The translations under genes and the position numbers were made by a program. A DNA stretch of 64,000 nt from Flavobacteriales bacterium (GTDB taxonomy: Bacteria > Bacteroidota > Bacteroidia > Flavobacteriales > Flavobacteriaceae), in assembly GCA_026996605.1 (NCBI GenBank), contig JALWLE010000063.1:1-64000 (forward strand). Reading direction: 5' to 3'. This document shows, piece after piece, positions 1 to 64,000 of the stretch (within the stretch, counting starts at the first letter, position 1; the number at the start of each line of letters is the position of its first letter). The notes under the pieces are model-generated. The model saw only the letters and a list, made by a program, of their open reading frames with translations. It searched no databases and had not been told where the DNA came from.

Positions 1-56
1 TCATATTTGATAAAGGTATTTTTTATGAAATAACAAATGTTATATTTATTTAATTC

Positions 57-1412
57 ATGAAAACAAAAGCCATTTTAACATCGATTATAATATTGGTGTC
101 AATAAATATTGGTTTTGCTCAAAATGCCATATTTACAGACCATGGTTTTATCCCTGATACTGATATTACCATTATTTCACCGTTTCAAACTGCTGCATAT
201 CATGACGGAAATATTCTTATTGCCACTACTAAAGGCGTTTGGAAAAACAATATTGCAACACAGGTTTGGGAAAATGTTGGATTGCAGGATAAGATAATAA
301 CTTTTATATATAAGCATCCAACTATTCCGGGTAAAATATTTGCAGGTGCCTTAATAGATGCTAATAACACAACCCCATTGTTTATTTCAAATGATGGTGG
401 CAGCACTTGGACAGCTGCCGGGAACGGGGCAGAAGTTTTATCAAATATTGTAGCGCGCCCTAATAATCCTAATCATTTATATGCAGGCACCTATTACGGT
501 TACAATTTTATGATTAGCACCGATGGTGGCAATAATTGGGTATATTTTAATAATGGTAGCGGTGGTGCAATTGGGTATCCTGTGACCTTAGCTTTTCTAC
601 CATCAAATAGCACTCAACTTTTTTATGGTTCAGAAAACCCAATGGATAATGCCGAATTAGATAGATATGACATTAATACATCAGACCCGACACAATTGGA
701 TAATTTGACGACCATTGTTGATAATACGGTTTGGTCAAATAGACGACCTGACAAGTTACAAACCTATTCTTATACCGGAAATTACCTATATGTTGGGCAG
801 GAAGGGGCGCTTTCAAAAGTAAATACAGACAGTACAAACGATGTAGCTTTTATTTATAAATCTAACGGGGAGCCTGAAAAACCATATACCTATATGTATG
901 CTCATTGGGTAGATCCTAATGACATAAATCATTTGGTATTTGGTGGAAATATAAATGGCGATAATACGGGGTTGATGCAACTGTATGAAACCTATAATGA
1001 AGGCGCAACATTTCACAGATATACAAATCTTTTCGGATTAACTGCTCCAATGATAAGAGATATTGTTGAAATTGATGCCGGAAAATTGGCAATAATTATA
1101 AAAGATCAATATGATAATATTGTTAAACTACTTGTAATGGAACCTTCTGCTTTATCTTTAGGACGTAATTCGTTACAGAATTTGATAAATCTTTATCCAA
1201 ACCCTACAAATGATTTTGTTATTATTAGTTCTTATTTTACAAGCAGAGAAATGTCTTTTGAAATATACAATAGCTTAGGACAACTAATAGAAAATAAAAC
1301 ACAAATACCGGAAGATAAAAAAATATATGTGAAAAATTTTTCAGAGGGAATATATTATTTTAAATTTTTTATGTCTGATAAAATTATTGTTAAGAGCGTC
1401 ATTGTAAAGTGA
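57..1412 (+). CDS. Secreted T9SS-sorted protein with Asp-box (BNR-like) repeats
   Basis: A 451-residue protein with an N-terminal signal peptide ending near 'INIGFAQ' (about residue 22). Two Asp-box motifs are visible, SNDGGSTW (about residue 105) and STDGGNNW (about 153); such boxes mark sialidase/BNR/VPS10-like beta-propellers. The last 75 residues form a type A T9SS sorting tail: 'LYPNPTNDFVII', then 'IYNSLGQLI', then 'GIYYFKF', ending in a basic-hydrophobic strand. The protein should therefore cross the inner membrane by Sec, be exported by T9SS, and be anchored or released at the cell surface. Substrate is unknown; catalytic sialidase residues were not recognised, so a structural or adhesive propeller is as likely as an enzyme. 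A short palindrome (ATAACA-AA-TGTTAT, about 31-44) lies just upstream. Confidence 0.85.
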   Translation: MKTKAILTSIIILVSINIGFAQNAIFTDHGFIPDTDITIISPFQTAAYHDGNILIATTKGVWKNNIATQVWENVGLQDKIITFIYKHPTIPGKIFAGALIDANNTTPLFISNDGGSTWTAAGNGAEVLSNIVARPNNPNHLYAGTYYGYNFMISTDGGNNWVYFNNGSGGAIGYPVTLAFLPSNSTQLFYGSENPMDNAELDRYDINTSDPTQLDNLTTIVDNTVWSNRRPDKLQTYSYTGNYLYVGQEGALSKVNTDSTNDVAFIYKSNGEPEKPYTYMYAHWVDPNDINHLVFGGNINGDNTGLMQLYETYNEGATFHRYTNLFGLTAPMIRDIVEIDAGKLAIIIKDQYDNIVKLLVMEPSALSLGRNSLQNLINLYPNPTNDFVIISSYFTSREMSFEIYNSLGQLIENKTQIPEDKKIYVKNFSEGIYYFKFFMSDKIIVKSVIVK

Positions 1413-1532
1413 TGTAGTTATAAGTACAGCTCTTTTGTTACGAACTATTATAAAAATCTTACCCGAATTATTTAAATCAAAATTTGTTATTCTTTTTTTT
1501 TTTGTATTTTTACAAATCTGTAAAAGGGCTTT

Positions 1533-2114
1533 ATGCGTACTATATTTTCACTACTATTCACTATTTTAATCAGTTTTTCGACACCGGCACAAACATCAAA
1601 TGCGCCGGTAGAAATTTATTTAAAGCAAGGCAAAGATAGTATCCGCTTGAATAACAATACGGTAAAGCTTAAAAAAGAGCCTTTTACTTTAATTTTTGTT
1701 TATAATGATCCTGCAAAATATAATGGTGTTTATGTAAACACGTCATTTACGCGGGATTATTATAAAATGGATCCGTCCGAGACCATTAAAGATTTGAATT
1801 ATCTGCCACAAAAAGTCTATTCCGAGCATAAATTTAACCCTAATAAAGAACTGAAAGTCAATCCTGAGTTTTTTCAATATTTCGGTTATAATCCCAATGC
1901 TAATTGGAATAAATTTGACCGTTTAATTAAAAAAGATGGTAAAATAATTGCGTATCGCAAAGTCAAAAACTTTTATTTGGTCGATGAAAAAGAAAATATC
2001 CCGATTGAAAAAATGAGATTCAGTATTTTTATGATTTTTGAAGTTATTGACCAACAAACAGGCCATTTTTTTAATCGAGAAATCTATCGAACCAAAGCAA
2101 AGTTAAAATTTTAA
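1533..2114 (+). CDS. Hypothetical secreted protein
   Basis: A 193-residue protein I do not recognise. It starts with a clear signal peptide (hydrophobic core about residues 4-17, cleavage probably after 'FSTPAQ'). The mature part is rich in K, N, Y and F and reads like an all-beta periplasmic or outer-membrane-associated protein, with no cysteines and no lipobox. It ends 4 bp inside the tail of the convergent DUF2797 gene. A perfect palindrome TTTGTA-TTTT-TACAAA sits at 1501-1516, directly upstream of the start, and may be part of its control region. Confidence 0.7.
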   Translation: MRTIFSLLFTILISFSTPAQTSNAPVEIYLKQGKDSIRLNNNTVKLKKEPFTLIFVYNDPAKYNGVYVNTSFTRDYYKMDPSETIKDLNYLPQKVYSEHKFNPNKELKVNPEFFQYFGYNPNANWNKFDRLIKKDGKIIAYRKVKNFYLVDEKENIPIEKMRFSIFMIFEVIDQQTGHFFNREIYRTKAKLKF

Positions 2115-2902
2115 AACGATAGATTGACTATATATCCCGAATGGTTTCGGACATTAAATACGCTACCGTCTTCAAAAATTAGATATTGCCCTTTAATGCC
2201 GATGAGTTTAGCTTCAAATTCAGGAATTTTCTTCAGGTTGATACTTTTAACTTTTTCCGGATGTTTGATAACCGGATAAGTAATTTTGACCGGTTGCCTA
2301 TCATCTAACCAAAAGATTAAAAGTTCATCATCTAAATATTTTTTGGTTTGTTCTCTAACTTGTAAAATATCTTTATCGCTTTGGACGCCTTTTAGCATTT
2401 TCTGCCATCCGGTTTTGTCGGTAATATGTTGTTTAATTAATACTTCTGCTTGTCCGGCAAAAAAACGATTAGGGGTTTCCAATATTGCTAAAGCTTCATT
2501 CGCCCCTTGGTCAATCCAACGATAAGGCACTTGTAATTTGCGGGTTACACCGACTTTGACATCACCGGTTTTTGCCAAATAAACAATATGGGGTTGCAGT
2601 TGGACACTTTTCTCATAAGACAGGTCGCGATCTTCAATGCCGAGATGCGCCTGACTTAATTCGGGTTTCATGACCCATTCGCCCACTTGCGGACTCTCAA
2701 AATAGCATTTTTTACACATACCTTGAGCAAATATTGGGACGTCTTGCCCGCAACTCAAACATTGATAGCCTTCAAAACTGATTTTTAGATTTTTGTCCAA
2801 TAAATTATTTAGAATGATAAAATCATCTTCTGCATCTAGGTAATAAGTGACCGGCTCGGTCAGTTCTGTTGCCATGCGTTTGAGTAAACTTTTGTATTTC
2901 AT
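2111..2902 (-). CDS. DUF2797 family protein with zinc ribbon
   Basis: A 263-residue cytoplasmic protein. The middle has a CxxC...CxxC zinc-ribbon pattern (CLSCGQ about residue 48, CKKCYF about 68). This is followed by a 'HIVYLAKTGDVKVGVTR...RWIDQGA' block (about residues 108-135), which is the hallmark of DUF2797 and resembles the GIY-YIG nuclease core. Length and motif order fit the family, which is common in Bacteroidota and has no established function. The gene overlaps the upstream secreted-protein gene tail to tail by 4 bp. Confidence 0.85.
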   Translation of the reverse strand: MKYKSLLKRMATELTEPVTYYLDAEDDFIILNNLLDKNLKISFEGYQCLSCGQDVPIFAQGMCKKCYFESPQVGEWVMKPELSQAHLGIEDRDLSYEKSVQLQPHIVYLAKTGDVKVGVTRKLQVPYRWIDQGANEALAILETPNRFFAGQAEVLIKQHITDKTGWQKMLKGVQSDKDILQVREQTKKYLDDELLIFWLDDRQPVKITYPVIKHPEKVKSINLKKIPEFEAKLIGIKGQYLIFEDGSVFNVRNHSGYIVNLSF

Positions 2903-2993
2903 ATTTTTTAAGAAATTGTATGGTGTAGAAGGTCATTAAGCGTTCCGATGATAATCAGGATGAATCGAAATAACAGGCTTTTAAAAATGTATT

Positions 2994-3638
2994 TTACTTG
3001 TGTTTGAAAACTAATTCTGCACTAAATCCTACTTCCGACCAAGTTTTACTAACACCGTCTTCACCTTTATGTTTGTTAAAACAGGCTTTATGAAATTGTT
3101 CAAAGGCATCGATTGCTTCAAAATCTTTAAGTAAATCTATTTTACCGCTTAAAGATACTTTTCCTGTATTTTCATCAATTTGTAATTGTACCGGTACGGT
3201 TTTTTCGTGTGCATTCATATTGATAGTCATCATTGCCGATTGACCGTCTGCTTTTATTTTTTCTATTCGAGCATATATTTTTTGGGTGTCGGTCATATTC
3301 TCAAACAATTTCCCGATTAATTTATTATCACGTTCTTCATTGTCAGAGAAAATTGAATAAATATTGATTTCTGCTTGGGCACTTTGTAAAACGGATACTA
3401 AATCTGCAGCAGGTTTAACACCCTTTATTTTAAAAGTTTTAAAGACCCCTTTAACTGCTATTTTGCCGGTCGTTTTGTAACCGGTCCAATGGATAGAAGA
3501 GTTATCTTCATCTAAAATCCATTGTGTCGATTGCAGTTTTTCGGTTGTTTTCGGCTGTTGATCACTTGGTTTTTTGTTATTATTTTGGCATGATGTTAAT
3601 AAAACAAGGATGAATACCAATGTGTATAAAGTTTTCAT
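2994..3638 (-). CDS. YceI-family lipoprotein
   Basis: A 214-residue protein with a lipoprotein signal (hydrophobic stretch, then 'LLTSC' with Cys about residue 17), followed by a YceI beta-barrel domain: 'WILDEDNSSIHWTGYKTTGKIAVKGVFKTF' region near residues 42-70 and a C-terminal 'EVGFSAELVF'. YceI domains are lipocalin-like barrels that bind isoprenoid or other amphiphiles in the periplasm; this copy would be membrane-anchored. A TAACTTTG box on the minus strand (3655-3662) lies about 20 bp upstream of the start and is a good -7 promoter element. Confidence 0.88.
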   Translation of the reverse strand: MKTLYTLVFILVLLTSCQNNNKKPSDQQPKTTEKLQSTQWILDEDNSSIHWTGYKTTGKIAVKGVFKTFKIKGVKPAADLVSVLQSAQAEINIYSIFSDNEERDNKLIGKLFENMTDTQKIYARIEKIKADGQSAMMTINMNAHEKTVPVQLQIDENTGKVSLSGKIDLLKDFEAIDAFEQFHKACFNKHKGEDGVSKTWSEVGFSAELVFKHK

Positions 3639-3741
3639 AGTTTTGATTTTTACCCAAAGTTAAAACTAATGACCGGCTTTTATTTTAAATCCTATAAATA
3701 ATTCTTATTGTAGGGTTAAAAAGCGATAAAGAATCTTAAAT

Positions 3742-6378
3742 TTACTTATCTATTTTCTTAAGTCGCTCTTCGAGAATAGCAATTTTTTCCAAAGCATCAG
3801 CTTCTTTTTTACGTTCCATAGCCACCACTTTTTCGGGGGCATTGTTAACAAATCGTTCGTTACTCAATTTCTTTTGGACACTTTTAAGAAAACCTTGCGT
3901 GTATGCCAATTCACTTTCCAGTTTTTTCTTTTCTTCTTCCGGATCAACCAAACCCTCTAGCGGTACAAAATATTCATTAAAGCCTACTCTGAAAGATGCA
4001 GCATTATCAATGGATTGAGTAATTTTTTCTACTTGACCGACATTTGCTAACTTTTTCACAACAGGCAAAAGTTCAGTCGCAACAGATTGTTTTTCAATAT
4101 ATTGCAAAACCAAAGCTTCTTTTTGTCTAATATTGTTTTCCTTTCTAATTTTTCTAATACCCGATATCACTTCTTGAATATGTAACATTTGTTTTAGAAA
4201 ATCTTCGTCAAATCCGGTTTGTTCGGGATAAGGTGCTACAATTAATGCTTCATCGGGTTGGCGTTTTTTGATATATTGCCAAATTTCTTCGGTCATGAAA
4301 GGCATAAACGGATGTAATACTTTTAGATTATTCTCTAAAATCTCAATTGTTTCGTTGTAAGTTTTATGGTCTATTTTTTCACCGTAAGGCAGTTTAATCA
4401 TCTCTAAAAACCATGAGCTGTAATCATCCCAAAGCAATTTGTAAATACGCATTAAAGCATTAGAAATACGATATTTAGAGAAATCATCTTCTATTTCTGA
4501 AAGTACTTGTTGAAACCGGTTTTTATACCAACTGATAGCAGTCGCTGCATAATCTGGTTGAGATTTATCATTATCAATTTCCCAAGATTTAACCAAGCGG
4601 AAACCGTTCCATATTTTATTGGCAAAATTACGTCCTTGCATAACCAATTCGATATCAAAAGGCAGGTCGTTTCCGGCAGGTGAAGTTAATAACATACCTA
4701 CACGAACGGCATCAGCGCCGTGTTCTTGCATCATTTTGATCGGATCTGGAGAATTGCCCAATGATTTTGACATCTTACGACCAAGTTTATCGCGAACAAT
4801 ACCGGTCAGATAAACATTTTCAAAAGGTTTTTCGCCGGCAAACTCATAACCGGCAATTATCATTCGGGCAACCCAAAAAAACAAAATTTCGGGGGCGGTT
4901 ACCAAATCGTTGGTAGGGTAGTAGTATTTAAAATCTTTGTTGTCCGGGTTGCGTATGCCGTCAAATACGCTCATGGGCCATAGCCATGATGAAAACCAAG
5001 TATCCAAAGCATCTTCATCTTGTTTCAAATCGGTTAATTGCAGTTGCGTATTGCCTGATTTCTTGCGGACTAATTGCAAAGCATCTTCTATAGTTTCTGC
5101 TACCACAAAATCATTCTCGCCGTCGCCATAGTAATAAGCCGGAATACGGTGTCCCCACCACAATTGACGTGAAATGTTCCAATCACGAACATTATCCATC
5201 CAGTGAAAATAGGTGTTTTCAAATTTTTTGGGAATAAGTTTGACTTCTTCGTTGCGTACTGCATCAATAGCCGGTTGTGCCAGCTCTTTCATTTTTAAAA
5301 ACCACTGACGGGATAAGCGTGGCTCTATGACGGCATTAGTCCGTTCACTACGTCCTACGCGGTGCATATGCTTTTCTATTTTGTCAAGGAAGCCTTTTTG
5401 TTTGAGTTCATCGACTATCTCTTTTTTGACGACATCACGGTCTTTGCCTTCATAATGCAAACCATGTGCATTGAGCGTGGCATCTTCGTTAAAAATGTCT
5501 ATGATTTCCAAGTTGTGTCGTTCGCCTATTTCCTTGTCGTTGGGGTCATGAGCCGGCGTAATTTTTAAAGCACCTGTTCCAAATTCCGGATCGACATAAT
5601 CGTCGGCAATAATAGGTATTTCTCTATTAGCAATCGGTACAATAGCTTTTTTACCTATGTATTTTTTATATTTTTCATTTTCCGGACTGACCGCAATGGC
5701 AGTATCGCCCAATATGGTTTCCGGACGCGTAGTGGCTATTTGAATATAAGCATCTTTTTCACCAACAATCGGATAATTGACATAATACAAGTGTCCTTGT
5801 TCATCGGTATAATTGACTTCTTCGTCGGAAATAGTGGTTTTAGCAACCGGATCCCAGTTAACCATACGAAAACCGCGGTATATTTTGCCTTTGTTATACA
5901 AATCGACAAAAACTTTGGTAACACTTTCGGACATATCATCGTCTAAAGTGAATTTGGTACGATCCCAATCGCAAGAAGCGCCGAGTTTTTTCAACTGTTC
6001 GAGTATAATGCCACCGTGTTTGTGTGTCCAATCCCAAGCATGTTTGAGAAATTCCTCGCGGGTTAAATCATCTTTTTCAATACCTTGTTCTTTGAGTTTA
6101 GCGACGACTTTGGCTTCTGTAGCAATAGAAGCATGGTCGGTTCCCGGCACCCAACAAGCATTTTTGCCAAGCATACGCGCCCGTCTAATCAAAACGTCTT
6201 GCAAAGTATTGTTGAGCATATGTCCCATGTGCAAAACCCCTGTTACATTAGGTGGCGGAATAACAATGGTATAGGGTTCTCGGTCATCCGGTTCCGAATG
6301 AAAATATCCGTTTTTCATCCAGTATTCATACCATTTATCTTCTACTTGACTCGGGTTATATTTAGCGGGAATGCTCAT
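3742..6378 (-). CDS. valS: Valine--tRNA ligase
   Basis: An 878-residue class I aminoacyl-tRNA synthetase that charges tRNA-Val. The HIGH signature appears as HMGH (residues 50-53) after 'PPPNVTGVL', and KMSKS occurs near residue 535 in 'GRKMSKSLGNS'. The editing (CP1) domain lies between them ('TTRPETILGDTA' near residue 218). The last 65 residues are a charged coiled coil, the ValRS-specific tRNA-binding arm. Length is normal. It is divergent from the yifB gene; a TATTTTTG box on the minus strand at 6419-6426 is a plausible -7 element. Confidence 0.98.
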   Translation of the reverse strand: MSIPAKYNPSQVEDKWYEYWMKNGYFHSEPDDREPYTIVIPPPNVTGVLHMGHMLNNTLQDVLIRRARMLGKNACWVPGTDHASIATEAKVVAKLKEQGIEKDDLTREEFLKHAWDWTHKHGGIILEQLKKLGASCDWDRTKFTLDDDMSESVTKVFVDLYNKGKIYRGFRMVNWDPVAKTTISDEEVNYTDEQGHLYYVNYPIVGEKDAYIQIATTRPETILGDTAIAVSPENEKYKKYIGKKAIVPIANREIPIIADDYVDPEFGTGALKITPAHDPNDKEIGERHNLEIIDIFNEDATLNAHGLHYEGKDRDVVKKEIVDELKQKGFLDKIEKHMHRVGRSERTNAVIEPRLSRQWFLKMKELAQPAIDAVRNEEVKLIPKKFENTYFHWMDNVRDWNISRQLWWGHRIPAYYYGDGENDFVVAETIEDALQLVRKKSGNTQLQLTDLKQDEDALDTWFSSWLWPMSVFDGIRNPDNKDFKYYYPTNDLVTAPEILFFWVARMIIAGYEFAGEKPFENVYLTGIVRDKLGRKMSKSLGNSPDPIKMMQEHGADAVRVGMLLTSPAGNDLPFDIELVMQGRNFANKIWNGFRLVKSWEIDNDKSQPDYAATAISWYKNRFQQVLSEIEDDFSKYRISNALMRIYKLLWDDYSSWFLEMIKLPYGEKIDHKTYNETIEILENNLKVLHPFMPFMTEEIWQYIKKRQPDEALIVAPYPEQTGFDEDFLKQMLHIQEVISGIRKIRKENNIRQKEALVLQYIEKQSVATELLPVVKKLANVGQVEKITQSIDNAASFRVGFNEYFVPLEGLVDPEEEKKKLESELAYTQGFLKSVQKKLSNERFVNNAPEKVVAMERKKEADALEKIAILEERLKKIDK

Positions 6379-6520
6379 ATTGTGATGTATTTTTTAACTA
6401 TATAAATTAATTGAGCTACAAAAATACAATTATTCTTTAAATTATATCGCTTACAAATTAATATGCTTCAAACGTATATTTAACCGGTAAATGCAATATT
6501 ATCATTTACAAAATTATTGC

Positions 6521-6528
6521 TAAATTTG
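6521..6528 (+). promoter_or_regulatory. Putative -7 promoter element of yifB
   Basis: TAAATTTG matches the Bacteroidota primary sigma factor -7 consensus TAnnTTTG and lies 38 bp before the yifB start codon. No convincing -33 TTG was found at the expected distance. Confidence 0.5.
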
Positions 6529-6566
6529 TTGCAAATCAAATATCTTATTCATCAAAATTTTCCGTT

Positions 6567-8102
6567 ATGCTCACCAAAGTTTTTGCCGCCGCTATTTATG
6601 GTATCGATGCCCACCCTGTTACTATTGAAGTTAATGTCGATAAAGGTATCGGCTATCATTTGGTTGGCTTGCCCGACAAAGCTGTGAGCGAAAGCAACTA
6701 CCGCATAACTGCTGCCTTACAAAACAGCAGTTACCGGCTGCCCGGCAAAAAATACATCATCAATATGGCGCCGGCTGATTTACGCAAAGAAGGTTCCGCT
6801 TATGATTTACCGATAGCCATTGGCATATTACATGCTACCGGACAACTGATTACCGATGATTTGGATAAATATTTGATTATGGGAGAACTCTCGCTCGACG
6901 GCGGATTACAACCCATCAAAGGCACATTACCCATTGCTTTAAAAGCCAAAGAATTGGGTTTTGAAGGCATCATACTACCGGCACAAAACGCCAAAGAAGC
7001 CGCCATAGTGGATGGTTTGAAAGTTTACGGTATTGAAAATATCGTCGATGTTATTCATTTTTTTGAAGGCAAAAAAACTTTGGAACCCGAACATATTGAT
7101 TTGGAAGATTTGTTTTACAAACAACTGGAATTTCCCGAATTTGACTTTGCCGATGTCAAAGGACAAGAAACAGTCAAACGTTGTTTAGAGATTGCAGCCG
7201 CCGGCGGTCACAATATCATTATGATAGGACCACCCGGAAGTGGCAAAACCATGCTCGCCAAGCGTATTTCGGGCATCTTGCCGCCTATGGAATTGCAAGA
7301 AGCTTTGGAAACTACCAAAATTCATTCGGTTGCCGGCAAACTCAAAAATGATATCGGTATCATCAGTCAGCGACCTTTTCGCAGTCCGCATCATACCATT
7401 TCGGATGTCGCTTTGGTTGGTGGTGGCAGTTACCCGCAGCCGGGAGAAATATCTTTGGCACACAACGGCGTGTTGTTTTTAGACGAATTACCCGAATTTA
7501 AACGCACGGTTCTAGAAGTGATGCGTCAACCTTTGGAAGACCGTGAAGTCAATATTTCACGCGCCCGATTTTCAGTAACCTATCCTGCCAGTTTTATGTT
7601 AGTTGCCAGTATGAATCCGAGTCCGTCCGGTTATTTTAACGACGGCGACAGCCGCATGACTTCAAGTCCGGCGGAAATGCAACGCTATTTGAACAAAATT
7701 TCCGGTCCCCTACTCGACCGTATCGATATTCATGTGGAAGTTAATCCGGTGCCTTTTGACAAACTCTCCGATAAAAGACGCGGCGAACCGAGTAAAGTCA
7801 TTAGAGAACGGGTCATTGCCGCCCGTAAAATCCAAACCAAGCGCTTTGAAGGGCATGATAAAATCCATTACAATGCGCAGATGAACAGTAAAGAAATCAG
7901 AAAATATTGTCAACTGGACGATACGTCTTTAAACTTGCTCAAAAATGCGATGGAAAAACTCAATCTGTCGGCACGCGCCTATGACCGTATCCTAAAAGTT
8001 GCCCGTACTATCGCCGATTTGGAACATACCGAAAATATTGAAAGTCATCATATTGCCGAAGCTATTCAATATCGTAGTTTGGATAGGGACGGATGGATTT
8101 AG
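6567..8102 (+). CDS. comM: YifB/ComM-family Mg-chelatase-like AAA+ ATPase
   Basis: A 511-residue protein with the complete YifB/ComM layout: an N-terminal Lon-protease-like ChlI domain (about 20-140, beginning 'GIDAHPVTIEVNVDKGIGYHLVGLPD'-like), an AAA+ core with Walker A GPPGSGKT (about 222-229) and Walker B VLFLDELPEF (about 300), and a C-terminal Mg_chelatase_C helical domain. In Vibrio and Haemophilus ComM is a hexameric branch-migration helicase that helps integrate DNA during natural transformation; the same role is inferred here. No other competence genes lie in this window. Confidence 0.93.
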   Translation: MLTKVFAAAIYGIDAHPVTIEVNVDKGIGYHLVGLPDKAVSESNYRITAALQNSSYRLPGKKYIINMAPADLRKEGSAYDLPIAIGILHATGQLITDDLDKYLIMGELSLDGGLQPIKGTLPIALKAKELGFEGIILPAQNAKEAAIVDGLKVYGIENIVDVIHFFEGKKTLEPEHIDLEDLFYKQLEFPEFDFADVKGQETVKRCLEIAAAGGHNIIMIGPPGSGKTMLAKRISGILPPMELQEALETTKIHSVAGKLKNDIGIISQRPFRSPHHTISDVALVGGGSYPQPGEISLAHNGVLFLDELPEFKRTVLEVMRQPLEDREVNISRARFSVTYPASFMLVASMNPSPSGYFNDGDSRMTSSPAEMQRYLNKISGPLLDRIDIHVEVNPVPFDKLSDKRRGEPSKVIRERVIAARKIQTKRFEGHDKIHYNAQMNSKEIRKYCQLDDTSLNLLKNAMEKLNLSARAYDRILKVARTIADLEHTENIESHHIAEAIQYRSLDRDGWI

Positions 8103-8156
8103 CTAAGTTTTAACATGATGGGAAAAACTTGTTTAAAATCAACTTGATCGTATATT

Positions 8157-8186
8157 TTGAAATCATACCAAGAATTGGTATCTTTG
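8157..8186 (+). promoter_or_regulatory. parDE promoter
   Basis: TTG at 8157-8159 (inside TTTTG) and TATCTTTG at 8179-8186 are separated by 19 bp, matching the Bacteroidota TTG-N19..21-TAnnTTTG promoter. The antitoxin start codon follows 17 bp after the -7 box. Confidence 0.7.
8165..8181. promoter_or_regulatory. Palindromic operator in the parDE promoter
   Basis: ATACCAA-GAA-TTGGTAT is a perfect inverted repeat with 7-bp arms, placed between the -33 and -7 elements and touching the -7 box. This is where an autoregulating ribbon-helix-helix antitoxin would be expected to bind. Confidence 0.65.
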
Positions 8187-8203
8187 TTTAAAATTAAAAA
8201 ATT

Positions 8204-8452
8204 ATGGCAAAAAACACATCCATCTTATTAGGAGATTATTTCAATAATTTTATTAATAAGCAAATAAAATCCGGAAAGTATGCTTCGATAAGTGAAGTTG
8301 TCCGCACTGCTCTAAGACTGCTTGAATATGAAGAAACCAAGAATGAAGAATTGATAAAAGCCCTAAAAAAAGGGGAAAAATCAGGATTTATCAAAGATTT
8401 TGATAGAACTTCTTTTTTAAACAAACTTCATAAAGAGCATATCAATAAATAA
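8204..8452 (+). CDS. parD: ParD-family type II antitoxin
   Basis: An 82-residue protein. The N-terminal half is a ribbon-helix-helix DNA-binding fold: a short strand ('NTSILLGDYFN'), then helix 'FINKQIKSGKYASISEVVRTALRLLE', the typical ParD/CopG pattern. The C-terminal part ('EELIKALKKGEKSGFIKDFDR') is the flexible toxin-neutralising tail. Its stop codon overlaps the ParE start by one base (TAATG), so the pair is translationally coupled. Antitoxin and complex probably repress the promoter through the palindrome at 8165-8181. Confidence 0.93.
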   Translation: MAKNTSILLGDYFNNFINKQIKSGKYASISEVVRTALRLLEYEETKNEELIKALKKGEKSGFIKDFDRTSFLNKLHKEHINK

Positions 8453-8751
8453 TGAAATATAAAATAAGTCATGTAGCTAGCCAAGATATTGAAAACATTT
8501 GGCGCTACACTACTGAAAAATGGTCGATTGAACAAGCGGACAGGTATTTTAATTTAATAATGGACGAAATAGAACATCTCTCTAAATACCCAAAATCAGG
8601 GAAAGATTACAGCCATGTCAGAAAAGGTTATTTTCGGTCTCAAATAAAATCACATTACATTTTCTATAAGATCAACGAGAAAGAAGATGCAATTGAAATC
8701 ATTAGAATTCTACATCAACGTATGAATATTGATACACGGTTAAATGGATAA
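8452..8751 (+). CDS. parE: ParE/RelE-superfamily toxin
   Basis: A 99-residue protein with the ParE fold: 'ISHVASQDIENIWRYTTEKWS' N-terminal helices, 'YPKSGKDYSHVRKGYFRSQIKSHYIFY' central sheet, and C-terminal 'IEIIRILHQRMN', which is the conserved I-x-R-I-L-H-x-R-M motif. ParE toxins of this type poison DNA gyrase; RelE-like relatives cleave mRNA, and the sequence alone fits ParE better. It directly follows parD. Confidence 0.93.
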   Translation: MKYKISHVASQDIENIWRYTTEKWSIEQADRYFNLIMDEIEHLSKYPKSGKDYSHVRKGYFRSQIKSHYIFYKINEKEDAIEIIRILHQRMNIDTRLNG

Positions 8752-8817
8752 AACTGCTGGTTATGAACTTTACTATTTATTATTCCCTTTTTCACATCTA
8801 ACTCTTGATAAACAAAC

Positions 8818-9447
8818 ATAAAAAAAACGCTAATTTATTTCCTTATTTCAACAATTCTAATAAGCTGTTCAACACTTGAAAGTAAAGAACTTAAATTAAA
8901 TAATACTATTGCAGAGATTTTTAACAAACAGGAAATAAAAGATTTACAAATAATATTTGACTTTTTTAATGAACAAATTTGCGGCTCAAAGGACATGGAT
9001 AACGACTCATTAACAGCATGCTATAAAAAATATTGTTCGCAAATTAAAAAAGAGTTTAATTCAAACTATACATTTGATCCCAAAATTGATTTTAATCAAC
9101 AACTCAAAATGTATAAGCAACTTGACTCATCTACATTTAAACAGATATGGTATTTTGGGCGGCATCGAATAATTAGAAAACAAAAAGACAGTTTAGATTT
9201 TAAAGAAATCAGCTTGGCTTCAAATAATAAGTATAGCAAATTTCTTGATAAATATGGGAAAGAAAACAACGTAATCAAAAATTACATAAAGCGCCTTAAA
9301 GCCGCAGGCGACATTACACCTACAATGAATTCAAGTTTGATAATGGCTTATGAACGTTACAATCTTTCTGATATTAGAACAAAATTGATGATAGCTATTC
9401 ATTATTTAACCATAAATGATCAATTTTTCAGGCAAGAAAAATATTAA
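8818..9447 (+). CDS. Putative lipoprotein of unknown function, apparent AUA start
   Basis: An ATG-started frame exists only from 8995, but the same frame stays open upstream to a stop codon at 8809-8811. Between them it encodes a perfect lipoprotein signal: K-K-T-L-I-Y-F-L-I-S-T-I-L-I-S-C, with lipobox LISC and the Cys codon at 8866-8868. No ATG, GTG or TTG occurs before this signal; the only near-start codon is ATA at 8818, in front of AAA AAA. From there the product would be 209 residues. The mature part is lysine- and asparagine-rich and has no family I recognise. Either AUA is used as a start or the start codon has been lost and the gene is decaying. It sits between parDE and fic. Confidence 0.55.
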   Translation: MKKTLIYFLISTILISCSTLESKELKLNNTIAEIFNKQEIKDLQIIFDFFNEQICGSKDMDNDSLTACYKKYCSQIKKEFNSNYTFDPKIDFNQQLKMYKQLDSSTFKQIWYFGRHRIIRKQKDSLDFKEISLASNNKYSKFLDKYGKENNVIKNYIKRLKAAGDITPTMNSSLIMAYERYNLSDIRTKLMIAIHYLTINDQFFRQEKY

Positions 9448-9458
9448 ACAAAAAAAAA

Positions 9459-9489
9459 TTGCAAGCATAAAGTTAATTATATACCTTTG
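9459..9489 (+). promoter_or_regulatory. fic promoter
   Basis: TTG at 9459-9461 and TACCTTTG at 9482-9489 are separated by 20 bp, an excellent match to the Bacteroidota promoter consensus. The ATG at 9520 follows 30 bp later. Confidence 0.7.
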
Positions 9490-9511
9490 ATAGTATCAAA
9501 TGATAGTATCA
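9486..9511. promoter_or_regulatory. Tandem palindromic operators at the fic promoter
   Basis: Two near-identical palindromes lie back to back: TTTGATA-G-TATCAAA (9486-9500) and TGATA-G-TATCA (9501-9511), centres 13 bp apart. The first overlaps the TTTG of the -7 box and the second covers the expected transcription start. The arrangement suggests repression, probably by the winged-helix end of the Fic protein itself. Confidence 0.65.
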
Positions 9512-9519
9512 ATAAAATA

Positions 9520-10494
9520 ATGAAACCACCTTATAACATAACTGCAACTATTCTGAAATTAACGACAAGCATTTCTGAAAAATTAGGCGAAGTAAAAGCT
9601 TATTATTTAGACAAACCTACACCAAATTTAAGAAAGAAAAATAAAATTAAAACCATTCACGCTTCTTTACAAATTGAAGGAAATACCCTGTCGGAAGAAC
9701 AAATAACTGCCTTACTTGAAAATAAAAGAATCATTGGACCGAAAGAAGATATTCTTGAAGTGCTTAATGCTGTTAAAGTTTATGAGAAAATCCATGAATT
9801 TTCGGCTTTTTCGGAAAAATCATTTAAGAAAGCCCATACAATTTTGATGAACAGCTTAATCGAAAATGCCGGTGTGTATAGAAAAAAAAGCGTTGGTATT
9901 GTTCACGGAAAAGAAATTGCTCATATTGCATCACCTGCCGGCAATGTACCGTATTTAATGAAAGATTTGTTTAATTACATCAAAAGAGATGAAGACCCTA
10001 TCTTAATCAAAAGCTGTGTTTTTCATTACGAAATGGTATTTATCCACCCGTTTTTAGACGGAAACGGAAGAATGGCAAGATTATGGCAAACTATAATTTT
10101 AATGAATGAATATCCGGTATTTGAGTATTTACCATTTGAAAGTTTAATCAGCCAAACACAAGATGATTATTATAAAGCTTTAAAATTATCCGACCAAAAA
10201 GCAAATGCAACAGCTTTTATTGAATATTTATTAAATGTGATTGACAATTCTCTATCCGAACTACTTCAATCTAATATAAAAAAGTTGACTTCAAAAGAAC
10301 GATTGGAATATATTGCGAATACCGAAATGGACAATTTTAGCCGGAAAGATTATATGACTATTTTTAAAAACATATCAACAGCAACCGCCAGCAGAGATTT
10401 AAAAAAAGCCGTTGACCAAGGTATCTTAAAAATCATCGGCAAAAAGAATCAAACGAGATATATATTACTCAAAAACAATAAGTTAAAAAACTAA
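9520..10494 (+). CDS. Fic-family protein (probable AMP transferase) with inhibitory helix and winged-helix tail
   Basis: A 324-residue protein. The Fic core motif HPFLDGNGRMAR (about residues 175-186) has the catalytic His and the full HPFx(D)GNGR pattern, so it should transfer AMP or another nucleotide monophosphate to a target protein hydroxyl. An inhibitory helix motif S-L-Q-I-E-G (about 49-54, pattern [ST]xxxE[GN]) precedes it, so activity is self-restrained (class II Fic layout). The last 65 residues look like a winged helix ('TSKERLEYI...TATASRDLKKAVDQGILK'). I chose ATG 9520 over the TTG at 9487 because the TTG lies inside the promoter and operator, and family members usually begin 'MKPPY'. 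Confidence 0.9.
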   Translation: MKPPYNITATILKLTTSISEKLGEVKAYYLDKPTPNLRKKNKIKTIHASLQIEGNTLSEEQITALLENKRIIGPKEDILEVLNAVKVYEKIHEFSAFSEKSFKKAHTILMNSLIENAGVYRKKSVGIVHGKEIAHIASPAGNVPYLMKDLFNYIKRDEDPILIKSCVFHYEMVFIHPFLDGNGRMARLWQTIILMNEYPVFEYLPFESLISQTQDDYYKALKLSDQKANATAFIEYLLNVIDNSLSELLQSNIKKLTSKERLEYIANTEMDNFSRKDYMTIFKNISTATASRDLKKAVDQGILKIIGKKNQTRYILLKNNKLKN

Positions 10495-10496
10495 AT

Positions 10497-11735
10497 TCAA
10501 TATTTTAGCAACAAATCCATCATGCTTACAGCAGCAACTCGGGCTTTTTGTTCAATGATATTTGGTGGTGTATCATCACCTACTTCATAGGTCATGGCTT
10601 CGGCTTTAAATTGCTTGTAGAACCAGTTTTTTGAAATAGGTTGTGTCATACCATACGGACTCTTTTTGGTTTTGAAAGGAAACATAATTCTATCGATACT
10701 TGTCGCCCAAACTTCACAAAAACCGGGTAAGACACTATGAAAACTATCGTCAAAAATATAGTAAACATCTTTAAAAGTCGAATGAAAATCAATACCTAAA
10801 ACAGGTTTTACGTGATATTTTTTTGATTCGGCAACAATAAACTTGGTAACGGCATCAATTTCCGGTTGCCGGTAATTGGCCCAATCTCGGTTCAAGTCGA
10901 TACCGTTGGCATTATGACGCCAATGACCCAAATCTACCCCGTCGGGATTAAGTAACGGAAACAGCCAAACTTCATATTTTTGATAAAAAGCTTTGGTCAA
11001 TGTATCTTGTTTTAGCAGTTGTTTCACAAAAGACTGCAATGCCTTAAAACCGGTTACTTCGGGTGGATGTTGGCGACTTAACAACACAACAATTTTCTTA
11101 TTTTTTGACTCACCGGTACCAATTTTTAACATATAAAGCGGTTTACCCAAAACGCTTTTACCAATCATCTGAACAGGAGAAACCAAAGGATTTCCGGTCA
11201 AACTATCCAGCCATTTTTTAGTGTCAGTTGAGTTTAAAATCGGCTGCGCTGCCAACCATTGCGCTTCTTTATTTACAACAAGTTTAAAACTAATCGCCGT
11301 TGAATCGACATTATAAGTGTATCCGGAAATGGTTTTCCAATGCATTCTGTCACTACTGATTTTAGGGTCATAGCGGTGTTTGGCATGTTTGTATTTGAGT
11401 TGCAAATTGATAGTATCAGAATATTCCGACCAAATTTTAAATGCATACCACGGACTAGGATTGATAGGCGTATTTTCCGGCTCTATCAGCACTTGATAAG
11501 TTGAATCGTTAATTTGTTTAAAATCATTAAGACGAGCTCCGTCAAAACGATTATCAGCAAAGACCTGTCCCGCCTTGTACAATTTTTTAGTTTGAAAATC
11601 AATTTTCTTGGAATGCGTATCAACCGGTTTAGCATAGTCAAATTGCCTGCGAATATATTTTGAATTTCCGCAAGATGATAAGATGACAAACATTAGCAAT
11701 AAAAACCACCTGAAAATCAAGCTATCTTTTAGCAT
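10497..11735 (-). CDS. M14-family zinc carboxypeptidase lipoprotein
   Basis: A protein of 412 residues from the chosen start (MLKDSLIF); an ATG nine codons upstream is also possible but spoils the signal peptide. A lipobox LSSC follows the hydrophobic segment. The M14 zinc site is complete: HPPE (about residue 222), the third zinc ligand His in 'DFHS' (about 316), and the catalytic Glu in 'TYEVGD' (about 381); 'NPDG' and 'RDW' substrate-pocket elements lie between. It should trim peptides in the periplasm or at the cell surface. It follows the PrcB-like lipoprotein gene by 38 bp on the same strand and is convergent with fic, 2 bp apart. Confidence 0.9.
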   Translation of the reverse strand: MLKDSLIFRWFLLLMFVILSSCGNSKYIRRQFDYAKPVDTHSKKIDFQTKKLYKAGQVFADNRFDGARLNDFKQINDSTYQVLIEPENTPINPSPWYAFKIWSEYSDTINLQLKYKHAKHRYDPKISSDRMHWKTISGYTYNVDSTAISFKLVVNKEAQWLAAQPILNSTDTKKWLDSLTGNPLVSPVQMIGKSVLGKPLYMLKIGTGESKNKKIVVLLSRQHPPEVTGFKALQSFVKQLLKQDTLTKAFYQKYEVWLFPLLNPDGVDLGHWRHNANGIDLNRDWANYRQPEIDAVTKFIVAESKKYHVKPVLGIDFHSTFKDVYYIFDDSFHSVLPGFCEVWATSIDRIMFPFKTKKSPYGMTQPISKNWFYKQFKAEAMTYEVGDDTPPNIIEQKARVAAVSMMDLLLKY

Positions 11736-11773
11736 AATAAAATTTATATTTCTAACAATCAAAGCCTTAGGTT

Positions 11774-12253
11774 CTATTTGTTAACCAATACCAATCGTTT
11801 ATTCGTTTTCTTAATCTTAACGATGATATAAGGTTGATTCATCACTTGAATACTCATTTGTCCTTGCGGACTTTGATGTGCCGTAATAAATTTAATGGCA
11901 TCCGGTGTATTTTCAACACGATCAATATAAAATTTTACACCGCCGTGCGATAAAATTTTATCGAAAATAGCCACAATCATCTCCTTTTCAAAATCGATTT
12001 TATCTAATTTAAACTTAGCATTTTCTTCATTTGCCAACTGCATTTTTTGTAGAAATTTGTCCCAATTCGCTTTATCGGAAAACTTATACAATCCGGGTTC
12101 AAAAGCATTTTTTTCAATATCGTGCAAAGTGGATTGTACTACCAATTCATAAGCAAATGCTTCATTTTTCTGGGTTGGTGATTTCATAGAACCTTGTTGT
12201 GATTTGCAAGCGGCAAATAAAATAATGCTTGATAAGATTAATAGTTTTTTCAT
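11774..12253 (-). CDS. Lipoprotein with PrcB C-terminal-like domain
   Basis: The longest frame begins at 12364, but its first 37 codons run through repeat sequence. The start at 12253 gives a classical lipoprotein signal (MKKLLILSSIILFAAC), so the product is 159 residues. The mature part resembles the PrcB C-terminal domain: 'NWDKFLQKMQ', 'IDFEKEMIVAIF', 'HGGVKFYIDRVENTPDAIKF', 'QPYIIVKIKKTNKRLVL'. In Treponema, PrcB stabilises the protease PrtP. It lies 38 bp upstream of the M14 peptidase gene, so an operon of protease and accessory lipoprotein is plausible but not shown. Confidence 0.7.
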   Translation of the reverse strand: MKKLLILSSIILFAACKSQQGSMKSPTQKNEAFAYELVVQSTLHDIEKNAFEPGLYKFSDKANWDKFLQKMQLANEENAKFKLDKIDFEKEMIVAIFDKILSHGGVKFYIDRVENTPDAIKFITAHQSPQGQMSIQVMNQPYIIVKIKKTNKRLVLVNK

Positions 12254-12307
12254 GATTATATTTTTTTGATAAAATGATGAACTGATGAACTGATGATTTG
12301 AAAAGTA

Positions 12308-12356
12308 GGTTGCTGAGTAACCAGATGACAAAGGAATCTGGATGTACCGAAGCGCC
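12308..12356. repeat. Dispersed hairpin repeat, copy B
   Basis: Constant left part GGTTGCTGAGTA, then a hairpin CCAGAT...ATCTGG, then constant right part TGTACCGAAGCGCC. The outer parts match the copy at 27677-27721 read on the other strand (15 identical bases, ATGTACCGAAGCGCC), while the central stem is entirely different. Confidence 0.7.
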
Positions 12357-12383
12357 ATTTTCAATTATCAATTAAGAAACTCC

Positions 12384-12575
12384 CTAGTGTCATGTCAAGC
12401 ATATTATTGTCATACCAAGCACTCGTTCTTTTTGCAGATAGCTGCGTTAAAAATTTTAACCATAGCTACGGCTATGCTGAAAATTTTATGTCTTGCTCTC
12501 CACAAAAATAATACTTCGGCAAGCTCAGCACACCGCTTCGGCTTATGCGTCATAATACATTTGACATGACACTAG
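12384..12575. mobile_element. 192-bp MITE-like palindromic element
   Basis: Perfect 15-bp terminal inverted repeats CTAGTGTCATGTCAA (12384-12398) and TTGACATGACACTAG (12561-12575), with partial pairing continuing about 12 bp further inward. Inside is a second inverted repeat, AAAATTTT..CATAGC / GCTATG..AAAATTTT (about 12451-12488), and a CTTCGGCAAGCTCAGC segment (12515-12530) related to the dispersed hairpin repeat. It encodes no plausible protein. No target-site duplication is obvious and no second copy was seen in this window. Confidence 0.55.
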
Positions 12576-12645
12576 TGCATCATACAAAACATTCAACTTT
12601 ACAAACATTATGAACTTTTAACACGAGAGGTTGCAGGCAACATCT

Positions 12646-14679
12646 CTACTCAGGATATTCAATGCGCAAATGATAAATATTTTTTAATTTTTTCTTAAAC
12701 AATTTTTTAATGGTTGATATTTCCTTCAAAGTAATATTGGCATTGTCCAACAAACCCGATTGCAACTGATGGTCAATGATTTTATCGACAAATTCGTCTA
12801 TCTTTTCGGCTGTCGGTTCCCGCAGACTTTTAGATGCCGCTTCTACGGAATCTGCCATCATCAATATAGCGGTTTCCTTATTAAAAGGATTGGGTCCCGG
12901 ATACCGAAATTTCGATTTATCGACATCAGGATTTTGTTCCAAAGCTTTTTTGTAAAAATATTGCACAATTCCCGTGCCATGATGCGTCCGGATAAAATCG
13001 ATGATTCTATCGGGCAAATTGTTTTTACGGGCTAATTCCACCCCGTCCAAAACATGTTGAATGATAATACGGGCGCTGTCTTCGGGTGGTAAATCGTCAT
13101 GATAATTAACACCGGATGTTTGATTTTCGGTAAAATAAAACGGATTGAGCATCTTGCCTATGTCGTGGTACAAAGCCCCTGCTCTGACCAACAATGAGTT
13201 GGCATTGACGACATTAGCCGCCGCTTCGGCAAGATTAGCCACTTGCATCGAATGATTAAAGGTGCCGGGGGCTTTGTCAGCCAAGCGTTTGAGTAATTTG
13301 GAATTGGTATTGGAATATTCTAACAAAGACACATCGGATACCAAACCGAAAAGCTTTTCATACAACAAAATCAATTGGTGGGATAACGCAATTGCCAAGA
13401 GTCCGTTAAAAATAAATTGAATCAATACATTATAATCTATCACCGAAAAATCGCCTTCATAAATCAAATGAAAAGCCAAATATCCGATGGCATAAACCAA
13501 AACGATATTCCCCACCGATGAAAACAAATTGGATCGTTTGGTCAATTCGGAAACCGTCAAAACACTCACAATTCCGGCAATCATCTGCAAGAACATGAAT
13601 TCGAAACTGTTGGTCACTACAAATCCGAGCAACAACACCGTCAAAACATACACAAATAAACCCACACGGGCATCAAAAAAAGCTTTTAAGATTAAAGCCA
13701 AAATAGTCAACGGCACCACAAAAACATAAGCGGGATAATATTTAACCGTAAATGTTATCAAGCCCAACATCAACAGCATATTGAAGATAATCAAACTGAT
13801 TTTGATGTTATTCTCATAAATTTCAGGACGATATTTTTTTAAAAATAACAACAACATCAACAATACCAAAGCAACCAAAACCCCATAGCCTACATACACC
13901 CATAACTGATGATATTTACTTTTCGTATTCTGACCATAGGCTTGCTTTAAAGAGTTTAGTATTTCATATTTTTCAGGCGTAACTATTTCTCCCTTTTTGA
14001 TAATATCTTGTCCTTTTAACACCAAGCCTTTATTCACACTAATATCGGTTAATTTTTGCTGTAAATATTGTTGATAATAATGCTTATCCGGTTTTAAATT
14101 AACCGGCAATTGCCGGGTATAAAGCTGTGTCATAAATGACAGGTATTCCGGCTGACCGGATAAGTAATTTTTTAATAATTTATTGATTTTCTTTGTATTA
14201 AATACCGTTTTGACCGGAACTTCTTTAAGTTTGTGCTCATTAATTATATACAAATTGGGCTGTTTATAATCCGGCGGTAATTGTTTCAAATAGCCGGTTT
14301 TATAAATTTGCGGTAATAATTGGTGATTTAAGGCAATTAATCGGTCAATATCGGGCTTTTTAAAACCTGATTGTTGAATGATGCTATCCGTTTTACGAAT
14401 CATTTCTGTCAAAGCAACCGGTTGCCAATCAAAAAATAACGGTACATGTTGCTTGATAGAATCTTGTTCTTTTTGGATAGCCGTTTTAGATTTTTTAATC
14501 GTAAAATCAAAGGGCGCTTTTAAATCTTGGTATTGCCAAGCTTTATTTTTAACAAATTCGTATTGAAAGGAACCGGTTTGAGAAAACAAATATATAATCA
14601 ACACCAAAGCTCCGGCAAAAATCAATGCTTTGTATATCAAAAAGATATTGCGATAAATATAATTTAAAATTTTTCTCAT
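12646..14679 (-). CDS. 7TM-HD domain phosphodiesterase (PgpH-like, probable c-di-AMP hydrolase)
   Basis: A 677-residue membrane protein. After one N-terminal transmembrane helix comes a large extracytoplasmic 7TMR-HDED-type region (about 45-260, ending 'LVLKGQDIIKKGEIVTPEKYEIL'), then about seven hydrophobic segments (about 265-460), then a cytoplasmic HD domain with HSMQVANLAEAAA, HDIGKMLNP and HHGTG motifs (about 475-620). This is the PgpH architecture; PgpH in Listeria hydrolyses c-di-AMP. The metal-binding His and HD residues are all present. Activity on c-di-AMP here is inferred from architecture. Upstream it is divergent from the thiolase gene. Confidence 0.87.
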   Translation of the reverse strand: MRKILNYIYRNIFLIYKALIFAGALVLIIYLFSQTGSFQYEFVKNKAWQYQDLKAPFDFTIKKSKTAIQKEQDSIKQHVPLFFDWQPVALTEMIRKTDSIIQQSGFKKPDIDRLIALNHQLLPQIYKTGYLKQLPPDYKQPNLYIINEHKLKEVPVKTVFNTKKINKLLKNYLSGQPEYLSFMTQLYTRQLPVNLKPDKHYYQQYLQQKLTDISVNKGLVLKGQDIIKKGEIVTPEKYEILNSLKQAYGQNTKSKYHQLWVYVGYGVLVALVLLMLLLFLKKYRPEIYENNIKISLIIFNMLLMLGLITFTVKYYPAYVFVVPLTILALILKAFFDARVGLFVYVLTVLLLGFVVTNSFEFMFLQMIAGIVSVLTVSELTKRSNLFSSVGNIVLVYAIGYLAFHLIYEGDFSVIDYNVLIQFIFNGLLAIALSHQLILLYEKLFGLVSDVSLLEYSNTNSKLLKRLADKAPGTFNHSMQVANLAEAAANVVNANSLLVRAGALYHDIGKMLNPFYFTENQTSGVNYHDDLPPEDSARIIIQHVLDGVELARKNNLPDRIIDFIRTHHGTGIVQYFYKKALEQNPDVDKSKFRYPGPNPFNKETAILMMADSVEAASKSLREPTAEKIDEFVDKIIDHQLQSGLLDNANITLKEISTIKKLFKKKLKNIYHLRIEYPE

Positions 14680-14816
14680 AAAATTATTAAACGCTTCAAA
14701 TAAATTTATATCAAATCAAAAAACTTGACACAAGCCAAAATTAAGATTTTTTTGTAGAAATAAACGGCTGTTTCTGTAATTATTTGTAATTTTAGGGCAA
14801 TTTAAAAAAATGTATT

Positions 14817-16001
14817 ATGAAATCACCACAAGATATAGTTATTATTTCGTATGCCAGAACGCCTATCGGCAGTTTTAACGGCACATTATCCGGAATTCCT
14901 GCACCCAAACTCGGTGCTGCCGCCATTATGGGCGCTTTAAAAAAAATCAATTTAGACCCTAATTTAATAGACGAAGTCTATATGGGCAATGTTTTACAAG
15001 CCGGTGAAGGGCAAGCGCCCGCCCGTCAGGCGAGTATTTTTGCCGGTATTCCCAATACGGTTCCGGCAACCACGGTTAACAAAGTTTGTGCTTCGGGTAT
15101 GAAAGCCGTCAGTATGGCTGCACAAGCCATTAAAGCCGGCGATGCCGAAATTATCGTAGCCGGCGGTATGGAAAATATGTCACAAGCACCACATTATCTC
15201 AACGGGCGTAAAGGCGTTAAACTCGGCGACATTAAACTTAAAGACGGTTTGATTCTCGATGGCTTATTAGATGTCTATTCGCAACAACACATGGGCGTAT
15301 TTGCCGATTTATGTGCCACAAAATATGACATCAGTCGTGAAGATCAAGATGCGTTCGCCGTTAAATCATATCAACGTTCAGCCGAAGCTTGGAAAAACGA
15401 TATTTTTTCCGATGAAGTAATTTCCGTAGAAATACCCCAACGCAAAGGTGATCCGATTATTTTTGCCGAAGACGAAGAATATAAAAATGTTCGTTTTGAC
15501 AAAATTCCGCTTCTCAAACCGGTCTTTACCAAAGACGGCACCGTAACGGCTGCTAACGCTTCAACTATCAATGACGGTGGCGCCGCCTTAATTATCACCA
15601 CCCGAAAAAAAGCCGAAGCACTCGGCATCAAACCATTGGCAAAAATCGTTTCATATGCCGATGCCGCGCACGAACCCGAGTGGTTTACCACCGCACCGGC
15701 AAAAGCCATTCCAAAAGCGCTTAAAAAAGCCGGATTGAGCCTTGATGATATCGATTATTTTGAACTTAACGAAGCTTTTTCGGTAGTAGGATTGGTCAAT
15801 ATGGAACTGATGAACATTGACCCCGAAAAATGTAATATTTACGGAGGCGCTGTATCACTCGGACATCCGCTCGGTGTCAGTGGCGCCCGTATCATTATGG
15901 CATTGATCAACGCCTTAAAACGCAACAACGCCAAATACGGCGCAGCCGGTATCTGTAACGGTGGCGGTGGCGCCGGCGCCATGATTATTGAAAATGAATA
16001 A
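14817..16001 (+). CDS. Acetyl-CoA C-acetyltransferase (thiolase)
   Basis: A 394-residue thiolase. Catalytic Cys in 'NKVCASGMKA' (about residue 90), the His in 'GHPLGVSGAR' (about 348), and the second Cys in 'GICNGGGGAGA' (about 379) are all present. The opening 'IVISYARTPIGSFNGTLSG' is typical of biosynthetic or degradative acetoacetyl-CoA thiolases. It either condenses two acetyl-CoA or cleaves acetoacetyl-CoA, and the sequence does not decide which. It is transcribed alone; a repeat-bearing spacer follows it. Confidence 0.93.
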   Translation: MKSPQDIVIISYARTPIGSFNGTLSGIPAPKLGAAAIMGALKKINLDPNLIDEVYMGNVLQAGEGQAPARQASIFAGIPNTVPATTVNKVCASGMKAVSMAAQAIKAGDAEIIVAGGMENMSQAPHYLNGRKGVKLGDIKLKDGLILDGLLDVYSQQHMGVFADLCATKYDISREDQDAFAVKSYQRSAEAWKNDIFSDEVISVEIPQRKGDPIIFAEDEEYKNVRFDKIPLLKPVFTKDGTVTAANASTINDGGAALIITTRKKAEALGIKPLAKIVSYADAAHEPEWFTTAPAKAIPKALKKAGLSLDDIDYFELNEAFSVVGLVNMELMNIDPEKCNIYGGAVSLGHPLGVSGARIIMALINALKRNNAKYGAAGICNGGGGAGAMIIENE

Positions 16002-16022
16002 AAACCTTGATTTTAAGCACTG

Positions 16023-16096
16023 CTGTCATTTCGATTCCGACCATAGTCGGGCAAGTAATCTAAATGAGAGATTTCTCACTACGTTCGAAATGACAG
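16023..16096. repeat. Inverted-repeat element with TCGAAATGACAG ends
   Basis: CTGTCATTTCGA (16023-16034) and TCGAAATGACAG (16085-16096) are perfect 12-bp inverted ends. The right part (16068-16095) is nearly identical, one mismatch in 28 bases, to 56601-56628. The element fills the thiolase to NlpC/P60 spacer. Similar intergenic elements occur widely in Flavobacteriia from memory. Confidence 0.7.
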
Positions 16097-16151
16097 TAGC
16101 ACTTGAACTAGTTACTTTTAACTTTCAACTTTTAACTTTCAACTCTTTTTT

Positions 16152-16922
16152 ATGAAAGCCTTAAATTTTGCCACAATAGTCCCCATTCGTGCCGACCGTG
16201 CCGACGAATCCGAGATTATGACCCAAATGCTTTTTGGAGACACGTTTGAAATCTTAGATACCTACAAGCAATGGCGATATATCAAAACCACTTATGACCA
16301 CTACGAAGGTTGGATTGATGAAAAAGTCATATTTGAATTAACCGATGAAGAATTTGATGCGCTTAACAAACAACAAGCCTACTATACTACCGATATTGTC
16401 AGTGAAGTGATTTTTCCCCAATCAGGCAGGTTTTTATTGCCAATGGGGAGTGTGTTGCCTAATTTTAATCCTGAGAAATTGACCATAAAAATAGGCAACG
16501 AAAACGGTATCTTTACCGGCAACTATATTACAGGTAAACACGACACAGCACAAGTATTGGATTTTGCTTTTACGTATGAAAACAGTCCGTATCTTTGGGG
16601 CGGAAAAACACATTTCGGGCTGGATTGCAGCGGTTTAACCCAAATGGCTTACAAAATCTGCGGACATCATTTGCTTCGCAACGCCAAAGACCAAGCCACA
16701 CAAGGCGTTTCTATCAAATTAAATGAAGCCGAACCCGGCGACTTGGCATTTTTCACCAATGACAAAGGCAAAGTGATTCATGTCGGTTTTTTATTAGGCG
16801 ACGGCACTATTTACCACTCACACGGAAATACCCATATAGATGATATTGACGACAAAGGGATTTGGAGCCGGAAATTTCAACGTTATTCTCACCGGTTAAG
16901 TGATGTGAGACGGATTGTTTGA
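16152..16922 (+). CDS. C40-family (NlpC/P60) peptidoglycan hydrolase with SH3-like N-terminus
   Basis: A 256-residue protein with no signal peptide visible at this start. The N-terminal part ('VPIRADRADESEIMTQMLFGDTFEI...WRYIKTTYDHYEGWID') is a bacterial SH3-like fold. The C-terminal NlpC/P60 domain has the catalytic Cys in 'FGLDCSGLTQMAY' (about 158), the His in 'VIHVGFLLG' (about 209) and the polar third residue in 'YHSHGN' (about 221). It should cut the D-Glu to diamino-acid bond of peptidoglycan stem peptides. Lack of an export signal suggests a role in recycling, as in related flavobacterial proteins. Confidence 0.88.
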   Translation: MKALNFATIVPIRADRADESEIMTQMLFGDTFEILDTYKQWRYIKTTYDHYEGWIDEKVIFELTDEEFDALNKQQAYYTTDIVSEVIFPQSGRFLLPMGSVLPNFNPEKLTIKIGNENGIFTGNYITGKHDTAQVLDFAFTYENSPYLWGGKTHFGLDCSGLTQMAYKICGHHLLRNAKDQATQGVSIKLNEAEPGDLAFFTNDKGKVIHVGFLLGDGTIYHSHGNTHIDDIDDKGIWSRKFQRYSHRLSDVRRIV

Positions 16923-16971
16923 TAAAAAGACCGACTGTATATTTTGGATATTTAAGAAATAAATCACAAAA

Positions 16972-17568
16972 ATGGATCTAAAAGATTTATGGAAATACCC
17001 GGAAAAAGTAATTAGAGAGTTTGTTGACAAAAAAATACACTTTTTTAAATTCACAGCTCTATTTGCAGCAGATGGAATAGTTCAGTTTTACTACTTTTTT
17101 AGACTCTTGAATAAAAAGCCATATGAAAATTTATCTCTACTTTTTGCAACAATTTTTACATTATTAATTTTTGGAACTTTATATGGCATCTTCTACAATC
17201 TAGTCTTTGGCGGAATTCTAAAAATAACCGGAAAACTTTTTAAAATAAAAGTCAGTTTAAAACAAATCTATAAAGCTTTATGCATTTCCAATTACCCGAT
17301 AATTGCCGGTGTTTTTATCGTTATCAGCTTATTTCTAATAAACTATATAATCCTAAACAATCAAACAAGCAGTATTTTTATTTTTGCTATTCTTTTAATT
17401 TTCTTAAAATTATTGTTAGCTTTTATCCTATTTTGGCATCTTGTTTTGTTGATAAAATCGTTAAGAATTGTTATGAGAACAAATTATCAAACTGCTATTC
17501 TTATGTATTTATCAGGTATAACATTTTTCATTCTCATATATTTGATTGTAAATTCTTTGATTGTATAA
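16972..17568 (+). CDS. Yip1-like integral membrane protein
   Basis: A 198-residue protein with about five hydrophobic segments (starting near residues 47, 70, 112, 136 and 175) and an amphipathic N-terminus ('LKDLWKYPEKVIREFVD'). The layout and the pattern 'KITGKLFKIKVSLKQIYKALCISNYP' match Yip1-domain proteins, whose bacterial function is unknown. It starts 49 bp after the NlpC/P60 gene on the same strand and could be cotranscribed. It is AT-richer than its neighbours. Confidence 0.65.
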   Translation: MDLKDLWKYPEKVIREFVDKKIHFFKFTALFAADGIVQFYYFFRLLNKKPYENLSLLFATIFTLLIFGTLYGIFYNLVFGGILKITGKLFKIKVSLKQIYKALCISNYPIIAGVFIVISLFLINYIILNNQTSSIFIFAILLIFLKLLLAFILFWHLVLLIKSLRIVMRTNYQTAILMYLSGITFFILIYLIVNSLIV

Positions 17569-17604
17569 AAACCTACTACTAGGTCTCGCAGACCTAGCAG
17601 GTTT
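17569..17604. repeat. Short palindromic repeat (AAACCT..AGGTTT type)
   Basis: CTAGGTCT-CGC-AGACCTAG is a perfect hairpin, flanked by AAACCTACTA and CAGGTTT. It lies right after the Yip1-like gene and is related to 17656-17681 and 18628-18657. Confidence 0.6.
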
Positions 17605-17655
17605 ATAGCATATTGATAAAAGACGGTCTTCATCAAATTTTTATCTAAAAACTTA

Positions 17656-17681
17656 TCAGGTTTTAGAAACCTGACAGGTTT
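17656..17681. repeat. Short palindromic repeat (TCAGGTTT-TAG-AAACCTGA)
   Basis: Perfect 8-bp arms with a 3-base loop, followed by another CAGGTTT. It lies between the ends of the Yip1-like and DUF4476 genes. Confidence 0.6.
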
Positions 17682-17693
17682 AATTGAATATTG

Positions 17694-18506
17694 TTACTGA
17701 TTCTTGATATAAGCATCGAGTTTTCTGACGCTACTTTCAAAATCAAATACATTATTGACTTTGTAATAGTTTTCAAGGTCGTAAATATAATGATAGGCAT
17801 ATTTGGCCAATTCCAATTTATTCTTTTCAAAGTCCAAAAGTCTTATGATGCCGACTAACTGATCGACTGTCATACAGTCGTTTTGTTTGATAATTTGCTT
17901 GGCAACACGCAACTTGCTCTCATCAAAATCTTGTTTTTTAACCGCATGCAACATGCTCTCATAACGTTCGGGCGTAACCGGTGGTGTGCAACCAACCGTT
18001 CCTTCGTATCCGGGCACATAAACCACCGGACCACCGGGGAATTGTCCCCCCGCTGTATTGTTAATATTGATGTTGATTTGTCCGTTTTGAATGTTTTGCC
18101 CACCATTGTTGTTCATACCATTGCCGTAAGAAAAAACAGCATCGGGATTGTAATACGGTAAATCTTTATCAATTGGATAAACATCTTTGATTACAAATTC
18201 TCCGCTTCGATAACGACGGTCAGGCGGAAAAATCTCATAGACAATTTCTGACATAGGCGGCACATACAATTCCGCCGAAAAACCCCGTGACCGGCTGTGC
18301 GCAAAACGAATTTTTACTTGATAGTAATTTTCAGTCAAACCGCTAATTCGCAATTCTTTTAAAGGCTGACGGTTGACCGGCTTGCCGTTTAAAAAAACTT
18401 GCATGGGTTCATCATTACCGGATAACAACACTAAATTTCTAGGATATTGCGCCATTGCTTGTAAGCCAAATAACAATATCAATAAAGTAGATAGTTTTCG
18501 TTTCAT
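17694..18506 (-). CDS. Secreted DUF4476 protein
   Basis: A 270-residue protein with a signal peptide ('STLLILLFGLQAMAQ', cut near residue 20). The N-terminal part is a beta domain with 'EPMQVFLNGKPVNRQP', followed by a low-complexity N/G/I-rich linker (about residues 130-160). The C-terminal 90 residues ('MLHAVKKQDFDESKLRVAKQ...LDFEKNKLELAKYAYHYIYD...VNNVFDFESSV') match DUF4476, a helical domain frequent in Bacteroidota. Function is unknown. A TAAATTTG box on the minus strand (18544-18551) lies 37 bp upstream. Confidence 0.88.
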   Translation of the reverse strand: MKRKLSTLLILLFGLQAMAQYPRNLVLLSGNDEPMQVFLNGKPVNRQPLKELRISGLTENYYQVKIRFAHSRSRGFSAELYVPPMSEIVYEIFPPDRRYRSGEFVIKDVYPIDKDLPYYNPDAVFSYGNGMNNNGGQNIQNGQINININNTAGGQFPGGPVVYVPGYEGTVGCTPPVTPERYESMLHAVKKQDFDESKLRVAKQIIKQNDCMTVDQLVGIIRLLDFEKNKLELAKYAYHYIYDLENYYKVNNVFDFESSVRKLDAYIKNQ

Positions 18507-18627
18507 AATATTAGGTTTTCTAGAATTAATTCAATAACAATGCCAAATTTAATAGAAGAAACTATTGTAGTGAAATTTTGCGATTCTTTTAGGGTAAAAA
18601 AAAATATTGATTACTAAAATTGAATCA

Positions 18628-18657
18628 GACCTAACAGGTAGCAAAACCTACTAGGTC
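18628..18657. repeat. Nested palindromic repeat (GACCTA..TAGGTC)
   Basis: GACCTA-AC-AGGT...ACCT-AC-TAGGTC: two nested complementary blocks around a 6-base loop. It sits in the 266-bp spacer between the M3 peptidase and DUF4476 genes and is a third member of the family at 17.6 kb. Nothing else was seen in that spacer apart from the DUF4476 promoter. Confidence 0.6.
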
Positions 18658-18771
18658 ATCAGACAAAATATCTATTAACTACAACTTAATATCGAAATTA
18701 TATTTCATTTTTGATAAAAATTTCCGTTTTAATTACATGAACACTTGATACATAATACTTATTACTTGACA

Positions 18772-20910
18772 CTAATCAAATCCTTTCTTCTTTAACAGAG
18801 CATCAATTTTAGGTTCACGTCCCATAAATTCCTTATACAGTTGCATTGCCGGTTTGGTGCCGCCGCTACTGATCATTTTTTTATAACGCCGAGCTAATTC
18901 GGAATTAAAAATATTGCCGGATTTAACAAAAGCATCAAATGTATCGGCATCCAGCACTTCCGACCATAAATAACTGTAATAGCCGGCAGCATAGCCACCA
19001 CCAAAAATATGGGCATAATACGTAGAACGATAACGTGGTATAATTTCTTTAATTAAACCGTTTTTTTGAATGGCTTGTTTTTCAAAATCCAAGGTTTTTC
19101 GGGGTAATGTGTCGTTAAGTGTATGCCAATCCATATCTAAAAACGATGCCGCGAGATATTCTACACTTCTAAAGCCTTCGTTAAAACCATTGGCTTCATT
19201 CATCTTATCGATTAAATCTTTGGGAATGATTTTACCGGTTTGGTAATGCTTGGCATATAATTTTAACATATCGGGGTGGCTCATCCAGTTTTCCATGACT
19301 TGTGACGGAAATTCAACAAAATCCCGCGGCACATTGGTACCGGATAACGATGCGTATTTGACATTTGATAACAAGCCATGTAAGGCGTGACCAAACTCAT
19401 GAAACACGGTTTGCGCTTGCGAAAAACTCAACAAACTCGGCATAGATTTGGTAGGTGCCGGAGAATTAAAATTGGTTGTTACAATAGGCGTTACAAACTT
19501 GCCATTGACATTGGACTGCATCCGCAATTCATTCATCCATGCACCGCCGCGTTTGCTCGGACGCGCAAAAAAGTCCATATAAATCACACCGATATGTTTA
19601 CCGGTTGTATCGGTAACTTCAAACACTTGCTGGTCTTTGTGCCAACCCGGAAGGTTCATCTTATTAAAATTAAGTCCGAATAATTTATGCGCCAATAAAA
19701 AAGCGCCGTCACGAACGGCATTGACTTCAAAATACGGCTTGGTTACGGTTTCGTCAAAATTATATTTTCGTTCACGTATTTTGCGAACATAATAACGCCA
19801 ATCCGAAGCCCGGAAATTGTCTTTGATACCGTCTTGTTTCATAGCATTTGCCAAATCATCTCTATCTTTTTTGGCGGTTTTTAAAGCCGGTTGCCAAACC
19901 TGATTGAGCAATTTGTAAACGTTTTCGGGCTTTTCAGCCATATTTTCGGTCAAAACATATTGGGCAAAATTGTCATAACCGAGTAAATGCGCTTTTTCGG
20001 TACGTAATTGCACCATTTTTTCCAAAACCTTTTTATTGTCATGGGTATTGTTATTATTGCCACGATTGGCATAACAGTTAAAAATCTTTTCACGCAAATC
20101 ACGATTAGGCGAATAATCTAAAAACGGATAAATGCTGGGGCGTTGCAAGGTAAAAGACCAACCGGTTTTGTGTCCGCGTTTACTAGCTTCTTCGGCTGCG
20201 GCATCTACGGCTTGTTTGGGCATTTTTCCCAAATCTTTTTTATCGGTAACATAAAGCTCAAAATCGTTGGTTTCGGCTAACAAATTATCATTAAAAGTTT
20301 GTTGCAAACTCGCTAATTCCTTATTGATTTCTTTTAACCGAGCTTGCTTTTTTTCGGGTAAATTCACCCCCGAACGCACAAAATTTTTGTAGGTTTCTTT
20401 GAGTAACCTTTGGTCTTCGGCATCTAAATTCAATTGGTCTCTTTGTAGATACACTTGATTGATTCTATCAAACAACTTTTTGTTCATTGTAATTTTATCA
20501 TAGTGTGCCGCCAATTCGGGTTTGATTTTCTTGGAAGTAGCTTTTAAAACATCATCGGTATTGGCAGATTCGACGGCATCAAACAAATGTTGCACGCGTT
20601 TGAGTTTTTGCCCGCTTTGTTCCAAAGCTATCACCGTATTTTTAAAAGTAGCGGGTGCCGTATTGTTTACAATCTTTTCAATTTCTTGATTATGCATTTT
20701 AATAGCCGCTTCAAAAGCCGGCAGATAATCTGCACTCTTTATTTTATCAAAAGGCGGCGTGCCGAAAGGCGTATCCCAATCTTGAAGTAATATATTTTGA
20801 GATGTTGTTTTAGTCATAGACAATGGTTTTTTTTCCATATTGGTTTTAGTAGTTTGCTGACACGCATTCATCAAAAGCAATATACTGATAAATGATAATA
20901 GATTTCTCAT
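18772..20910 (-). CDS. dcp: M3-family metallopeptidase (peptidyl-dipeptidase Dcp-like) lipoprotein
   Basis: A 712-residue protein. Lipobox MNAC follows a short hydrophobic helix. The zinc site HEFGHALHG (about residue 500) has the HExxH motif, with the downstream Glu in 'NEANGFNEGFRSVEY'. Flanking blocks such as 'YMDFFARPSKRGGAWMNE' and 'VEFPSQVMENW' are typical of the M3A Dcp branch. It should remove C-terminal dipeptides from oligopeptides; the lipid anchor places it in the periplasm or at the surface, unlike cytoplasmic E. coli Dcp. Length is typical. Confidence 0.93.
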   Translation of the reverse strand: MRNLLSFISILLLMNACQQTTKTNMEKKPLSMTKTTSQNILLQDWDTPFGTPPFDKIKSADYLPAFEAAIKMHNQEIEKIVNNTAPATFKNTVIALEQSGQKLKRVQHLFDAVESANTDDVLKATSKKIKPELAAHYDKITMNKKLFDRINQVYLQRDQLNLDAEDQRLLKETYKNFVRSGVNLPEKKQARLKEINKELASLQQTFNDNLLAETNDFELYVTDKKDLGKMPKQAVDAAAEEASKRGHKTGWSFTLQRPSIYPFLDYSPNRDLREKIFNCYANRGNNNNTHDNKKVLEKMVQLRTEKAHLLGYDNFAQYVLTENMAEKPENVYKLLNQVWQPALKTAKKDRDDLANAMKQDGIKDNFRASDWRYYVRKIRERKYNFDETVTKPYFEVNAVRDGAFLLAHKLFGLNFNKMNLPGWHKDQQVFEVTDTTGKHIGVIYMDFFARPSKRGGAWMNELRMQSNVNGKFVTPIVTTNFNSPAPTKSMPSLLSFSQAQTVFHEFGHALHGLLSNVKYASLSGTNVPRDFVEFPSQVMENWMSHPDMLKLYAKHYQTGKIIPKDLIDKMNEANGFNEGFRSVEYLAASFLDMDWHTLNDTLPRKTLDFEKQAIQKNGLIKEIIPRYRSTYYAHIFGGGYAAGYYSYLWSEVLDADTFDAFVKSGNIFNSELARRYKKMISSGGTKPAMQLYKEFMGREPKIDALLKKKGFD

Positions 20911-21055
20911 AAATATTAATATTTGATTTCAAAAATAGAAATTTATTGATATAATTTTAATAAAATTTTCTTAATAAGCTGATAAAACACAATTATATGT
21001 TTGTTTTAAAAAAAATCAAATCTTATGCACGCCTAATAAATCCCTAAAATATTCT

Positions 21056-21063
21056 TACATTTG
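21056..21063 (+). promoter_or_regulatory. Putative -7 element of the alpha-oxoamine synthase gene
   Basis: TACATTTG fits TAnnTTTG and is followed by GCA, as in strong flavobacterial promoters. It lies 130 bp before the start codon, giving an unusually long leader of about 120 nt. Confidence 0.5.
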
Positions 21064-21100
21064 CAGCGGAATTATACATATAATACATAATGAAACCGAC

Positions 21101-21149
21101 ATGATTAAAATAATCATTAAACACACAAATAAATGATTATTTTAATCAT
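21101..21149. promoter_or_regulatory. Perfect 18-bp inverted repeat made of two palindromes in the leader
   Basis: ATGATTAAAATAATCATT (21101-21118) and AATGATTATTTTAATCAT (21132-21149) are exact reverse complements with a 13-base spacer. Each arm is itself a palindrome (ATGATTA-AAA/TTT-TAATCAT), so the region offers two equivalent protein sites 31 bp apart or one long RNA hairpin. A further perfect palindrome TGACAT-TG-ATGTCA follows at 21163-21176. Confidence 0.65.
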
Positions 21150-21193
21150 CAAAGGTTACATCTGACATTGATGTCAAAATAAAAAATAAACAG

Positions 21194-22453
21194 ATGAAAG
21201 ATTTATTTGAAAAATTTAAAAACGATAAAGGACCTTTGGGTAACTATGCTGATGTTGCCGAGGGTTATTTTGTCTTTCCAAAATTCGAGGGACCTATTTC
21301 TAACCGGATGAAGTTCAACGGTAAAGAAATGGTTACTTGGAGTATTAACAATTATTTGGGCTTGGCTAATCATCCGGAAGTCAGAAAAGCAGACGCCGAA
21401 TCGGCTGCCAAATGGGGCATGGCTTATCCTATGGGCGCTCGCGCCATGTCTGGACAAACTGAAAAACACGAACAATTGGAACAAGAATTGGCAGAATTTG
21501 TCAATAAAGAAGCGGCTTACCTACTCAATTTCGGTTATCAAGGCAATGTATCCATTATTGATAGTTTAGTTACCAAGAATGATGTAATTGTTTATGATAG
21601 TGATTCGCACGCCAGTATTATTGACGGTTGCCGTTTACATCAAGGAATGCGTTATACTTTCAGACATAACGACACCAAAAGCTTGGAAAAAATGTTGGAA
21701 CGTGCTACCAAAGTTGCCGATAAAAATGACGGTGGCATTTTAGTGATCACAGAAGGCGTTTTCGGTATGCGTGGCGAACAAGGCAAACTCAAAGAAATTG
21801 TCGCTTTAAAAGATAAATATGATTTTCGTTTATTGGTTGACGATGCGCATGGTTTTGGAACATTAGGCAAAACCGGTGCCGGAGCCGGTGAAGAACAAGG
21901 CGTGCAAGACGATATTGATATTTATTTTGCCACCTTTGCCAAATCTATGGCAGGGATTGGCGCTTTTGTTGCCGGCGATAAAGATTTAATTCAGTACTTG
22001 AAATACAACATGCGTTCGCAAGTATTTGCCAAATCCTTACCGATGCCTATGGTAGAAGGTGCTTTAAAACGCTTGGAATTATTGCGCAAAAGTCCGGAAC
22101 TTAAAAATAAATTATGGTCGGTTGCTACGGCCTTACAAAAAGGTTTACGAGACGCAGGTTTCGATTTGGGTTCTACCAATACGGTGATTACACCGGTTTA
22201 TTTGGAAGGTAGCGTTCCGGAAGCTATGGTTATGGTCAAAGATTTACGAGAAAAATACAATGTTTTTACTTCTATTGTTATTTATCCGGTGATTCCAAAA
22301 GGTATGATTCTCTTACGACTAATTCCGACAGCGGTTCATACGCAAGAAGATATTGATATTACCGTAAAGGCATTTTCTGCTATAAGAGACAAACTGGAAT
22401 CAGGTGTTTATAAAAAAATTGGTGAAGAATTCATAAAAAAAATGCGGAGTTAA
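21194..22453 (+). CDS. PLP-dependent alpha-oxoamine synthase (serine palmitoyltransferase / cysteate acyltransferase-like)
   Basis: A 419-residue fold-type I PLP enzyme. Visible features: 'WSINNYLGLANHP' substrate loop, 'DSDSHASIIDG' (PLP-stacking His), 'VDDAHGFGTLG' (about 216), and the Schiff-base Lys in 'FATFAKSMAGIGAF' (about 249). Alpha-oxoamine synthases condense an amino acid with an acyl thioester. The opening 'GPLGNYADVAEGYFVFPKFEG' differs from the short KBL (glycine C-acetyltransferase) form, so I favour a lipid role: serine palmitoyltransferase, or the cysteate acyltransferase of sulfonolipid (capnine) synthesis found in gliding Bacteroidota. Substrate is not settled by sequence. 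Confidence 0.85.
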   Translation: MKDLFEKFKNDKGPLGNYADVAEGYFVFPKFEGPISNRMKFNGKEMVTWSINNYLGLANHPEVRKADAESAAKWGMAYPMGARAMSGQTEKHEQLEQELAEFVNKEAAYLLNFGYQGNVSIIDSLVTKNDVIVYDSDSHASIIDGCRLHQGMRYTFRHNDTKSLEKMLERATKVADKNDGGILVITEGVFGMRGEQGKLKEIVALKDKYDFRLLVDDAHGFGTLGKTGAGAGEEQGVQDDIDIYFATFAKSMAGIGAFVAGDKDLIQYLKYNMRSQVFAKSLPMPMVEGALKRLELLRKSPELKNKLWSVATALQKGLRDAGFDLGSTNTVITPVYLEGSVPEAMVMVKDLREKYNVFTSIVIYPVIPKGMILLRLIPTAVHTQEDIDITVKAFSAIRDKLESGVYKKIGEEFIKKMRS

Positions 22454-22465
22454 TAATTTTTTTAT

Positions 22466-22570
22466 TATCTTTGCATTGAAAGTATTGCGAAAACATATTT
22501 TCATAATGTGAATTTTAGGTTAACAACACACATTATCAACCGGCTTGATTTTATCGAGCCGGTTTTTTTA
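22466..22570 (+). ncRNA. Candidate small RNA, own promoter and intrinsic terminator
   Basis: TATCTTTG (22466-22473, followed by CA) is a near-ideal -7 element, 13 bp after the preceding gene ends and with no open reading frame behind it. Transcription would start near 22480. The next 90 bases hold a perfect 8-bp stem, ATAATGTG (22503-22510) with CACATTAT (22529-22536), then at once a GC-rich hairpin AACCGGCT/AGCCGGTT (22538-22564) and a T run. No -33 element was recognised. It resembles no RNA class I know (not tmRNA, 6S, SRP or RNase P RNA). Confidence 0.45.
22538..22570 (+). terminator. Intrinsic terminator
   Basis: AACCGGCT (22538-22545) pairs with AGCCGGTT (22557-22564), followed by TTTTTTTA. 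It ends the candidate small RNA and, by read-through, the alpha-oxoamine synthase transcript. Confidence 0.8.
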
Positions 22571-22597
22571 TTTACTTACATCTCATGCATTTCATAA

Positions 22598-22626
22598 TAA
22601 AAAAGACGCCACTTAGGGCGTCTTGA
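22598..22626 (-). terminator. Intrinsic terminator of the lysozyme-like gene
   Basis: AAGACGCC (22603-22610) pairs with GGCGTCTT (22617-22624). On the minus strand a T run (TTTTTTAT) follows the stem, 16-40 bp after the stop codon of the lysozyme-like gene. Confidence 0.75.
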
Positions 22627-22639
22627 AAAAATTATTTTT

Positions 22640-23305
22640 CTATTCCAAATCAATTTCAGGTTCTTTTTTCGGCTTGATGTTACTCAAATCATAACCCGAA
22701 AATCTACGTAAATAATGTTCTATTTTGGTGCCATAGGCATCTTTCATGGTTTTTTTGCCGTAAGACCATAAAAACTGTTGCACGGCGCCGGCACCACCCA
22801 AATGAGCTGCCGCTAAAATTCCTGATTCGGTGATTTTAACACCATTGATCCATTTACCACTATATTTTTTAATTTCCTTACGCAAAATCCATTTGTTTTT
22901 TTCAAGATTGGCCAAAAACGCCTTTTCTTGTAACAAAGGATTTTTTAAAAAACCTTTGGGATTGATATTTAACTCTCGTAAAGTCGATTTTCCAAATTGG
23001 TATTTTCCTAAATATCCCAAAGTATTCACTCGGTTATATTTTCCTTGCGATTCTTTAAAAGCAAGAGCTTCTTTAAAGCCAACAAAATCCTTTTCTACAA
23101 AAGGCACTTTGGCTATTTCTTTTTGCCGGTTGCTTTGTTTCAATTCGGCTTGTGTCGGCACGTATTGAACATGATGTTTGACCGGTTTGATATGCACCAC
23201 TTCTATGGTGTGCGTATCTAACATGTCATTGGCAAAACTTACCAAGACAAATGCAAAGCCGGCAAAAAACAACCATTTAATATTTGATATAATGTTTTGT
23301 TTCAT
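22640..23305 (-). CDS. Lysozyme-like-fold cell-wall protein
   Basis: A 221-residue protein with one N-terminal membrane segment ('WLFFAGFAFVLVSFA', about 11-25) and a periplasmic domain. The block 'ALAFKESQGKYNRVNTLGYLGKYQFGKSTL' (about 82-110) looks like a lysozyme or lytic-transglycosylase active site, with Glu in 'KESQGKY' as candidate catalyst and 'GYLGKYQFG' as the glycan groove; 'GILAAAHLGGAGAV' is the matching C-terminal helix. It probably cuts or binds peptidoglycan glycan strands. It lies next to mltG on the same strand but separated by 141 bp. Confidence 0.7.
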   Translation of the reverse strand: MKQNIISNIKWLFFAGFAFVLVSFANDMLDTHTIEVVHIKPVKHHVQYVPTQAELKQSNRQKEIAKVPFVEKDFVGFKEALAFKESQGKYNRVNTLGYLGKYQFGKSTLRELNINPKGFLKNPLLQEKAFLANLEKNKWILRKEIKKYSGKWINGVKITESGILAAAHLGGAGAVQQFLWSYGKKTMKDAYGTKIEHYLRRFSGYDLSNIKPKKEPEIDLE

Positions 23306-23446
23306 AACTTAATTTTTTTGCTATTTCGCACCAATGTTAAATCGATACAAAAAACGCAAAAATTCGGCTGCAAATATAATACCATTTTTTAAATCACCAA
23401 ATATTTAGGGAAAATGATGAAAATTTGTCAGAAATTGTGTAGAAAA

Positions 23447-24490
23447 TCAATGATAGATACCTTGTTTATTTAAACTATTATGGTATTGTCCGGCACGTTG
23501 ATTATGCTCGCGTAAAGTTTTGCTAAATAAGTGATAGCCCGGCTTGTTAAAGTCTGCTACAAAGTAATAATATTGATGTTTTTCTGGATTTAATACAGCT
23601 TTAATTGATTGAATATCAGGCATACAAATAGGTCCTGGGGGCAGTCCGGCATACTTATAAGTGTTGTATGGTGAATCAACCGCTTTATGCTTATTTAAAA
23701 CGCGTTTGATGACTAAATATTTGCCGTATTGTTGCTTATAGGCATAGACCACAGTCGGGTCGGCTTGTAGTAACATGCCTTTTTTCAAACGGTTCAAATA
23801 CACACCGGCAATTCGTGGTAATTCGGATGCTTTGGTCGATTCTTTTTGAATTATAGATGCTAAAATCCCAACTTCAACGGGCGATAAACCTAATTTTTTG
23901 GCTTTGGCACGACGTTTTTCATTCCAAAATTTTTGATATGCCCGCCACATTTTAGCTCTGAACTGTTCCGGTGTTGTATTGTAATATAAACGATAAGTAT
24001 TTGGAATATACATTAAAAGTATATTATCCGGCGTAAAGCCCTTCTCTTTGATAAAATCTTTATCGGACATCACTTTTAACAACGCCAAAGAATCCGGCTC
24101 TATTTGATGACTGACGGCACCTGCTAAATCGTGAAGCGTATTTTTGTTATTAAAGGTCACTTTAACTTCTAGTTTTTGCCCGATACGCAACAAATTAATC
24201 AGACTATTGTTATTCATCATATTTTTGATGGCGTAACGTCCCGGATGTGGCTTCGTAAGCCGTTTGATTTTACTTGCAAATTTGAAAGTCGCTTGGCTTT
24301 TGATATAGGGTGACAGAATTTTGGTCAAACTATCAATATCAATATTTTTTGGCACATCGATATAAACTTTGTCTTTTTGCAATTTGACATTCGGGATAAA
24401 CAAAAGACTATTTATAACTAAAAAGACCGATAATACAACTGCTAAAACGGCAATAATGAGTGTGTATTTTTTCATACATTTTTTATTCAA
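23447..24490 (-). CDS. mltG: Endolytic murein transglycosylase MltG
   Basis: A 347-residue YceG/MltG protein. One N-terminal transmembrane helix (about 9-30), a LysM-like subdomain, then the catalytic part with the essential Glu in 'GILASIIQKESTKASELP' (about 213), 'IAGVYLNRLKKGMLLQADPTVVYA', and 'SPYNTYKYAGLPPGPI'. It cleaves nascent glycan strands and sets their length. A second in-frame ATG five codons downstream also fits. It follows the GNAT gene by 22 bp, so the two are likely cotranscribed. Confidence 0.95.
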   Translation of the reverse strand: MNKKCMKKYTLIIAVLAVVLSVFLVINSLLFIPNVKLQKDKVYIDVPKNIDIDSLTKILSPYIKSQATFKFASKIKRLTKPHPGRYAIKNMMNNNSLINLLRIGQKLEVKVTFNNKNTLHDLAGAVSHQIEPDSLALLKVMSDKDFIKEKGFTPDNILLMYIPNTYRLYYNTTPEQFRAKMWRAYQKFWNEKRRAKAKKLGLSPVEVGILASIIQKESTKASELPRIAGVYLNRLKKGMLLQADPTVVYAYKQQYGKYLVIKRVLNKHKAVDSPYNTYKYAGLPPGPICMPDIQSIKAVLNPEKHQYYYFVADFNKPGYHLFSKTLREHNQRAGQYHNSLNKQGIYH

Positions 24491-24512
24491 AATATAATTA
24501 CAAAATTGGATT

Positions 24513-25031
24513 TTAGCTGTTTGATGAGTTTATCAATTGATACAATAATTCATCTTTAAAATTTTTTCCATCAAACAACCAATCTTTTTTAATGCCGGTG
24601 CGCTCAAATCCAAAAGTTTCAAACAACCGAATACTCGGCAAATTATCGTCTGCGATATTAGCATATAATTGGTGCAAATATAAAATTTTAAATGCATAAT
24701 CTATTACCAATTGTAAAGCCGCTGTTCCGTAAGATTTATTTCTGTATTTTTGATGAATGACAATTCCTACCCCTGCACGTTTGTTTTTCGGGTCAAAGTC
24801 GAACAAATCAATAAATCCTATAAGCTTCTGATTTTTAATTATTTCAATACCAAAGCGAAACTGTTTAGCATCATAAATATCGCGGTCGGCATTGGCGATA
24901 TAATCCTGTAACAAACGGGCTGAAAACGGCTGTTGCGTATGACTCAAATGCCACATATCCCAATCGTTTTCAATCTCAAACAAAAAATCTATATCCTTGG
25001 GTTCCAGCGCTCTAATTTTAACTTCTGCCAT
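24513..25031 (-). CDS. GNAT-family N-acetyltransferase (RimJ/RimL-like)
   Basis: A 172-residue acetyltransferase. 'IRALEPKDIDFLFEIEND' is the typical start, 'RAGVGIVIHQKYRNKSYGTAALQLVIDYAF' (about 88-117) carries the acetyl-CoA-binding R/QxxGxG/A loop in a relaxed form, and 'NLPSIRLFETFGFERTGIKKD' is the C-terminal GNAT motif. The layout resembles RimJ/RimL or SpeG-type enzymes. Acceptor is unknown. Confidence 0.88.
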   Translation of the reverse strand: MAEVKIRALEPKDIDFLFEIENDWDMWHLSHTQQPFSARLLQDYIANADRDIYDAKQFRFGIEIIKNQKLIGFIDLFDFDPKNKRAGVGIVIHQKYRNKSYGTAALQLVIDYAFKILYLHQLYANIADDNLPSIRLFETFGFERTGIKKDWLFDGKNFKDELLYQLINSSNS

Positions 25032-25149
25032 TTTTAGAGTAATATAATATTTTGTTAATATCGACGTTAATTTTCCGTTAAAGATAGAATATTTTTAGTG
25101 ATTTGGAATAATTTTGGTATAAAATATTTCAAACAAAAAATGTAGAAAA

Positions 25150-26568
25150 ATGAGAAAATATGTCAGTTTTGTCATCATAGCTGTATTGAGTTCGTTATTG
25201 ACTTTAACGGGTTACAGTTATTTGACCAAGAACAAAAAAAATGATAAAAAAACAATTATTAGCACTTTAAATACTCCTGAACAAGATAGCACACAAAACT
25301 TTTTACATAATGCAACCTACACACCGGCAAATAACGTTTTCGGCAACATTCCCGATTTTAGAGAAGTGGTCAAAAAAACCAAGAATGCCGTCGTGCATGT
25401 GCGCAACACACGTTATGTACAGCAATATCAACCTTTTTATTTCGGGTATCGTGAAGGTCCTATTTACAAACAAGAAGGTACCGGATCCGGGGTTATTATT
25501 TCACCGGACGGCTATATTGTTACCAATAACCACGTGATTAAAGATGCCAGCGAAATAGAAGTAACGCTCGAAAATAAACAAACTTATAAAGCGGAATTAA
25601 TCGGGACAGACCCCAATTCGGATGTTGCCGTGCTTAAAATAGATGCTGACAATTTGCCATACTTGACTTTTGGCGATTCGGATGCTGTAGAACTCGGACA
25701 ATGGGTTTTGGCAATCGGTAATCCTTATAATCTCGGCACAACCGTAACATCGGGTATTGTCAGTGCCAAAGGACGCGATTTAAAAGGTAATAAACGTATT
25801 GACAATTTTATTCAAACCGATGCCGTAGTCAATCCGGGTAACAGCGGTGGTGCCTTGGTCGATACAAAAGGGCAATTAATCGGTATCAATACCATGATTT
25901 TTTCAATGAACGGGTCGTATATCGGTTATTCGTTTGCCATTCCGTCTAATATTGTCCGAAAAATTGCCGATGATATTTTGGAATTCGGTAGTATTCAAAA
26001 AGGCGTTTTGGGTATTAAAGCTGCGGAATTAAACGGCAGCATAGCCAAAAAATTAGGCATCAATCAAACCGAAGGGGTTTATGTTTATGAAATTGAAAAA
26101 AATACAGGTGCTGACAAAGCCGGACTGGAAACCGGTGATATTATCATCAGAATTAACAACGTCAAAGTTTCTACAATGGCAGATTTATTGGGCTACTTGA
26201 AAACCAAACGTCCGGGTGATAAAATTGATGTTACCATTATCAGAAACGGTAAAACCAGACATTTCACCATTAAATTGACCAAAAATAATGCCGCATATCT
26301 AAAAACCTTGGGCTTATCGGTAAAAAATGCCAATAAAGATATTTTAAAACGTTACGGCGTATCCAACGGTGTTTTTATCGACCGCGTCAATAACCGTTTA
26401 TTGTATCAAAACGGCATTAGACCCGGTTATTTGATTACCAAAATTAACGGACAAAATATTTATTCGGTTGATGATATCACCAATATTTTAGCCGGTTTGG
26501 ATCATCAACGTTATACTATTGAAATTGTCAGTCCGGATGGGCGAACTGAAAAATACATTTTTCAATAG
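25150..26568 (+). CDS. degQ: Do-family periplasmic serine protease DegQ/HtrA
   Basis: A 472-residue HtrA protease-chaperone. N-terminal membrane or signal segment (about 5-24), then a trypsin-like domain with catalytic His in 'NNHVIKD' (about 128), Asp in 'NSDVAVLKI' (about 158) and Ser in 'NPGNSGGAL' (about 233), then two PDZ domains (about 275-375 and 385-470, the first with 'GVLGIKAAEL' and 'ADKAGLETGDIIIRI'). It degrades or refolds misfolded envelope proteins. A TAATTTTG box at 25109-25116 is a possible -7 element. A strong terminator follows. Confidence 0.95.
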   Translation: MRKYVSFVIIAVLSSLLTLTGYSYLTKNKKNDKKTIISTLNTPEQDSTQNFLHNATYTPANNVFGNIPDFREVVKKTKNAVVHVRNTRYVQQYQPFYFGYREGPIYKQEGTGSGVIISPDGYIVTNNHVIKDASEIEVTLENKQTYKAELIGTDPNSDVAVLKIDADNLPYLTFGDSDAVELGQWVLAIGNPYNLGTTVTSGIVSAKGRDLKGNKRIDNFIQTDAVVNPGNSGGALVDTKGQLIGINTMIFSMNGSYIGYSFAIPSNIVRKIADDILEFGSIQKGVLGIKAAELNGSIAKKLGINQTEGVYVYEIEKNTGADKAGLETGDIIIRINNVKVSTMADLLGYLKTKRPGDKIDVTIIRNGKTRHFTIKLTKNNAAYLKTLGLSVKNANKDILKRYGVSNGVFIDRVNNRLLYQNGIRPGYLITKINGQNIYSVDDITNILAGLDHQRYTIEIVSPDGRTEKYIFQ

Positions 26569-26607
26569 TTCGTACGACTTGTCAAATTAGTTTTTAGTTT
26601 AAGTTTA

Positions 26608-26650
26608 GTTCAAAAAAAGCGGAAATTGTAGATTTCCGCTTTTTTTGAAC
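26608..26650. terminator. Bidirectional intrinsic terminator between degQ and the epimerase gene
   Basis: GTTCAAAAAAAGCGGAAAT (26608-26626) and its exact complement (26632-26650) form a 19-bp stem with a 5-base loop. A and T tracts on both sides allow termination in both directions between these convergent genes. Confidence 0.88.
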
Positions 26651-26663
26651 ATTTTATTTTTCA

Positions 26664-27629
26664 CTATCTTAAATTCTCCCAATACCATTTGACGGCTTCT
26701 TTTAATCCGGCTTTTATATCATATTGCGGATTATAGCCTAACAACTTTTTAGCTTTATCGATGGATGCTAAGGAATGCGGAATATCACCGGCACGCACCG
26801 GACCGTGTTTCACCGGAATTTTGGCAATTTTAGGGTCAAATTCGCTTAAATACGTTTTTAACAATTCTGTCAATTGGTTCAAATTGGTGCGGTCACCGTA
26901 AGCCGTATTATAAACTTGGTTAAGCGCTTTGGGATTGTCAGTGGTCAATGCCAATTTGTTCATTAAAATAACATTGTCAATATAGGTAAAATCACGCGAA
27001 TAAGTACCGTCACCATTGATTACAGGACTTTCATGACGCATTAGTTGGATAACGAATTTCGGGATGACTGCGGCATACGCTCCGTTGGGATCTTGCCGGC
27101 GTCCAAACACGTTGAAATACCGCAAACCAATGGTATCTAAACCGTAGGTTTTATGAAAAACATCGGCATATAACTCATTGACATATTTGGTAATCGCATA
27201 AGGCGACAATGGTTTGCCAATGACATCTTCTACTTTTGGCAAGTTTTCAGAATCACCGTAAGTTGAAGAGCTTGCCGCATATATAAAACGCTTAATACCT
27301 GCATCACGCGCCGCTACCAACATATTGAGAAAGCCGTCAATATTGACTTGATTAGTCGTAATCGGATCATTGATGCTACGCGGCACCGAGCCAAGCGCCG
27401 CTTCATGCAATACATATTCCATACCGTTAACGGCTTTTTGACAAGTAGCCAAATCGCGAATATCTCCGACTTGCAATTCAAAATCAGGATGCGACATTAA
27501 GTTTTGAATATTGTGAAAATGTCCGGTCGCAAAATTATCGAGACAGCGCACTTGATGCCCGTCTGCCAAAAGCGACTCACATAAATTAGAACCTATAAAT
27601 CCGGCACCGCCGGTAACGAGTATTTTCAT
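26664..27629 (-). CDS. NAD-dependent epimerase, WbpP/TviC-like UDP-GlcNAc 4-epimerase
   Basis: A 321-residue extended SDR. NAD-binding GGAGFIGS at residues 7-14, 'AALGSVPRSINDP' (about 78-90), Ser/Thr in 'ASSSTYGD', catalytic YxxxK in 'SPYAITKYV' (about 143-147), and 'GRRQDPNGAYAAVIPKF' (about 176-192). The 'SVPRSI...TNQVNIDG' and 'RRQDPNGAYAAVIP' blocks are diagnostic for the UDP-N-acetylglucosamine C4-epimerase group (WbpP, TviC). It would supply UDP-GalNAc-type precursors for surface polysaccharide. Other polysaccharide genes are not adjacent. Confidence 0.88.
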   Translation of the reverse strand: MKILVTGGAGFIGSNLCESLLADGHQVRCLDNFATGHFHNIQNLMSHPDFELQVGDIRDLATCQKAVNGMEYVLHEAALGSVPRSINDPITTNQVNIDGFLNMLVAARDAGIKRFIYAASSSTYGDSENLPKVEDVIGKPLSPYAITKYVNELYADVFHKTYGLDTIGLRYFNVFGRRQDPNGAYAAVIPKFVIQLMRHESPVINGDGTYSRDFTYIDNVILMNKLALTTDNPKALNQVYNTAYGDRTNLNQLTELLKTYLSEFDPKIAKIPVKHGPVRAGDIPHSLASIDKAKKLLGYNPQYDIKAGLKEAVKWYWENLR

Positions 27630-27676
27630 TTTTTTCTGGTTAATTGGTTATTTAATAATTTGGTTATTTGATGACC

Positions 27677-27721
27677 GGCGCTTCGGTACATTCCAAACTT
27701 CGTTTGGAATACTCAGCGACC
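27677..27721. repeat. Dispersed hairpin repeat, copy A
   Basis: Read on the minus strand: GGTCGCTGAGTA, hairpin TTCCAAAC-GAA-GTTTGGAA, then TGTACCGAAGCGCC. Same constant ends as 12308-12356 but a different central stem. Confidence 0.75.
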
Positions 27722-27741
27722 TTTGTTTTCGATTCAAAGAA

Positions 27742-27797
27742 GGTCACTGAGTGCCCCGATCCCGACTTTCGTCGGGACGGGGTGTATCGAAGTGACC
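27742..27797. repeat. Dispersed hairpin repeat, copy C
   Basis: GGTCACTGAGTG, then a GC-rich hairpin CCCCG-AT-CCCGAC...GTCGGG-AC-GGGG, then TGTATCGAAGTGACC. It is immediately next to copy A in the opposite orientation; together they fill the 258-bp spacer between the epimerase and rarA genes, and no gene is seen there. Confidence 0.75.
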
Positions 27798-27887
27798 GGT
27801 GATATTAATACTTTTACTTTCTTTTTTTATGTATTACTCAACACACTAATTCGCTTTCTGCATGCACTAATAACTTTCCACTCAATA

Positions 27888-29177
27888 TTAATACTCATAC
27901 TTATCCCCCCACTTATTTTTCAAATCTTTTTTATAATTTTTTTCTTTCGCATTATTTCCGGGTTGATATAAGGTTTTATTTTGAATTGATTCAGGCAAAA
28001 AATTCATCTTTATAAAATTGCCTTCAAAATTATGGGCATATTTATAATCTTTTCCATAGCCCTGTTCTTTCATCAATTTGGTCGGTGCGTTTCGCAAAGC
28101 CAAAGGTACTTCTAAATTTCCGGTTTCTTTGACCAATTGTTGCGCTTTGTTAACCGCCATATAAGCAGAATTGCTTTTAGGAGAATTAGCCAAATAAATA
28201 GTCGCTTCCGCCAAGGTAATCCGGGCTTCGGGCCAACCGATTTTATTAACCGCATCAAAAGCGGCATTGGCAATCAATAAGGCATTGGGGTTTGCCAGCC
28301 CGATATCTTCCGATGCCAAAATTATCAAACGACGGGCAATAAAAACCGGATCTTCGCCCCCTTCAATCATTCGTGCCAACCAATAAACAGCCGCATTAGG
28401 GTCACTACCGCGCACCGACTTGATAAAAGCCGAAACGATATTGTAGTGCATTTCACCTTTTTTATCGTATAAAAAGGCATTATTCTTAACACTTTCTTTC
28501 ACCGCTTCATCGGTAATAACAATAGGTTGCTGTCCCAAAAGTTGCAAAATAGTTTGTTCAAACAAATTGAGCAGTTTACGAGCGTCACCACCGGAATAAT
28601 GAATCAAAGCGCCGGTTTCTTTCAAATCGATATCTTGTTGTTTGAGCCATTCATCTGTTTCCAAGGCGCGCTGTAATATTTTTTGTAAAGATTGCTCATT
28701 TAAAGCTTTAAGAGTAAATACTTGACAGCGTGACAGTAAGGCATTATTTACTTCAAAACTCGGATTTTCGGTCGTTGCACCAATCAGGGTTACCCATGCT
28801 TTTTCTACGGCTTCCAGTAAACTGTCTTGTTGTGATTTGTTAAAACGATGGATCTCATCAATAAATAATATCGGGGTAGTTTGATTAAATAAACCCGATT
28901 GATTTTTAACTTTATCCAAAATATTTCTGATGTCTTTAACACCGGAATTTATCGCACTCAATTTATAAAAAGGGCGTTGGGTTTCAGTAGCGATGATTTG
29001 TGCCAAAGTTGTTTTTCCTGTTCCGGGTGGTCCCCATAAAATAATGGATGACAGTAAATTAGATGTAATTTGATTACGCAATACGGCATTTTGTCCCATA
29101 AGGTGTTCTTGCCCGATATAACTTTGTAAGTCTTTCGGACGCACACGTTCGGCTAAGGGGATTTGCGGTGTTTGCAT
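27888..29177 (-). CDS. rarA: Replication-associated recombination protein A (RarA/MgsA)
   Basis: A 429-residue AAA+ ATPase of the clamp-loader group. '[28 protein letters not shown]' opening, Walker [10 protein letters not shown] (about 49-57), Walker [11 protein letters not shown] (about 105), sensor 1 in '[11 protein letters not shown]', and the C-terminal tetramerisation block with '[25 protein letters not shown]'. RarA acts at stalled forks. A basic tail of about 20 residues ('[20 protein letters not shown]') closes the protein. A TATCTTTG box on the minus strand (29194-29201) is a strong -7 candidate. Confidence 0.96.
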
Positions 29178-29316
29178 AATTTTTAATTCTGCACAAAGAT
29201 AATTATATTAGTTGAAAGTCGAAAGCTTAAAAATACCGGCTGAATGAAAAAAGCAGCTTTTATTATCAAAAAAAATCGTAAATTAGCTGTATCAATAATA
29301 TTCAAACTATACAACC

Positions 29317-30546
29317 ATGTCACAACATAAGCACAATCCCGCAAAAGCGATACAAGATATACAATTTTTCGGTGAATTTGGTGGAGTAAACCCTTCTATT
29401 TCCGACTCGGCAACTTATACCTTTTTAAAAGCTAAAACCATGCTTGATACTTTTGAAGGTAATACTGACGGCTGTTACTTATATTCGCGCCATACCAGCC
29501 CGAGTAACCATTATTTGAGTATGGCTCTGGCTAAAATGGAAAATACCGAATCTGCCAATGTTGCCGGAAGCGGTATGGGCGCTATTACACCGGTTATTTT
29601 GCAATTGGCACATGCAGGCGACCATATAGTATCAAGCCGGACTATTTACGGTGGCACTTATGCATTTTTAAAAAATTGGACGCCAAAATTTGACATTCAA
29701 ACATCCTTTGTAGATATAACCGATTTAGACAAGGTAAAAGCGGCTATCCAACCCAATACCAAAATGATTTATGCCGAAACATTGAGTAATCCCTTACTCG
29801 AACTTGCCGATGTTGAAGGCTTGGCAAAAATCGCTAAAAAACACGGTATCAAATTAGTCATTGACAATACTTTTACTCCTTTGATTTTTAGCCCTGCCAA
29901 TATGGGCGCTGATGTAGTTATCCACAGTTTGACTAAATTTATTAACGGTACAAACGATACGGTTGGCGGTGTTATTTGCAGCACCAATGAATTTATCAAC
30001 GAACTTAAAAATGTCAATGACGGCAGTAGTATGTTGCTAGGTCCGGTGATGGATAGTTTGCGGTCGGCACAAGTTTTGAAAAACCTGCGCACTTTGCCTA
30101 TCAGAATGATACAACACAGTAAAAATGCTGCTTATCTGGCAAAAAATCTAGAACAAGACGGTGTCAAAGTCAAATATCCCGGACTTAAATCACACCCGCA
30201 ACATGACCTATTTACCAAAATGATGCATCCGGAATTCGGTTACGGTGGTATGATGACCTTAGATTTAAAAACCGGCGACATGGCAACCGAATTTATGGAA
30301 CGTCTGCAAGATAAAAATGTAGGTTATTTAGCCGTAAGTTTAGGTTTTTATAAAACATTGTTTAATGCGCCCGGCAAAGGCACATCCAGTGAAGTACCCG
30401 AAGAAGAACAAGCAGCTATGGGGTTATCTGACGGATTAATCAGAATGTCTATTGGCTTGGATTTTGATATTGCAGATACCTATCAAAAGATGAAAGAAAC
30501 ACTACATGAAGTCGGCTATTTTAAGAATAATTTGCAAACGCATTAA
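29317..30546 (+). CDS. Cys/Met-metabolism PLP enzyme, methionine gamma-lyase type
   Basis: A 409-residue member of the cystathionine gamma-synthase/methionine gamma-lyase group. 'YLYSRHTSPSNHYL' (tetramer and phosphate-binding Tyr-x-Arg), 'VAGSGMGAITPVIL' (about 89), 'YAETLSNPLLELADV', and the Schiff-base Lys in 'VIHSLTKFINGTND' (about 206). It probably eliminates methanethiol from methionine or acts on cystathionine-like substrates; substrate residues cannot be assigned with certainty. The PAP2 gene follows 3 bp later. Confidence 0.85.
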   Translation: MSQHKHNPAKAIQDIQFFGEFGGVNPSISDSATYTFLKAKTMLDTFEGNTDGCYLYSRHTSPSNHYLSMALAKMENTESANVAGSGMGAITPVILQLAHAGDHIVSSRTIYGGTYAFLKNWTPKFDIQTSFVDITDLDKVKAAIQPNTKMIYAETLSNPLLELADVEGLAKIAKKHGIKLVIDNTFTPLIFSPANMGADVVIHSLTKFINGTNDTVGGVICSTNEFINELKNVNDGSSMLLGPVMDSLRSAQVLKNLRTLPIRMIQHSKNAAYLAKNLEQDGVKVKYPGLKSHPQHDLFTKMMHPEFGYGGMMTLDLKTGDMATEFMERLQDKNVGYLAVSLGFYKTLFNAPGKGTSSEVPEEEQAAMGLSDGLIRMSIGLDFDIADTYQKMKETLHEVGYFKNNLQTH

Positions 30547-30549
30547 TCT

Positions 30550-31110
30550 ATGGTTGAAGTTTTTCGAAATTGGGACCAAACACTCGAACAATATATCTAT
30601 CTGCATCGTTTTAAAGATGCAGATAGTCTTTTAACTTGTGCCACCGTAAATGCTACTTTTATTAGTTTTATTCTACTGTTTTTATTAGTCATTGTTTATT
30701 TTTTTAACAAAAAACAAATCTACTTATATACGGCACTCAATGCAGCAGTGATTAATGGTATCACGGCACTCATTACAGGGGTATTAAAAATCAGCATTGA
30801 GCGCCCGCGACCTTATGAAGTTAATGAATTAATCAAAACACCGCTTATTAACAGTGGCGGTTTCAGTTTTCCGTCAGGTCATACAACCGAAGTATTTGCT
30901 ATCTTTTTTACCGTTTGGTTTTTGCTGAAAAATAAGTTTTGGACAGCCTTGTTTTTATTTTGGGCATTACTGATTGCTTATAGCCGAATGGCATTCGGGG
31001 TACATTATCCTGTCGATATTCTGGGGGGGATTGCCGTTAGTGGTATCACCGTCTATATCTGGTTGAAATATGAACCACTGAAAAGATGGTTTAAACAGCT
31101 CAACGTGTAA
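30550..31110 (+). CDS. PAP2-family membrane phosphatase
   Basis: A 186-residue protein with about five membrane helices and the complete three-part PAP2 signature: KxxxxxxRP in 'KISIERPRP' (about 80-88), PSGH in 'FPSGHTTE' (about 108), and SRxxxGxHYPxD in 'SRMAFGVHYPVDI' (about 146-158). It is likely an undecaprenyl- or lipid-phosphate phosphatase facing the periplasm. It overlaps the convergent yaaA gene by 11 bp and is only 3 bp behind the methionine gamma-lyase-type gene. Confidence 0.93.
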   Translation: MVEVFRNWDQTLEQYIYLHRFKDADSLLTCATVNATFISFILLFLLVIVYFFNKKQIYLYTALNAAVINGITALITGVLKISIERPRPYEVNELIKTPLINSGGFSFPSGHTTEVFAIFFTVWFLLKNKFWTALFLFWALLIAYSRMAFGVHYPVDILGGIAVSGITVYIWLKYEPLKRWFKQLNV

Positions 31111-31855
31111 AAACCAATCGATATTCAGACGATAAATTATCATCATAACGATAGCCGACAGTATCAAACAATTTTAATTCGTCCGGCGCATTGATGCTGT
31201 TTTGAATAATAAAACGCGTCATCAACCCACGGGCTATTTTGGCATACAAACTAATAGTTTTGAGTTCGCCGTTTTTGTAATCTTTAAAGACAATATCGTA
31301 AATAGGATGTTTGAAATACTTTTTATCAACAACTTTAAAATATTCTTGACTTGCCAAATTGACTAAAAAGTCTCCTTCGGGCATCTCATTATTGAGATAA
31401 CCGGTTACTTTTAGGCGCCAAAACTCATATAGATTTTTGTATTTGTCAAAAGCCAATTTTGTCCCCATTTCCATTCTGTAAGGATAAATCAAATCAAAAG
31501 GTCGCAACACACCGTATAAACCTGACAATATTCTTACTTTTTTATTGAGTTCCGGTAATTTGTCAGTCGGTAAATTCCGTACATCCAAACCGTCAAACAC
31601 ATTGCCGTTAAAGGTAAAAATAGCCGGTCGTGCCGTTTCGTCCAGCTTTTTTTGCCAAGCTTGATAACGTTCCCAATTCAGATTGGCTAAATTATCCGAT
31701 AGTTTCATAAGTTGCTTAATCTCATCCGGATTTTTTTGACGCATCACGCCAATCACTTCTTCAGCTTCCTCTAAAAAAACAGGTTTGGTATAAGATAATT
31801 CCGGATATTGGGATTTTAAATCCAACTTTTTAGCCGGTGATAAAATTATTTTCAT
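31100..31855 (-). CDS. yaaA: Peroxide stress protein YaaA
   Basis: A 251-residue DUF328/YaaA protein. It has the expected opening 'MKIILSPAKKLDL', the central 'FNGNVFDGLDV' and 'RILSGLYGVLRPFDLIYPYRMEMGTKL' (about 108-136), and 'VNLASQEYFKVV'. In E. coli YaaA lowers free iron during peroxide stress and binds DNA. Length is typical. It overlaps the PAP2 gene tail to tail. Confidence 0.96.
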   Translation of the reverse strand: MKIILSPAKKLDLKSQYPELSYTKPVFLEEAEEVIGVMRQKNPDEIKQLMKLSDNLANLNWERYQAWQKKLDETARPAIFTFNGNVFDGLDVRNLPTDKLPELNKKVRILSGLYGVLRPFDLIYPYRMEMGTKLAFDKYKNLYEFWRLKVTGYLNNEMPEGDFLVNLASQEYFKVVDKKYFKHPIYDIVFKDYKNGELKTISLYAKIARGLMTRFIIQNSINAPDELKLFDTVGYRYDDNLSSEYRLVFTR

Positions 31856-31919
31856 AAATTTCTTTTTTAATGATACACAATCTCAATATTAAACATTGAT
31901 TTGATAGTAAAATAAAATT

Positions 31920-32483
31920 CTATTTTAACTTATGTTTTTGCATAGAATCTTTACGAGCTTGCACCAAACTATCTTTTACCAAAATATTTTCAAACTCATC
32001 GATACTTTGGTTGTACAAACTGATTTTTTCAATGGTAGTATTCAGATTTCTGGTCAATTCATCCAGAGTTTTTCGAATCGTATCGGTTTCTATTTTTTTC
32101 TTATGTAGTAAAAAATTGAGCCGTTTTAAATTGATTTCCGTCAAAACTAAGCGACTTTTAACCGCCGGCGTATCTATCTTTGAATTAAAACGTCTGAATC
32201 TCAATTCTTTAAAAAGTTTTAAATCTTTTTGTGTCAAATCTACTAATTCATCTATACTATATGTATCGGGTTTTAAACTTTCGTAAAATTTGATAAAATT
32301 AGGGTTTAATTTAGCAACTTTATTAATTGGTTCAATAGATTTTAGCTGTTCCGAGCGCTTGATAATTTCAATATTTTTTTCTTGTTTTTTTTGAGCAACA
32401 GGCAATTTTTTTTCAGTTTTATTCCGGCAACTGAAAACTATTAATAAAAAAAATCCTAAAAACAAACTTATAAAGCTTTTCAT
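31920..32483 (-). CDS. Hypothetical coiled-coil lipoprotein
   Basis: A 187-residue protein I do not recognise. It has a lipoprotein signal (hydrophobic run, then 'LIVFSC' with Cys about residue 19). The rest is highly charged and helical, K/E/L-rich with heptad-like spacing ('TRNLNTTIEKISLYNQSIDEFENIL'), so a periplasmic coiled coil is likely. It lies divergent from the threonine dehydrogenase gene. Confidence 0.65.
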   Translation of the reverse strand: MKSFISLFLGFFLLIVFSCRNKTEKKLPVAQKKQEKNIEIIKRSEQLKSIEPINKVAKLNPNFIKFYESLKPDTYSIDELVDLTQKDLKLFKELRFRRFNSKIDTPAVKSRLVLTEINLKRLNFLLHKKKIETDTIRKTLDELTRNLNTTIEKISLYNQSIDEFENILVKDSLVQARKDSMQKHKLK

Positions 32484-32562
32484 AATTGCAAATTAATTAA
32501 AAATTCCGGTATTTTATCGCAATTTTATGATTTATTTTTCATTTTTATACTTTCAAAAAGCT

Positions 32563-32570
32563 TATATTTG
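32563..32570 (+). promoter_or_regulatory. Putative -7 element of the threonine dehydrogenase gene
   Basis: TATATTTG fits TAnnTTTG and is followed by C, 35 bp before the start codon. Confidence 0.5.
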
Positions 32571-32605
32571 CTTTGATTAATTCATCAACATAACTAGATA
32601 AGAAG

Positions 32606-33565
32606 ATGGCAAAAACACTCATCATAGGATCAAATGGACAGATAGGTACGGATTTGTTAAGCGAGTTGCGACAACAATACGGTAACGAACAAGTAATTGC
32701 ATCCGACATCAGAGAACCTAAAAATTTTGATAGTAATTTTGTACATTTAGATGCTACGGATAAAGAAGCCATCAAACAAGTTTTGCTTGACCACCATATT
32801 AATGATGTGTATCTAATGGCAGCCATCCTGTCAGCCAATGCCGAAAAAATACCTATTAAAGCTTGGGACGTCAACATGCAGGTTTTATTCAACGCTTTGG
32901 AGTTGGCAAAAGAGGGATATATTAAAAAACTGTTTTGGCCCAGTTCCATAGCTGTTTTTGGTCCCCACACACCACGCATAGATACACCACAATACACTAT
33001 CATGGATCCTAACACTGTTTACGGCATCAGTAAATTAGCCGGTGAACGATGGATAGAATATTATCGAGAACATTACGATGTAGATGTACGTAGTGTCCGT
33101 TATCCGGGAATTATCAGTTGGAAAACCATGCCCGGTGGCGGTACTACTGATTATGCCGTTGAAATCTTTCATGAGGCTCTAACAAAAAGATATTATACCT
33201 CATTTTTAGCACCGAACACACGCCTGCCTATGATGTATATGCCTGATGCCATCCGTGCCACCGTCAAAATTATGGAAGCCGATAAAAATCAGTTGCGCAT
33301 ACACAATTCGTACAACATTGCTGCCATTAGCTTTACACCTCAAGAATTAGCACAAAGTATTCAAAAGTTTATCCCTGATTTTCACATTGACTACAAGCCA
33401 GATTTTCGTCAAGCTATAGCTGAATCATGGCCTGAATCAATTGATGATCGTATGGCATTTAAAGACTGGCACTGGCATCATCGCTACGATTTAGAAGCCA
33501 TGGTCAAAGATATGCTCTTACATCTGTCTGAAAAATACCATAAAGAAACAGACTTAACTATTTAG
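32606..33565 (+). CDS. L-threonine 3-dehydrogenase, SDR (epimerase-like) type
   Basis: A 319-residue extended SDR. NAD-binding 'IIGSNGQIGTDL' (about 6-17), 'LMAAILSANAEK' (about 71), Ser in 'FWPSSIAVFG', and catalytic YxxxK in 'NTVYGISKLAGE' (Y about 138, K about 142). 'GGGTTDYAVEIFHEAL' and 'FLAPNTRLPMMYMPDAIRAT' are typical of the bacterial UDP-galactose-epimerase-like threonine dehydrogenases described from Flavobacterium and Cupriavidus. It oxidises threonine to 2-amino-3-ketobutyrate. The expected partner ligase (KBL) is not adjacent. Confidence 0.88.
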   Translation: MAKTLIIGSNGQIGTDLLSELRQQYGNEQVIASDIREPKNFDSNFVHLDATDKEAIKQVLLDHHINDVYLMAAILSANAEKIPIKAWDVNMQVLFNALELAKEGYIKKLFWPSSIAVFGPHTPRIDTPQYTIMDPNTVYGISKLAGERWIEYYREHYDVDVRSVRYPGIISWKTMPGGGTTDYAVEIFHEALTKRYYTSFLAPNTRLPMMYMPDAIRATVKIMEADKNQLRIHNSYNIAAISFTPQELAQSIQKFIPDFHIDYKPDFRQAIAESWPESIDDRMAFKDWHWHHRYDLEAMVKDMLLHLSEKYHKETDLTI

Positions 33566-33607
33566 TTACAAGATTTTTAGCATACAATTTAACTTTCTAC
33601 TTATTGC

Positions 33608-36007
33608 CTACTTCCCGCTAACTTCGAATCTGCAAACAATTCTATGTCCGGCATCATCGACCAATGTCAAACGATGTGTCCCCGGCTTTGCAAAAATCTC
33701 TATTTGATGTTTAACACGCGTCTGTTTAACAAATTCGTTATCCAAATGCCAATAAACCGTCGCATCCGGATTTTGATCCACCGCTTTACAAACAATTTTT
33801 TGACGCTGATGTCCAAAATCATTCGGAATAAAAATTTTGATACCGTTTTTGGGATAAATCAATGCCAATGACCGGTCATCTTCCGGCTGACAATCCGGCG
33901 CCCAAGGCGGCAGTTCCCTGTATTCCGGATGCTTTTGTTTGTAGTACCACGCCATAACCGGTGGTAATACAAAATAGCTTTTGTTGGTCATATCAGCAAC
34001 CTTATAGCAAGACGAATTCACCCTTTTGGTCCCTTCCTTGTTCAAATGCACCATTTTATGATAGGGACAGACAGCACTACGTTCGCCATTTTGCGGTATG
34101 TATGCAATCTCAACATCTGTACACTGCGGCGATGCCAAATAACCGCTTTGGCTACAAACTTTTGCTTGTTTCATGGCTCTCACCGGTTGTTCAAACCATG
34201 GACTTGAAGGCAGTCGTTTAAACACTTCAAACATCAAAGGGGCTGCCGAGCGTGTGCCTGTTAAACCCGGACGCCCTTCGCCCGTGGCATTTCCCACCCA
34301 AACGCCTACCACATAACGTGGCGTAAGTCCGATACACCAAGCATCCCGATGCCCGAAACTGGTACCGGTTTTCCAAGCAATTTTTTGTGCCGAACGATAA
34401 ATATTCCAGTCATCACCTTCCATGGGGCGGTCTTTATCGGACAAAGGTTTAAACGTGAACCAAATATTATCCGCCCCAAACAAATCGGCTTCCGCTTTTG
34501 GTTCAAAGCGCCATTTTACCGGCAAATAAGTCAGCGAAAAATAAGCCGTAGGATTATAACCGCCACTTGCATTATAATGTTTAAGCACCCGCGCCATAGC
34601 GGCATAACTGCCAGTTATATCCCACAAACTGGTTTCTGCCCCGCCCAATATTAAGGTTAGTCCGTAGTAATCCGCAGGTTTGTCAATATGCGACAAATGC
34701 AAATTTTGCAATTGGTCTCTAAATTTTTGCAAGCCGTAAGTTCGCAGCAAACGCACTGCCGGCACATTGAGTGAACGCGCCAAAGCCTCACTTGCCGGTA
34801 CGGCGCCGTCATAAGTTTTGTTATAATTTCTAGGGTGGTAGCCTGCTATCTGAGTCGGAATATCTTTGAGCAAACTATTGGGCAAAATCACGCCGTCTTT
34901 ATATGCCCACGCATACAAAAAAGGTTTCAGAATACTTCCCGTGCTACGTGGCGCCGTAATCATATCCACCGATTGATTGGGTGGCTTTACATCTTCCGGC
35001 ATATTTCCGGCATAAGCCAAAATTTGTCCGGTTTCTACATCGGCAACCAATACACCGGCATTATAAATCTTATTAGACGATAAATAGCCGTAATGCTGTT
35101 GCAAAATTTGCCCTACTTGCTTTTGCAAAACCAAATCCAAAGTACTGTAAATCCGTTCCCCTTCATGACCGTCTTTGACTGCTTTAGCTAGCAGATGCGG
35201 TGCCAATCGCGGTAAGGGCTGTGGTTTTTGTGGTAAAGGCTCTGCTTTTGCCAAGCGACACGTCATGCTGTCAATCACATGACTTTCAAGCAATTTATCC
35301 AACAACGCATCGCGTTTTCGTTTTAAAATCCTTTGATTTTTCCCCGGATAAATCAGTGCCGGTGCATTGGGCAGCACCGCCAGAGTTGCCGTTTCGCCCC
35401 ACGAGAGTTGTGCCGGCGCACGCCCGTAATAACGCCAAGCCGCCGCTTCCAAACCCACGACATTACCGCCAAAAGGCGCATGAGATGCATACAAGTTTAA
35501 AATCTCGTCTTTGCTATACGAACATTCCAATCGCAAAGCCAAAATCATTTCTACCAGTTTTTGATACAAATTTCTAGACCTATTGCCCCGTGCCATACGC
35601 ATCACTTGCATGGTCAGGGTGCTACCGCCCCGTACTATTTTGCTTGCTTTAATATCCTGATACACCGCTTTAACCAATGACACCGGATTCACTCCCGGAT
35701 GCTTATAAAAATACGCATCTTCATAAGCTACGACACATTGTTTATACTTCTCAGGCAAACTATCCGAAAGTGGAAACCGCCATTGTCCGTCTTTGGCAAT
35801 TTTGGCGCCCAAAAGTTCAGCGTTTTTATCATATAACGCCGTAGTATAAGGCACATTAAATAATGGCTTAGGCAAAGCAAAATAAAACCAAATCAAAGCT
35901 AATAACAGCACTATATATCGCCAAGGATGCTTTTCAATATGTTGTAATATCTTGATTTTCAAATTATAATATTTTGGGCATGTGCCGTACAAGTTTTCCA
36001 CCGCCAA
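33608..36007 (-). CDS. pbpC: Penicillin-binding protein 1C
   Basis: A 799-residue bifunctional murein synthase. One membrane helix (about 34-49), a GT51 glycosyltransferase domain with 'VAYEDAYFYKHPG' and 'GGSTLTMQVMRM', a transpeptidase with SxxK in 'STGSILKPF' (about 352), SxN in 'RSLNVPA', KTG in 'WKTGTSFGH' (about 544), and the C-terminal BiPBP_C domain of PBP1C. The ATG at 36007 lies inside an inverted repeat; a TTG at 35962 would give 'MKIKILQHIEKHPW', closer to family N-termini. The alpha-2-macroglobulin gene that commonly precedes pbpC is absent. Confidence 0.94.
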   Translation of the reverse strand: MAVENLYGTCPKYYNLKIKILQHIEKHPWRYIVLLLALIWFYFALPKPLFNVPYTTALYDKNAELLGAKIAKDGQWRFPLSDSLPEKYKQCVVAYEDAYFYKHPGVNPVSLVKAVYQDIKASKIVRGGSTLTMQVMRMARGNRSRNLYQKLVEMILALRLECSYSKDEILNLYASHAPFGGNVVGLEAAAWRYYGRAPAQLSWGETATLAVLPNAPALIYPGKNQRILKRKRDALLDKLLESHVIDSMTCRLAKAEPLPQKPQPLPRLAPHLLAKAVKDGHEGERIYSTLDLVLQKQVGQILQQHYGYLSSNKIYNAGVLVADVETGQILAYAGNMPEDVKPPNQSVDMITAPRSTGSILKPFLYAWAYKDGVILPNSLLKDIPTQIAGYHPRNYNKTYDGAVPASEALARSLNVPAVRLLRTYGLQKFRDQLQNLHLSHIDKPADYYGLTLILGGAETSLWDITGSYAAMARVLKHYNASGGYNPTAYFSLTYLPVKWRFEPKAEADLFGADNIWFTFKPLSDKDRPMEGDDWNIYRSAQKIAWKTGTSFGHRDAWCIGLTPRYVVGVWVGNATGEGRPGLTGTRSAAPLMFEVFKRLPSSPWFEQPVRAMKQAKVCSQSGYLASPQCTDVEIAYIPQNGERSAVCPYHKMVHLNKEGTKRVNSSCYKVADMTNKSYFVLPPVMAWYYKQKHPEYRELPPWAPDCQPEDDRSLALIYPKNGIKIFIPNDFGHQRQKIVCKAVDQNPDATVYWHLDNEFVKQTRVKHQIEIFAKPGTHRLTLVDDAGHRIVCRFEVSGK

Positions 36008-36031
36008 AAATCCACTCTACTTGTACGGCAC
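35982..36031. repeat. 13-bp inverted repeat at the pbpC 5' end
   Basis: GTGCCGTACAAGT (35982-35994) and ACTTGTACGGCAC (36019-36031) are exact complements separated by 24 bases. The longest-frame ATG of pbpC lies in the loop. Confidence 0.7.
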
Positions 36032-36055
36032 CGGGCTTTTCGTTATAGTTGCCTT

Positions 36056-36134
36056 AAAAATACATAAAAAATCTACAGCTTTTACGAGCTTCCTGCGGTC
36101 GCTGTAAAAGCCGTGATTTTTGTTATGTATTTTT
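36056..36134. repeat. Long imperfect hairpin
   Basis: AATACATAAAAAATC..AGCTTTTAC on the left (about 36058-36085) pairs with GTAAAAGC..GATTTTTGTTATGTATT on the right (about 36103-36132). It is noncoding and probably part of a degenerate element. Confidence 0.6.
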
Positions 36135-36309
36135 TTTCGGCAAGCTGCCACTGCAATCCCTCACGCAGAAGGAGATAACCGCAAAATTTACGATAAAATC
36201 AATCCTTTGTCTATAAAAATATTCACAAAAATTCAGATACTCAAAAACAATTACTACAAAGGTGTCGTACATCAGGACAAACGCACTATAAAAAAATTAA
36301 AATATTTCT

Positions 36310-36605
36310 TTTAGTCCCTTAGAGACATCCTGTTTGTAGAATATAATGCCATTACAATCCAATACAATAATAAAGTCCCTTCGGAGCGCCCTAATAAAAT
36401 TATCAATACTGCATATTACAGGTCGCTCCTACGGAGCTATTTGTTATTATTAATTTATCTTGCTACAAACAGTTCAGCTCCTACGGAGCTGATATTAAGG
36501 AATTTACAAATCAATATACTTGGTTACATTAATATTTTATGGTATTCCTGAATAATACAATATGGTGCGTTTGCCCTGGTCGTACCTACGGCACTCATAG
36601 GTAAT
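36310..36605. repeat. Cluster of REP-like palindromes
   Basis: CTGTTTGTAG (36330-36339) and CTACAAACAG (36463-36472) are inverted. Between and around them are GCTCC-TAC-GGAGC (36425-36437), AGCTCC-TAC-GGAGCT (36476-36490), a TCCCTTCGGAGC block near 36377 and TACCTA...TAGGTA (36583-36603). These match the 'gctcctacggagc' intergenic repeats I recall from other Bacteroidota. With the two inverted repeats to the left they account for most of the 752-bp spacer between pbpC and the parvulin operon; no real gene is seen there. Confidence 0.65.
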
Positions 36606-36705
36606 TCTATACTTTTTACATTTAACATTAAACCGTTATTTTACTATAAACATTATGATCTAAATGAACTTTCAATAAATCAATTACTAACTCAATAAAA
36701 TATCT

Positions 36706-36713
36706 TAAATTTG
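36706..36713 (+). promoter_or_regulatory. Putative -7 element of the parvulin operon
   Basis: TAAATTTG followed by CG, 46 bp before the first start codon of the operon; it matches TAnnTTTG. Confidence 0.5.
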
Positions 36714-36759
36714 CGTTTGATTTGAATATTATTTATTTGATAATAAAATTTTTAAGATT

Positions 36760-38697
36760 ATGAAACGATATGCGTTTTTAATATTATCACTTGTTGCTGC
36801 AATAATGAGTGGGCAACAATCACCGGAATTGATGAAAATCAACGGCAAACCGGTAAGCCTTAAAGAGTTTGAAACGATGTACACCAAAAATTTGGATTTG
36901 GTACAAGACCCGGCGCAAAAAGATATTGACAATTATATGCAACTTTTCACCCGTTACAAGCTGGAATTAGAAGATGCCTATCAAAAAAAATACGATACCA
37001 TTCCGCAATTACAGCGAGAGCTCAAATCTTATCGTAAGGATTTAGCTAAAAAATATTTAGCCGACAACGACATTATAGACAAATTAGTCAAGGAAGCTTA
37101 TGAGCGGATGAAAACCGATGTGCATGTGGCACATATTTTGGTACAAGTAGGTGCCGATGCTGCCCCGCAAGATACTTTGAGAGCCTACAAAAAAATTATG
37201 GCAATCTATAAAAAAGCCCAAGCAGGTGAAGATTTCAGTAAATTAGCACAACAAAATTCGCAAGACCCCAGCGCTAAAGATAATAAAGGCGATTTGGATT
37301 ATATCAACGTCTTTCATACCGTTTATCCTTTTGAAACCGCTGCTTACAATACACCGGTTGGAAAAATTTCGAAACCTTTCCGTACCCGTTTCGGCTATCA
37401 TATCGTCAAAGTATTAGACAAACGTCCCGCCAAAGGCGAAATAGAAGTGGCACATATCGTGACCATGAACAACAAAAAAGATAAGGAAGGCGATGCCAAA
37501 ACCCGCATCTTTAATATCTATGAAAAATTAAAAAACAAACAAGATACGTTCGAAAATCTAGCTCGTAAATTTTCAGATGATAAAAACAGTGCCAGACGTG
37601 GTGGCAGATTGCGCAAATTCGGTATCCGTTCTATGATTCCACCATTTGAAAAAGCCGCTTTTGCTTTGAAAAATCCGGGTGACTTTTCCAAACCCTTTCA
37701 AACCCGTTACGGTTGGCATATTGTCAAATTGCTCAAAAAATATCCGGTACCGGCTTTTGAACAAATTAAAGCCATGCTCAAACAAAAAGTCATGCGCGAT
37801 GAACGTTCCAAAATGGGCAAAGAAAAATTGTTAAAACGAATTGAAAAACAATTTCCCATAAAAATGACCGGTAATTTGGATGTGGTTAAAAATCATATTA
37901 CCAAAGACTTTTTTATCAACAAATGGCAAATACCGCAAGATAAAAGTGCTGATCAAACCTTGTTTGTCATCAACAATGATAAAAAAGTAACCTACAAAGA
38001 TTTTTACCAATATTTATACCAACGTCAAGGACATAATCCTGCTACATTTGAGCAAAAGGAGCAAATCATTAAGAAATTTTTTAACCGGTTTAAAAAAGAC
38101 CAATTATTCGCTTACTACAACAATCATCTTGAACAAATCTATCCGGATTTTGCACAAACCATGCAAGAATATAAGAACGGTTTGATGTTGTTCCGTATCA
38201 AATCGGATATGGTTTGGGATAAATCCATCAAAGATACATTGGGTTTAGAACAATTCTATAAAGCACATAAGTTTCAATACAAATTACCTAAACGTTATGA
38301 TGTCATAATGGTGCAAACCAATGATAAAAAAACGGCTAAAAAAATAGCTAAAGATTTAGAAAAAGGGAAAGGTAAAGAAGACATCATTAAAAAATACAAA
38401 GCACATAAAATATTAGTCAAAGAAAAAGACTATGTTGCCGGTGATAAAATCATTCAAAAACATTCTTTAAAAACCGGTAAAACCGAAATTTACAAAGACG
38501 GCAAACAATATGTGGTGCTTTACCTGAAACAAATCAAGCCCGAAGAAATCCCCGATTTAAAAGCTGTTAAAGGCAAAGTCACCAACGATTATCAAAATTA
38601 TTTAGAAGAACAATGGCTTAACGCCCTTAAAAAGAAATATCCGGTTGAAATAAATGAAAGTGTTTGGCAGCAATTACGCAAAAAATATAAAAAGTAG
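36760..38697 (+). CDS. Periplasmic peptidylprolyl isomerase with two parvulin domains
   Basis: A 645-residue protein with a signal peptide ('FLILSLVAAIMSGQQ'). A SurA-like N-terminal chaperone region is followed by two parvulin domains: about 120-220 ('HVAHILVQVG', 'LAQQNSQDPSAKDNKGDLDYI', 'RTRFGYHIVKVLD') and about 228-328 ('EVAHIVTM', 'RKFSDDKNSARRGGRLRKFG', 'QTRYGWHIVKLLK'). The C-terminal 300 residues are lysine-rich and unfamiliar. It probably helps fold outer-membrane or T9SS substrates. First gene of an operon; the next gene starts 44 bp inside its end. Confidence 0.9.
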   Translation: MKRYAFLILSLVAAIMSGQQSPELMKINGKPVSLKEFETMYTKNLDLVQDPAQKDIDNYMQLFTRYKLELEDAYQKKYDTIPQLQRELKSYRKDLAKKYLADNDIIDKLVKEAYERMKTDVHVAHILVQVGADAAPQDTLRAYKKIMAIYKKAQAGEDFSKLAQQNSQDPSAKDNKGDLDYINVFHTVYPFETAAYNTPVGKISKPFRTRFGYHIVKVLDKRPAKGEIEVAHIVTMNNKKDKEGDAKTRIFNIYEKLKNKQDTFENLARKFSDDKNSARRGGRLRKFGIRSMIPPFEKAAFALKNPGDFSKPFQTRYGWHIVKLLKKYPVPAFEQIKAMLKQKVMRDERSKMGKEKLLKRIEKQFPIKMTGNLDVVKNHITKDFFINKWQIPQDKSADQTLFVINNDKKVTYKDFYQYLYQRQGHNPATFEQKEQIIKKFFNRFKKDQLFAYYNNHLEQIYPDFAQTMQEYKNGLMLFRIKSDMVWDKSIKDTLGLEQFYKAHKFQYKLPKRYDVIMVQTNDKKTAKKIAKDLEKGKGKEDIIKKYKAHKILVKEKDYVAGDKIIQKHSLKTGKTEIYKDGKQYVVLYLKQIKPEEIPDLKAVKGKVTNDYQNYLEEQWLNALKKKYPVEINESVWQQLRKKYKK

Positions 38698-39544
38698 AAT
38701 TTGGCTTTCAGTAATTTTGCTGTTTACCGGCTGTCAATATTTTCAAAAAACGGTTGATAAAACGCCGGTGGCTAAAATTTACGATACCTATCTCTATTTT
38801 GAAGACATTAATCCGGCGGTTTACCGTGAAAAATCGCCGGAAGATAGTCTTAATGCCATACACCAATATATTGAAGATTGGGCTTACCGGACTTTGTTGC
38901 TCAAACAAGCCGAACGCAATGTCGATACTTTAAAAATCAACCACTTGGTTGAACAATACCGACGTGATCTGCTAATCGGCACTTATAAAGACCGCCTGCT
39001 GCAAAAATATATTGACACGGTAGTCACAGAAGACACTTTGCAAGTTTATTATCAAAGATACCGGCAATATTTTAAGAGTCAATATGCGGTCATCAAACCA
39101 AAATATTTAGTCGTTCAAAAAAATCATCCTAAAATTTCTAAATTCAAAAAATGGCTTTTTTCCGAAAAACCCGAATATTATGACAGTTTGATTAAAAACA
39201 CCAATAGTTTTTCAAAATATAATTTAACGGCTGATACATGGTATTTGCTTCCGGACTTTAAAAAAGAGTTACAGGCATTTAAACGTATGAATGACAAATA
39301 TATCTTAAAAAAAAGCAAAAAAATTGTGTTATCAGATACTTTAAGTTTATATTTGGTGTTTGTTAAAGATTTAGTGCTGCAAAATCAAGAAATGCCATTG
39401 TCCATGGTTAAAAATGATTTAAAGCAACTTATATTGAGCAAACGCAAACAAGAAGCTTTGTCACGTATGGAAAATAACATCAAACAAGAAGCTATCAATA
39501 AAAAAATATTTAAAATTTTTAAAACAAAACATTCCAATGAATAG
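38654..39544 (+). CDS. Lipoprotein of the parvulin operon (SurA-N-like, no obvious PPIase domain)
   Basis: A 296-residue protein. Lipobox LFTGC (Cys about residue 28) follows a hydrophobic helix. Its N-terminal half ('PVAKIYDTYLYFEDINPAVYREKSPEDSLNAIHQYIEDWAYRTLLLKQAER') looks like the chaperone arm of SurA/PpiC proteins. The GxxxxF and HI[LV] signature of a parvulin core is not visible. It may be a non-catalytic folding lipoprotein. The start lies 44 bp inside the preceding gene and its end overlaps the next gene by 8 bp, so it is translationally linked to both. Confidence 0.78.
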   Translation: MKVFGSNYAKNIKSRIWLSVILLFTGCQYFQKTVDKTPVAKIYDTYLYFEDINPAVYREKSPEDSLNAIHQYIEDWAYRTLLLKQAERNVDTLKINHLVEQYRRDLLIGTYKDRLLQKYIDTVVTEDTLQVYYQRYRQYFKSQYAVIKPKYLVVQKNHPKISKFKKWLFSEKPEYYDSLIKNTNSFSKYNLTADTWYLLPDFKKELQAFKRMNDKYILKKSKKIVLSDTLSLYLVFVKDLVLQNQEMPLSMVKNDLKQLILSKRKQEALSRMENNIKQEAINKKIFKIFKTKHSNE

Positions 39545-40895
39545 ATTTAAAACCTTGATTTTTACTATTTTATCAATTTATACGATCACAGCTTTTGCGC
39601 AGGAAAAACGTATCAAAGTCGATGGTATTGCTGCTGTTGTCGGTGATCAAATCGTCTTAAATTCTGAAATAGGACAACTGAAAATCCAACTCAAACAACA
39701 AGGTATCGATACTAAAAATCTCGATGATTGTAAAATTTTGGAACGGCTGCTGCAAAACAAATTATTACTGCTCGAAGCCAAAAAAGATACCTTGATCAAA
39801 GTCAGCGACAAAGAAGTCGAAAGTATGGTCAATCAACAAATCGAGTATATGAAAACCCAAATGGGGGGCAGCTTGGAAAAAGTTTTGGAATTTTATAACA
39901 AAAACACGCTATCGGAACTGCAAGCCGAACTAAAAAAACTCGATAGAAACAAAAAGTTGAGTGAACAAATGCGACAAAAAATCATCAAAGATGTCGATGT
40001 CAGTCCCGAAGAAGTTAAAACTTTTTTTGATGCCATTCCTAAAGATAAAATCCCCGAAATCGGTACGCAAGTAGAGTTGTTACAGCTCGTGATTAAACCC
40101 AAACCCGATAAAGACGCCGAGCAAAAAGTGATTGATAAACTCAAAGAAATTAAGAAAAAAGTTGAAGACGGCGCCAGTTTTAGAGCGCAAGCCGTATTGT
40201 ATTCGGAAGATCCCGGCTCACGGGCTAACGGTGGTAAATATGTGATTACCCGTAAATCGGCGTTTGTTCAAGAATTTAAAGATGCCGCGTTCAGCTTGGA
40301 AAAAGGACAGGTTTCCGAGCCATTTAAAACGGAATTCGGTTGGCATATCCTGACTGTAGAAGAAATCAACGGTCAAGAACGCATAGTAAGACACATCTTA
40401 ATGGTGCCAGAGATCAGTTTCTTAAACAAAAGAGCCGCTCAAAAACAATTGGATACTATCAGAAAACGTATTTTAGACAAGGAAATAACTTTTGAAAAAG
40501 CAGCCCGTGAATTTTCCGATGACAAAGAAACCAAAAAAACCGGAGGTAAAATTATCAACCCGAACACAGGCGATTCCATGCTCGACTTGACCATGTTAGA
40601 TCCTAATCTTCACCAAATCGTACAAGACATGAAAGCAGGGGGAATTTCGGAAGTTTTAACCGAAAAAGACCGCACCGGACACGAGTTGTATAAAATTATT
40701 ATGGTCAGCAAACGGATTCCCACTCATAAAATGGATTTCGTCAAAGATTATCCTAAAATCAAGGAAATGGCACTTGAAGAAAAAAAGCAAAAAATCTTGG
40801 TTAAATGGATGAATGAGAAAATCAAAAATAATTATATCAAAATCAATCCTGAATTTCAAAAATGTCAATTTGATAGTCATTGGATAAAAAAATAA
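39537..40895 (+). CDS. surA: SurA-like periplasmic chaperone/peptidylprolyl isomerase
   Basis: A 452-residue protein with a signal peptide ending 'TITAFAQ'. The N-terminal domain begins 'VDGIAAVVGDQIVLNSEI', the classic SurA start. Two parvulin domains follow, about 173-277 ('VELLQLVIKPKPD', 'YSEDPGSRANGGKYVI', 'KTEFGWHILTVEE') and about 281-391 ('RIVRHILMVPE', 'REFSDDKETKKTGGKI'). It is the SurA equivalent for outer-membrane protein folding. It is the third gene of the operon; moxR follows 3 bp later. Confidence 0.93.
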   Translation: MNRFKTLIFTILSIYTITAFAQEKRIKVDGIAAVVGDQIVLNSEIGQLKIQLKQQGIDTKNLDDCKILERLLQNKLLLLEAKKDTLIKVSDKEVESMVNQQIEYMKTQMGGSLEKVLEFYNKNTLSELQAELKKLDRNKKLSEQMRQKIIKDVDVSPEEVKTFFDAIPKDKIPEIGTQVELLQLVIKPKPDKDAEQKVIDKLKEIKKKVEDGASFRAQAVLYSEDPGSRANGGKYVITRKSAFVQEFKDAAFSLEKGQVSEPFKTEFGWHILTVEEINGQERIVRHILMVPEISFLNKRAAQKQLDTIRKRILDKEITFEKAAREFSDDKETKKTGGKIINPNTGDSMLDLTMLDPNLHQIVQDMKAGGISEVLTEKDRTGHELYKIIMVSKRIPTHKMDFVKDYPKIKEMALEEKKQKILVKWMNEKIKNNYIKINPEFQKCQFDSHWIKK

Positions 40896-40898
40896 TTT

Positions 40899-41852
40899 AT
40901 GTCTGACGTTGCATTAGCCAAAGAATTACAGCAAAATATCGAGCGTTTAAAACAAGAAGTCGGTAAAATTATCATCGGTCAAAAACCGGTGATACACGAG
41001 ATAATTTTATCGATACTCGGTGACAGTCACGCCTTACTGATCGGGGTACCGGGCTTGGCAAAAACTTTAATGGTACATACCATTGCCCAAAGCTTGGGCT
41101 TAGATTTTAAACGCGTACAATTTACCCCCGACTTGATGCCATCCGATATACTCGGAACGGAAATTTTGGACGAAAGCCGGCATTTTAAATTTATCAAAGG
41201 TCCTGTATTTACCAATATTCTGTTGGCAGACGAAATCAACCGGACACCACCCAAAACACAAGCTGCTTTGCTTGAAGCCATGCAGGAAAAACAAGTGAGT
41301 ATTGCCAATAAAAACTTTGAATTGGACAAGCCCTTTTTTGTATTGGCAACCCAAAACCCCATAGAACAAGAAGGTACCTATCCCCTACCCGAAGCCCAAC
41401 TCGACCGGTTTATGTTTGCACTCAAACTCGATTACCCCGATTTTGATGAAGAAGTCGAAGTGGTCAAAAGTACAACCATAACGCGTGATGTACAAGTGAA
41501 TCCGGTCATTGATAAAGCTCAAATACTGGCTTATCAAGAATTGGTCAAAAAAGTACCGGTAGCTGACAATGTGATTGAATATGCCGTACGATTAGTCGGC
41601 AAAACCCGTCCCAAAACAGATGCCGCATCCGAATTGGTTAAAAAATACTTGGATTGGGGCGCCGGTCCGCGTGCTTCACAAAACTTGATTTTAGCCGCTA
41701 AAGCCAATGCCTTGATTAACGGTAAATTATCTCCCGATATTGAAGACGTGCAAGCTGTAGCCAAAGGCATTTTACGACATCGTATCCTACTTAATTACAA
41801 AGGTGAAGCAGAAGGCGTAACCGTTGAAGATATTATTGAGGAGTTAATGTGA
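40899..41852 (+). CDS. MoxR-family AAA+ ATPase
   Basis: A 317-residue MoxR ATPase. Walker A GVPGLAKT (about 47-54), Walker B 'ILLADEINR' (about 107), sensor 'VLATQNPIEQEGTYPLPEAQLDRF' (about 148-171) and a C-terminal lid helix bundle. MoxR proteins act as chaperones for metal insertion or complex assembly, usually next to DUF58 and VWA genes. None of those follow here, so it is an orphan joined to the parvulin operon by a 3-bp gap. Confidence 0.93.
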   Translation: MSDVALAKELQQNIERLKQEVGKIIIGQKPVIHEIILSILGDSHALLIGVPGLAKTLMVHTIAQSLGLDFKRVQFTPDLMPSDILGTEILDESRHFKFIKGPVFTNILLADEINRTPPKTQAALLEAMQEKQVSIANKNFELDKPFFVLATQNPIEQEGTYPLPEAQLDRFMFALKLDYPDFDEEVEVVKSTTITRDVQVNPVIDKAQILAYQELVKKVPVADNVIEYAVRLVGKTRPKTDAASELVKKYLDWGAGPRASQNLILAAKANALINGKLSPDIEDVQAVAKGILRHRILLNYKGEAEGVTVEDIIEELM

Positions 41853-42290
41853 TAAGCTTTTGAGAAACTGATGAATTGAGGATTTTATTTCTATTATAGA
41901 ATATTTCGTTCATTGATTTATACTAACAAATTCAGATAAAATTTCTGCATTTAATTTGAGGAATTGAGGAATTTTCTATAGGAAATCTTAAATACATATT
42001 TTATAATTTTCCATGTATTTTTCCATTTTTGGACGTCACGTAAATAGTCAAATTATTAATCTGCAACAAATTGGATATAATTAAACTAAAACTATCTTTT
42101 TTTCAAAAAGATATTTAAATGCAATTCTTCCTAATTGGAATAGTTTATTGCTTTATTTTCTTTTGTTCTTTGGTTTTTTCAATCTATTTAGAGTAAATCT
42201 GTCTTATAAAGCTCTTTAAGAAGAATAAATAGTCACAAATGTGCGAATGAAAATATTAGTAAAATTGTGATTCAAGAAAAATCAAAATCA
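41853..42290. other. 438-bp spacer with no recognisable gene
   Basis: Very AT-rich, with imperfect GAATTGAGGA direct repeats (near 41874 and 41962). No RNA gene, promoter match or conserved repeat was seen. Confidence 0.5.
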
Positions 42291-42692
42291 TTATAAAAAA
42301 TCTTTCCGCCGGTTTTGTTTTTTCAGGCTATGATGTTTTTTGCTTTGCAAACGCTTTAAAATCGCAGATTTTTTAGGTTTGGTTTTAAGGCGTTTTTTAG
42401 GTCTTTTCAGTGATTTTTCTAGCAATAATAACAATTGTTCCCAAGCCGCTTTTTTATTAAAATGCTGGCTACGAGATACTTCTACCTTAATCATCAGAAT
42501 ACCGTCTTTAGTCAACCGGTTTTGCAATTTGTCAAGCAGCACATCTTTCTCATACGGATTTAAAGCTTTAGATTGTGGCAAATCAAAGAAAAGTCGTACG
42601 CTACTCGATACTTTGTTTACATGCTGTCCGCCGGGCTTACTTGAGCGGCTTGCTTTGTAATAAACTTCTTTTTTTAATAAATCCGTATTCAT
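42291..42692 (-). CDS. arfB: Alternative ribosome-rescue factor ArfB (YaeJ-type peptidyl-tRNA hydrolase)
   Basis: A 133-residue class I release-factor-like protein. The catalytic GGQ is at residues 21-23 in 'SSKPGGQHVNKVSSSV', and the C-terminus is the basic, disordered tail ('KKRLKTKPKKSAILKRLQSKKHH') that senses the empty mRNA channel. It lacks the stop-codon-recognition domains of RF1 and RF2. It releases peptides from stalled ribosomes. It is divergent from the TPR-LuxR gene. Confidence 0.95.
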   Translation of the reverse strand: MNTDLLKKEVYYKASRSSKPGGQHVNKVSSSVRLFFDLPQSKALNPYEKDVLLDKLQNRLTKDGILMIKVEVSRSQHFNKKAAWEQLLLLLEKSLKRPKKRLKTKPKKSAILKRLQSKKHHSLKKQNRRKDFL

Positions 42693-42721
42693 ATCAGTAT
42701 CACAAAAGTTTTATAAAGATA

Positions 42722-42761
42722 GTACATATTATTGTACGATTGATAATTTTTTTTAACTTTG
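42722..42761 (+). promoter_or_regulatory. Promoter and possible operator of the TPR-LuxR gene
   Basis: TTG at 42732-42734 and TAACTTTG at 42754-42761 are 19 bp apart. A palindrome GTACA-N6-TGTAC (42722-42737) overlaps the -33 element and could be an operator. Confidence 0.6.
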
Positions 42762-42780
42762 AACAAATAACATAACCCCA

Positions 42781-44352
42781 ATGATTCAACAAAAAAAATA
42801 CTTTTTTATTTTATTCATTTTAGGTTTTTATTTTGCAAATAGCCAATATAAAGATTTGGACAGTATTTACACCAAGATACTCACAACGCCCGATTCTTCT
42901 CAAAAAGTAGATACATTGATTCAATTGAATAAAATTTCCGGTTATTCTCGTCCCGATTTTGTTGAAAAAGCTCTTGAAACAGCAGAAAAAATATATGATA
43001 TCACCGGTATTGCCAAGGCATACAATGCCAAAGGTTATATGTCCAGACGCAACAATCGTTTTTTAAAATCAGTGGAATATTATAAACGAGCTTTAGGTTT
43101 TTTAGAAAAGAGTAAAGATACCATGTTGAAAATGATTGTATTAAACAATTTGGGGGCATCTTTGAGAAAACTCAATGACGAAAAAACCGCCTACAAATAT
43201 TATATGCAAGGACTTGATTTAGCTAAAAAAAGTCGTAATGAATCACAAATGGCTCATATTTTAAATGGTATAGGCAATGTATTTGTCAATACGGAAGAAT
43301 ACAAAAAAGCGCTCTATTATTTTAAAAAATCTTTAGATATTGAACTGAAAAATAAAAATCTCAAAGGACAAGAATACAATTTTGCTAATATCGGTGAAGC
43401 ATATATTTACACCAAACAATATGATAGTGCAGAATATTATTTAAAAAAATCACTTGACATCGCCAAAACCATATATAGTTCGAAAGAACCCGGCATTGAA
43501 TATAATCTTTTAGGGTATCTTTACAAAAATAAGGGGGATTTTGTCCAAGCTGTTTATTATTATGACTTGGCTATTCCAATATTAGAGAAACAAAACATCA
43601 AACGTTATGTCGCTAATTCCTATATCAACCGTGGCTTATCAAAATTAGCTTTTAGAAAATTAAAACCGGCAAAACAAGATATTGATAAAGGATTGCAAAT
43701 TGCCAAATCAATCAAATCAAAAGAGAATATCTCGCTCGGTTATGATGCATTGGTACAATACTTTACGACATTAAAGGACTATAAAAATGCTTTATCAGCT
43801 CACATAATGGCAAAAAAATACCATGATAGCATCATCAATGTAAGTGCCAAAAACAGTATTATCAGTAATCAAATTCTGTATGAAACCAAGGAAAAAGACG
43901 AAAGAATCAAACAATTAGCTTACGAAAAAGAACAAGAAAAATCGGCATCTACCCGTAATTTTTGGCTGATGATTGGTATTGCTATTTTTAGTTTGCTTAT
44001 GCTTTCTTTTTTATATTTATTTTTCAGCTTACGGCGTAAAAACAAAGATTTGGAATTAGAACAAAAAAATTCGGAAATACAAAACTATATGTTAAAAATT
44101 AAAGATTTAGAGCAAAAGGTGCAACATAAAGGACATTCCGATATTGACATTGATGCCAAACTCAAAGAAATGGACTTAACCAAACGAGAAGTTGACGTTT
44201 TAAAACTCATTGCCGAAGGTTATACCAATGACCAAATTGCCGAAAAAATGTTCATCTCTAAAAATACGGTCAAAAGTCACATCAAAAATATCTATCTGAA
44301 ATTGGATGTCAAGAACCGTATTCAAGTTTTGAAAAAAATACGAGAATCTTAA
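42781..44352 (+). CDS. TPR sensor-like transcription regulator with LuxR helix-turn-helix
   Basis: A 523-residue protein: signal peptide, about eight tetratricopeptide repeats (about 55-370; e.g. 'NAKGYMSRRNNRFLKSVEYYKRAL', 'NGIGNVFVNTEEYKKALYYFKKSL'), a transmembrane helix (about 397-419), a cytoplasmic coiled coil, and a GerE/LuxR DNA-binding domain ('LTKREVDVLKLIAEGYTNDQIAEKM', 'SKNTVKSHIKNIYLKL', about 462-520). The TPR part would sit in the periplasm and signal directly to DNA through the membrane. It lacks histidine-kinase or receiver domains. This architecture is common in Flavobacteriia. Confidence 0.9.
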   Translation: MIQQKKYFFILFILGFYFANSQYKDLDSIYTKILTTPDSSQKVDTLIQLNKISGYSRPDFVEKALETAEKIYDITGIAKAYNAKGYMSRRNNRFLKSVEYYKRALGFLEKSKDTMLKMIVLNNLGASLRKLNDEKTAYKYYMQGLDLAKKSRNESQMAHILNGIGNVFVNTEEYKKALYYFKKSLDIELKNKNLKGQEYNFANIGEAYIYTKQYDSAEYYLKKSLDIAKTIYSSKEPGIEYNLLGYLYKNKGDFVQAVYYYDLAIPILEKQNIKRYVANSYINRGLSKLAFRKLKPAKQDIDKGLQIAKSIKSKENISLGYDALVQYFTTLKDYKNALSAHIMAKKYHDSIINVSAKNSIISNQILYETKEKDERIKQLAYEKEQEKSASTRNFWLMIGIAIFSLLMLSFLYLFFSLRRKNKDLELEQKNSEIQNYMLKIKDLEQKVQHKGHSDIDIDAKLKEMDLTKREVDVLKLIAEGYTNDQIAEKMFISKNTVKSHIKNIYLKLDVKNRIQVLKKIRES

Positions 44353-44376
44353 AATTAAAATTAATAATCTTGTTGT

Positions 44377-45168
44377 TTATAAATCATTACGTTGCAGGAA
44401 TCTTTTGATGACTGCCGGTATATCCGCTTTGTTTTCTACATATGACATATGTCCTTCGCCAAGCTCTATATAATCGGTACCTTTACAGTATGCTGCCAAA
44501 TCTCTTATTTTTTCCAAATCAATTAACGGGTCTTTTTTACCGGTAATCCATAACTTTGGAAAGTACTGTCTTTTACAAAACAAATCGGAACGGTCCTTAC
44601 GCAGTTTCATGCCTTTTAGAGCCGCTATAATATTTTCAGGGGTCATTTTCAATGCTTCTTGCACTAATTTGTCTATCTCGCTTCGATATTTTTCGCGATT
44701 ATCCGGTGCAAAAAAACTGGGAATGGCTGCTTTGACATAAGCTTCATAATGTCGTTTTACGGTTTTTATAGCACGTTCACGCGCATCTTGTTTTTCAATA
44801 TTATCATCAAACGGATGCGAATTAAGCAACCCCAAACCGGTCAACTTTTCGGGAAACAATTCGGCAAATGCCAAACTAACATACCCCCCCATACTATGCC
44901 CGATAAGTGTCGCTTTTATGATTTTTTCACGTTGCATCAAATCATTTATAAGCATGGCTTGTTGTTCCATAGTGTGTATGTCACATATGCCGTCACTCTC
45001 ACCATGCCCCAGTAAATCTATTGTATAAACCTGATGCGTTTCTTTTAGCGTTTGAACCACATCATCCCACATTTTTTGATTTTCTAAGAATCCGTGAACT
45101 AAAATCACAACCGGACCTTTCCCGCGTTTACGGTAAGAAATATCGGTCTTTTTATAAGTATATTTCAT
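44377..45168 (-). CDS. Alpha/beta-hydrolase
   Basis: A 263-residue alpha/beta-hydrolase without signal peptide. Oxyanion region 'VILVHGFLENQKMW', nucleophile in 'GHSMGGYVSLAFAE' (Ser about 92), acid Asp in 'WITGKKDPLIDLE' (about 218) and His in 'LGEGHMSYVEN' (about 241). Substrate is unknown; the family includes esterases, lactonases and haloperoxidase-like enzymes. Confidence 0.9.
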   Translation of the reverse strand: MKYTYKKTDISYRKRGKGPVVILVHGFLENQKMWDDVVQTLKETHQVYTIDLLGHGESDGICDIHTMEQQAMLINDLMQREKIIKATLIGHSMGGYVSLAFAELFPEKLTGLGLLNSHPFDDNIEKQDARERAIKTVKRHYEAYVKAAIPSFFAPDNREKYRSEIDKLVQEALKMTPENIIAALKGMKLRKDRSDLFCKRQYFPKLWITGKKDPLIDLEKIRDLAAYCKGTDYIELGEGHMSYVENKADIPAVIKRFLQRNDL

Positions 45169-45225
45169 TATTGATTCTATTTATTTACAGGTATCAAATT
45201 TACAAAAATATCCTGCTGTAAAAAA

Positions 45226-45262
45226 CTAAAAACCGGATTTTAACAATTAAATCCGGTTTTCA
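45226..45262 (-). terminator. Intrinsic terminator of the repeat-containing T9SS gene
   Basis: AAAACCGGATTT (45229-45240) pairs with AAATCCGGTTTT (45249-45260); A/T tracts on both sides. On the minus strand it lies 57-93 bp after the stop codon. Confidence 0.75.
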
Positions 45263-45318
45263 AGTAAGCACTAATTAAAACAAAAGAACAAACACAAAAA
45301 ACAACACAAACAGTAAAC

Positions 45319-46842
45319 TTATTTTTTAATAATTTGTCCGGATGCGAACCCTTCTTCCGTTTGAATTTTGTAGATATACACGCCTTTATTTAAGAATGAC
45401 AGGTTTACGAACTCATTAGTGTTTATGTCAGATGCATAAAGCAATCTACCATTTAAATCAAATATATTAAGGAAATAAGTGTCTAACGCCACCTCAAAAC
45501 GGATTTTATCACTAAACGGATTGGGATAAACTTTGGCTGTAATTTGACGACTGTCATCAATACCGGCTGCTGTATCGGTATACAAATAAGTTTGTTTAAA
45601 GGTGGGTGTCCAAGGGTCTGAAACCGTTGCTCTATAAAATGATTCTTTGGTTAGCAATTTATGATTCAATTGATCAAAACTAGGTATGCCGGTAGTAAAT
45701 AAACTATTGGTCAATGAGGTATTTCCACTATAAATATAAGGTAAAATCAAATCATTTTTGGCTATAGTCATGTCATAAGAATAAATATCTTTTTGCAAAT
45801 TATCAGTTGTCCAATCTTGGGTTTGACTATCCCAAGAAAAATAAGCGGCTTCTATATCATTGGCATTATAAGTATATATTATTTTTGTAGAACCAATTAA
45901 TTGGCTAACGGCACTATCCCAGTAAAAATATTCAACTTGTAAAATATTATTATTAGTATCAATATGTTTAATATGTTTTCCATTAATTAACCATGAACTG
46001 TTTGGGGTATCCCAAGAAAAGTTTTCTACAATAATCTCTTCATAACTACCCATAGGCGTATATGAAACTGCCTTTTTACTATAGTTAACCCAAGCATTAC
46101 TTAGCCATTGTTGAATAATGTATTCAGTTAATCGAAAATTAGCATCATAACTTCTGGAAAAATGTTGGCTATTGATCCAAATATTATTTGAGTTGTCTTT
46201 GTTTTCCAGTACAATATCCGTAAACTGAAAATTGCTATTATAAACAATTGTACCACGTTGAAAATCTACCCAAGAAGTATTAGCTGTATCCCATTGATAA
46301 ATTAGTACCAAAGTTGGTTTAGGGTCTGTAGTTTGTGTATATGTATATACTTCCTTTTGTTGATTGACAAATTGAGAACTTGAAATATCATACTGTTGAG
46401 TTATCATTTCAATCAGTTGTCCGGAAGCATTATAAGTATATAAAGATTTTTGACTTGGCACAATGGCATTTTGGTTTAAATCAAAATAGTAATATGTCAT
46501 ATCTACAATTGCTCCCGAGCTATTATAAGTATATTCCGTCTTACCTTGTTGCATAAGCGCATTATTGTTAACATCCCATGTATTATAAGAATCTTCCGTA
46601 TTCAAATTATTGCTATCAAATGTAAATATCTGCAACGAATTTAAGGTATAAACACTATTGACAGCATCATAATTATTATTTCTGATACTATCCAATCGAA
46701 CAGTAGCATTTAACTGTCTGCTTTGTAAACTTTGAACAAATTGGTCAAAATAAACAATTCTATCTACAATAGGATATGATTGCCCAACCATTTGTGCATA
46801 GAAAAAAATAAAGCTCAACACAAAAAATAGTTTTGTTTTCAT
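45319..46842 (-). CDS. Secreted T9SS protein made of tandem W-D...W...YTYN repeats
   Basis: A 507-residue protein with a signal peptide ('FFVLSFIFFYAQMVGQ'). Between about residues 85 and 370 the same unit of roughly 29-32 residues recurs about nine times: an aromatic-W-D start (e.g. 'YQWDTANTSW', 'FSWDTPNSSW', 'FYWDSAVSQL', 'FSWDSQTQDW'), then a Lys, then Y-x-Y-N/D. The last 80 residues are a T9SS type A tail ('AKVYPNPFSDKIRFEV', 'IFDLNGRLLY', 'GVYIYKI'). It is likely a surface beta-structure or adhesin; function is unknown. Confidence 0.85.
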   Translation of the reverse strand: MKTKLFFVLSFIFFYAQMVGQSYPIVDRIVYFDQFVQSLQSRQLNATVRLDSIRNNNYDAVNSVYTLNSLQIFTFDSNNLNTEDSYNTWDVNNNALMQQGKTEYTYNSSGAIVDMTYYYFDLNQNAIVPSQKSLYTYNASGQLIEMITQQYDISSSQFVNQQKEVYTYTQTTDPKPTLVLIYQWDTANTSWVDFQRGTIVYNSNFQFTDIVLENKDNSNNIWINSQHFSRSYDANFRLTEYIIQQWLSNAWVNYSKKAVSYTPMGSYEEIIVENFSWDTPNSSWLINGKHIKHIDTNNNILQVEYFYWDSAVSQLIGSTKIIYTYNANDIEAAYFSWDSQTQDWTTDNLQKDIYSYDMTIAKNDLILPYIYSGNTSLTNSLFTTGIPSFDQLNHKLLTKESFYRATVSDPWTPTFKQTYLYTDTAAGIDDSRQITAKVYPNPFSDKIRFEVALDTYFLNIFDLNGRLLYASDINTNEFVNLSFLNKGVYIYKIQTEEGFASGQIIKK

Positions 46843-46946
46843 AATATTAAAGTTTTAAATAATATACTTACAAAACTATCTACCAAATCAAGCTTATACA
46901 ATAAAGATTTATTAAAATAGTTATTTCGTTTATTAAAATGCTGGTT

Positions 46947-47918
46947 TCATTTGATATAAACAGACTTTTTGTTGTAAATAGGTAATAATACCATACATAT
47001 CAACCCAAAAAGAATAACCAATAAGGTTTGTGCCGTCCACATTAATAAACCGAAAGCCGTACCTATTTCATTAGAAATACCATATAATAATAAAGCTTCC
47101 GCAACAAATACCGGATAAACGCCAAATCCGCCATTGGAAATTACCATAGCAATGCTGCCGGCAACAAAGGCTACTAAAACAGCTTCAATACCTAAATTTT
47201 CAGTTTCAGGGAACGCCCAAAGAACCACCCAAAACATTACAAGATATAAAAACCAAATAATGACGGTTTGCAAGATAAACCACCATTTATGCGGCATGGC
47301 TAAAATACTATTCATACCTTGCAATAAACCATTGATAAAATTCTTGATTTTAAGAATTAAGAGATTCTTGGTACGTTGTGCCCATTTTAAAAAGCCAATA
47401 AGCAACAAGATAAGCCCTAGTATTTCTATCGTTAATAAAACCGGACTTTTAGGTAATTTGGGATATAAAAGTTCATAGATTAAATCAAACTGCAAGAATA
47501 GTGCAGTAAGCATAAATAAAGCTAAAAAAAACAAATCAGCAATACGCTCTGCAACAATCGTCCCGAAAGCTTTATCAAAACGAATGTTTTTTTCATATTT
47601 TGCCAAAGTTGCCGCTCTACCGATTTCACCGGCACGCGGCACCACTAAATTTAACAAATAGGATAAGCCTACGGTCAATACCAAATTGGTTTTACGCGGG
47701 TGATAATTCAAAGTTTCTAAAAGATAATTCCACCGATAAGCTCTTATAATATGACTCATCAAACCTAAAATCAATGACAAAACCAACCATTTGTAGTCGG
47801 CATGTTTGATGCTGTTCCAAATCTCAAGTAGTTGTTGATCGGTAAAGCCCGATAGATAATAATATAAAATAGCGGCACCTATCAAAATGGGTAATATGAT
47901 CTTAAGTGCCTTCTTCAA
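46947..47918 (-). CDS. Lysylphosphatidylglycerol synthase TM-like (YbhN/AglD family) flippase-like protein
   Basis: A 323-residue protein with about eight membrane helices and the family motif 'LVVPRAGEIGRAATLAKYE' (about 92-110), which marks the LPG_synthase_TM/UPF0104 family. Family members occur fused to lipid-lysylating domains or alone as putative lipid flippases or glycosyltransferase partners. It starts one base after panD and so is its operon partner, though no metabolic link is known. Confidence 0.88.
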   Translation of the reverse strand: MKKALKIILPILIGAAILYYYLSGFTDQQLLEIWNSIKHADYKWLVLSLILGLMSHIIRAYRWNYLLETLNYHPRKTNLVLTVGLSYLLNLVVPRAGEIGRAATLAKYEKNIRFDKAFGTIVAERIADLFFLALFMLTALFLQFDLIYELLYPKLPKSPVLLTIEILGLILLLIGFLKWAQRTKNLLILKIKNFINGLLQGMNSILAMPHKWWFILQTVIIWFLYLVMFWVVLWAFPETENLGIEAVLVAFVAGSIAMVISNGGFGVYPVFVAEALLLYGISNEIGTAFGLLMWTAQTLLVILFGLICMVLLPIYNKKSVYIK

Positions 47919-47919
47919 T

Positions 47920-48270
47920 TTATTTTAACAAATTGGTTTCGGTATCAGGAAAAATAATGGTAGGTTTAAAATTCTTTGCTTCTGCCATTTCCATCCAAGT
48001 GTAAGTAATAATAATGATAACATCGCCTTTTTGCACTTTACGCGCTGCCGGACCGTTTAAAGTGATCTCACCGCTACCTCGTTTCCCCTTAATGATGTAA
48101 GTTTCAATACGCTCACCATTGTTCACATTGACAATCTGCACTTTTTCGCCTTCTATCATATTGGCGGCATCGACCAAGTCGGCATCAATGGTAATACTAC
48201 CGATATAGTCCAACTCGGCTCCGGTGACTTTTACACGATGAATTTTAGATTTAAAGATTTCTACCATCAT
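47920..48270 (-). CDS. panD: Aspartate 1-decarboxylase
   Basis: A 116-residue pyruvoyl-dependent enzyme making beta-alanine for pantothenate and CoA. The self-cleavage site Gly24-Ser25 is present in 'YIGSITID'; '[15 protein letters not shown]' and '[19 protein letters not shown]' match PanD throughout. The serine becomes the pyruvoyl group. The promoter box lies so close to the start (48278-48285) that the mRNA should be almost leaderless. Confidence 0.96.
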
Positions 48271-48277
48271 AGTTTTG

Positions 48278-48306
48278 CAAAGATATATATTTTTTAATTA
48301 GGGCAA
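48278..48306 (-). promoter_or_regulatory. panD promoter, near-leaderless
   Basis: On the minus strand TTG (48304-48306), 18 bp, then TATCTTTG (48278-48285). The start codon begins 8 bp after the box, so transcription would begin within a few bases of the ATG-ATG start. Confidence 0.65.
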
Positions 48307-48321
48307 TTCAATAAATATGCC

Positions 48322-48354
48322 AAAAAAAGAAGCTACCTAAAAGGCAGCTTCTTT
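48322..48354 (-). terminator. Intrinsic terminator of the TonB receptor gene
   Basis: AAAGAAGCTACC (48326-48337) pairs with GGCAGCTTCTTT (48343-48354) with one mismatch; a T run follows on the minus strand. Confidence 0.75.
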
Positions 48355-48379
48355 AGCATTAAAAAGATTGATTTATTTT

Positions 48380-51300
48380 CTAAAAAATATACCGCAAACC
48401 GGCTTGTACTTGCCAACGCGAACGTAAACTGTAATCGTTGTAGAAGGTTTGTTTTAAGCTGGTATCAAAAGTATAAACCGGATCATCATTGCCATCACCA
48501 TCAACATCGGAGAAACTGACACCAATGGGTTGTTTATTGGTAGGTAATTTGACCACACCCCAATCACTTCTCAACAAGTTGCCGAGGTTTAAGATGTTTA
48601 AATTGAATTGAATTCTTTGTGCGCCTTTTAGATGATACGATTGGGTTAATTTCAAATCGATTTTACTTCTCCAAGGACTTAAAATAGCATAACGCTCCAT
48701 ATATTGTCCGCGGTGCGTACTCAAATAGTCATCTTGGTTGATATAGGCTTCAAAAGCATCTTTTTGCAGCTGTTGTTCAGCAGGCGTCCCGCTGAAATAC
48801 ATCTCATCTAATTCATCTTGTTTAGGTATATAAATCAAATCGTTCAGATTAGAACCGTCCCCATTGATATCACCGGCATAAGTGTAAGAGAAACGACCAC
48901 CTTGTGCCCACTCGTAAACGGCAGCAAGTGTGGTGCTCCATTGTTTGTCACGACCATACTTCCATTCTTTGCTGGTAAAGCCCACAAAACGATGCTTGTC
49001 ACCATAAAGTGAAGGCGCCAAACGTTCTTTATTGACATTACCCAAAGCCGGATTACGCATAAAGGCATCGCCGGTAATTTCCGCTTCAATGGAATTGGCA
49101 TCATTAGAAATATTAAAGTTATAAGCCAAACTGGTTCGCAAACCTTTACCGAAATTTTTATTGACTTTGGCGGTAAAATTAAATGACTCACCTAAATCAG
49201 TATTGGTAAAGGTATATAAATGTGCAGGAATACCGGCAAAGCCACCGTCTTGCATGGTTACATAATCATTGTATGTATAAACTTCACGTTGGTCGATACT
49301 GCTATTTAAAGTGCTTGTAGGTGGTTTTAAACCGTAATCACGCACCATCATAGCGTTGATGTCTTTGGTATAAGCTATATCAAAACTGGTAGACCAACCT
49401 TTCTTAAATTTGTTATCCACACCGATACTGGTACGCCATACTTGTGGAAATTTGAAATCCGGTGATACGGGTGTCATATACCAACGTCCTAGATTTGCCA
49501 CATGATTACCTATCCATACAAAAGGTAAACGTCCGGTAAAAATCCCCGTTCCACCGCGAATAATGGCAGATTTGTCTTTACTGACATCCCAGTTAAATGA
49601 AAAACGCGGTGACCATAACAATTTTTGTGAAGGTAAGTTTTTAGCGCTGTAATGTAAAGGCTTACCGTTTTCGTCATACCAAGTCAAATCTTCCATAATA
49701 TAATCACTACCTGCTTCGGCTATTTTTTCTTCAATATATTTTTCGGTATTAAAATACATAGGTTTATCAACACGTAAACCAACGGCAAATTTAAAATAAT
49801 CATTGACTTGAATTTCATCTTGTATAAATCCACCGAGTTGTCCCACGTCTAATTTGGTAATATTCCAATTACCGGCAGCATCAGCCGCTTTGGCATCAGC
49901 TATTTTTTGCGCAATAGTCCCATCGGCAATTGCATCTCTAAACTCTTGCATGGTATAACCACCAAACACATCGAAACCATAACCGAATAAGTTAAAGGAA
50001 TTGACAAAACTAAATTTTTCAAAATTAAATCCGAGTGTAAAGGTATGGTTATTCAGGTTATAGTTAAAAATATCCGAAGCTTGATAAACTTTTTGGTCAA
50101 GTTGGTTATGAATTGAAAACGGCTCATGACCAGCAATAATATAAGGAGATCCATCTTTAAAAATATTAATTACCGGTGCCGGTGTCGATTTCGGTGTACG
50201 ATAATCATCAAAATGGGTATAACCGGCTTGAAATTTGTTAGACATTTTACCGTCTTTAGAATTCCAATTGACTTCTGTCAAATAAGAGTCAATATTGTTA
50301 TTGATACGATAACCTGAATTATAAAACTGCATAACGGTTTTGTCTGGTCCGCGGTGCATAATGGCTTCGGGGTGCGCATTCAAATCACGGTAAGCATTTA
50401 AGCGGTTGTAAATAAATGATACGCGCAAATTGTCCGTAGCATTCCAATCCAATTTGGCAATACCTTTATGCGAATAAGTATCGTGCAGATAGCCTTCGTA
50501 AGGACCTGTTTCATATCCAACACTTTTTAACAAGGCGGAGACTTCGTCTAAATCAGATTTTTCAACTCGTGATACATTGTCACCTGTACGACCGGGTGCT
50601 TTAGCAATATAAAAAGACCCCAAATCGGTACGGTCATCTACTTCGGCATTGACAAAAAAGAACAATTTGTTTTTGATAATAGGTCCGCCGACACTAAAAC
50701 CACCTTGCAGTTGTTTTAAATCGGGAGTTAAAGTGGTGTTGCCTAAATTAACTGCTCCGGTCATATCTTGGTTACGATAATACCCAAAAGCCGTTCCATG
50801 AAAGGTATTGGTACCACTTTTGGTAACGGCATTAACTGCTGCACCGGTAAATCCGGATTGTGTCACATCATAAGGCGCTGTTGATACTTGAATTTGGTCA
50901 ATGGCATCTAACGAAATCGGTTGTGCATTGGACTGTCCACCGGGAGTCGCTGCATCTAAACCAAAGGGGTTGTTAAAAATGGTACCGTTTAATGAAAAAT
51001 TGTTGTATTGGTCATTACGTCCGCCAAATGAGTTGCCACTGGCAGAAGGTTCTAAGCGATAAAAATCTTCAGCCGAACGGGAAATAGTCGGCAAAGTTTC
51101 CAATTCTTTATGACCGATACTGGTTACCGGACCGTTTTTATCTTTAGCAGCAATTTTTCCATTGTCTTTAACATTGATAACCACTTCTTTTAAAGCATTT
51201 TTACTTTCTTGTAAAAAGACTTCAATTTTTTCGGTTTGTCCTAATTTAAGATAAATATTATGCAACTCTACAGGCTGATAACCTACATATTTAATCACGA

Positions 51301-51529
51301 CTGTATATGGTCCGCCAATACGCAAGTTCGGCAAAATAAAACGACCGTTTTCTTGTGTTACCGTACCGTTTTTAGTGCCCGTAGGTTCATGAATAACCAA
51401 GACTTCGGCACCCATTAAAGGTCCGTCCTTATCTTTGACCAATCCTTTGAGTGTAGAAGTCGTAACTTGAGAGAATCCTGTTATTGCAAACAACAGAAAC
51501 ACAATTAAAAAGTTAAGTTTTTTCTTCAT
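48380..51529 (-). CDS. TonB-dependent receptor, Oar-like
   Basis: A 1049-residue outer-membrane protein. Signal peptide ('FLLFAITGFSQ'), an N-terminal carboxypeptidase-regulatory-like beta domain ('STLKGLVKDKDGPLMGAEVLV', about 25-110), a plug with 'ISLDAIDQIQVSTAPYDVTQSGFTGAAVNAVTKSGTN' (about 205-240), then a long beta barrel ending 'WQVQAGLRYIF' with terminal Phe. Two calcium-loop-like segments occur (DINGDGSNLND and DVDGDGNDDP). The Oar/OmpA-related group is implicated in uptake of larger substrates and in signalling. No SusD partner is present. Confidence 0.93.
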   Translation of the reverse strand: MKKKLNFLIVFLLFAITGFSQVTTSTLKGLVKDKDGPLMGAEVLVIHEPTGTKNGTVTQENGRFILPNLRIGGPYTVVIKYVGYQPVELHNIYLKLGQTEKIEVFLQESKNALKEVVINVKDNGKIAAKDKNGPVTSIGHKELETLPTISRSAEDFYRLEPSASGNSFGGRNDQYNNFSLNGTIFNNPFGLDAATPGGQSNAQPISLDAIDQIQVSTAPYDVTQSGFTGAAVNAVTKSGTNTFHGTAFGYYRNQDMTGAVNLGNTTLTPDLKQLQGGFSVGGPIIKNKLFFFVNAEVDDRTDLGSFYIAKAPGRTGDNVSRVEKSDLDEVSALLKSVGYETGPYEGYLHDTYSHKGIAKLDWNATDNLRVSFIYNRLNAYRDLNAHPEAIMHRGPDKTVMQFYNSGYRINNNIDSYLTEVNWNSKDGKMSNKFQAGYTHFDDYRTPKSTPAPVINIFKDGSPYIIAGHEPFSIHNQLDQKVYQASDIFNYNLNNHTFTLGFNFEKFSFVNSFNLFGYGFDVFGGYTMQEFRDAIADGTIAQKIADAKAADAAGNWNITKLDVGQLGGFIQDEIQVNDYFKFAVGLRVDKPMYFNTEKYIEEKIAEAGSDYIMEDLTWYDENGKPLHYSAKNLPSQKLLWSPRFSFNWDVSKDKSAIIRGGTGIFTGRLPFVWIGNHVANLGRWYMTPVSPDFKFPQVWRTSIGVDNKFKKGWSTSFDIAYTKDINAMMVRDYGLKPPTSTLNSSIDQREVYTYNDYVTMQDGGFAGIPAHLYTFTNTDLGESFNFTAKVNKNFGKGLRTSLAYNFNISNDANSIEAEITGDAFMRNPALGNVNKERLAPSLYGDKHRFVGFTSKEWKYGRDKQWSTTLAAVYEWAQGGRFSYTYAGDINGDGSNLNDLIYIPKQDELDEMYFSGTPAEQQLQKDAFEAYINQDDYLSTHRGQYMERYAILSPWRSKIDLKLTQSYHLKGAQRIQFNLNILNLGNLLRSDWGVVKLPTNKQPIGVSFSDVDGDGNDDPVYTFDTSLKQTFYNDYSLRSRWQVQAGLRYIF

Positions 51530-51636
51530 AGTTTAGTTTTTTGATTTTTCGTTGGCTAATTTATAAAAAAACACTTTCTTAACTTTTTTTTAATACATAA
51601 AGTTATTAACAATTAATTGATAATAACTTTTTAAAC

Positions 51637-51664
51637 AAAAAAACCGAATCTTTCGATTCGGTTT
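51637..51664 (-). terminator. Intrinsic terminator of the TolB-like gene
   Basis: AAACCGAATC (51641-51650) pairs with GATTCGGTTT (51655-51664) with a TTTC loop; a T run follows on the minus strand. Confidence 0.8.
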
Positions 51665-51724
51665 AAGTTGTGTTTGTTTGTGTTGTTAATAATATATTCA
51701 CATTAATTATTAACTCTAACAAGA

Positions 51725-52831
51725 CTAATCTTTCCATTCGGCTACAAACAAGTTTGTATCATGTGTGCCGCGGTTGTTTCTATTGGAACCGAAAACCAAT
51801 TTTTTGCCATCATAAGAAAACATTGGGAATGCATCAAAAATAGGGTCAAAAGTGATTTGTTCCAAACCGGTCCCGTCCAGATTTATCATATATAAATTAA
51901 ATGGTATGGATTTAGTTTTATGATTTGACGAAAAAATAATTTTGTTGCCACTAGGATGGAAAAACGGTGCCCAATTTGCCCCGCCGAGATGGGTTACTTG
52001 ATGCAAATTACTACCGTCGGCATCACATACATAGATTTCCATATTGGTCGGCTCTACCAATCCCTGTGCTAACAAATCTTTATATTTTTTAATTTCTTCA
52101 GGTGTTTTTGGACGTGATGAACGAAATACTATTTTTTTACTATCCGGTGAAAAGAACGCCCCTCCGTCATAACCTAACTGGTTGGTAATTTGCTTAATAT
52201 CGGTTCCATCAATATTCATGGTATATAGTTCTAAATCTCCACTGCGAGTTGAAGTAAATACTATTTTTTTGCCATCAGGTGATACTGTTGGCTCAGCATC
52301 ATAACCGGGCGTATCAGTTAATTGCTTTACAATATTTCCATTCAAATCAGCCACAAAAATATCATAGGTGTCATATATAGGCCAAACATATTTACCCTTA
52401 TTTTTTTTAGGTTCAGGCGGACATTCTTTACCTCCTAAATGGGTTGATGAGTAAATAATTAAACTGTCACCCGGTAAAAAATAACTACAAGTTGTTCTGC
52501 CCAAACCTGTGCTTACCATTTTTGGTATCGTTGTACTATCCAGCGGCTGTTCGGCATTCATTACAAAAATTTGGTCACAAGGTATATTCCAACGTGGATT
52601 ACGCGCCTGAAACACCAGTTTTTTATCATCAAAACTCCAGTATGCCTCAGCATTATCACCACCAAAAGTCAATTGTTTAACCGATTTAAAATGTTTCTTC
52701 TCTTTATCGTAAAAAACCTTTTGCTCCAATTTGGTTTCGCCGGATTTACCATCTGCTTTTTTTGCAGAATGCTTGCAAGCATTTATAAGAACAATCAAAC
52801 TAAGAATTGCTGCGAACTTTAAATATTTCAT
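51725..52831 (-). CDS. TolB-like PD40 beta-propeller lipoprotein
   Basis: A 368-residue lipoprotein (lipobox LINAC, Cys about residue 19). It contains about five PD40/WD40-like blades: 'AYWSFDDKKLVFQA', 'AEPTVSPDGKKIVFTSTRSG', 'GAFFSPDSKKIVFRSS', 'APFFHPSGNKIIFSSN' and 'AFPMFSYDGKKLVFGSNR'. This resembles the TolB C-terminal propeller but lacks the TolB N-terminal domain, so it is probably not the Tol-system protein itself. A TACTTTTG box on the minus strand (52857-52864) is a plausible -7 element. Confidence 0.88.
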   Translation of the reverse strand: MKYLKFAAILSLIVLINACKHSAKKADGKSGETKLEQKVFYDKEKKHFKSVKQLTFGGDNAEAYWSFDDKKLVFQARNPRWNIPCDQIFVMNAEQPLDSTTIPKMVSTGLGRTTCSYFLPGDSLIIYSSTHLGGKECPPEPKKNKGKYVWPIYDTYDIFVADLNGNIVKQLTDTPGYDAEPTVSPDGKKIVFTSTRSGDLELYTMNIDGTDIKQITNQLGYDGGAFFSPDSKKIVFRSSRPKTPEEIKKYKDLLAQGLVEPTNMEIYVCDADGSNLHQVTHLGGANWAPFFHPSGNKIIFSSNHKTKSIPFNLYMINLDGTGLEQITFDPIFDAFPMFSYDGKKLVFGSNRNNRGTHDTNLFVAEWKD

Positions 52832-52926
52832 TATGTAAAATTTTGTATATTGCCAACAAAAGTAACGCTTTTATGTTAAAAAACATATCGATTTGTTTAT
52901 AAAAAATAACGACTTAAAGGTATCTT

Positions 52927-53481
52927 ATGAATTATTTTGATATAATTATCAGTATTATCTTGGTTTGGGCATTTTATTCCGGCTTTAAAAAAGGACTGGT
53001 TTATATGCTGTTTTCTTTCATTTCAATCATTGTCGGACTATATGCCGCTATTCATTTTTCCTATCTTACAATTGATAAATTAGGAACTTATCTTGATAAA
53101 GATCCGGCACAACTTAAAATTATAGCTTACATTTTAACTTTTATTATTGTTTTCGGCTTGTTGTATCTGATTGGAAAAATATTAGATAAGATTTTGTCTG
53201 CCATTGCGCTCGGCTTTGTTAATAAAATAGCCGGCGGCGCACTTTCTGTAGCTATCAAAGTGATTGTTATGAGTCTGTTTTTTTGGATATTTGATCAAGC
53301 CAATCAAATTTATCCGGTAGTCAAACCGGAAACACTTAATCAAAGTACGCTTTATAATCCAATCAAAGATTTATCTCCGGTCGTTCTTATCAATCTAAAA
53401 AATCTAAAAAACAACAAAATGCTTCAAAAAATCAAAGAAACAGATTTTAATTTACGACAACAACCGAAAGATAGTTTGTAA
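52927..53481 (+). CDS. CvpA-family membrane protein
   Basis: A 184-residue protein with four hydrophobic segments. The first 110 residues ('NYFDIIISIILVWAFYSGFKKGLVYMLFSFISIIVGLYAA' and 'GKILDKILSAIALGFVNKIAGGALS') are the CvpA/colicin V production signature. The C-terminal tail is short and cytoplasmic or periplasmic. Function in Bacteroidota is unknown. Confidence 0.9.
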   Translation: MNYFDIIISIILVWAFYSGFKKGLVYMLFSFISIIVGLYAAIHFSYLTIDKLGTYLDKDPAQLKIIAYILTFIIVFGLLYLIGKILDKILSAIALGFVNKIAGGALSVAIKVIVMSLFFWIFDQANQIYPVVKPETLNQSTLYNPIKDLSPVVLINLKNLKNNKMLQKIKETDFNLRQQPKDSL

Positions 53482-53613
53482 ATATTATCAGAATAAAATT
53501 CAAAGTTTTTTAAAAAAAATGCCAAATTGTCACTTGTTTTTGTTATCTTGTCAAAAAAGTTGATTTGGAAACAATTTTGATAGATTGCTAGTTGAAAACA
53601 AAAACAAAAGACT

Positions 53614-55509
53614 ATGATTTTAACAAAAAAGCATTTGAATATTCTCGAAGCAATATTCGACAGAAAACTTAACAGTATAGATGCCTTGGAAGTCTTAGAA
53701 GACGACCAAGATTTTTTATATTATGTACAATTGGAACAAATGGGATTGCTCCGCGAAGATGCCGACCGGTTCCATTTGACCTATCCCGGCATGATGCTTA
53801 TGGAAGCTTATCGCATGGCACAACTCAATGGTACCATGCCTGACATCAGTCAATATGATAATGATTTCAAATTTGTAGGCAGTCGTATTATTAATATGCT
53901 CTATACTGCCGAAATGTCTAAGGACAAAGTCAATGACATCATCCGTCCTAAACTGGAAAAACGCGGTATGGTCGTCAATGGGATGTTGAGCGAATTCGGC
54001 AAAAAAGTACTGGAAGTCTATGAAGAAGTGGAACCTTATTTTTATATCAACAAACCACTTCAAGAATTTTTGAAAAAAACTTTGGTCGGACCGGCACCTA
54101 AACGCGAATTGTTAGACGCCGACAAATTCCAAATCATGGAAAGCGAAGCATTGCGTTTGCTATCATTTTCTGCACCCGAAGGACATTATTACAATTTAAG
54201 TGGCGTGGGGCAACAAATTAGAGCGGCATTGCTCAAAGGAGCATTTTTCAAACCCATCACCCAAGAATATTTTGAAGCCTTATTTCAATTAGTTGCCGGT
54301 GGTGATATTGATGATGAACAGCTTAAACAAGATTTGATAGCGCAAGCTGTCATTGATGCCGACAACAATATTCTGCCGGCAGGTGAACATTTGTTACGTG
54401 CCGGTGATTTATATTTTCACGGCTTTTATGACGAACCCATGAGTATCGATATTGATGAAGTAGAGTTCGGCGTATTGGCAACCATTAAAGAAATCAATGA
54501 CGAAACTGTCAAGAATCCGGAATTTTTAGCAACAAAAGACAATATCAAATCCGAATTTATCGACAAAAAGTTTAAAGAAGCCCAAACTTTAAAAGAAAAA
54601 TGGGGTAGGCGGCTTAAAGAATTGCCAAAAATCAAACAAAAATATGTATCGGAATTAGAACAATCCAAAACTGCTGAAGAATGGTTTAACAAGGTTTATG
54701 ATTTTGATGCAGCTTTGTTCGGTTTACACGGTTTTCAGCTAATTGCAACTGAAGTTAAAGACGACAAAATGTATTATGTCTTGACTGATGACGGACAAAA
54801 AGTTTATGATATACTTAAAGACAGTCCGCGTGAAATTTCTGCAGAAGCCGTTAAAGCTATTACCATAGGACGACATGTCTTCTTTGCACCGGATGGACGT
54901 TGGGTTGAAAAAGCCAAAAAAGCCAAAACTATAGAAACCGCTCCAACCCCTACCGGCCGTTTCTTTGCCCGCTTGGCTTATAATAACAAAACACCTAACT
55001 TGACCAAATACGGTTTGGAAGTCATGCAACCACTCCCCTACACCACCGGCATGTACCTAAGTGATCTGATGACTTATCTTAAAGATTATGACCAAGACGA
55101 AGTCATTCAACTTTTGGAAAAATTAGATGCACGTGGTATCCTTAACTTTTTCCCTAACGATATGATTATGTTGACCGAAGCCGGTAAAAAAATCAAACAT
55201 GCCACTACCGGTATTGCAGGCAATATCAAATATCCCGTAACGCCTCACGTGATTGACGTGTTGCGTGCCTTAAAAGAAGTAGGTAGTTTGTATGTCAAAG
55301 AACGCAAAGTCCGTATCTTGCCCGATAATTGGAAAAAAGCTTTGAAATTACTTAAAATGGATATGGAAACTTTTGAAAATACCTTAACCCTTCTTCGTCG
55401 TGCCGGATATATCGGTAAAGACAGTGTGACTGAAAACGGTGTTTTATTGATTGAAGCAGCCGAAATGCTTGAAAATATTGACTACGATTGGACGGAAGTT
55501 GAAGTATAA
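53614..55509 (+). CDS. DUF505-like protein built from tandem winged-helix units
   Basis: A 631-residue soluble protein with no signal peptide or membrane segment. At least seven times it repeats the winged-helix turn [LV][ST]xxGxx[ILVM]: LTYPGMMLM (about 54), LSEFGKKVL (about 125), LSGVGQQIR (about 195), LTDDGQKVY (about 389), LTKYGLEVM (about 462), LTEAGKKIK (about 519) and VTENGVLLI (about 605). The C-terminal block 'YPVTPHVIDVLRALKEVG...LLRRAGYIG' and the length fit my memory of DUF505 (PF04458), a family I associate with archaea and thermophilic bacteria. A role on nucleic acid is suggested by the fold only. A strong terminator follows. Confidence 0.65.
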   Translation: MILTKKHLNILEAIFDRKLNSIDALEVLEDDQDFLYYVQLEQMGLLREDADRFHLTYPGMMLMEAYRMAQLNGTMPDISQYDNDFKFVGSRIINMLYTAEMSKDKVNDIIRPKLEKRGMVVNGMLSEFGKKVLEVYEEVEPYFYINKPLQEFLKKTLVGPAPKRELLDADKFQIMESEALRLLSFSAPEGHYYNLSGVGQQIRAALLKGAFFKPITQEYFEALFQLVAGGDIDDEQLKQDLIAQAVIDADNNILPAGEHLLRAGDLYFHGFYDEPMSIDIDEVEFGVLATIKEINDETVKNPEFLATKDNIKSEFIDKKFKEAQTLKEKWGRRLKELPKIKQKYVSELEQSKTAEEWFNKVYDFDAALFGLHGFQLIATEVKDDKMYYVLTDDGQKVYDILKDSPREISAEAVKAITIGRHVFFAPDGRWVEKAKKAKTIETAPTPTGRFFARLAYNNKTPNLTKYGLEVMQPLPYTTGMYLSDLMTYLKDYDQDEVIQLLEKLDARGILNFFPNDMIMLTEAGKKIKHATTGIAGNIKYPVTPHVIDVLRALKEVGSLYVKERKVRILPDNWKKALKLLKMDMETFENTLTLLRRAGYIGKDSVTENGVLLIEAAEMLENIDYDWTEVEV

Positions 55510-55527
55510 ATCAATAATTTAAAATAA

Positions 55528-55563
55528 CTAAAAAAGCTACCTTGTAACGGGTAGCTTTTTTAG
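55528..55563 (+). terminator. Intrinsic terminator of the DUF505-like gene
   Basis: CTAAAAAAGCTACC (55528-55541) and its exact complement (55550-55563) form a 14-bp stem with an 8-base loop and end in a T run. Confidence 0.88.
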
Positions 55564-55983
55564 TTTCAAATGTATCAAAACAAGAATACAAAAGAAAAAA
55601 GGGACCGTATCGATCTAAGTGGGTACTATATAATATCTCGAATAATAATGTTATCCCGTCAGTCGTCAGGATTATTTAATAAACTCCGTAGGGGTGAAAT
55701 TATATAAAAAGATAATCGCCATGATTATATAATTCTTGAACCTAATTTATTATTACCCATACAGAACAACATAGAGCCAGAAAAAATATAACTTTGAGAA
55801 AAAATTATTGATTTATTTTTAAATTTATAAATCAAAAAGTTGCATTTGGAATTGAACCCTCTGCTTTGAATTTTATGAACTAAAATTTTCATTTCATTTA
55901 TAATCATTGTATATTTGTTATTCTAATTTTAAAAAAGAAAATTAAATTTCCTTCAAATTCCTGACTCATAAAAAATTAATTAT
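55564..55983. other. 420-bp spacer without a gene
   Basis: AT-rich. It contains a degenerate CTCCGTAGGGGT block (about 55682-55693) related to the REP-like palindromes at 36.4 kb, and a tRNA T-arm-like GGAATTGAACCC (about 55847-55858) that has no tRNA around it. No supported gene or RNA. Confidence 0.5.
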
Positions 55984-56562
55984 ATGAAATTTCCCATTCT
56001 AGCATATGGACATCCGACCTTACGTAAGGTAGCTAAAGATATTTCTCCGGACTATCCAGATATTCAAAAATTGATAGACGAAATGTTTGAAGCCATGTAT
56101 GAATCCAGTGGTGTGGGGCTGGCTGCTCCACAAATTGGCAAGTCTATCCGACTGTTTGTCATAGATGCCGAACCTTTTGCCGAACTCTACAAAGACATGA
56201 CTGAGGTGCAAAAAGAACAATTAAAAGGCAAGCGTGTATTTATCAATGCTAAAATATTAGAAGAAACAGGTAAAGAATGGGCATTTACCGAAGGTTGTCT
56301 GAGTATTCCCGGAATAAATGAAGATGTAATCCGTCAAGAAAAGATAAAAATCAAATATCTCGATCGTGATTTTAAAGAACATATTGAAGAAATTGACGGA
56401 ATTCTTGCACGGGTTATTCAACACGAATATGATCATTTGGATGGTATTTTGTTTACTGATCATTTGAGCAGTTTTAAGAAACGACTTTTAAAACGCAAAC
56501 TGGAAAATATTTCAAAAGGGAAAGTTAATGTTGATTACCGGATGAAATTTCCTAAGAAGTAA
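55984..56562 (+). CDS. def: Peptide deformylase
   Basis: A 192-residue metalloenzyme that removes the formyl group from nascent proteins. Motif 1 GVGLAAPQIG (about 39-48), motif 2 EGCLSIPG (metal Cys, about 101-108) and motif 3 QHEYDHLDG (HExxH-type with two metal His, about 146-154) are complete. Spacing and length are those of the Bacteroidota enzyme. Confidence 0.97.
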   Translation: MKFPILAYGHPTLRKVAKDISPDYPDIQKLIDEMFEAMYESSGVGLAAPQIGKSIRLFVIDAEPFAELYKDMTEVQKEQLKGKRVFINAKILEETGKEWAFTEGCLSIPGINEDVIRQEKIKIKYLDRDFKEHIEEIDGILARVIQHEYDHLDGILFTDHLSSFKKRLLKRKLENISKGKVNVDYRMKFPKK

Positions 56563-56569
56563 CTAGTAG

Positions 56570-56634
56570 AATGATGAGAAATCTATTACGCTTGTATAAA
56601 GAGATTTCTCACTGCGTTCGAAATGACAATCATT
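56570..56634. repeat. Inverted-repeat element related to 16023-16096
   Basis: GAGAAATCT (56576-56584) pairs with AGATTTCTC (56602-56610), with outer ATGAT/ATCAT. Positions 56601-56628 share 27 of 28 bases with 16068-16095. Confidence 0.65.
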
Positions 56635-56721
56635 ATAATCCCGAATAAGCTCGCGAGAGAGAAATATTAATTGCTTTATAATGACAAGAAATCTAAAATC
56701 AAAACAATATTCCATAAATTC

Positions 56722-57870
56722 ATGAAACCATCCGGAAAAAAGCAAAACTTATTATACCTGATTTTATTATTCAACTTTTTACTTATCAATGCTTGTAAAC
56801 AATCAAGTAAACCACAAAAAAACACACAAACTTCATCAATATTCAAATACGCCCAACACATTCAAATCAAAAATTACGGCGAATACAAAATACTTAAAAT
56901 TACAGGTGCTTACCCCGGTGCTCCCGATTACAATTATGTTTTAAAAAAAACTAAAAAATCACTACCGGATAGTTTAAAATCTTACCAAGTCATCAATATC
57001 CCGTTAAAAAATATTGTCGTAACTTCAACTACACATTTGACCCCACTAAAAATTTTGGGTTTAAAAGCCAAGTTAATTGGTTTTCCAAACACCTCTTATA
57101 TTTCCGATACTGAATTTCGGAAATTGGTAAAAAACGGACAAATTAAAGAGCTTGGCAACGAGCGGCAAATCAATACCGAAAAACTATTGATGTTACATCC
57201 TGATTTATTAATGCAATTCAGTAGTGGTTCCGGACAAAATAGTGATGAAACATTTATCAAAAATAATATACCGGTACTTTACAATGCAGATTGGATGGAA
57301 CAAAACCCTTTGGGTAGAGCCGAATGGCTCAAAATTTTCGGTATTCTATTTAATAAAGAAAAATTAGCTGATAGTATTTTTAGTCAAATTGAAGCTCGCT
57401 ACATAAAAATTAAAAAACAAATAGATACGATTACTCAAAAACCTTTGGTGTTTCAAGGAGGGGTGTTTGGCGACAAGTGGTTTGTGCCGGGTGGACGTAG
57501 TTATGCGGCACAACTCATTAAAGATGCCGGTGGACAATACCTTTGGCAAAACGACACCCATAACGGTAGTATTACTCTAAATTTTGAAAATGTACTACTA
57601 CAACTACCCAAAGCTGATATATGGCTCAATCCCGGCATGTTGATAAGCAAGGAAGCTATCGCTAAAGAAATACCGGCTGCTAAAGATTTTAAATCTTTTA
57701 AAAACGGACGTATTTACACCTATAATTTAACCCGTGGTTCCGGTGGTGGTGTATTGTATTTTGAAGAATCTAATGCCTATCCTGACAGGGTACTGAGTGA
57801 TTTGTTTCACATTTTTCATCCGGAAAAATCGCCTCAACATCTGTATTATTATCGCAAAATTCCCCGATAA
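56722..57870 (+). CDS. ABC-transporter substrate-binding lipoprotein (siderophore/cobalamin class)
   Basis: A protein of 382 residues from the chosen ATG (MKPSGKKQN); an upstream ATG at 56671 adds 17 residues before the signal. Lipobox INAC follows the hydrophobic core. The domain 'NIVVTSTTHLTPLKILGLKAKLIGFPN...ELGNERQINTEKLLMLHPDLLMQF' is the N-lobe of class III (BtuF/FhuD-like) binding proteins, joined by a long helix to the C-lobe ('FVPGGRSYAAQLIKDAGGQYLW'). It would hand an iron chelate or corrinoid to an ABC importer; the permease and ATPase genes are not in the window. Confidence 0.88.
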   Translation: MKPSGKKQNLLYLILLFNFLLINACKQSSKPQKNTQTSSIFKYAQHIQIKNYGEYKILKITGAYPGAPDYNYVLKKTKKSLPDSLKSYQVINIPLKNIVVTSTTHLTPLKILGLKAKLIGFPNTSYISDTEFRKLVKNGQIKELGNERQINTEKLLMLHPDLLMQFSSGSGQNSDETFIKNNIPVLYNADWMEQNPLGRAEWLKIFGILFNKEKLADSIFSQIEARYIKIKKQIDTITQKPLVFQGGVFGDKWFVPGGRSYAAQLIKDAGGQYLWQNDTHNGSITLNFENVLLQLPKADIWLNPGMLISKEAIAKEIPAAKDFKSFKNGRIYTYNLTRGSGGGVLYFEESNAYPDRVLSDLFHIFHPEKSPQHLYYYRKIPR

Positions 57871-57901
57871 TGCCTCTGTACTAAATCATTTTTTTGAATA
57901 T

Positions 57902-57928
57902 TAAAAAAGCCACCCAAAAAGGTGGCTC
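57902..57928 (-). terminator. Intrinsic terminator of the cyclophilin-FKBP gene
   Basis: AGCCACC (57908-57914) pairs with GGTGGCT (57921-57927); the T run is on the minus strand. Confidence 0.8.
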
Positions 57929-57955
57929 ATTATAAAAATCAAAATTATTTATTCT

Positions 57956-58909
57956 TTATTCGGCTTTGACCAATTCTACATCAAAAATTAAATTGGCATT
58001 AGGCGGAATGACACCACCGGCGCCGGATTCACCGTAAGCCAAATAAGACGGAATTACAAATGTGGCTTTATCACCTTCTTCCAAAAGTTGAATACCTTCA
58101 TCCCAACCCGGAATTACATAACCCACTCCTATAGGAAACTCAATAGGTTCACCACGTCCGTAAGAATTGTCAAACACGGTACCATCAGCTAATTTGCCAA
58201 CGTAATGAACCGCTACATTTTTGCCTTTTTGCGGTTTTTTGCCACTATTACTCTTATGCGTGATTTTATACCGTAAGCCTGATTTGGTTTGTTCAAAACC
58301 CTCAGCTAATTTGTTTAAAGCCGCTTCTGCAGCCTCCTTAGCTTTTTGTTCTCTTTCAGCTTTGGCATTGTTAAACGCGGTAAAAGCTTCGGGTGCCTTA
58401 AATGCTTCGGCTTTATCTCCAACTCTAATGATTTCAATATTTTCTATTTTATCACCTTGTGCAATCTTATTCACAACATCTTGTCCTTCAACCACTTTTC
58501 CAAAAACCGTATGTTTTCCGTCTAACCAAGGTGTTGCTTCGTGTGTGATAAAAAACTGACTGCCGTTGGTACCCGGACCGGCATTAGCCATTGATAAGAC
58601 ACCTGCACTATCGTGTTTTAAATCGGGGTGAATTTCATCATCAAATTTATAACCCGGACCACCGGATCCTGTTCCGGTAGGGTCACCACCTTGAATCATA
58701 AAATTGTCAATAACACGATGAAAGGTCAAGCCGTCGTAATATTTTTTATCTTTATGTGCATCGGCAACTTCAGGATGATTCCCTTCAGCCAATGCTACAA
58801 AATTAGCAACGGTTCCGGGAGCTTTTTCATATTCTAAGTTGGCTAATATCTCGCCTTTATTTGTTTTGATTTTGGCATATAAGCCTTCGGGTAATTTTTT
58901 TGTATCCAT
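57956..58909 (-). CDS. Dual-family immunophilin: cyclophilin-FKBP fusion
   Basis: A 317-residue cytoplasmic peptidylprolyl isomerase combining two unrelated folds. Residues about 8-165 are a cyclophilin ('[20 protein letters not shown]' with catalytic Arg, 'GSQFFIT', '[12 protein letters not shown]'). A charged helical linker (about 170-205) joins it to an FKBP (about 207-317: '[19 protein letters not shown]', '[23 protein letters not shown]', '[23 protein letters not shown]'). Active-site residues of both halves are intact. Cyclophilin-first fusions (CFBP) have been described from Flavobacterium. Confidence 0.95.
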
Positions 58910-58925
58910 ATTGTTTATTTTTTAT

Positions 58926-58957
58926 TAAAAAGCCAAAGCGCATAAAGCGCCTTGGCT
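58926..58957 (-). terminator. Intrinsic terminator of the histone-fold gene
   Basis: AGCCAA-A-GCGC (58931-58941) pairs with GCGC-C-TTGGCT (58947-58957) with one mismatch; a T run follows on the minus strand. It separates the histone-fold gene from the immunophilin gene downstream. Confidence 0.75.
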
Positions 58958-58979
58958 GTAAATTAGTTTGAACATATCA

Positions 58980-59429
58980 TTACAATAGAGTTTCAAAAAT
59001 AACTTTAGCTCTTTCCCAATGTGCTGTTTGGGGATTTTTGAGTTTAGGTTCTAATGTTTTAAAGGTTTTGATTAAAGCCATTAAAATACCGCCGGCAATA
59101 TTAGGCAATTCTTGCTCAACATCTTCGCCAATAGCTAATTTTAATGGTGGCATTTTGGTAATTGCTTCCAAAATACCTTCCAAATCCAATTCTTCATTAA
59201 GCTCTCTAAACTCTTGAATTTGAGCTTCCAAACCTTCGGTAATTGGTAAATCTGTATACCATAATACATCTCTACCATTTAATGAAGCGTTTTTCATCCC
59301 CACAGTGAGTAATCTGTAAATGACTTCATTTGTAAAATCGTAAATTCTTCTTACATCTGATTTGTCAATGTCCAAACTACCTGCTTTTCTAAAAAAAGCT
59401 TCAAATTTTGATACTCCAATTAATGACAT
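58980..59429 (-). CDS. DUF1931 double histone-fold protein
   Basis: A 149-residue cytoplasmic protein. It matches, nearly end to end, the DUF1931 (PF09123) proteins I recall from Thermus and Aquifex, whose crystal structures show two histone folds in one chain: 'SKFEAFFRKAGSLDIDKSDVRR' (about 7-28), 'NASLNGRDVLWYTDLPITEGL' (about 47-67), 'IQEFRELNEELDLEGILEAI', 'LPNIAGGILMALIKTFK' and 'LKNPQTAHWERAKVIFETLL' at the end. The first fold spans about 5-67, the second about 82-149. Basic DNA-contacting residues are fewer than in archaeal histones, so DNA binding is not assured. It is monocistronic, with its own promoter and terminator. Confidence 0.88.
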   Translation of the reverse strand: MSLIGVSKFEAFFRKAGSLDIDKSDVRRIYDFTNEVIYRLLTVGMKNASLNGRDVLWYTDLPITEGLEAQIQEFRELNEELDLEGILEAITKMPPLKLAIGEDVEQELPNIAGGILMALIKTFKTLEPKLKNPQTAHWERAKVIFETLL

Positions 59430-59458
59430 ATTTTTCTAATTTTTTGATTAATATTCGG

Positions 59459-59489
59459 CAAAGATACGACAATATGAAGCTGATGTCAA
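59459..59489 (-). promoter_or_regulatory. Promoter of the histone-fold gene
   Basis: On the minus strand TTG (59487-59489), 20 bp, then TATCTTTG (59459-59466), followed by CC. This is close to the ideal Bacteroidota promoter; the start codon follows 29 bp later. Confidence 0.7.
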
Positions 59490-59530
59490 TTAATTACACC
59501 GATAAATGCATACAAATAATTGGAAAAAAA

Positions 59531-60565
59531 TCACTTGATATATTCCAAGCTAAAGCGCGTACCTTTTTCCAAATCCCGATTAACCTTTTTGCCTATAACT
59601 TCATTTAAATATTTAGGATGCAACCCAAAACCCGGACGTATTGATCTGACCAATTCTTCTGTAATAGTCGTGCCTTCGGGTATATCTTTTACTACGTAAA
59701 GTGACCGAGCAAACCGCCGGCTTTGTTGTGCTTTTTCAGATAAATCATAATCTACTTTTCCTAAAGCTTTTTCTGTTTGTCTGACGGCATCAACCATTTT
59801 TTTAAATTCTCGTTCGTCCAAGGAAAAACCGGCATCCGGACTGTCAATATTTTTGTTTAAAATCAAATGTTTTTCAATCACTTTTGCACCCAAAGCCGTA
59901 GCAACAACCGGTGCTAGTTCACCTCCGGTATGGTCAGATAGACCCGACAATACATCAAATCGCCTAGCCAAATCGGGTATCATCAACAAATTGGCATCGC
60001 TGATATCAGCCGGATATTGTGAAGATGTTTTCAATAAAACTATTTGATTATTACCTTGTAATCGACAAGTTTCTACAGCTAAAGCAATGTCTGCTTCGGT
60101 AGCAATTCCCGTAGAAATAATCACCGGTTTTTGTTTTGAAGCGACATATTCAATCAAAGGAATATCGGTAATTTCAAAACTGGCAATTTTATAAGCCGGT
60201 ACATCTAAACTTTCTAAAAAATCAACAGCCGTCTTATCAAATGGTGATGAAAAACATATCAAACTTTCTTCACGCGCAGTTTCAAACAAAGGTTGATGCC
60301 ATTCCCAAGGCAAATAGGCATTTTGATATAATTCATATAAAGTTTTACCATCCCAAATGGTACCTTTGATTTGAAAATCCGGTTTTTGACAGTCAATTGT
60401 GATGGTATCCGGGGTATAAGTTTGCAATTTTATGGCGTTGGCACCGGCACGTTTTGCCGCACGTATGGTTTCTTTGGCTATTTCCAAATCACCACCGTGA
60501 TTGGCTGACAATTCGGCAATAATAAAAACTCCGTCATTTAGCAAATCAAAATGTCCTATTTTCAT
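59531..60565 (-). CDS. pseI: Pseudaminic acid synthase (PseI; NeuB superfamily)
   Basis: A 344-residue enzyme condensing PEP with an N-acetylated hexose to a nine-carbon nonulosonic acid. NeuB TIM barrel (about 10-270): 'IIAELSANHGGDLEIAKE', 'GANAIKLQTYTPDTIT', 'SSPFDKTAVDFLE', 'YKIASFEITDIPLI', 'LSDHT', 'KVIEKHLIL'. C-terminal SAF (antifreeze-like) domain (about 285-340). The segment 'GTIWDGKTLYELYQNAYLPWEWH' and 'SSPFDKTAVDFLE' favour PseI over NeuB. The usual neighbouring pseB/C/F/G/H genes are not present. Confidence 0.87.
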   Translation of the reverse strand: MKIGHFDLLNDGVFIIAELSANHGGDLEIAKETIRAAKRAGANAIKLQTYTPDTITIDCQKPDFQIKGTIWDGKTLYELYQNAYLPWEWHQPLFETAREESLICFSSPFDKTAVDFLESLDVPAYKIASFEITDIPLIEYVASKQKPVIISTGIATEADIALAVETCRLQGNNQIVLLKTSSQYPADISDANLLMIPDLARRFDVLSGLSDHTGGELAPVVATALGAKVIEKHLILNKNIDSPDAGFSLDEREFKKMVDAVRQTEKALGKVDYDLSEKAQQSRRFARSLYVVKDIPEGTTITEELVRSIRPGFGLHPKYLNEVIGKKVNRDLEKGTRFSLEYIK

Positions 60566-60731
60566 TGGGTTATTTTTTGAACTCTATTATGAGTGATAAT
60601 CTTTAAAAACTAATCTATATCTATTTTGAACGAATGATAAGATAATGTATTCAATTTCTACAAAAATAAGCAAATAAAAAATACACAATAAATCTTTAAA
60701 ATTATTTGAAATTTATAAACAAATAAAACCT

Positions 60732-60739
60732 TATATTTG
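60732..60739 (+). promoter_or_regulatory. Putative -7 element of the BI-1-like gene
   Basis: TATATTTG fits TAnnTTTG, 17 bp before the start codon; TTTG at 60705-60708 is a possible -33 element with 23-bp spacing, slightly long. Confidence 0.5.
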
Positions 60740-60756
60740 TAACCAAAATTACGACT

Positions 60757-61455
60757 ATGGATCAACATAACAACATCTTAAATGTACCGGCTACTACATC
60801 AATAGAACGTGTGCAATTTTACAAAAAAACTTATCTCAATGTTGCTCTGGGCGTTTTGGCTTTTATCATTATTGAGTATATTTTCTTGCACTCAGCAACT
60901 ATCGTCAAATTTGCACTTTCTTTAACCCAAGGTAAAATGTGGCTGCTGATGTTAGGTGGTTTTATGTTGGCAACCACCTATGCCGAACGTATGGCAATCA
61001 GAAGTACCGATTTGAGAAAACAATATTTGGGATATTTGATTTACATCGTAGCAGAAGCTTTTATTTTCGTTCCTATATTATTGTTCGCATTAATTTACAC
61101 CAATAATGCAGAAGTTGTCAAACAAGCAGCTGTTTTAACCTTGAGCTTATTTACCGGTTTGAGTGCCGTCGTGCTTTTGACTAATAAAGATTTTTCTTTT
61201 TTACGTTCTGCTTTAACTATTGGCGGATTTATAGCCATGGGCTTGATTGCTGCCGGCATTTTATTCGGTTTTAATTTGGGCTTATGGTTTTCTGCAGGTA
61301 TGATTGTTTTGGCAGCCGGTAGTATCTTATATCAAACTTCTAATTTGGTTCATAAATACCGTACCGACCAATATGTTGCCGCTGCACTAGGACTGTTTGC
61401 TTCGTTAATGTTACTGTTTTGGTATATTCTTCGAATTTTGATGTCGCGTAAATAA
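60757..61455 (+). CDS. Bax inhibitor-1/YccA-like membrane protein
   Basis: A 232-residue protein with seven membrane helices after a polar N-terminus of about 25 residues. 'ERVQFYKKTYLNVALGVLAFIIIEY' and the C-terminal 'ILYQTSNLVHKY...YVAAALGLFASLMLLFWYILRIL' match the BI-1 (Bax1-I) family, although the usual Asp in 'YDTQ' is replaced (YQTS). Bacterial members have been proposed as pH-sensitive calcium leak channels or as FtsH modulators. Confidence 0.85.
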   Translation: MDQHNNILNVPATTSIERVQFYKKTYLNVALGVLAFIIIEYIFLHSATIVKFALSLTQGKMWLLMLGGFMLATTYAERMAIRSTDLRKQYLGYLIYIVAEAFIFVPILLFALIYTNNAEVVKQAAVLTLSLFTGLSAVVLLTNKDFSFLRSALTIGGFIAMGLIAAGILFGFNLGLWFSAGMIVLAAGSILYQTSNLVHKYRTDQYVAAALGLFASLMLLFWYILRILMSRK

Positions 61456-61498
61456 TTAAGTGTTTTTAAGATTAATATTCTACTTATAAACTGTGAAT

Positions 61499-64000
61499 CT
61501 ATATCAAATCTCGCGGATAAACACCAAAACGTTCTTTAAACTTTTTATTAAAATAGGAAGCGGAATTAAGCCCGACTTTAAAACGAACATCTGACAAATT
61601 ACCATATTGCTTACTTTTGATATAGGCATAGGCTTTTTGCAACCGTAACTCTAAAATATATTGCACCGGACTCAAACCCGTATATTTTTTGACCAATCGG
61701 GTTAATTGCCTTTGACTATAGCCCATTTGACCGGCTAAATCAGCAATTTTATAAGTTTCGTCAGACAGGTTTTGAAAGACCAATTTCTCTAGTTTTTCAA
61801 GAAAATTTTTATCATAAGTCCCACCGTCTTCGTCAATCAAATCTTTCTCTTTAAACAGCCACTGCTCCCATTGCTGTTTGGTTTTTAATATATTTTTGAT
61901 GCGTGCCAAAAGCTCATTTTTACTAAATGGTTTGATTATATAATCATTGATGCCAATGGCAAAGGCTTTGAGTTTTTCATCTTCCAACGATTTGGCAGAA
62001 ATCATAATAACCGGAATATGCGCCCAAACTTTATTTTTTTTTAATTCCTGTAAAAATTGCATGCCGTCCATCTTAGGCATCATAATATCCGATGTAATTA
62101 AATCTATGTTTTGTTCATTCAATATTTTTAAAGCTTCTTCGCCGTCAAACGCTTTGTGGCAATTAAAATACGGACATAATAATTCGGACAAATAGGCACT
62201 CATTTCAGGGTTGTCTTCAACGATCAAAATACTTTGCTTTTTGGCAGTTTCCTTTTTTGTTTTACTTTCTAATATTTTGCTTTTTTTTACAGTTTTTACC
62301 TTGGTTTCTTTCCTATTTTCAAGTATTTTTAAGGGCAATTCCAAGACAAACAAACTGCCTTCACCGGGTTTGCTGCTGACTGTAATTTGACCTTGCATCA
62401 TTTGAGCAAACTCTTGAGCCAAAGCTAAGCCGATACCTATGCCACCAACCGTTCTATTAGCTTTGGTCTGGTAAAAACGTTCAAATATTTTGTCTAATTC
62501 CGATGCTTTGATACCTTGCCCGAAGTCTTTTACTTTGAATATAAGCCTTTGATCTTTAACAGTTGCTTCAATGACAATTTGACTCTCTGCCGGTGAATAT
62601 TTTATAGCATTCGATAAAAGATTGTTGATGATTTTTTCAAGCTTTTCTGCATCTATTTCTACGTTTTTTGATTCCGGAATTTGATTGTCAAATACCAATT
62701 CCAGATTTTTCATACTCATAAGCGATTTAAAAGAAAGTACCATTCTATTAATGGTTTCTCTCAAAGAAATGACCACCGGTTTTAAATGATATTTTTTTTT
62801 GTCGGATTTTAACAATTCTAATATTTGATTGGCTTCATCAATCACCCGTTTGGCATTATTTCTAGCAGCCTTTAAATAAGGTTGCAATTTTTTTTTGCTA
62901 TTTATATTTTCTATTGCCAATTCTATATTACCCAAAATTAATGTCAGTGGCGTCCTGATCTCATGGGCTATATTGCCCAAAAACTGATGTCGCATCTCGT
63001 TGATTTCCTTTGCTTTAGCCAATTGCTGAACAATCAATATTTTTTTCTTTTTTTGTTTGTAAAAAAACCATTGAAATACTGCCACTAGAATTAACAACAC
63101 AAAAATACCTAAGGCTGAAAGCCGGTTCATCCGGCTTTGTTGTTGACTTAAGAGTAGTTGCTTGTCAGCAAGTTCTTTATCCTTTTTTGCTGTTTCGTAT
63201 TTGACATTATATTCGAGTAGCTTATTCTTAGATTCTTGAAAATTTAATGAATCATGATATTGCACAAACAAATGATGATAACGTAAAGCATTTTTATAAT
63301 CTTTCTTTTGTTGATAAGCCTTTGATAACATGCGGGCGGCTTCTTTGTTATTAGTCCAGTCCATTTTATCTTGTTGAAAACTTTGTTTTAAATAAACTAT
63401 GGCAGAATCCGGTTGGTCAAGATAAAAATAATTTTTTCCGATATGCATAGCGGTTTGATTTATAACCATTTTATATTGAATACTCTTAGCAATGTTATAA
63501 GCTTTTCTACCGGCTATTAAGCTTTCTTTATAATGTTTTTGTAGCTGAAAAGCATCCGAACGAATTAAATAAAACAATGACAAATCGTGTAAATTGGTTG
63601 TATCTAGCAGTTGATAGGCTTTATCGGAATACATTTTGGCTTCTTCAAAGTTTCGGGCAACTTGTGAGAGATTATTATATAATGTATATCTACCTTGCCC
63701 TGATAATTTAAGATGAATCGAATCGGATAGTTTAAAGAATTTACGGGCTTCGGCATCTAGCCCCATATCCTTGTATGCATTTCCTATATTGTTGTAAGCG
63801 TCTGCCATCAATCTTTTATCATGGCTTTTTTGAGCGATATCCAAACTTTTCTTATTGTATTTCAAAGCCATAGCATAATTGTCTTTCATAGCATAAGCAT
63901 AAGCATATAAAGTTTGACGTCTAAAATCGTAGTAAGGGTGATAATATTTGTTTATTACCGAATCAAATTCTTTTAAAAACACTAAAGTCCGGTCAAAATC
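61499..64000 (-). CDS. Hybrid two-component system in one protein: TPR sensor, histidine kinase, receiver, AraC (partial at right edge)
   Basis: The frame is open to the last base, so the N-terminus lies outside the window; the GTG at 63982 is not a believable start. Visible order: TPR repeats (about 63900-63250), a transmembrane helix (about 63115-63060), HisKA with phospho-acceptor His in 'GNIAHEIRTPLTLILGN' (about 62975), HATPase with 'NLLSNAIKYSP', 'DFGQGI' and 'GGIGIGLAL', a receiver domain ('ILIVEDNPEMSAYL', phospho-acceptor Asp in 'LITSDIMMPKMDG', Lys in 'DYIIKPF'), and an AraC helix-turn-helix at the end ('YKIADLAGQMGYSQRQLTRLVKK'). It senses in the periplasm and acts on DNA through phosphorelay. 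TPRs replace the propeller of classical HTCS regulators. Confidence 0.93.
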   Translation of the reverse strand, partial: DFDRTLVFLKEFDSVINKYYHPYYDFRRQTLYAYAYAMKDNYAMALKYNKKSLDIAQKSHDKRLMADAYNNIGNAYKDMGLDAEARKFFKLSDSIHLKLSGQGRYTLYNNLSQVARNFEEAKMYSDKAYQLLDTTNLHDLSLFYLIRSDAFQLQKHYKESLIAGRKAYNIAKSIQYKMVINQTAMHIGKNYFYLDQPDSAIVYLKQSFQQDKMDWTNNKEAARMLSKAYQQKKDYKNALRYHHLFVQYHDSLNFQESKNKLLEYNVKYETAKKDKELADKQLLLSQQQSRMNRLSALGIFVLLILVAVFQWFFYKQKKKKILIVQQLAKAKEINEMRHQFLGNIAHEIRTPLTLILGNIELAIENINSKKKLQPYLKAARNNAKRVIDEANQILELLKSDKKKYHLKPVVISLRETINRMVLSFKSLMSMKNLELVFDNQIPESKNVEIDAEKLEKIINNLLSNAIKYSPAESQIVIEATVKDQRLIFKVKDFGQGIKASELDKIFERFYQTKANRTVGGIGIGLALAQEFAQMMQGQITVSSKPGEGSLFVLELPLKILENRKETKVKTVKKSKILESKTKKETAKKQSILIVEDNPEMSAYLSELLCPYFNCHKAFDGEEALKILNEQNIDLITSDIMMPKMDGMQFLQELKKNKVWAHIPVIMISAKSLEDEKLKAFAIGINDYIIKPFSKNELLARIKNILKTKQQWEQWLFKEKDLIDEDGGTYDKNFLEKLEKLVFQNLSDETYKIADLAGQMGYSQRQLTRLVKKYTGLSPVQYILELRLQKAYAYIKSKQYGNLSDVRFKVGLNSASYFNKKFKERFGVYPRDLI

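Follow-up and report, generated by a model that had tools for sequence, protein, structure and literature searches.

A double histone-fold (DUF1931) gene with its own promoter and terminator in a flavobacterial genome, and the frequent chaperone neighbours of its relatives

The DNA analysed here, referred to as the window, comprises the first 64,000 nucleotides of contig JALWLE010000063.1 from a Flavobacteriales bacterium. It contains a gene for a DUF1931 protein, which is listed in Table 1 together with its flanking features. The gene itself ends at position 59429, and positions 59430-59489 are taken up by leader and promoter. A gene for a Bax1-I (BI-1-like) membrane protein (60757-61455) is divergent from the NeuB gene. 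Scans of the window for Rfam families and tRNAs gave no matches.

Table 1. Features at the DUF1931 locus (positions refer to the window)
Feature	Position	Strand	Remarks
Cyclophilin + FKBP peptidyl-prolyl isomerase fusion	57956..58909	(-)	317 aa; downstream gene
Intrinsic terminator	58926..58957	(-)	hairpin 58957-58931 + T-run
DUF1931 (PF09123) gene	58980..59429	(-)	149 aa from ATG; two predicted histone folds, one chain
Promoter TTG-N20-TATCTTTG, Bacteroidota-type	59459..59489	(-)	29 nt 5' of ATG
NeuB-family synthase with SAF domain	59531..60565	(-)	upstream gene

The gene product matches the PF09123 profile over practically the full domain (residues 9-145, profile positions 1-137 of 138) with an E-value of 1.9e-48 and a score of 164.6 bits, the cut-off being 21.8. 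A phmmer search of the PDB identified 1WWI (TTHA1479 of T. thermophilus; E 6.6e-41, residues 3-149) and 1R4V (AQ_328 of Aquifex; E 8.7e-15), and these two DUF1931 proteins are the sole convincing PDB relatives by sequence. An earlier note, made from the letters alone, had assigned the protein to this family by its full-length likeness to Thermus and Aquifex proteins, and both searches agree with the assignment. The NCBIfam search with the same protein assigned no family. The gene adds a new member to an established family, in a host unusual for it.

The AlphaFold2 model computed from a 56-sequence alignment reached a pLDDT of 91.5 and a pTM of 0.87. The order of its helices corresponds to two histone folds, formed by residues 3-17, 23-50 and 65-77 (fold 1) and 83-92, 102-126 and 135-148 (fold 2). 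Foldseek combined with VIA-align gave 1WWI the highest rank (Z 21.2, rmsd 1.6 over 146), ahead of 1R4V (Z 18.4); H2A-H2B dimers and SAGA subunits came next with Z-values of about 9. According to the model, the chain folds as an intramolecular pseudodimer of two histone folds, which is the architecture that the earlier note had expected from a structure prediction.

The same note had described the gene as a self-contained unit with promoter and terminator. At the promoter, TTGACA-17-TATCTT is matched at 10/12 positions, the best value among nine promoter-like sites between 58000 and 60500; the number of sites in this interval is at chance level both for promoters (9 vs 7.1 in shuffles) and for terminators (2 vs 1.8). 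Across the window, a loose Bacteroidota promoter pattern occurs about twice as often as expected (18 vs 7.8), and the strict form TTGA-N18..20-TAT.TTTG four times vs 0.7 expected. Since such pattern counts alone are near chance, it is conservation that supports the two calls. The motif TTGA...GTAT[C/A]TTTG is kept in all nine close relatives (the window plus eight), with the C/A exchange as the single variable position of the box, and sequences farther upstream diverge. The terminator hairpin and its T-run are likewise present in 9/9 loci; 98.9% of the cells are paired, three of the ten stem pairs show changes on both sides, and the covariation score was matched by none of 500 shuffles. The description as a self-contained unit therefore holds.

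Within the genus and among near relatives, DUF1931 is under strong purifying selection, with a median dN/dS of 0.063 (25 of 36 pairs, namely those with dS < 1.5). With respect to codon adaptation to the ribosomal-protein region, the gene ranks second among 144 genes from seven stretches including the window, a rank to which its slightly higher A+T content compared with the window may add. Given the conserved promoter and terminator, the low dN/dS and the codon adaptation, the gene is judged functional and probably well expressed rather than a relic, in line with the earlier note. In PMC10627809 (correction: PMC11521991), the relatives TTC1115 and aq_328 are counted among the highly expressed histone-fold genes, and PMC13140390 discusses TT_C1115 among the DUFs of a 'Less Permissive' transposon class.

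The source genome is a MAG of 2.38 Mb and 97% completeness. Its eight close relatives among the matches listed are 89-99% identical and stem from Flavobacteriales/Flavobacteriaceae MAGs. The sample codes 134-614 and 4281-140 appear in a study of hydrothermal vent deposits from the deep sea (PMC9793634); for the remaining samples we infer a vent habitat. DUF1931 was found in seven of 13 genomes of the genus, in none of 27 other genomes of the family/order sample outside the genus, and in seven of 395 genomes of the phylum sample, own genome included, so that its presence in a flavobacterial chromosome is indeed unusual. The earlier note had also described the family as one mainly of thermophiles, but many carriers are mesophiles: Amycolatopsis, Streptomyces, Kribbella, Nostoc, Bradyrhizobium, Ramlibacter and Microbacterium all possess it, which rules out a thermophile-only distribution. 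In addition, DUF1931 occurs in 21 plasmid records. A phage origin was rejected, as a search of 50,697 phage records at E 1e-5 gave no hit.

A tree of 83 sequences unites the flavobacterial copies with those of a Bacteroidales MAG and a Chitinophagales MAG in one clade (100/100), which is separate from the copies of Kapaibacterium and Rhodothermus. A recent transfer from Thermus or Rhodothermus was considered. The best tree places this Bacteroidota vent clade near an Actinomycetota MAG (92/89); topologies joining the clade to Thermaceae (p 0.38) or to Rhodothermaceae (p 0.16) were not rejected by AU tests. Near-identical DNA is common to the copies of Actinomyces, Microbacterium and a Lysobacteraceae genome, and transposase genes are close by in Actinomyces and Lysobacteraceae. 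Actinomyces provencensis (L050:9943-16210) has three copies of one 574-bp DUF1931 stretch in a segment of 6.3 kb, adjoined by Mutator-family transposase genes. Two loci, one from a Lysobacteraceae and one from a Microbacterium genome (L059 and L060:9936-10825), share 890 bp including DUF1931 at 100% identity, which reflects either a very recent cross-phylum transfer or contamination of an assembly; L059 has an IS91-type transposase gene downstream.

Next to DUF1931, the isomerase gene is present in the window and in all eight close flavobacterial relatives, the copy of L019 running off its contig. The upstream neighbour varies: L015 has NeuB like the window, L019 and L021 have a permease at this place, L016 and L020 a sulfatase-family protein, L017 an aminotransferase, and L014 a penicillin-binding protein. 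The DUF1931 copies of Bacteroidales and Chitinophagales have neighbours other than the isomerase. In two members of the genus (G005 and G012), the isomerase gene comes immediately after an amino-acid permease gene, and no DUF1931 match is present; the order in L019 and L021 is permease (80-82% identical to that of G005/G012), DUF1931, isomerase. As the site matches otherwise, DUF1931 is dispensable in G005 and G012. These two are the empty sites among the six genus genomes lacking the gene. G006, whose contig ends within the isomerase gene, was left out of this scoring, and in G002, G004 and G010 the isomerase paralogue was the only isomerase gene found. This paralogue, 55-58% identical, exists in 12 of 13 genus genomes, the 13th (G004) giving a partial match of 56%. 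As to gain or loss of DUF1931 in the genus, a tree of the isomerase gene, comprising eight carriers and the two empty sites, had too weak a signal to favour either; L019 was excluded, its isomerase being cut by the contig end. The adjacency concerns a folding enzyme, with a terminator between the two genes, and could be a chance arrangement inherited in one lineage.

None of the queried chaperones is encoded in the 64-kb window, where DUF1931 has no such gene within 10 kb; Hsp20, ClpB and thioredoxin were among the queries that found no match in the window. The sole Hsp20 gene of the source genome is located on another contig. In the Bacteroidota vent clade, a queried chaperone neighbour was found in 0/10 loci (4.7-20 kb each).

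The neighbourhoods of more distant relatives have a different composition. Unsupervised clustering of neighbouring ORFs from 79 loci among the matches listed gave as top clusters a TrxR with cNMP domain (14), ClpB (12), a dnaK-antisense ORF (12), aldehyde dehydrogenase (12) and Hsp20 (11). Aldehyde dehydrogenase, ABC transporter and SDR clusters, which are large superfamilies, were not counted as linkage. The neighbour initially labelled 'NAD-GH', delivered by a longest-ORF gene finder, was discarded as an antisense ORF, the direct search yielding DnaK in its place; direct dnaK searches located this gene in 18 of 77 loci among the matches listed. PF10712 (NAD-GH) is, as we assume, an antisense reading of dnaK. 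One match to it, at L038:18314-20446, falls on an apparent dnaK-antisense ORF, and annotations built on PF10712 may be spurious.

The relatives had been gathered via two peptide patterns, among the matches listed, and are not a random sample; Aquifex and archaea are not part of it, and it includes close kin, such as four Nostocales, five Amycolatopsis and three Bradyrhizobium. After two partial loci (L091, L092) had been dropped from the 79, 77 loci remained, 30 of which belong to named genomes. For these, tblastn was used to count seven chaperone families (DnaK, GrpE, DnaJ, ClpB, Hsp20, GroEL, GroES) within about 10 kb of DUF1931. A chaperone was found at 22 of the 30 named-genome loci vs one of 60 random 20-kb regions (Fisher p 2e-13; matches listed); collapsing genera by hand gave 14 linked groups out of 20. 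Fourteen of the 30 genomes supplied the control regions, which lay on contigs in the Hsp20 list, a choice that would if anything raise the chaperone count of the control; the chaperone queries were drawn from linked loci, which may favour the detection of linked copies. Among the 47 other loci, many of them on short contigs, 13 were linked, giving 35 of 77 in all among the matches listed, and no chaperone was seen at the remaining eight named and 34 other loci. Hsp20 was near DUF1931 at 11 of the 30 named loci vs 0.36 expected from Pfam counts in the 30 whole genomes, and TrxA and TrxR were neighbours at 19/30 and 14/30, respectively (matches listed). Mapped on the tree of 83 sequences, the label linked/unlinked (TrxR included) changes at least 17 times as a raw count; these changes may mean many losses as well as gains. 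One DUF1931 locus free of queried chaperones nearby, that of Sulfurivirga caldicuralii (L067:10001-11428), has a convergent gene for an RsmF-like rRNA methyltransferase beside DUF1931.

Further loci, which had not been used to form the linkage idea and come from families already showing linkage, were chaperone-linked in 17 of 18 cases. Among Thermaceae, 12 of 14 genomes carry DUF1931, and Hsp20 lies directly upstream on the same strand in all 12 carriers (nine of them new), with 26-73 nt between the aligned blocks. A Rhodothermaceae-like family possesses DUF1931 in six of seven genomes, each with a divergent Hsp20 gene at a distance of about 0.7 kb (6/6, four new), and in genome G068 the genes for ClpB, DnaJ, GrpE and Hsp20 are near DUF1931. 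Five of 80 Pseudonocardiaceae genomes are carriers; three of the four new ones are linked, and L216 is not. G402, whose contig is also that of the Kapaibacterium locus L075, contained no queried chaperone.

On plasmids, chaperone genes were present in 8/8 regions examined, out of the 21 records. Rhodococcus/Nocardia plasmids have the order general stress protein-dnaK-grpE-dnaJ-cbpM-clpB-trxA-zinc finger-TrxR-DUF1931, and in three of them the gap between the TrxR-type gene and DUF1931 is 13 bp; the TrxR-type gene is annotated as thioredoxin reductase in one plasmid and as FAD-dependent oxidoreductase in two. Another plasmid of this type has a similar order up to clpB, followed by an annotation gap before DUF1931. 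Cyanobacterial plasmids contain DnaK-thioredoxin-Hsp20-GroEL just upstream on the opposite strand, with GroES as well in Trichormus, and in a Streptomyces plasmid dnaK-grpE-dnaJ and DUF1931 are about 7 kb apart. The chaperone partners vary by lineage: GroESL, ClpB/DnaK/TrxR, or Hsp20 alone. A plasmid of Aquicella lusitana (L149:4866-8622) has two Hsp20 genes followed by a DUF1931 gene that is interrupted by a Tn3-family element.

That many relatives lie beside chaperone genes points to proteostasis. We propose, with a probability of roughly one half, that the family does not package DNA but assists protein quality control during heat or oxidative stress, the histone dimer serving as a scaffold that binds proteins. 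The pseudodimer would operate within the heat or redox stress response, and candidates for the bound partner are Hsp20, Hsp20-client complexes, the ClpB/DnaK machinery and thioredoxin reductase. Hsp20 or Hsp20-client complexes appear most plausible because Hsp20 and DUF1931 form the tightest pair. DUF1931 would then be co-transcribed with chaperones and function together with them; the vent Flavobacteriaceae copy, placed under its own promoter beside the cyclophilin-FKBP isomerase, may keep the family's job. For a more specific version we put the odds a little under even: a histone fold was recruited into proteostasis as a dedicated Hsp20/ClpB-DnaK partner and moved between phyla on islands, the vent copy being an independent stand-alone derivative. 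The direct basis of these proposals consists of the family assignment, the fold model, the acidity of the proteins (see below), the conserved promoter and terminator, the purifying selection and the physical linkage of relatives to chaperone genes; gene context is silent on what DUF1931 binds.

Three other explanations were weighed. DUF1931 might be a hitchhiker, i.e. a mobile gene carried along by stress islands whose function is unrelated to theirs, for example metabolic or redox. The plasmid- and transposase-associated copies and the 890 bp shared by a Lysobacteraceae and a Microbacterium genome would fit, as would the fact that TrxA and TrxR are as frequent as neighbours as single chaperones. 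We nevertheless regard a mere passenger as improbable, given the Hsp20-DUF1931 pairs of all Thermaceae carriers, the differing chaperone partners of the lineages, and the strong purifying selection in the genus and near kin.

An even less probable alternative is a chromatin or nucleoid-associated protein: its histone fold would bind DNA, perhaps in a non-specific manner during stress, and the nucleoid would be organised or protected by it. The earlier note had spoken of a chromatin or stress protein and expected a basic face. The predicted protein has a pI of 4.91 and a net charge of -6, and the 77 full-length relatives among the matches listed all have pI values of 4.8-6.34; none of them exceeds 6.34 and is basic as a DNA-packaging histone would be, the measure being whole-protein charge. 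The residues D22, K23 and D25, located in loop 1 and at the start of helix 2, which we take to be where histones hold DNA, are invariant in 56 aligned proteins. Two surveys (PMC12701072, PMC11390915) describe DUF1931 proteins as devoid of histone DNA-binding residues, and a low pI is implied in PMC10919886. Acidity sets DUF1931 apart from a chromatin protein; moreover, the genomic linkage is to protein chaperones, and two HU-family genes already exist in the genome. What speaks for a role in chromatin is the true double histone fold near H2A-H2B dimers (Z ~9), the strong expression in Thermus and Aquifex cited above and the high codon adaptation of the window gene; a DNA protector is conceivable within stress islands. 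Of the two terms in the earlier note, 'stress' agrees with the chaperone neighbours of the relatives, and 'chromatin' does not. Least likely is a regulator or adaptor that, like histone-fold TAFs, contacts a transcription factor or RNA polymerase and so governs the stress regulon that encodes it: histone folds do occur in SAGA-type complexes (chains 9rdk_I and 7ktr_I, Z ~9.5) and DUF1931 is placed within stress gene clusters, but in the genus it has a promoter of its own, and the chain of 149 residues offers no separate DNA-binding element.

One survey (PMC13088155) says of the DUF1931 pseudodimeric histones that 'their functional role is unclear', and another (PMC11390915), which also treats operons of other histone classes, speaks of 'potential roles beyond genome organization'. 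No claim of a DUF1931-chaperone link was found in the passages, titles and abstracts searched, and Hsp20 is unmentioned in the main texts of the DUF1931-related papers searched for chaperone terms. The family-level chaperone context is the interesting part of this analysis, as it makes the function of DUF1931 directly testable in Thermus; Hsp20 and DUF1931 resemble one operon in 12/12 Thermaceae carriers, which allows a cheap direct test. If our proposal holds, a histone fold has come to act on proteins, the function of 'histones without DNA binding' would be proteostasis, and counts of 'bacterial histones' that include DUF1931 mix two different biologies.

Four known systems can be compared. 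The first are the tLST islands (locus of heat resistance): DUF1931 relatives are likewise found in plasmid clusters with Hsp20, DnaK, ClpB, thioredoxin, YfdX or GroESL, whereas the window gene lies outside any such island. To our knowledge, the classical tLST gene list does not contain DUF1931, and a search of titles and abstracts found nothing joining a histone to the locus of heat resistance. The second are the alpha3 histones of bacteria, for example HBb from Bdellovibrio, which share the histone fold; the first fold of DUF1931 aligns weakly with 9ezz_A (Z 3.6, 57 residues). HBb is a single fold and, according to PMC12701072, has been shown to bind DNA; DUF1931 is a double fold, acidic, and reportedly devoid of such DNA-binding residues. 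The third are eukaryotic non-nucleosomal double folds, namely Son of Sevenless (SOS), whose double histone domain binds lipids (PMC11390915), and SAGA subunits. They resemble our proposal in using the fold for protein or lipid interaction, and reach Z-values of 7.7-9.5, which may reflect a common arrangement only; they are parts of large proteins or complexes, with an identity to DUF1931 of about 11%. Closest are the DUF1931 pseudodimeric 'histones' themselves (1WWI, 1R4V), with which the window protein shares full-length homology, the double fold, acidic relatives and the stand-alone domain; the window copy differs in having its own promoter and terminator and, unlike the copies in all 12 Thermaceae carriers, in not being located beside Hsp20.
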